Shown piece after piece: positions 1 to 20,321 of a DNA stretch of 20,321 nucleotides. Source of the DNA: a virus; the IMG/VR virus record IMGVR_UViG_3300025127_000375, positions 1 through 20,321 of that record. The stretch is one strand, 5' to 3'. The number at the start of each line of letters is the position of its first letter. The stretch's first letter is position 1. The notes beneath the pieces are model-generated. The model saw nothing but the letters and a program-made list of their open reading frames with translations, did not search any database and was not told where the DNA came from. Made by a program: the position numbers and the translations under genes.

Positions 1-1459
1 GTGATAGTTGATAGACAAGTTGTAGTTTAAGTCTTCTTTCTGGTGTCTCTTGAGGATTAGAACGGAAGTCTTTTTCTATCACTTTGCGGTCTATTATCAG
101 GCGGTGAGAGTTCATTACAGGTTCTAGGGTGTCAATTATGCGTAGTTCTTTGGTCTTATTATTTCTAACGTCTTCAACTTGGCATGGGTGGAACCTCATT
201 AGGAAAGGTTTTAATAGTTCAGCGAACATACCACCACCAAAGTTTTGTTCAACGAGTATTTGATTTATGTTATTGTCTCTAGCAATCTTACTAATCTTCT
301 CCAGAACGGCATCTGAGTAGCCCCCAGACAAGCCTAAACACTCTGTGACGTATAAATTACCATTAAGCATCTTAACGCAGCTTATAGCGGTCTGATCCTT
401 GCCCTTTCCTGATGGGTCAACGAACATTACTGACCCTGTATATTCTATGAAGTCACCAAATTCTTGGGCTGGTCGGTAGAATCTATCGCCATTGAAGCCT
501 ACACATTGCAGATCGGTGATGACATATTCGGGATTATTAGACCAGATTATTTTTTCTGGTGCAAATTCTTTATTTACAGAAGCGATTACTAGGTCATTTA
601 TTTTTAAAGGGTATCTATCTTGATCTGAAAGGGTTGTATCTAGTTGAAACTGTAGATTGAAGCCAGAACGCCCATAGGAAGCTTCACGTTCCATCAAATC
701 CTGTGCAGAGAACCTTATAGGGTCTACAGGATCACGTGGCTTTACAAGCCCTTCTAGAAGTTCTTTCTGGATTTTAGGAGCAAGTCTATCTCCATAGTTG
801 TTTTTTAGTTCTGGGTATCTAGCTGTCCATATCCTTGTTTCATATCCTCTTTCTTCTAGTGTTAGGTACACAGAGTTTTCTACTTGTGGTGTACCAAGAA
901 AAGTAATCTTTCCATTTGGTTTTAATATTGCTTCAAATTCTTTTACAGCTTCACTAAGTTTGTCTCTCATAGGCTGTGTATAGGAGTTATTAGGAACTTC
1001 TACGTCATCTGCAATCACTTCATCTGCTCTAGCTCCTGACATCTGCCCTAGAACCCCTCTGGAAGAGCATGAAGGGGCATGATCGGCCTGTGCAGGTTTT
1101 ACATCAAAACTAACCTTACTGTTTCTCTGGTCGTCTCTGGGAATCAAATCAGCAAGTATTGGCATCTCATTGATAAGACGCATGGTAAATGTAGTAAAGT
1201 TATCGGCTCTATCTTTACTGGCAGATACAACCAAAAACTTTAGTTGTGGATTCATACGAAGTCTCCACACTACATAGGTAGATGTAATCCAACTCTTACC
1301 TACACCACGAAATCCCTGTATAATTTTACGTCTTGCACCATATTGTAGATATTCAGCTATGTCTAACTGAACAGGTGTAGGATCTGGTAGGTTTAGATGT
1401 CTCCAAGTAACGATTAAGAAATATCTAAAGTCTTGTAGTTTTTTTGGTAGGGGTTGCAA
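1..1459 (-). CDS. terL: Terminase large subunit (T7 gp19-like), partial at 3' end
   Basis: This is the ATPase and nuclease of the DNA-packaging motor, which docks on the portal, pumps DNA into the procapsid and cuts the concatemer. About 486 codons are present and the frame is open to the left edge, so roughly the last 80-100 residues are missing. Walker A is GFRGVGKS at residues 49-56. A Walker B-like segment, RADEVIADDVEVPNNS, lies around 145-160, and a T7 gp19-like nuclease segment, FVDPSGKGKDQT, has D348. The first in-frame ATG comes after Walker A, so it cannot be the start. I chose TTG at 1459 because it gives QPLPKKLQDFRYFLIVTWRH, the usual N-terminus of marine podoviral large terminases. 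This TTG directly follows the TAA of terS in the same frame, so translational coupling is likely. The family call is very secure; the start is probable. Confidence 0.95.
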   Translation of the reverse strand, partial: MQPLPKKLQDFRYFLIVTWRHLNLPDPTPVQLDIAEYLQYGARRKIIQGFRGVGKSWITSTYVVWRLRMNPQLKFLVVSASKDRADNFTTFTMRLINEMPILADLIPRDDQRNSKVSFDVKPAQADHAPSCSSRGVLGQMSGARADEVIADDVEVPNNSYTQPMRDKLSEAVKEFEAILKPNGKITFLGTPQVENSVYLTLEERGYETRIWTARYPELKNNYGDRLAPKIQKELLEGLVKPRDPVDPIRFSAQDLMEREASYGRSGFNLQFQLDTTLSDQDRYPLKINDLVIASVNKEFAPEKIIWSNNPEYVITDLQCVGFNGDRFYRPAQEFGDFIEYTGSVMFVDPSGKGKDQTAISCVKMLNGNLYVTECLGLSGGYSDAVLEKISKIARDNNINQILVEQNFGGGMFAELLKPFLMRFHPCQVEDVRNNKTKELRIIDTLEPVMNSHRLIIDRKVIEKDFRSNPQETPERRLKLQLVYQLS

Positions 1460-1681
1460 TTATAAATCAGCTAAAGGTACAGCATCTAAGTCTGGTAGGT
1501 TCTCCATAAGCTCTTGCATTGGGTTCTTTTCTACAGGTAAACATTCAACACCATTATCTTTTAGAAACTGTCTGGCTACGTTTAAATCCCCTGCCTTTGC
1601 TTCTCCACTTGTAATCTTATCTGTCAGTTCTTTTGCAAGAAGTAAATGTAACTTTTCTAGGATTTTAAAATTTTTATCCAT
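1460..1681 (-). CDS. terS: Terminase small subunit (T7 gp18-like)
   Basis: A 73-residue, mostly helical acidic protein directly upstream of the large terminase, which is where T7 places gp18. It should be the DNA-recognition partner of TerL in packaging. The segment AGDLNVARQFLKDNGVECLP, near residues 30-49, has the form I know from small terminases of marine podoviruses, and the C-terminus is acidic (NLPDLDAVPLADL). Its length is close to that family and slightly below T7 gp18 (about 89). It is preceded by a 27-bp gap without a clear Shine-Dalgarno site. Its TAA stop abuts the TTG start of terL in the same frame. The call rests on position plus the motif; T7 gp18 itself is too divergent to align by eye. 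Confidence 0.85.
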   Translation of the reverse strand: MDKNFKILEKLHLLLAKELTDKITSGEAKAGDLNVARQFLKDNGVECLPVEKNPMQELMENLPDLDAVPLADL

Positions 1682-1708
1682 GATTAGTCTTGTTTTTAAA
1701 TAATATAA

Positions 1709-2017
1709 TCACTTCTCACCTGTATTGCCAGATAGAAGATACTTTATTTTACCAAAGAAACCTAGTTTTCTAACTTTCTTGTATAGTCTCATACCTTTCT
1801 CATAGCGATATAGTTTGGTTTCTATCTCTGATATACGCATTATTGCTGAAGTTAAAAGCAAATCCTGTAGCTTGGTGTACTTAACTAGGTCTAAACAGTA
1901 TGCTCTTACAGCTTCATCAGGCAGTTGTTCTGTTTCACGTTGCTTTACTTCAATTTCAAACTCTATTTCTGGCGGTGGGTTGCCGACAAGGATTTTGAAA
2001 AACTCTTTATGGTTCAT
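1709..2017 (-). CDS. Conserved phage protein of unknown function, 102 aa
   Basis: I cannot assign a function. The N-terminus, MNHKEFFKILVGNPPP, is followed by an acidic segment, then by a long helical stretch (residues about 35-75, DEAVRAYCLDLVKYTKLQDL through SEIETKLYRYEKG) with the heptad-like spacing of a coiled coil. The tail is basic (LYKKVRKLGFFGKIKYLL). No signal peptide or clear membrane helix is seen. It starts one base after the stop of the 54-residue gene (TGA-T-ATG), and its stop lies 27 bp before terS, so the three appear to be one transcript. T7 places its holin gp17.5 just upstream of gp18, but this protein lacks the hydrophobic segments expected of a holin. Small genes of this type beside terS are common in marine podoviruses; that last point is from memory. 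Confidence 0.8.
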   Translation of the reverse strand: MNHKEFFKILVGNPPPEIEFEIEVKQRETEQLPDEAVRAYCLDLVKYTKLQDLLLTSAIMRISEIETKLYRYEKGMRLYKKVRKLGFFGKIKYLLSGNTGEK

Positions 2018-2018
2018 A

Positions 2019-2183
2019 TCAGTTCATTTTAGGAAACAACTGTTGCTCTAACATATCAACAGCCCTGTCATCTAGCGTATTGGTAGTTTGTTTGCAGATA
2101 GCTCTAAGCAAATCGACTACTAATCTCTTTACAGCAGTTGTAGTAAAGAACTTTAGTAGTACTGGTTTTAAGATTTTAAGCAT
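2019..2183 (-). CDS. Small conserved phage protein, 54 aa
   Basis: A short gene that ends one base before the start of the 102-residue gene. The protein runs from MLKILKPVLLKFFTTTAVKR through LVVDLLRAIC to LDDRAVDMLEQQLFP. It has an amphipathic, basic N-terminal helix, then a second helix, then an acidic segment. The DDRAVD..LEQ pattern near residues 38-47 resembles small proteins I recall from cyanophage late regions, which supports coding on this strand over the antisense frame at 2080-2271. Function is unknown. The basic amphipathic N-terminus could lie on a membrane, but there is no proper membrane span, so a holin role is only a weak possibility. Its start defines one side of the divergent gap that faces the plus-strand cassette. 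Confidence 0.72.
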   Translation of the reverse strand: MLKILKPVLLKFFTTTAVKRLVVDLLRAICKQTTNTLDDRAVDMLEQQLFPKMN

Positions 2184-2248
2184 AATAATCTTGTGTTACT
2201 TTCCAAACATAGCTACATTGCTAGTATTAGACAAGAGTTTGCACTTCT
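2184..2248. promoter_or_regulatory. Divergent intergenic gap with weak sigma70-like elements
   Basis: These 65 bp separate the minus-strand packaging block from the plus-strand cassette and must hold any promoter of that cassette. On the plus strand, TG-C-TAGTAT at 2219-2227 looks like an extended -10, without a good -35. AAGAG at 2233-2237 could serve as the ribosome-binding site 11 bases before the ATG at 2249. On the minus strand, TTGTCT and TATGTT are 17 bases apart. All matches are partial (about 4 of 6), so this is suggestive only. No T7-type phage promoter was recognised. Confidence 0.25.
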
Positions 2249-2488
2249 ATGGAAGATCAAGAACCAAGTAAAGTCGAAACCATAGTCAAAGTTTGTGTGC
2301 TTTTATGGTCGGCAACGCTATTATCTCTCTCATACTACGAACCGCCATCTGGTAAAAAGATTGTAGATTTTGACCCGACATTTATTGCAAGTATTTTTTC
2401 AGCTAGTACTGCATCACTAGGGTTTCAAATAAAGAAGAAAAAAGATACTATAGTAGATAATAAGAACACTAAAGTAACCACCAAATGA
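2249..2488 (+). CDS. Small membrane protein with two predicted TM segments, holin-like
   Basis: First gene of the plus-strand cassette, 79 residues. A charged N-terminus (MEDQEPSKVE) is followed by a hydrophobic segment at about 11-29 (TIVKVCVLLWSATLLSLSY), a short polar loop with EPPSGKKIVDFDP, a second hydrophobic segment at about 44-60 (TFIASIFSASTASLGF), and a basic tail starting IKKKK. Two membrane spans, small size and a basic C-terminus fit a class II holin such as T7 gp17.5, which lies between the fibre and terS genes in T7. Here the orientation is reversed and no endolysin is adjacent, so holin is an inference, not an identification. Its TGA overlaps the ATG of the next gene (ATGA), which suggests coupled translation. 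Confidence 0.75.
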   Translation: MEDQEPSKVETIVKVCVLLWSATLLSLSYYEPPSGKKIVDFDPTFIASIFSASTASLGFQIKKKKDTIVDNKNTKVTTK

Positions 2489-2844
2489 AGAAACTATTAT
2501 TACTAAGTTTGTTTTTAGTTGCACCTTGTTATGCAAACGGAGTGCCTTCTTGGACTACTGGCTCTAGTAACAGAACTGAGAATACTACACAGACTATAAC
2601 TCGCAGTGTAGTCACAGAAAAATATGGATCAGCCCTAAATACTTGGGAAGCATCTAATATTTCTGTAGCTGCTTCTGCTGGTATTTCTGGCGGTGATGCA
2701 GTATTTACAGTTGCAGATAGTACAAAAGATTGGTCACTTAGTATTACTACTAGGGCAGCAAGTCAAATGACCGAAAAGATTACTCTTAATGATGCGATTA
2801 CGACTACTAGCGTTATCACTTCTTTGTCTGTCTTTAGTCAGTAA
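2485..2844 (+). CDS. Secreted small protein with signal peptide, 119 aa
   Basis: The N-terminus MKKLLLLSLFLVAPCYA is a clear Sec signal peptide, with likely cleavage after Ala17. The mature part begins NGVPSWTTGSSNRTENTTQT and is rich in Ser, Thr and Asn with an alternating pattern that suggests beta structure. It ends TTTSVITSLSVFSQ. This resembles a family of small exported proteins I recall from marine cyanophages, usually encoded just before a second exported protein, as here. It should act in or beyond the periplasm, for example in lysis or in changing the cell surface, but no catalytic motif is visible and I do not assign a function. A lipoprotein box is not met (VAPC has Pro at -1). 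It overlaps the upstream gene by 4 bases and the downstream gene by 56. Confidence 0.85.
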   Translation: MKKLLLLSLFLVAPCYANGVPSWTTGSSNRTENTTQTITRSVVTEKYGSALNTWEASNISVAASAGISGGDAVFTVADSTKDWSLSITTRAASQMTEKITLNDAITTTSVITSLSVFSQ

Positions 2845-3325
2845 TAAAGCAAGAGCCGAAGGCGATACAAACGTACAGGCTCAACCAAATGCTGTTGGTA
2901 ATTCCAGTATTATCAACCAGAATATGAATGTTAATAATGGAATGACAGGTAAGCTACAGTTTGGAAACTTAGTTTGCAGTCAACCTACTATGGCTGTAAC
3001 TCCTTTTTATACAGGTAATGATGCAGAAAATACTGAAAGTGAAACCTATAGTATCAATGAAGGTTGGGGATTTCAAATGAGTTTTATGATACCGCTAGGA
3101 ACTAATAATGAAACGTGTTCTGAACTAGCAAAAGTAAAGCTAGACCTAGCCAAAGAAGAATTAGACAAGCAAGTGCATGATAAGCAGCTAGTTCGTATTT
3201 TGAAGTGCGGACAGCTTCACGCATCAGGCTACATGATAAATCCTAAGTCCAAATTCGCATATATCTGTAGTGATGTAATTAATATACGAAGTTATGTTAA
3301 AGCTAATTCCGAAAAATTTAAGTAG
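2789..3325 (+). CDS. Secreted cysteine-containing protein with signal peptide, 178 aa
   Basis: The N-terminus MMRLRLLALSLLCLSL, ending in an ARA site before EGD, is a signal peptide with cleavage near residue 23. The mature part has an Asn/Gln-rich stretch (residues about 28-50), then a core with FGNLVCSQPTMAVTPFYTGN, GWGFQMSFMIPLG and a helical region LAKVKLDLAKEELDKQ. Four cysteines in the mature protein (in LVCSQ, ETCSE, LKCGQ and YICSD) could form disulfides in the periplasm. The pattern matches a recurrent cyanophage exported protein that follows a smaller exported partner; this is from memory. The gene begins inside the preceding gene in another frame (56-base overlap). Its TAG stop lies in the outer stem of the convergent hairpin. 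Function unknown; a role in lysis or envelope modification is possible. Confidence 0.85.
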   Translation: MMRLRLLALSLLCLSLVSNKARAEGDTNVQAQPNAVGNSSIINQNMNVNNGMTGKLQFGNLVCSQPTMAVTPFYTGNDAENTESETYSINEGWGFQMSFMIPLGTNNETCSELAKVKLDLAKEELDKQVHDKQLVRILKCGQLHASGYMINPKSKFAYICSDVINIRSYVKANSEKFK

Positions 3326-3368
3326 CTAGTTTAGACGCCACACGTACAGGTATGTGAACTCTAGCTAC
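3322..3368. terminator. Nested hairpin between convergent genes, possible bidirectional terminator
   Basis: The outer stem is a perfect 8-bp inverted repeat: GTAGCTAG at 3322-3329 pairs with CTAGCTAC at 3361-3368. An inner hairpin pairs CACGTA at about 3341-3346 with TATGTG at 3351-3356, allowing one G-U pair. The TAG stops of both convergent genes (3323-3325 plus strand, 3361-3363 minus strand) lie in the outer stem. The flanks are only moderately T-rich: TTTATTATT after it on the plus strand, TTAAATTTTT on the minus strand. Termination in either direction is therefore plausible but not certain. Confidence 0.45.
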
Positions 3369-3861
3369 CTTTATTATTATCCATCTTTTGTTTCACATTT
3401 GCGACTTCTTTTTTCAAAACTTTAGTAAAGATTTTCTTAAATGTTTTCTTGATAAAAGCTAATACTGATTGCATAGCAATACCACCAACCACACTAGCAA
3501 CTGACGCTGTACCTGCTGCTATTACACTAGAAGCTATGACTTCTGGTGCAGGTATTGGAAACTCACCAAATAGAGGTATATTAAATGTAGCTATAGCTTC
3601 TTCACTTGATAAAGTTTCTTTGGTGGCTGGCAGGTTTGTCGGTATTGTCTCTGGTGTTACTTCTAACGCTTCCTCCGTTGAAGATGCTTTTTCTTCTTCA
3701 GCAGAAGATTCCTGACCTCCCAAACCCGACTCTACCTGTTCCAGACTTGGAAGAAGTACAGGGTCTAGATATGGAATCTCTGCCACAGGTGGATAAAAAA
3801 TTGTTTTAGGTGGAACGAGAATATAATCTGTATCTGGTAGATCAGGCAGATTTATTTCCAT
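3361..3861 (-). CDS. Pro/Glu-rich protein with C-terminal membrane segment, 166 aa
   Basis: Last gene of the four-gene small block after the fibres. The N-terminal part is rich in proline and hydrophobic residues (LPDLPDTDYILVPPKTIFYP). Residues about 41-90 are acidic and Ser/Thr-rich. A Gly/Ala/Val-rich membrane segment spans about 107-137 (APEVIASSVIAAG through QSVLAFI), and the tail is strongly basic (KKTFKKIFTKVLKKEV). This architecture matches a type of hypothetical protein encoded beside tail-fibre genes in marine cyanophages, by my recollection. One membrane span plus a basic tail could also suit a holin or another membrane effector, so that alternative stays open. It starts inside the EF-hand gene (20-base overlap). 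The antisense frame at 3606-3809 is open too but would need a TTG start. Confidence 0.75.
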   Translation of the reverse strand: MEINLPDLPDTDYILVPPKTIFYPPVAEIPYLDPVLLPSLEQVESGLGGQESSAEEEKASSTEEALEVTPETIPTNLPATKETLSSEEAIATFNIPLFGEFPIPAPEVIASSVIAAGTASVASVVGGIAMQSVLAFIKKTFKKIFTKVLKKEVANVKQKMDNNKGS

Positions 3862-3967
3862 TCTTCTTCATTTTTTTCTTCCTAGCAGCAATTAACAAGA
3901 AATCTTTTTTGGTGATTTTTTCATCACCATCAGCATCAATCTTGTACTGTTTTCCTTTAAGTGGCAT
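3842..3967 (-). CDS. 41-residue protein with a single EF-hand-like loop
   Basis: A micro-gene in the overlapping chain. It starts at ATG 3967 inside the end of the 52-residue gene (11-base overlap), and its TGA at 3844-3842 lies inside the start of the 166-residue gene. The protein opens MPLKGKQYKI, and residues 11-23 read DADGDEKITKKDF. This fits an EF-hand calcium loop with Asp at positions 1, 3 and 5, Ile at 8 and Asp at 12 in place of the usual Glu. The rest is very basic (ARKKKMKKNGNK). A lone EF-hand loop of this kind also occurs in dockerin-like repeats. Calcium binding could stabilise a fibre or tail structure, but that is inference. The overlap with both neighbours and the coherent motif argue that it is real. 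Confidence 0.7.
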   Translation of the reverse strand: MPLKGKQYKIDADGDEKITKKDFLLIAARKKKMKKNGNKSA

Positions 3968-4115
3968 CTGACTCAGGGGTAGTTCTATCTTTAATGATAG
4001 CTGTTAATTCAGTAAACCTTGTTTGACATTGCTTGACAACTTCCTGTGCTTGGTTGTGTCTGTTAACTACGTCTTGCAATTCCGCTTGCAGTTCTTCAAG
4101 AGTAGGTTTTGGCAT
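3957..4115 (-). CDS. Short coiled-coil protein, 52 aa
   Basis: The start ATG at 4115 shares one base with the TAA of the preceding gene (TAATG), a classic coupled arrangement. The protein begins MPKPTLEELQAELQDVVNRH and continues as one long helix with heptad spacing through VVKQCQTRFTELTAII to about residue 42, then a short polar tail (KDRTTPESDAT). A single Cys is present at position 30. It looks like a small helical, probably oligomerising protein. Similar short coiled coils are found beside fibre genes in marine phages, where a chaperone or connector role is conceivable, but none can be shown here. The frame has no stop over 52 codons and sits exactly between two other coding frames. Confidence 0.7.
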   Translation of the reverse strand: MPKPTLEELQAELQDVVNRHNQAQEVVKQCQTRFTELTAIIKDRTTPESDAT

Positions 4116-4402
4116 TATTCAGATGGTTTATCTGCTATTAGTTTAGCTTTCCAAGCAGCTTTGACATCATCAGTCCACACAGCATTACATACAGCTTGAA
4201 CTTCTGTTGGTTCTCCTGATATGTCAGTATCAACTAGGTTGTCTGAATCATCTAAAGATCCACATTGCAATGAGTACCTTTCAAAAGTAGAAGCAATCTC
4301 TACTCCATCTTTTTTTATTACATTTTTCTTTCGAACTTGCAACGCTTTGTATTTTCCGACAACTTCTATCTTGTCGTATTCAACTGATTCGGCTAGTGCC
4401 AT
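4115..4402 (-). CDS. Conserved small phage protein downstream of fibre genes, 95 aa
   Basis: The protein begins MALAESVEYDKIEVVGKYKA, followed by LQVRKKNVIKKDGVEIASTF and a central ERYSLQCGSLDDSDN, ending DVKAAWKAKLIADKPSE. The order of a short beta-rich segment, VRKKNVIKKDG hairpin, ERYSLQCG, then a C-terminal helix resembles a hypothetical protein found widely after fibre genes in cyanophages and other marine phages. I know no function for it. A GGAGA ribosome-binding site lies about 10 bases before the ATG, stronger than at most genes here, so it may open a new translational unit after the 61-bp gap behind the second fibre gene. The next gene overlaps it by one base. Confidence 0.8.
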   Translation of the reverse strand: MALAESVEYDKIEVVGKYKALQVRKKNVIKKDGVEIASTFERYSLQCGSLDDSDNLVDTDISGEPTEVQAVCNAVWTDDVKAAWKAKLIADKPSE

Positions 4403-4463
4403 TAGGATTAATCTCCGATTAAAACAGGTTTATGGCTTAGTTTTAAGACGTAGCTACGGTCTA

Positions 4464-5693
4464 TTAGTTTGCACAATAAAATAAACTGAATCTTAAATCT
4501 GAGTTATCACTAAAATCATTCTTGTCTGCGTTTCCTACAGTAGTTGCTCCATTTACTCTTTGTATAGAAACAGCAGTAGAATTTTGTGATGCCCAAAAAA
4601 GAAAATTACTGGTTGGGTTAGTGTTACCCCAATAGGTAAGCATACCAAAACCTTCTTGAGATGATCCAGAATAATCATCACGAATAGTAAAAGGAAGATT
4701 ACCAATCATAGCACTCGCACCACCACTAGCATTACCTCTACTTGAAAGAGTTATAGAACCTTTTACATAAACTAAACTTCCTATTTTTATATAAAAACCA
4801 GACCTTTCAGTATAACTAACACCAGATTCACTACTGTTAAATAACATTTGTGGCGTAAATTTTCCCTCTTCATAATCATCTAACGTATTAGTATTTATAC
4901 TGTTTGAGCCATCATCTACAGCTTCATCATACGATTGAAATTGTATTCCACCATTAGTAGGTACTCGTAAAACAGAATGACCAGAAGCCGATTGTTTTAT
5001 AAACTTAAATGTAGAGTTGCTTGACGTACCAGTAGAAGTACTAAGGACTACATCAAGCTCTCCATAACTTGTAGAACTAGAACCATAAGCTCTCAACTGT
5101 GCTACACCACTACCTTCTTGACCTATTGTTATACCATTTGTAGCGTGTGCAGTGTTTTGACCAAAGACAGCTAGACCTTGTCCATATACGGATAGTTTTC
5201 CTCCATTAAATTGAGAAGTTGAACCTATACTAGCACGACCAGAATTATGAAACCTCATCCATTCTTGGTCTAAACCCATTCCGTTAGAACCATCATTATA
5301 GCCAAATCTAAGTGTTCCAGTAGGGCCACTGCTAGTTCCTCTACTTGTTGCCAATAATAAATTACCAGCAGTAGTCCCAGCAGTATGTGCAGAGCCAGAA
5401 GTAATTAATAAATCACCACCGTTACCACTACTTGCCTGATCCTTAACACCTATTCTTCTAGCAGCACCAGCACTTAATCCTAAAGTACTACCACTAAAAG
5501 TAATATTAGCTTCACCTTCTAAAGTATTAGCAGTACCAGAGCCAGTAATAAGTCTGTTATCTGCGTTGTTGTTTATTGTTGTTGATACCTTTGCTGTGTT
5601 AGCAGTCCTTTCTGTATTTATAGCGTTAGCTAATTTGTCAGTTGTGACGGCATCATCTTTGACACCATCTGTTGATACTTTTGTTAATGCCAT
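4464..5693 (-). CDS. Second tail-fibre-like protein, 409 aa
   Basis: A fibre or appendage protein of fibrous, low-complexity, Ser/Gly/Asn-rich composition. The N-terminus MALTKVSTDGVKDDAVTTDK matches the start of many marine phage fibre subunits. Residues about 50-72 (LITGSGTANTLEGEANITFS) and the following LRFGYNDGSNGMGLDQEWMR segments are typical shaft modules. From about residue 269 a distal domain begins with DDYEEGKFTPQML and includes SGFYIKIGSLVYVKGSITLS and IGNLPFTI, ending LRFSLFYCAN. This is the DDYEEG...YTKIG...LPF tip seen in many phage fibres. It lacks the T7 anchoring domain, so it probably attaches to the main fibre or the tail through other contacts. An AGAGGT site at 5708-5703 precedes the start. 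Host recognition is inferred from the architecture. Confidence 0.85.
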   Translation of the reverse strand: MALTKVSTDGVKDDAVTTDKLANAINTERTANTAKVSTTINNNADNRLITGSGTANTLEGEANITFSGSTLGLSAGAARRIGVKDQASSGNGGDLLITSGSAHTAGTTAGNLLLATSRGTSSGPTGTLRFGYNDGSNGMGLDQEWMRFHNSGRASIGSTSQFNGGKLSVYGQGLAVFGQNTAHATNGITIGQEGSGVAQLRAYGSSSTSYGELDVVLSTSTGTSSNSTFKFIKQSASGHSVLRVPTNGGIQFQSYDEAVDDGSNSINTNTLDDYEEGKFTPQMLFNSSESGVSYTERSGFYIKIGSLVYVKGSITLSSRGNASGGASAMIGNLPFTIRDDYSGSSQEGFGMLTYWGNTNPTSNFLFWASQNSTAVSIQRVNGATTVGNADKNDFSDNSDLRFSLFYCAN

Positions 5694-5699
5694 AGCTAA

Positions 5700-5750
5700 T
5701 TAACCTCTTGTTTTAAGTGTAACAGTAATACTTGTTAATGTTAATGCCAT
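5700..5750 (-). CDS. 16-codon mini-ORF with its own ribosome-binding site
   Basis: The frame reads MALTLTSITVTLKTRG then TAA. It lies in the 60-bp gap between the two fibre genes. AGAGGT at 5763-5758, inside the last codons of the main fibre gene, stands 7 bases before its ATG. Its first 12 bases are identical to those of the following fibre gene, and that gene's own AGAGGT site lies in its last codons. It may be a coupling leader or the remnant of a lost fibre subunit. There is no direct evidence that the peptide is made. Confidence 0.35.
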   Translation of the reverse strand: MALTLTSITVTLKTRG

Positions 5751-5753
5751 AAT

Positions 5754-8700
5754 TTATACCTCTGTAATTAAGAATCCACTCCAGTTAGTAATACCACCTG
5801 TACCCGAAATGTTACTAACACTACTAAAACTTTCGGTATTTCCTCCGTTTTGATGAGCATATACTTCAACATAATCGTTAGCAGCTAGATACATGACACC
5901 GTGAATTTGTATACCACCATCATTATTACCTGTTTGGTTCTGGCCACCTGATGGGAAGAAGTTATCAAAACCACCATTTTTTGCTAAAAGAGCATCACAT
6001 CTACCAGCACCTGTCATAGTAAATCTAATATTAACATCAAATTGATAGTAACCACTTACAGGTGCAGTGAATCGTGAATTAGATCCCGTATAGTTATTAC
6101 CCACATCAAAACTTTCACTACCAAATGTAACTTTAGTATTTGAATTATTAGGAAAACTTTGAGTACCAGTTTTATAGGCTCTAAATACTGGTTTAGCGGT
6201 TTCTTTTATATGTCCAGTAACTGTAACTCCGTTACTTGTAGTCTCAAACCTTTTAGTGGTGTGATGAAATAACTCAACAGCTCCAGTATATACAGTTTTT
6301 AATTTCCAGTTTCCAGCTTTATCTAAAAGCCCAAACTCTGTACTGTTACCATAAACATATCCACTGACTCCAGTATTGTTGTTCATTTTAATTTCAACAG
6401 TAGCATCAGTTTGATCGAAAACTGATATACCAGCACTTTGTGTCTCAAAAGTTTTTTCGTTGTCGTAATATAGCTCTACAGCTCCGTTACCCATAACTTT
6501 TATACCTTCTTCACCAGCTTGCGGCCTAATAAAAACATTATCTTGAGCTTGGATTAATACATCATCAAAAGTAGAAATAAGTTGTAAATCTCCAGCACCT
6601 CCAGAAGTGACTATACTATTGGTTCCGTCATAATATATTTTTAATTGTGCAGCATTTCCAAATTGTGCTTTATCGTTAGTGTCAAAATTTATATCATTAC
6701 TGTTGGTATCTAAGTCACCGCCTAGCTGTGGTGATGTGTCATTTACCAGATCAGTAACAACAGCAGCCCAACTTAAATTACCATTAGCATCTGTTGTTAA
6801 AAACTGACCATTAACAATATTAGAAGGGAACGTAAGAGTATAACTTTGCCCTGCACTATGCGGTGGAGATTTTAGTTTTATGCCATGACTATTCTGACTA
6901 CAGTTAAGTTGTAAATATCCATCAGAAGAGCCATCACCTTTTACAATAATACCAGCAGTAGATGATGTAGATACAAGGCTTAGTTTGCTACCTGCAATAT
7001 CAGCAGAGTTTGATATATCTCCATTTACAATACTTCCATCAACGATCATTGCAGACGTTACTGTGTTGTTGCTTGGAGTACCAATGTTTACAGTAGAACC
7101 AAGAACTATTGCAAAATAATCTGACCCACTAGCAGGCGCAGCAGCTAACTTAACTGTGCTGCCAGATAAAGCAAAACCCTCTGAAGGTGTAGATGTACCA
7201 CTATTAGGTTTCTGTATAACACCATTGATACTTAAAATTATCTGCTGTGCATTACTTGGTGCGTCTGTAATAGTAAAGTCCTGTACGCTTCCATTAAATG
7301 CAGGGCTAAGTGTAGATATAAAGAAGTTACCAACAGATTGTGCTTCTTCAAAAGCACCTGATGTTGAGTTATATACTAATAGCTTTTGAGTAGAAGTATT
7401 AAATATTAAATCCCCTGCATCATTATCACTTGTAGGGTTTGATGATACAACTCTATACCTAGATGCAAAGTCGTTTATATCATTACTAAGTTGTTCTACA
7501 TCAGCTTCTTTTGCTAGTAGTTTATGGTAGTTGTATATCTGACTTGCACCTGTAGAACTAACAAGAAGTCCTAACTCAGCAGCCATAGTTTTACCTCTAA
7601 GGCTTGCAGGGAAGTTATTAATAGTTACGTTATCAGACCCACTACCTACTGTTCTTGCATTTGTAGCAACACCACCAGAACTAACGATAAGACCATCTAT
7701 GTTTGCAATACTTATGACAACACCTGATACTGGCTGTGTTGCAGGGAAGCTATCTTCATCTGCTATAACTTCTAGTCCACCAACAGGTGCTATCTGATCT
7801 GCTACAAAATCTACAACAGCACCAGAAGTAGGAAAGTGACTATCACTATTGGTAATAGTAGTTTGCTTAGACATTCCTGATACTTGGTTTAAATCAGCAG
7901 TAGAACCTGTAAAACCATCTAATTTATTTAGTTCACCTGTATTTGCTGTAACACCATCAATAACTAATTTCTCTGCATCTGTAAGAGCGTTTGTATTGCT
8001 GTTTGATTCGTATAAAGTCTTAATCTCACTAGCAGTTTGATCGGCTGTAGCACTAGCTTCAATAGCGTTTAGCTTGCTATGGTCGGCATCTGTAAAGACG
8101 TTACTATCAGAAGCAGCTTCTACTGCTGCCCTGATCTCTGCATTGGTTTGATCTGCGGTAGCACCTGCTTCTATAGCATTTAGTTTTGTATGGTCTGCGT
8201 CTGTAAATACATTAGAGTCTGTTGCTGACTCTACAAGTGTTCTTATTTCAGCAGCAGTTTGGTCAGCAGTTGCACTTGCTTCTATACCATTCAACTTAGT
8301 ATGGTCAGCATCAGTAAATACGTTGCTATCACTAGCACTTTCAACAAGTGTTCTTATTTCTGCTGCGGTCTGGTCTGCTGTAGCAGAAGCTTCTATTGCA
8401 TTTAACTTAGAATGATCTGCGTCAGTAAAAACATTACTATCACTAGCACTTTCTACTAATGTTCTAATTTCTGCTGCTGTTTGATCTCCTGTTGCATTTT
8501 CTTCAATAGTTCCTAACTTATCAATAATCTCTTGTTGAGCAAATAATACTTGATCACTATTAGCATCAAGGTCTGCTTCTGTAAGAACAGAACCATCTGC
8601 AAAATCTACTTTCTTAGCACTAATATTTGTATCTCTTTGAAACTTTATAGCAACACCATTAGCAGGTTCATTACCAGAAGTAAATGTGATTTGGGTTGCA

Positions 8701-8855
8701 CTTGTAAATGTGTAGTGCGTAGTAATAGTTTTTAAAACACCACCTACAGTTACATCAACTTCTGCTTCTGAAAGATACGAAAAGGATATATTAAAAGGAC
8801 CAGCAGACCCATTGCCAGTATGATTTGTAAAAGATGCTGCTGTGTTAGTTGCCAT
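5754..8855 (-). CDS. gp17: Tail fibre protein with T7 gp17-like N-terminal domain
   Basis: The main fibre, 1033 residues (T7 gp17 is about 550). Residues 1 to about 115 form the T7 tail-fibre N-terminal domain that attaches to the nozzle (FNISFSYLSEAEVDVTVGG, TSATQITFTSGNEPANG, DGSVLTEADLDANSDQVLFA). Residues 124 to about 290 hold 37-residue repeats beginning DQTAAEIRTLVE and containing VFTDADHTKLN. Next come shaft modules with NSHGIKLKSPPHSAGQSY, AQLKIYYDGTNSIV and two AVELYYDN/AVELFHHT segments. From about residue 888 to the end is a C1q/TNF-like jelly-roll (PVFRAYKTGTQSF, FTAPVSGYYQFDVNI, VMYLAANDYVEVYAHQNGG), which probably contacts the receptor. It begins 5 bases after the gp16 stop. The order gp16-fibre is as in T7. 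The N-terminal and tip calls are strong; receptor binding is inferred. Confidence 0.93.
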   Translation of the reverse strand: MATNTAASFTNHTGNGSAGPFNISFSYLSEAEVDVTVGGVLKTITTHYTFTSATQITFTSGNEPANGVAIKFQRDTNISAKKVDFADGSVLTEADLDANSDQVLFAQQEIIDKLGTIEENATGDQTAAEIRTLVESASDSNVFTDADHSKLNAIEASATADQTAAEIRTLVESASDSNVFTDADHTKLNGIEASATADQTAAEIRTLVESATDSNVFTDADHTKLNAIEAGATADQTNAEIRAAVEAASDSNVFTDADHSKLNAIEASATADQTASEIKTLYESNSNTNALTDAEKLVIDGVTANTGELNKLDGFTGSTADLNQVSGMSKQTTITNSDSHFPTSGAVVDFVADQIAPVGGLEVIADEDSFPATQPVSGVVISIANIDGLIVSSGGVATNARTVGSGSDNVTINNFPASLRGKTMAAELGLLVSSTGASQIYNYHKLLAKEADVEQLSNDINDFASRYRVVSSNPTSDNDAGDLIFNTSTQKLLVYNSTSGAFEEAQSVGNFFISTLSPAFNGSVQDFTITDAPSNAQQIILSINGVIQKPNSGTSTPSEGFALSGSTVKLAAAPASGSDYFAIVLGSTVNIGTPSNNTVTSAMIVDGSIVNGDISNSADIAGSKLSLVSTSSTAGIIVKGDGSSDGYLQLNCSQNSHGIKLKSPPHSAGQSYTLTFPSNIVNGQFLTTDANGNLSWAAVVTDLVNDTSPQLGGDLDTNSNDINFDTNDKAQFGNAAQLKIYYDGTNSIVTSGGAGDLQLISTFDDVLIQAQDNVFIRPQAGEEGIKVMGNGAVELYYDNEKTFETQSAGISVFDQTDATVEIKMNNNTGVSGYVYGNSTEFGLLDKAGNWKLKTVYTGAVELFHHTTKRFETTSNGVTVTGHIKETAKPVFRAYKTGTQSFPNNSNTKVTFGSESFDVGNNYTGSNSRFTAPVSGYYQFDVNIRFTMTGAGRCDALLAKNGGFDNFFPSGGQNQTGNNDGGIQIHGVMYLAANDYVEVYAHQNGGNTESFSSVSNISGTGGITNWSGFLITEV
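7950..8486 (-). repeat. Tandem 111-bp coding repeats in the tail fibre gene
   Basis: The DNA encoding DQT recurs at 8478-8486, 8367-8375, 8256-8264, 8145-8153 and 8034-8042, an exact 111-bp (37-codon) period. Four units are full length and the fifth decays (KTLYESNSNTNALTDAEKL). Units 1 and 2 differ at about 23 of 111 bases yet at only two residues, so most differences are synonymous. Confidence 0.92.
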
Positions 8856-8860
8856 GATTA

Positions 8861-11800
8861 CTAAAAATTAGATAAATTTTTAATTGCTGATTCAACAGTT
8901 CCATTGTTTATTTCTTCTAGTTTATCAGTAAAATCTGCAAATAACTCTTGATTCTCAGGTTTGCCTAACCATTCTCTTCTAGCTTTTATTTTATACTTTG
9001 ATATTTCATCTTTTATTTTTCTTGATAATTTAGCTCTAGCATTATCTTGTATTCCTATCATAATTTCTTGATTAGTTGAATTTACATTTTCACCCATAGC
9101 TGTTTTATAGAAGGCTTTATTTTCTGGTTTATTCAATATTTCATATAATGTAACAATAAGTCTTTTACCATCAATTTTCGTATCAAAAGCCAAGTACTTA
9201 ACATAATCTGCATATTGCTTGCTTGTAAGTTCTATACCACTATTTTGTATTCCTTCTCTTCTTAAAAAGAATTTTTTAGGTGGTTGTAAAGCTATATTCA
9301 AATCATTAATAACACTAAGAACATAATTATCTTTTGTATTAGTAGCAGTAAAAGGATTCAAAACATCAAAGGTATCAGGTCCAAAACCACTAGGATATTT
9401 AACAACTGAACCTGTTAACCAATTTCTATCAGGTTCTAAATCTGCATTAAAATAAGGTATTGTTCTAGCTAATTCATTAAGAGTTTGTCTTAGACCTGTA
9501 ATCATTTCATCTGCTGGATAATATGTAGTATCAAGTTTTGTTTTGTCTGTGGCTCTTTTAACTGATCTACCTAGTCCAGCAACAGGATTAATAATATTAG
9601 CTACTCTTCTTGCTAGTAAACTTTGTAACGCATAAGGGTTATGTATGCCTTCAGCAACTTCACTAAGACCTCTTATATAAGTTCTGTCTGTTAAATTTCG
9701 TGCAATAGCAACAGTAAGTGCAGTAGTAAAATCGTTTCGTTGTTGACTACCTATTTGACCTTCTATTTCTACAAAATCTGCTGCAAGCATAAATAAACCA
9801 GACCAAGGGTCAAGTCTTTTATAAGAAATATATTTATATTTTGGTTTACCACTTTTTGTTAAAACTATTTCTCCATTTGAATCTCTTACAAGAAATCTAA
9901 ATGAATATGGTTGCCAGCCTTCTTCTTTTAATTGTTTTACTAATGTTCTGTTTGCTTCTGCTGCATCACCAAATCCTATTGTATTTGGACCTGCACCTGT
10001 CATGCCTATTTCTGCAAAAGGATTTTCCATATCTCTAGCAATTAAAGCTACTGAAGCAGCAAACCCACCTCCTAAATACATTTCACCTCTAGCTCTTGCA
10101 GCAATATTAGGGTCTGTACTTCTAAGTGCTTGCCTGTATTCACTCATAAATAAATTTACAACAGGTGTATATCTCATTTGTGTTTTAAGAATATTTATAG
10201 GAGTTCTTACAAAAGGAAAAACTATTCTTCCATAAGGGTGTTGTGCAAAATTCTGTACTCTTCCACTTATAGATTTTGGGTCTAATTCTTTTGTAAATGT
10301 AGCTTCAGCAGCAAAATCTCTAGCTTTTTTATACATTTCTTTAATACTCTCTGGTAAACCTCTAGTGCTGCCATTATCAACAATGTCAAATACTTTCTTT
10401 GTTTGCTCTTTAATATATCTTTTCAGTTTTGCTCCTTCTAAATTTTTTCTAACACCTTGCTCCCAAGCTTCTGCTTTTACATAAGCTCTAAAGTTTACTT
10501 GTTTTAAAAACTCGTCTTCTGTAATTAGCATACGAGAACCAAAACCATTTATTCTTCTAAAATTGTTATAAATAGAAGGAAGCCAAGCATCAGCTAAAAA
10601 CACATCAACAAAAGGTTTTACTGTTCCTCTAGTAACAATATTTTGATCTGCAAAATTTCTTACATCTTCTGCATTTATATTTCTTGATACTCGTTGTGCA
10701 TCTGAAACCATTGCACCTCTATCAAGTACATTTTCATTTACCTTAAAAGCTTTACGAGCAATGTTAAAAGCATCACCTAAAGATTCACCCATATAAATAA
10801 ACTGTTTCCAACCTTTTATAAATTCATCAGAATTAAATTCTGGTTTAAATACTAAATTATCTCTTCTAGCTAAAAGTGTATCTGCAAAAGAAATATCCAT
10901 ATCTTTTCTAAAAGTAATTTTTGCAGCACCAAGAGATTGGCTTAATGGTTTTGACAAAGTATTTAAACTTGTAGATAAAAGGTTAACTATATGAGTAGGT
11001 GGACCACTAAGAATAGAGTTAATAAATATTTCGTTTGTAAATTCTACACCCTTTAAAAGTAATCCTTTTTTAATCATGTGCTTCATAACTTCTGGATTAC
11101 CACCTGCTACGTTCAAGTATTTTGTAAGTCGTGTTAAAGCTAAAGCAGCTTCTTGATCTCCTTTTTCTACTAAATCAAAAATCTTATTAAAGGTTTCATC
11201 TATTTCACTTACCCCTACATTTTCAACAAAATCTCTATTTATATTATTTACATTTTCTGTACCTCTTGATCTTCTACCAAAATCTTTTGCTTCTGTTACT
11301 CTATCTCTTAAATCACCTGCAATTCTTCTAGCACCTAAAGATTGTGATGTTAAAGAACCAACTCCTTTATTTAAGTAAACAAGACCTTTTAATACTTTTA
11401 CTTCTTTCAAAAATGCTGGTTTTATTTCTTTTACTAAATCTGCATTTTTTGTAGCTATAGCATTATGCAAAGCAGCAGACAAATTAAAAACAGCTTCGCC
11501 ATTTTTATTCATCATTTGATTTATGGTTATAGCTGTAGCAGGTAAATATCTTTTGTTATTAATTAATTTGCCATTTGTAGTTTTTTTGAAAGGACCAAAT
11601 TCTTGTAATAAAAATCTAGCAGCTTCTAAAGCTTCTCCTTCTGTTTGTCTTTGAGAAGCAGCAAACATATCACCTAAAGATACAGACCTAGCCCATTGTC
11701 CTAATTCATCTGTGCTTTTAAAATATTCAGCAATATTCAACATATAATCTGTAAGCTCTTCTATACCACCACCAGTTATGTTTGGATTAAATGTAGATTC

Positions 11801-12781
11801 TATTTTGTCACCGACTTCTGGTATCTGTGTTGTATCTCCTATACCTTTTCCTTTTTTTACCTCTAAAGGTTTTATTAAATCAATGACTTTTGTATCTAAT
11901 AATTCGTTACCAGCTTCATCAATACCAAGGTCTTTAAACTTTAATTTTCTTTTACGTTCTAAGGTTGATATAATTTTTGGAGCTAAAGGGGAATTTCTAA
12001 AACCTTTCAAAGCTACAGATAAACCTGTTAAAACTTCTCCTATAACTGCACCACCAAAAGCTTTTCTAAATCTTGCTTCTATTGGAGATATATCATCATC
12101 AGCTTTAAATACTGATGCTGGCATTTTTAACACATCTATAACAGGTTCTAAAGCACCTTCATATTCATCAACCATGTTGTAAAGGTTTTGTTCAAATGGG
12201 TCTTCTACAACAAAATCTGTAAGAAAACCTGCAACAAGGTTTCTTGTCCAAGGATTTTTAATACCTTTAAGACCTTTGCTAAAGATACCCATAGGTAGTA
12301 AGAACTGAGTTATAGCCTGTGGTATCTGAAAAAATGCACCATCATCTTCTCTTTCAAAATAACTGTAATCAATAAGATCATTATTATCGTATGGATTACC
12401 AGCTAGATAATCGTATATATCATCTGCAAACTCTACAGTTTCATTTATTGCTTTTAAAGGACCAGTAATAGCTCCTCTTATAACTTGCGACTGTGGTGTT
12501 TTAGTTATTTCTTCACTAATCTTTTCATTTTTTTCTTTTGCTTCATTTATTATTCGTGATCTGTTTTCAAGTATTTCTTCAAAACTTCTTTGATCTCCTA
12601 AAAACTTATTATCAAAAAAATCTACTACACCTGCTTGGCTTTTGTTTATAGCTTTACTTACAGAAGAAAGAGGTTGATTATCAAAACTTTGAAACAAAGC
12701 GTCTGTTTCTGGTGTTTCTATTTTTTTCTTTTCTTCTTCCTCTTCATTGTTTAGAAGATTAGTGATGTTTGAGTCTGTCAT
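8861..12781 (-). CDS. gp16: Large internal virion protein (T7 gp16 equivalent)
   Basis: 1306 residues, almost the same length as T7 gp16 (1318), and placed between gp15 and the fibre as in T7. It should be part of the ejected internal core that carries DNA across the envelope. The first 100 residues are highly charged and look disordered (LNNEEEEEKKKIETPETDAL), with no lytic transglycosylase signature, unlike T7 gp16. The middle is mostly helical. Around residues 845-870, HPYGRIVFPFVRTPINILK resembles a segment found in large internal proteins of cyanopodoviruses, and a Gly/Ala-rich hydrophobic patch follows near 900 (LGGGFAASVALIA). The C-terminus is helical and charged. It begins one base after the gp15 stop. 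Sequence similarity to T7 is weak, so the call rests on order, length and the cyanopodovirus-like segments. Confidence 0.85.
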   Translation of the reverse strand: MTDSNITNLLNNEEEEEKKKIETPETDALFQSFDNQPLSSVSKAINKSQAGVVDFFDNKFLGDQRSFEEILENRSRIINEAKEKNEKISEEITKTPQSQVIRGAITGPLKAINETVEFADDIYDYLAGNPYDNNDLIDYSYFEREDDGAFFQIPQAITQFLLPMGIFSKGLKGIKNPWTRNLVAGFLTDFVVEDPFEQNLYNMVDEYEGALEPVIDVLKMPASVFKADDDISPIEARFRKAFGGAVIGEVLTGLSVALKGFRNSPLAPKIISTLERKRKLKFKDLGIDEAGNELLDTKVIDLIKPLEVKKGKGIGDTTQIPEVGDKIESTFNPNITGGGIEELTDYMLNIAEYFKSTDELGQWARSVSLGDMFAASQRQTEGEALEAARFLLQEFGPFKKTTNGKLINNKRYLPATAITINQMMNKNGEAVFNLSAALHNAIATKNADLVKEIKPAFLKEVKVLKGLVYLNKGVGSLTSQSLGARRIAGDLRDRVTEAKDFGRRSRGTENVNNINRDFVENVGVSEIDETFNKIFDLVEKGDQEAALALTRLTKYLNVAGGNPEVMKHMIKKGLLLKGVEFTNEIFINSILSGPPTHIVNLLSTSLNTLSKPLSQSLGAAKITFRKDMDISFADTLLARRDNLVFKPEFNSDEFIKGWKQFIYMGESLGDAFNIARKAFKVNENVLDRGAMVSDAQRVSRNINAEDVRNFADQNIVTRGTVKPFVDVFLADAWLPSIYNNFRRINGFGSRMLITEDEFLKQVNFRAYVKAEAWEQGVRKNLEGAKLKRYIKEQTKKVFDIVDNGSTRGLPESIKEMYKKARDFAAEATFTKELDPKSISGRVQNFAQHPYGRIVFPFVRTPINILKTQMRYTPVVNLFMSEYRQALRSTDPNIAARARGEMYLGGGFAASVALIARDMENPFAEIGMTGAGPNTIGFGDAAEANRTLVKQLKEEGWQPYSFRFLVRDSNGEIVLTKSGKPKYKYISYKRLDPWSGLFMLAADFVEIEGQIGSQQRNDFTTALTVAIARNLTDRTYIRGLSEVAEGIHNPYALQSLLARRVANIINPVAGLGRSVKRATDKTKLDTTYYPADEMITGLRQTLNELARTIPYFNADLEPDRNWLTGSVVKYPSGFGPDTFDVLNPFTATNTKDNYVLSVINDLNIALQPPKKFFLRREGIQNSGIELTSKQYADYVKYLAFDTKIDGKRLIVTLYEILNKPENKAFYKTAMGENVNSTNQEIMIGIQDNARAKLSRKIKDEISKYKIKARREWLGKPENQELFADFTDKLEEINNGTVESAIKNLSNF

Positions 12782-12782
12782 T

Positions 12783-15359
12783 TTAGTTCTTTAAAAACTG
12801 TTTGTAAGAGTTGTCTGTATATGCACCCCAAGCACCAAGTCCTTGTTCATCATATAATCTCTTGGCAGCAATCACATTAATAATAGGGTCGTATAATTCT
12901 TCTTCAGATTCAATATCAAATAAATCTAATAGTCTTTCTCTGTCATCTTTCATATTTAATTGTAATAGACCTATAGAAAATTCATTTTTCTTTTCTGGGT
13001 CTAAACCAGACTTTACAGTATCAATCATAGGATTACCTGCTGACTCTGCCATTGCCACAGCAGCCATGATTTTTGCAATCTCTGGTTCAAAACCTACAGC
13101 TAATAACATATCTTCTATCTTAGGTTGTCCTATTACTTTTGTCTTATCTGTATCTTTTAATATTACGTTCAATGCTTTTATTTGATTATCTTTAACTTCT
13201 CTCATATTTACTCTTTCAACTATTGGCATAATTAATTCTTGCCCTACATTTATCATGTCTGGATTAGTTAAATTATTAGCTTCCATAATAGCTTGTACTG
13301 ATGAACTAAATTGATCTGCTAATTGACTTAAGGTATCACCTTCTTCAACAGTTACAGTAGTGGGTGAGTCACCACTAAAAGTACTAGCTTCTAAGTTATC
13401 ACCATCTACTAATAATTTCATAGGTTCATAAATTCTAGGACTACCACCAAATCCATATTCACCTGTTTGTAAGAATCGAATTATTCTATCTGCTTCTGAT
13501 TTACCTACAATATTAAAACGACTCATTTTTTGTTTTTCAGCAACTACTGTCTCGATTAATTTATCTCTATTTTCTTTTGTAATACCACCCATTCTTGTCA
13601 ATTCTGCAATAACTCTTGATTCAACCGAAGGTAAAGATGTATTACCAAAGAAATCACCAGTTTCTTTTTCTTTCTCTTCTATCGTTGTAGGTACACCTTC
13701 AAGTCCACTTTGGTTTTGATTAATTATTTCAGCATTAACATCATCTTGGGCTGAAGAAGGGTCAACAAGTGTATTTAATTGTTCAATAAGTTTTTCTTCA
13801 TACTTTGCTTGAAGCTCTAAATATTTATTTTCAAACCCTTCTGTACCAGCATCTTTGTTTTGTAGTCTCCATTCTCTAAATTCTGTTTTTAAATCTTCAG
13901 TATTTAATTTTATAAAACCAAGCATTTGATCTTTTTTTATTATTTGATAAATTTTAAATTTATCATTTGTTTCTAATTGTAATTTTGCTCTGTTTTCATA
14001 TCTAACAAAATATCCATTAAGAGGTTCAAAAAGTCCTTGATCTACAGAACCAGTTAATGTCATTAGCTTATTAAGTAAATTTAAATTTCTTGCAGTTTTA
14101 GGTGTGCCTTCATCTAAAAACCAACCTATCGCTGCTGCCCTTGCAGAAGCTAAATCTTCGTAATTGCCAGCATATATATTACCTTGTACTTGTGCATATT
14201 TCTGTAAAGTATCACCATCTAAAGCTGCTGCATTTGTTTCTATTGATGCTGCTTTTAATGGGTTATTTCCTTTTATTCTTTCTAATAAATTTGCTGCTTC
14301 ATTTCCCTTATCTGCATTTAATAAATCAACATATAATAATAAATCATCATTTAATTTTTTGTCTTTTAATCTTTTTGCTTCTGCTACTATTCGAGTATCT
14401 TTTTTATAACTATAGTCTTCAACATCTTCTAATAGTTTGTTTTTTGTAGAAATAAAATCTGGGTGATTTGTAAGATTTAATTTGCCACCAGCACCATAAG
14501 GAAAGAATTGTGCAAAACCAAAAAGTTCATTAGCAAGGTCTTCATCTCCTGTTTCGTAACCTATCTCTTTTGCCTTTGCAGCTAAAGTATCTAATATAGA
14601 TTTATTAAGATTTGATCTCTGAGTTGAAGTTAAACCTAATTTGTTAACATCATTTTCAAAAGTTTCGATTTGGTTCATCATTAATAAAAATTTCTTTTTA
14701 TTAAAACCATCTTTATCTTGTAAACTAGCTGAATACATATCAAGAACATTACTAGCAATAGTCGTTGCTGAAGCTTCTATATTTGTAAATTCAAGCTTTT
14801 GATTTTCTTTTAATGCAAATTCATTAATCTTATCTTTTGCATCAATAAGATAAGGTAAAAACTTTTTAGTAAAGGTGTCTTCATCAATATCACCAACAGC
14901 ATCTATAACTTCATTTATCTGTCCACTTTCCCAATCTCTATACTCTTGAGAATCTAGTGTAAAACTTGATAGTGGTTTACCATCAATCGTTGTTGTGCGG
15001 TAAGAATTTTTTAATTTAGTTTCTAAAGTACCACCTAAAATTTGTGCTTTGCTTCTTCTGAAAGCTCGATCATAAAATATATTTCCACCAATTAATTGAC
15101 CTGATTTTAATATTTTTGTAGTTTCTTTAAAATCATCTAACGAACCATCTAACGCATCATTTATAGCTTTATTAGCTTCTTTCTTTGCTTCTTTTTCAAT
15201 TTGTGTACCAAGAAACTTTTGTAAGTTAGGATTTACTACTTTTAAAATATCAGCTAATTCTTCTGCACCTGTTTTTGGTAATACTCTTGGTGGTGCTACA
15301 AAAGTATCTACAGGACTAGCAGACGATCTGAAAGCAGTACTTTGAAAACTTGAGGTCAT
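12783..15359 (-). CDS. gp15: Internal virion protein (gp15 equivalent) with LysM and lytic transglycosylase domains
   Basis: 858 residues against about 747 in T7 gp15. The first 650 or so are helical and charged, as expected for a core protein. Residues about 668-714 form a LysM peptidoglycan-binding motif (VEEGDTLSQLADQFSSSVQA, then IMEANNLTNPDMINVGQELI). Residues about 745-850 form an SLT-type lytic transglycosylase: IMAAVAMAESAGNP with the likely catalytic Glu772, then FSIGLLQLN corresponding to the family's GLMQ motif, then NVIAAKRLYDEQGLGAWGAY. In T7 the transglycosylase lies at the N-terminus of gp16. Here it is at the C-terminus of the gene before it. The protein should help form the ejected channel and cut peptidoglycan locally. 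It overlaps gp14 by four bases (ATGA). The enzyme domain is clear; the gp15 identity rests on order. Confidence 0.88.
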   Translation of the reverse strand: MTSSFQSTAFRSSASPVDTFVAPPRVLPKTGAEELADILKVVNPNLQKFLGTQIEKEAKKEANKAINDALDGSLDDFKETTKILKSGQLIGGNIFYDRAFRRSKAQILGGTLETKLKNSYRTTTIDGKPLSSFTLDSQEYRDWESGQINEVIDAVGDIDEDTFTKKFLPYLIDAKDKINEFALKENQKLEFTNIEASATTIASNVLDMYSASLQDKDGFNKKKFLLMMNQIETFENDVNKLGLTSTQRSNLNKSILDTLAAKAKEIGYETGDEDLANELFGFAQFFPYGAGGKLNLTNHPDFISTKNKLLEDVEDYSYKKDTRIVAEAKRLKDKKLNDDLLLYVDLLNADKGNEAANLLERIKGNNPLKAASIETNAAALDGDTLQKYAQVQGNIYAGNYEDLASARAAAIGWFLDEGTPKTARNLNLLNKLMTLTGSVDQGLFEPLNGYFVRYENRAKLQLETNDKFKIYQIIKKDQMLGFIKLNTEDLKTEFREWRLQNKDAGTEGFENKYLELQAKYEEKLIEQLNTLVDPSSAQDDVNAEIINQNQSGLEGVPTTIEEKEKETGDFFGNTSLPSVESRVIAELTRMGGITKENRDKLIETVVAEKQKMSRFNIVGKSEADRIIRFLQTGEYGFGGSPRIYEPMKLLVDGDNLEASTFSGDSPTTVTVEEGDTLSQLADQFSSSVQAIMEANNLTNPDMINVGQELIMPIVERVNMREVKDNQIKALNVILKDTDKTKVIGQPKIEDMLLAVGFEPEIAKIMAAVAMAESAGNPMIDTVKSGLDPEKKNEFSIGLLQLNMKDDRERLLDLFDIESEEELYDPIINVIAAKRLYDEQGLGAWGAYTDNSYKQFLKN

Positions 15360-15934
15360 GCGAGGGCAGCAATAGAAGTATAAGAATTAAGACCTGATGT
15401 GGCTACATTAAGCAGTACAGAGCCTAATGAAGGTATCTGATTATATGCTTGATTTATATTACTTTGTAATTCATTACGTCTATTATCTCTTTGTGCAACA
15501 AGACCATCAACATTTCTTCTGTATTGTTTAGTTGCTGATTCAAGTGCTTGATTTATAGATTCTCTAGCATTTGCTGACTGCCTTTCTGCATCACGCAATA
15601 AGTAGCCAACAGTAAGACCTGCTTGTTCTGATGCTATGGTACGACCTCTAGCTTGTAATCCTTCTATAGTTTTTGCTAAATTTTCTTGTGCTGAAGATGC
15701 TCTTGTTTCTTTTAAATTATCTGCCAAAGCTTCTTGTTGTGCAGCAAAAGCTTGTTCTGCTGATCTGTTTGCTATTAATGAAGATTGATATGTTTGATCT
15801 GCTGCTGCCCTAGCTGCACTTCTTTGTGCTAAACCACCAGCCAAACCAAGACCTAAAGACGCTGCAAATAAACCAGCAGAAGCACCTGATAAAGCTCCAC
15901 CTGTTAAAGCTGCTCCTACTGCTGGAAGACACAT
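15356..15934 (-). CDS. gp14: Internal virion protein (T7 gp14-like)
   Basis: 192 residues, close to T7 gp14 (196), in the same place between gp13 and gp15. The N-terminus is an Ala/Gly-rich hydrophobic segment (residues about 5-35, VGAALTGGALSGASAGLF through LGLGLAGG) that could insert into the outer membrane during ejection, as known for T7 gp14. The rest is a long Ala/Gln/Arg-rich helix with coiled-coil character (AAQQEALADNLKETRASSAQ, ERQSANARESINQALESATK, NELQSNINQAYNQ), ending in a short hydrophobic tail. Its ATG directly follows the TAA of gp13 (TAAATG), and its TGA overlaps the gp15 ATG, so translation of these core genes is coupled. Length, composition and order all agree. Confidence 0.88.
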   Translation of the reverse strand: MCLPAVGAALTGGALSGASAGLFAASLGLGLAGGLAQRSAARAAADQTYQSSLIANRSAEQAFAAQQEALADNLKETRASSAQENLAKTIEGLQARGRTIASEQAGLTVGYLLRDAERQSANARESINQALESATKQYRRNVDGLVAQRDNRRNELQSNINQAYNQIPSLGSVLLNVATSGLNSYTSIAALA

Positions 15935-16387
15935 TTAGGCAATCCTCAGAAATTCATAAAATGGTTTACTTTGTTTTCCATATTCTGCGTGATAATTAAT
16001 AAAAGTAAACCCAAGACTTTTCAGCCATTTGATAGCTGTTGTATTCTCAGCATATACCATATTGTATAGCAAATTATAATTTTTCAATAGATCATCTACC
16101 CATTTCTTACCTTCTCTTACTAATTGTATTTTATATTTTTTATTACTAAACAATTCATCTGTTGTTATACACCATATACACCCATCACTTACGACACCAC
16201 ATAACCCCATTGGTTGATCTTCGTCACCAGCTATAGTCAATACCTGCTGTCCATACAGATATGTTAGTCGTAGTGCATCTTCTGGCTCTTTGCCTGTCTG
16301 ATAATAAGCTTCTATTTTATCTATATCTCTCATGTTTTTACATACATGGTTGAGGTCATGTATGTTTGCTTTTCTCAAATACCCCAT
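15935..16387 (-). CDS. gp13: T7 gp13-like virion protein with GNAT-type fold
   Basis: 150 residues, similar in size to T7 gp13 (138). LLYNMVYAENTTAIKWLKSLGF (residues 106-127, read as two overlapping halves) aligns with the T7 gp13 segment around LWNYVWVGNTSHIRFLKTIG, and the end KPFYEFLRI corresponds to T7 FQLFTI. The pattern N-x-x-A-I-x-W/F-L-x-x-x-G-F is that of the C-terminal half of GNAT acetyltransferases. The usual acetyl-CoA loop (Q/R-x-x-G-x-G/A) is not visible, so enzyme activity is doubtful. In T7 the protein is needed for correct virion assembly. The gene abuts the gp12 stop (TAGATG) and the gp14 start. Alternative annotation: a plain GNAT acetyltransferase. Confidence 0.87.
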   Translation of the reverse strand: MGYLRKANIHDLNHVCKNMRDIDKIEAYYQTGKEPEDALRLTYLYGQQVLTIAGDEDQPMGLCGVVSDGCIWCITTDELFSNKKYKIQLVREGKKWVDDLLKNYNLLYNMVYAENTTAIKWLKSLGFTFINYHAEYGKQSKPFYEFLRIA

Positions 16388-18838
16388 CTAGACTCTACGA
16401 CTTCTCATATAGAACATAGCTTCATATTCTGCACTTGATAACTGTGTTGGTAGGAAAGTGTCATTTTTCACATCTATATCAACCCTATCTGCCCTACTCA
16501 TTATTGGTACTCTAAACGTACCTGTCTCTAGATTTATTTGACCAATAGCAGCAGACGCAGCACCAAGCAAACGACCAGTAAATTTATGTGTACTTGTATC
16601 TCTGTTCTCAGGTGTTACTTCTACTCTAAAAAATCCTGTATCTTCAAACTTTATATAGAAGTGATGTAGCTGCAATCTGCCACTAATAAATTCACTTCTT
16701 TGACCAGCACCTTCTGTAAGTCTTTGTTGACTAAATCTATAGTGCATCAAGAAAGGTTCACCGATAATAAATTTACTATTTCTAAAATCACCATTGGCTG
16801 TGATGGTAGAGGTAGAACCATTCGTAGCGTTTGTTGTTTGTATCTGCTGACCAGATTTTAAAGCTACTGTATTGCCTTGAGGGTTTACAAAAGTACTTGT
16901 TTCACCGCTTGCTAAATATCTACCAACAATATTCATATTGGCCCTTAACCTATAAGGTACTGTAAAGGTACTTACGTCTGTACTTGCGTTGTAAGCAACA
17001 GAAACACCTGTCGTTGCTTCAGTAACTTTATGATCTAGATGAAATTCAAACTCTGAGTTAGCTTCTCTAAACTCTGCTTCAAAAGGTATCTTTTCTAAAG
17101 TTGTACCATTTGCTTCTTCTACTACACAAAATAGATCAGTACCAATAAAGTCTATATTTCTAATAGACCTAGCAGAGTTGAATGTATAAGTTGACCAGCT
17201 ATTTAATATCTTTTGAAAGTTCTCTCCATATAACCATCTGTTTATGTACAACTTGTTTGGATTATCTGTACCGAGCAAAACCAAAACATCTTCGTTTGTA
17301 CTGACAGCTAACTTAAAAACATTACTTGGTATAAGTCTTGGTACATGAATAGTGATATTACTTGCTTCTTTGATAGCTACATTCTCTTGTGTTATATATT
17401 CTCTTACACCAGCAAAACTACCTTTCTGCGTTAGATAGTAGATAGAAGAACCAGAACCTACAGGCTGTGCAGAATCACTAGATTCAAATTCTGTTGCTAC
17501 TACTACGTTTGCAGTCTTTGGTGTCAGCGTATCAGAAGAAGACGTAAGAACAAATTGCGTTTGATCTGAAAACAAGATTAACTGTTCTCCCATAGTTACT
17601 GCGTGTTTAAGAATAGCAACTTTAGTATGAGAAGCACCAACGTCTATAGGGTCAGAATCTATAACAGATATAACTGTCTCAGGAAAAAAGTTAAAGAACT
17701 CTGCAACTCTTGATAAGACAACATTATCATCAGCTAGAAACCCTAGTCTGTTTCTAAAGAAAAATACGTTGTTTATAGTAGCTCCAACAAAAGAAGGGTT
17801 GGGTGCAGAATCTTGATCTCCAACAGTACGTTCACCCCATTTAGGTAAAGTAAATGTTTGACCGCTTGCTGTATAACTATCACCATCTACTCTTGCAAAT
17901 CTAAAATTACCATCTGCCTGACGTATAAGAACGTGTGGCATTGTTGCATAGTCAAATTTAAAAGGTATGCCAGCTTCTACAGTCTCTTCCCATTGCCCTT
18001 CTTCGAAAGCACCACCATTATTAGTGACAAACTTAACGTAGTAATTATCAAAGTTTGTCGCTTCATCTCCTTTTATTTCTACGACATAACCATTTGGAGA
18101 GACAGTAGGCAAGTCAGTAAATCTTTGTACTGAATCTTTTACTACTGTTAACTGTGTATTACCTTGAGTGTCATTACCATCTATAGAAAAATTACTGCCA
18201 TCATTCTTTTTTATATGTATCACAGGACCATTTCTAGCAATCGTAAAACCTGTAAGACCAGAATTAAGACCTGCTACCAGATCAGATGCTACTTGTGTAG
18301 TGCTAAGTGCAGAATCAGTTGTAGTGTCATCAGTCACAGTCACCCCATCTACTGTTATTGAATATGTAGTCTTATCTGAGACTTGATTTATAAATACAAC
18401 AGCTTGAGTTATGTTGCCAGCACTAACCGCACTATCCATAGCAGTTGTGATACCTGTATTTACAACAAAAGTGAAGTCAGCAATAGTGATAGTTTTTATT
18501 ACACTTCTTGGGTTTGATGTGTTTAGGTAAGCAGTGCCATCAGGTTTATGCACAGTTAGTTCAGTACCATCAAGCTCATAAACTTTGACATTACCATTGC
18601 TAAATATTGCTACATATCTTTCGTTTATATCTCTGTTGATAGTTTGTATATGAACATTACCGATAGCAGAACTACTTAGTGTAGTAATAAACTGTGTGCC
18701 AGATCGTTTTGTTAGACCTTGTACTGGATTACTGTTTGCGTTGTCTTGTATGTCTGCATGGTCAGCTTGCTTTGTAGAGTCAGCAGCTTGTGATACACCT
18801 CTCAATAGTGTAGGTATTGCTCTTGAAACTACAGCCAT
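16388..18838 (-). CDS. gp12: Tail tubular protein B, nozzle (T7 gp12)
   Basis: 816 residues against 794 in T7 gp12. It forms the hexameric nozzle at the tip of the short tail, through which DNA leaves. The family hallmarks are visible: an N-terminal LLRGVSQAADSTKQADHADI, then NPVQGLTKRSGTQFITTL, a central segment around FFRNRLGFLADDNVVLSRVA, FFNFFPETVISVIDSDPIDV, and LFSDQTQFVLTSSSDTLTP, and a C-terminus NDTFLPTQLSSAEYEAMFY ending RSRRV, which is close to the usual end of gp12 proteins. It begins two bases after the gp11 stop and abuts gp13. Its plus-strand frames at 17858-18386 are shadows. The call is secure. Confidence 0.97.
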   Translation of the reverse strand: MAVVSRAIPTLLRGVSQAADSTKQADHADIQDNANSNPVQGLTKRSGTQFITTLSSSAIGNVHIQTINRDINERYVAIFSNGNVKVYELDGTELTVHKPDGTAYLNTSNPRSVIKTITIADFTFVVNTGITTAMDSAVSAGNITQAVVFINQVSDKTTYSITVDGVTVTDDTTTDSALSTTQVASDLVAGLNSGLTGFTIARNGPVIHIKKNDGSNFSIDGNDTQGNTQLTVVKDSVQRFTDLPTVSPNGYVVEIKGDEATNFDNYYVKFVTNNGGAFEEGQWEETVEAGIPFKFDYATMPHVLIRQADGNFRFARVDGDSYTASGQTFTLPKWGERTVGDQDSAPNPSFVGATINNVFFFRNRLGFLADDNVVLSRVAEFFNFFPETVISVIDSDPIDVGASHTKVAILKHAVTMGEQLILFSDQTQFVLTSSSDTLTPKTANVVVATEFESSDSAQPVGSGSSIYYLTQKGSFAGVREYITQENVAIKEASNITIHVPRLIPSNVFKLAVSTNEDVLVLLGTDNPNKLYINRWLYGENFQKILNSWSTYTFNSARSIRNIDFIGTDLFCVVEEANGTTLEKIPFEAEFREANSEFEFHLDHKVTEATTGVSVAYNASTDVSTFTVPYRLRANMNIVGRYLASGETSTFVNPQGNTVALKSGQQIQTTNATNGSTSTITANGDFRNSKFIIGEPFLMHYRFSQQRLTEGAGQRSEFISGRLQLHHFYIKFEDTGFFRVEVTPENRDTSTHKFTGRLLGAASAAIGQINLETGTFRVPIMSRADRVDIDVKNDTFLPTQLSSAEYEAMFYMRSRRV

Positions 18839-18840
18839 AG

Positions 18841-19449
18841 TTATCTAATAAGTCCGTTTGCTGGTGAATAAGTATCAAAGACACTTGTTAATGAAGGGTC
18901 ACCTCTAAGGATATTGTGATCTCCATTTGCTAAATCTGTTTCCATTAGTATAGCTCTTGCCCTTGTTTCGTCTTGTCCTGTATAAGTTCTTAGACCATCA
19001 TCAGTAACCAATCTATCAACAAAAACTCTTGCAGCTTTGATTGTGATATAACGTCTAGCTGGTTCTGGTATCTCTTCAAAAGTTCTTAGATAAATAACAG
19101 TACAAATCAAATCTTCATCAAATTCAAACTTGTTATTTAATCTGTCATACAGCTTCAACCCACGTTGTATAGGGTCAATAGTTGGGTGTTGATGTATGTT
19201 TGCATCAATCCGTAATATGTCTTGTGATAAAGCTATCTGTTTAGAAGCATCTCTTGTAAGAGTTACATCTATTTCAGTATTAAAAGACCAACCTTCTGAT
19301 TGAATCTCTTTGTTAAATTCTGTAAGAGTTGATTGAGCTAGTTTTACATCTACAGGAAGTGTACCGATAAGACTGTTTACAGGTGCTTCTCCTATAGCAG
19401 CCAACATAATGTTGATTGCTTCAAGCTCAGTGGTTGCAGCTACAGTCAT
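18841..19449 (-). CDS. gp11: Tail tubular protein A, gatekeeper/adaptor (T7 gp11)
   Basis: 202 residues against 196 in T7 gp11. It forms the dodecameric ring that joins the portal to the nozzle and carries the fibre attachment sites. The segment ELEAINIMLAAIGEAPVNSL (residues 8-27), then DVKLAQSTLTEFNKEIQSEG and WSFNTEIDVTL, is the standard start of this family. A second typical region is FEEIPEPARRYITIKAARVF near 123-142. The start follows a short AT-rich leader without a strong Shine-Dalgarno site, just after the 22-residue micro-ORF. Its stop lies two bases before gp12. The call is secure. Confidence 0.96.
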   Translation of the reverse strand: MTVAATTELEAINIMLAAIGEAPVNSLIGTLPVDVKLAQSTLTEFNKEIQSEGWSFNTEIDVTLTRDASKQIALSQDILRIDANIHQHPTIDPIQRGLKLYDRLNNKFEFDEDLICTVIYLRTFEEIPEPARRYITIKAARVFVDRLVTDDGLRTYTGQDETRARAILMETDLANGDHNILRGDPSLTSVFDTYSPANGLIR

Positions 19450-19452
19450 TTT

Positions 19453-19521
19453 TTAGTACTTTTTTATTTTAAGTGAGTCTCTCCCACCTTTCTTTTTTTT
19501 CTTTTTAGATGAATGATACAT
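19453..19521 (-). CDS. Lysine-rich 22-residue micro-ORF
   Basis: The frame starts ATG at 19521, about four bases after the T-tract of the capsid terminator, and ends TAA at 19453, three bases before the gp11 start. The peptide opens MYHSS, then six lysines, then GGRDSLKIKKY. Ten of 22 residues are Lys or Arg. No clear ribosome-binding site precedes it, because the terminator fills that space. It could be a tiny nucleic-acid-binding peptide or a leader coupling gp11 translation. It could also be chance coding in an A-rich leader, which naturally yields lysine codons. Confidence 0.35.
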   Translation of the reverse strand: MYHSSKKKKKKGGRDSLKIKKY

Positions 19522-19524
19522 AAT

Positions 19525-19555
19525 AAAAAAAGGGTATCTAATAATAAGATACCCT
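19525..19555 (-). terminator. Factor-independent terminator after the capsid gene
   Basis: A perfect 9-bp stem, AGGGTATCT with AGATACCCT (19547-19555 and 19531-19539), encloses the 7-base loop TATTATT. On the minus strand it is followed by six to seven T residues (19531-19525). It lies 11 bases past the capsid stop, the same place as the T7 late terminator after gene 10. There it gives high capsid expression and partial read-through to the tail genes, and the same effect is inferred here. Confidence 0.9.
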
Positions 19556-19566
19556 ATAAATTGAAA

Positions 19567-20321
19567 TTAAGAAGCAGATAGCTTAATAGTAGCTGCACAT
19601 TCTGGTCTTAAGATGCCATGTCCTAACGCATATTTAGCAACCATTAAAGTTCCTTGATACATTATGCCATAATCTGAACCAGAGATTTCAGTTGTCATAT
19701 CCATAAGTTTTACTGTACCAACAGCAGACTTGTGGAAGACAAGACCAATAGTCTTACTATCATCTCCTGAGTAAGTGTTGTTCGCACCACTTGGGTTTGA
19801 TCCTACGTTACTCTGAGGTACGTTGTTTGACATCATTATTGGTATGCCAGCAACTTGTTGTACCTTACCAGAAGCAAACGAACCATTACCCTGTGGGTTG
19901 AAGTCAACGTCTACAGTTCTTGTAGCAGACTCAGCAAGTTTGTAGTACTCAGCAGGTGGTAGTACACAGAAACGATCTGTTGGAGGAATGTCTCTTTCAT
20001 CAAATGTCTGTGCAATGTCATAGATAGCTGCTGCTATCTCATCACCTGTGACGTTTGCTGAAGCTGTATTACCATTAGCAAGTGTTAATACAAGACCACC
20101 ATTACCACCACTAAGAGTAGTAGAAGCTCTAGAAGCGTTTGCAATTTGCTTGGCTACGTTTTGATCGTATGTACGAGCTAGAGCCTTACCTAATTCATCA
20201 GCGTAAGTTGCTCTTACGTCATAATGATTTTTAAGTTCGTCAATGTTAGCAACGAAACTTTGTGCAATTAAAAGGTCATCTATGTTGATGATCTTTTCGT
20301 TTGCCTTGATCTGGTTTGCTC
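19567..20321 (-). CDS. gp10: Major capsid protein (T7 gp10-like), partial at 5' end
   Basis: The C-terminal 250 residues or so of the shell protein; the frame is open to the right edge (T7 gp10A is about 345). The apparent ATG at 19836 is internal, because the frame continues upstream without a stop. Visible segments are NIDDLLIAQSFVANIDELK, YDVRATYADELGKALARTYD, DIPPTDRFCVLPPAEYYKL, a middle part with VDVDFNPQGNGSFASG, VAGIPIMMSNNVPQSN, and the terminal YQGTLMVAKYALGHGILRPE. This is the HK97-fold capsid of T7-like cyanophages and relatives. The DDLLIAQSFVANIDE and RPECAATI parts are particularly diagnostic. No slippery heptamer for a T7 gp10B-type frameshift was seen near the end. A strong terminator follows. 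Confidence 0.96.
   Translation of the reverse strand, partial: ANQIKANEKIINIDDLLIAQSFVANIDELKNHYDVRATYADELGKALARTYDQNVAKQIANASRASTTLSGGNGGLVLTLANGNTASANVTGDEIAAAIYDIAQTFDERDIPPTDRFCVLPPAEYYKLAESATRTVDVDFNPQGNGSFASGKVQQVAGIPIMMSNNVPQSNVGSNPSGANNTYSGDDSKTIGLVFHKSAVGTVKLMDMTTEISGSDYGIMYQGTLMVAKYALGHGILRPECAATIKLSAS

Follow-up and report, generated by a model that had tools for sequence, protein, structure and literature searches.

An apparently exchangeable cell-wall-cutting tip on the gp15-type ejection protein of T7-like phages related to Prochlorococcus phage P-SCSP2

Phage ejection proteins are usually treated as a scaffold that diverges fast. The domain shuffling documented for phages concerns mainly receptor-binding proteins and endolysins. 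After ejection, T7 gp14 ends up in the outer membrane, gp15 in the periplasm and gp16 in the cytoplasm (PMC11784390; also a 2022 review, PMC8954989, which places the N-terminal portion of gp16 on the gp15 tunnel). The murein-cutting SLT domain of T7 lies at the N-terminus of gp16 (residues 15-127; E 1.7e-31), as a sequence-only reading of the DNA analysed here had stated. In other phages, the wall-cutting domain resides on the gp15 homologue: phiKMV gp36 carries a C-terminal lysozyme, the activity of which has been shown experimentally, and the same paper counts SP6 gp36 among the virion lysozymes (PMC5380687). In SP6 gp36, the Phage_lysozyme domain (PF00959) spans residues 770-905 of 978, and K1E gp35 is of the same kind. 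In PhiM1, a lysozyme-like domain (residues 718-903) of OEP, a gp15-type protein, has been resolved on the octameric layer of the core (PMC11440229). Furthermore, the 2022 review concludes that swapping can carry the hydrolase domain from gp16 to the gp15 homologue; its passages on these phages describe no exchange within a clade (PMC8954989). Thus, a wall-cutting domain on a gp15 homologue is already known from phiKMV, SP6, K1E and PhiM1, and the location in itself is ordinary rather than new. What is new is the survey of a clade in which the frequency of tip exchange is unusual; we found no earlier description of such within-clade exchange in the open-access literature.

The window, that is, the whole stretch of DNA that was analysed, is a record of 20,321 bases from a marine T7-like virus, with a GC content of 35%. 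The minus strand carries its late structural genes, arranged as in T7: gp10-gp11-gp12-gp13-gp14, an 858-aa protein, a 1306-aa protein and a T7-type fibre. In the T7-type ejectosome order gp11-gp12-gp13-gp14-gp15-gp16-gp17, the equivalents of gp11, gp12, gp13, gp14, gp16 and gp17 were all matched by Pfam or PHROG profiles. The genes on which the argument turns are the following:

5754-8855, minus strand: gp17-type tail fibre (PF03906, 1.5e-20)
8861-12781, minus strand: gp16-equivalent ejection protein, 1306 aa, with no wall-cutting domain detectable by Pfam or PHROG
12783-15359, minus strand: gp15-equivalent ejection (tube) protein, 858 aa, with the C-terminal cassette; the open reading frame between the gp14 and gp16 equivalents
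15356-15934, minus strand: gp14-equivalent ejection protein (PF24072 T7_gp14, 2e-10)
15935-16387, minus strand: gp13 equivalent (PF11090, 3.8e-9; phrog_308, 2.5e-33)
16388-18838, minus strand: gp12 nozzle, the anchor of the survey (PF25675, 5e-253)

The closest isolate by gp12 is Prochlorococcus phage P-SCSP2 (77% identical). Given that this isolate infects Prochlorococcus, that the GC content is 35% and that the relatives listed for one of the tip types described below, cassette D, are mostly cyanophages, a picocyanobacterial host is likely, if unproven.

The window shares with T7 both the gene order and the three-protein core of gp14, gp15 and gp16; T7 gp15 has no Pfam enzyme or LysM match. 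The 858-aa protein is equated with T7 gp15 by its position and size. In hhalign comparisons, this protein has no sequence or profile match to T7 gp15 and no sequence-level match to phiKMV gp36. Its structure model (pLDDT 70 overall) is mostly helical over residues 31-652 and poor (pLDDT <50) for the LysM and for a portion of the SLT domain, and a Foldseek comparison with T7 gp15 (6ysz) gave a probability of 0.80 but an E-value of 0.74, which is not significant.

The C-terminus of this protein carries a LysM motif followed by a lytic transglycosylase-type domain, as the sequence-only reading had proposed down to the glutamate and the motif that it named:

13377-13391, minus strand: hinge peptide EASTF (residues 657-661; EA[GS]xF or EGGAF in relatives), just inside the junction at codon 653
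13224-13352, minus strand: LysM domain (residues 670-712; PF01476), an optional module between codons 653 and ~715
12849-13100, minus strand: SLT_3 lytic-transglycosylase domain (residues 754-837; PF18896), the same gp15 C-terminal domain as in 34 of 84 complete gp15s
13044-13046, minus strand: predicted catalytic Glu772, in the context AMAES, invariant in 28 relatives
12954-12980, minus strand: FSIGLLQLN motif (residues 794-802), which within cassette A takes the form FS(I/L)GL(L/F/W)Q(L/I)(N/D) or SYGLFQIN

The LysM match (E 6.2e-14) scores 52.1 bits against a cut-off of 20.9 and extends to solved LysM structures. At 40.2 bits (E 5e-10), the SLT_3 match exceeds its curated threshold of 27 bits, whereas that to the classic SLT family PF01464 (residues 764-834; E 2.3e-4; 21.2 bits) falls just below its cut-off of 21.3. 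Glu772, Ser773, Ser795, Gly797 and Gln800 are invariant across 28 aligned relatives. Judged from sequence, the domain is a member of SLT_3 with a conserved candidate catalytic glutamate, and the 858-aa protein is a gp15-position protein with a C-terminal lytic domain of the phiKMV/SP6 kind, the activity of which is predicted. The resemblance to phiKMV extends to the gene order and to the C-terminal position of the wall-cutting domain. The enzyme of phiKMV gp36, however, belongs to another family (phrog_2083/phrog_13211 lysozyme, with no Pfam match), and no LysM was found in that protein. Likewise, SP6 gp36 and K1E gp35 place a lytic domain on the gp15 homologue, but it is of the Phage_lysozyme family and comes without a LysM.

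Conversely, neither a Pfam search at E<=1 nor a repeat scan that included 16 relatives showed an SLT domain in the gp16 equivalent, in agreement with the sequence-only reading, and the only family match of this protein was phrog_6651 'internal virion protein' (9e-44). No wall-cutting domain of any kind was detected in the gp16 of the window or of the 16 relatives. PhiM1 differs in that its gp16-type protein, TEP, also bears an endolysin-like domain (residues 268-528); an insertion of this style in the window gp16 is excluded at the level of sequence, and the structure model of residues 1-700 (pLDDT 38) is uninformative, both on this point and on the putative disordered N-terminus that the sequence-only reading proposed. 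Among 24 phages surveyed, an N-terminal SLT was detectable in the gp16 of T7 and RHEph01 only. The N-terminal gp16 SLT thus seems to be a trait of T7 itself rather than a general one in Autographiviridae, and the window gp16 does not display it.

The sequence-only reading held that the domain had moved from gp16, which would mean that, in an ancestral phage, the very SLT of T7 gp16 was transferred to gp15. The absence of an SLT from the window gp16 fits such a transfer, as does the fact that Pfam SLT matches T7 gp16 and, just below its cut-off, the window cassette. However, a profile of 34 cassettes aligned to the T7 gp16 SLT with an hhalign probability of 0.1, the best family of the window cassette is SLT_3 rather than SLT, lysozyme domains from different families occupy this end of the gp15 homologue in SP6 and, with a weak match, in Syn5, and the content of the slot changes repeatedly within the clade. 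Relocation is therefore strongly disfavoured by the profile comparison and, in our judgement, very improbable; the cassette looks like a separate acquisition. A search of a genome collection for a cellular source of the LysM-SLT cassette returned one phage-bearing contig in a bin labelled Flavobacteriaceae and five matches limited to the LysM part. The contig (PBVB01000089.1), which carries a close relative of the window gp15-gp16 region (89% over LysM-SLT), is probably a mis-binned phage contig.

We surveyed the clade with the 858-aa protein itself, which yielded 44 IMG/VR loci, and with the gp12 anchor and P-SCSP2 gp15 as queries, which added ~100 further loci. Among the 44, loci of the same phage type have gp15s closed by the SLT, with the LysM either present or replaced by 'PSTPED' (the latter in L017, L018 and L026-L038). 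When 84 complete gp15s were clustered by their C-terminal 140 aa, they fell into five tip groups unlinked by BLAST, the sizes of which are counts and not abundances: SLT_3 (34), GH73 (19), cassette C (18), lambda-lysozyme-like (cassette D; 9) and SLT_1 (4). Among the gp12-anchored relatives with a complete gp15, the corresponding numbers are 10, 14, 4, 9 and 4. The GH73 tip is a glucosaminidase (PF01832, 2e-15 to 2e-16); SLT_1, the classic SLT, matches PF01464 (2.7e-5) and PDB 9udh 'lytic transglycosidase' (1.1e-4); and the lambda-lysozyme-like tip matches phrog_90 endolysin (1.2e-7) and has relatives annotated 'lambda lysozyme'. Cassette C is a conserved domain of ~170 aa ('KYAIAQMVLTEA...GVMQSVLMRVARARLG') at the C-terminus of P-SCSP2 gp29 (L001 19990-20589) and in 17 relatives; searches of Pfam, PHROGs, NCBIfam and PDB, and of phage records beyond P-SCSP2, gave nothing significant for it. 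A guess from its motif that it might be SleB/Hydrolase_2 was rejected, with PF07486 matching 0 of 8 records at E<=1. Because cassette C has no family match, it is unproven that the tip is always a wall enzyme. Comparison of the classes by hhalign detected similarity only between SLT_1 and GH73 (82%). GH73, SLT and lambda lysozyme share a common lysozyme-like superfamily fold.

In a BLAST search with the window LysM, a LysM of this type accompanied four of the five families, namely, SLT_3 (19/34), GH73 (9/19), lambda-lysozyme-like (5/9) and SLT_1 (2/4), and none of the 18 cassette C tips; L092 has an additional, divergent LysM-like stretch. The question raised by the sequence-only reading, whether the arrangement is clade-wide, thus receives a divided answer: the slot sits on gp15 in the sampled relatives, whereas its content is drawn from at least five families and the LysM is optional. 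Two side observations concern the loci recovered here. In another marine phage type (L042-L046; e.g., L044:7449-9374), a protein of ~640 aa combines a Peptidase_M23 with an SLT_3 domain ~54% identical to that of the window, and the gp12 nozzle ORFs of L031, L032, L035 and L039 are enlarged (893-1007 aa vs 816 in the window), which suggests an inserted domain.

The isolates exhibit the same diversity in one place. P-SCSP1u, assigned to MPP-C and, like P-SCSP2, among the nearest isolates by gp12, resembles the window in that its gp22 ends in SLT_3 (residues 838-930), and S-CBP3 also has an SLT_3 tip, whereas P-SCSP2, of the same MPP-C, has cassette C in the slot. The tip-bearing genes of P-SCSP1u and P-SCSP2 were left unannotated, and the authors saw no similarity between the internal proteins of the two phages (PMC9860041). 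In Synechococcus phage S-SRP02, p045 is a gp15-position protein (968 aa) with a C-terminal cassette, but the cassette is the lambda-lysozyme-like D, annotated as an amidase, and the host is a freshwater one. Domains at the C-terminus of the gp15-position protein are thus found in P-SCSP1u, S-CBP3, S-SRP02, SP6 and, weakly, Syn5.

Exchange of the tips is evident from comparisons in which body and tip disagree. In L025 and L039, the gp15 body is ~19% identical to that of the window over aligned residues, whereas the LysM is 85-89% and the SLT 88% identical; L010 displays the opposite pattern, with 83% in the body and 44% in the SLT. DNA identity profiles resolve the shared cassette as an island of ~600 nt: L025, L039 and L023 share 83-86% DNA identity with the window over 12730/12765-13402, and the surrounding gp15 body and gp16 are at background (about 50%). 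By blastn, homology to the window begins at 13400-13402 in these three loci and, in the GH73 phage L133, ends at 13403 and resumes at 12742, whereas L010 and L124 break after the LysM, at 13221 and 13215, and resume at 12806 and 12784, respectively. The recurring breakpoints imply three joints, one near codon 653 (nt 13402/13403), one near codon 715 and one where gp15 stops and gp16 starts. At the first of these, the peptide EA[GS]xF (or EGGAF) is found in gp15s that bear SLT_3, GH73 and SLT_1 tips alike.

The most closely related pairs are the most telling. L027 (SLT_3) and L092 (SLT_1) are 97% identical over gp15 residues 1-500 and 96.6% over gp16, with 95% DNA identity on either side of the tip, and the sole replacement within the aligned region is that of 386 bp in L027 (5139-5524) by 647 bp in L092 (6015-6661), the second homology block beginning at the gp15 stop. 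The pattern is repeated in L104 (GH73) and L118 (cassette C) at 93%, L126 (SLT_3) and L123 (GH73) at 80%, and L013 (SLT_3) and L133 (GH73) at 77%. For pairs with gp15 bodies at least 60% identical, identity over the C-terminal 130 aa is 22-26% if the tip classes differ and 83-95% if they are the same. The gp15-body tree calls for at least 16 cassette changes vs a minimum of 4, and, with each class taken separately, the starred branches alone force at least 10 (SLT_3), 7 (GH73), 2 (cassette C), 3 (lambda-lysozyme-like) and 4 (SLT_1) class changes. Because the deep joins of this tree, which involve long branches, are uncertain, the shallow swaps carry the argument.

All these close pairs are metagenome contigs from IMG/VR, individual ones of which may be chimeric assemblies, so that the apparent swaps could in principle be artefacts of assembly. 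However, the same junctions recur across contigs, at 13400-13403 in L025, L039, L023 and L133 and at 13215-13221 in L010 and L124, each tip class recurs in several samples, and the isolates P-SCSP2, P-SCSP1u, S-CBP3 and S-SRP02 bear different cassettes at the same place. Chimerism is, accordingly, a most implausible source of the pattern. We propose that the gp15-type tube protein probably ends in a plug-in tip for a cell-wall-cutting enzyme, with LysM and SLT_3 being the version found in the window.

A different role has to be considered: the cassette, although part of a virion protein, might also or even chiefly serve as the endolysin that lyses the host. Domain shuffling of this sort is known from endolysins (PMC10684548), and Amidase_2, Phage_lysozyme, Peptidase_M15_3 and M15_4 are absent from P-SCSP2 (OM416780) and from the near-complete clade genomes G006 and G008 (36-37 kb). 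Given that these four endolysin families were the ones tested in the clade genomes, however, an unrecognised endolysin is likely. Moreover, all of the complete relatives that were examined have the cassette fused in frame to a large ejection protein, and an internal ATG at codon 647 is preceded by no clear ribosome-binding site by eye. We therefore consider a lysis enzyme to be unlikely and return to the plug-in tip on the tube protein.

Under the plug-in scenario, gp14, gp15 and gp16 would exit the head after adsorption and the gp15 tube would assemble across the periplasm, such that an enzyme fused to gp15 would arrive together with the tunnel itself. Placement of the enzyme in a core layer different from that in T7, as the sequence-only reading suggested, appears reasonable by analogy with the gp15-type octameric layer of PhiM1 (PMC11440229). 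The LysM is predicted to bind and tether the tip to the glycan, and SLT_3 to cleave strands locally via Glu772, which would open a passage for gp16 and DNA. The tip would hang on the EA[GS]xF hinge (codons 653-661), and recombination would swap it at three preferred joints, one on either side of the LysM and the third where gp15 ends and gp16 begins, so that close relatives would run the same machine with differing tips.

Glucosaminidase and lytic transglycosylase families cut different glycan bonds. Near-identical versions of one ejectosome scaffold are found with different wall-cutting enzymes, and at least these two differ in bond chemistry by family; such natural matched pairs can be used to ask what the enzyme contributes to entry. 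The survey also supplies annotation for previously unannotated genes of abundant Prochlorococcus phages. A bolder and rather tentative possibility is that the tip is a dedicated slot under diversifying exchange, like receptor-binding tips, in which relatives alike over almost all of the sampled late region repeatedly replace the wall-opening enzyme, with the LysM as a second interchangeable part and the hinge as the fixed joint, and with cassette C as an undescribed wall-breaching family; if so, the injection enzyme would be one of the factors that decide which hosts, or cells in which wall state, are open to infection.

Finally, outside the late gene block, window positions 2249-3325 (plus strand, opposite to the late structural genes) contain three overlapping small ORFs of 79, 119 and 178 aa; two of them begin like signal peptides, and one has a membrane-like stretch. 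The ORFs match P-SCSP2 gp38, gp37 and gp36 at 31, 86 and 93%, respectively, and the corresponding region of P-SCSP1u contains a three-gene block on the minus strand (33107-34192).
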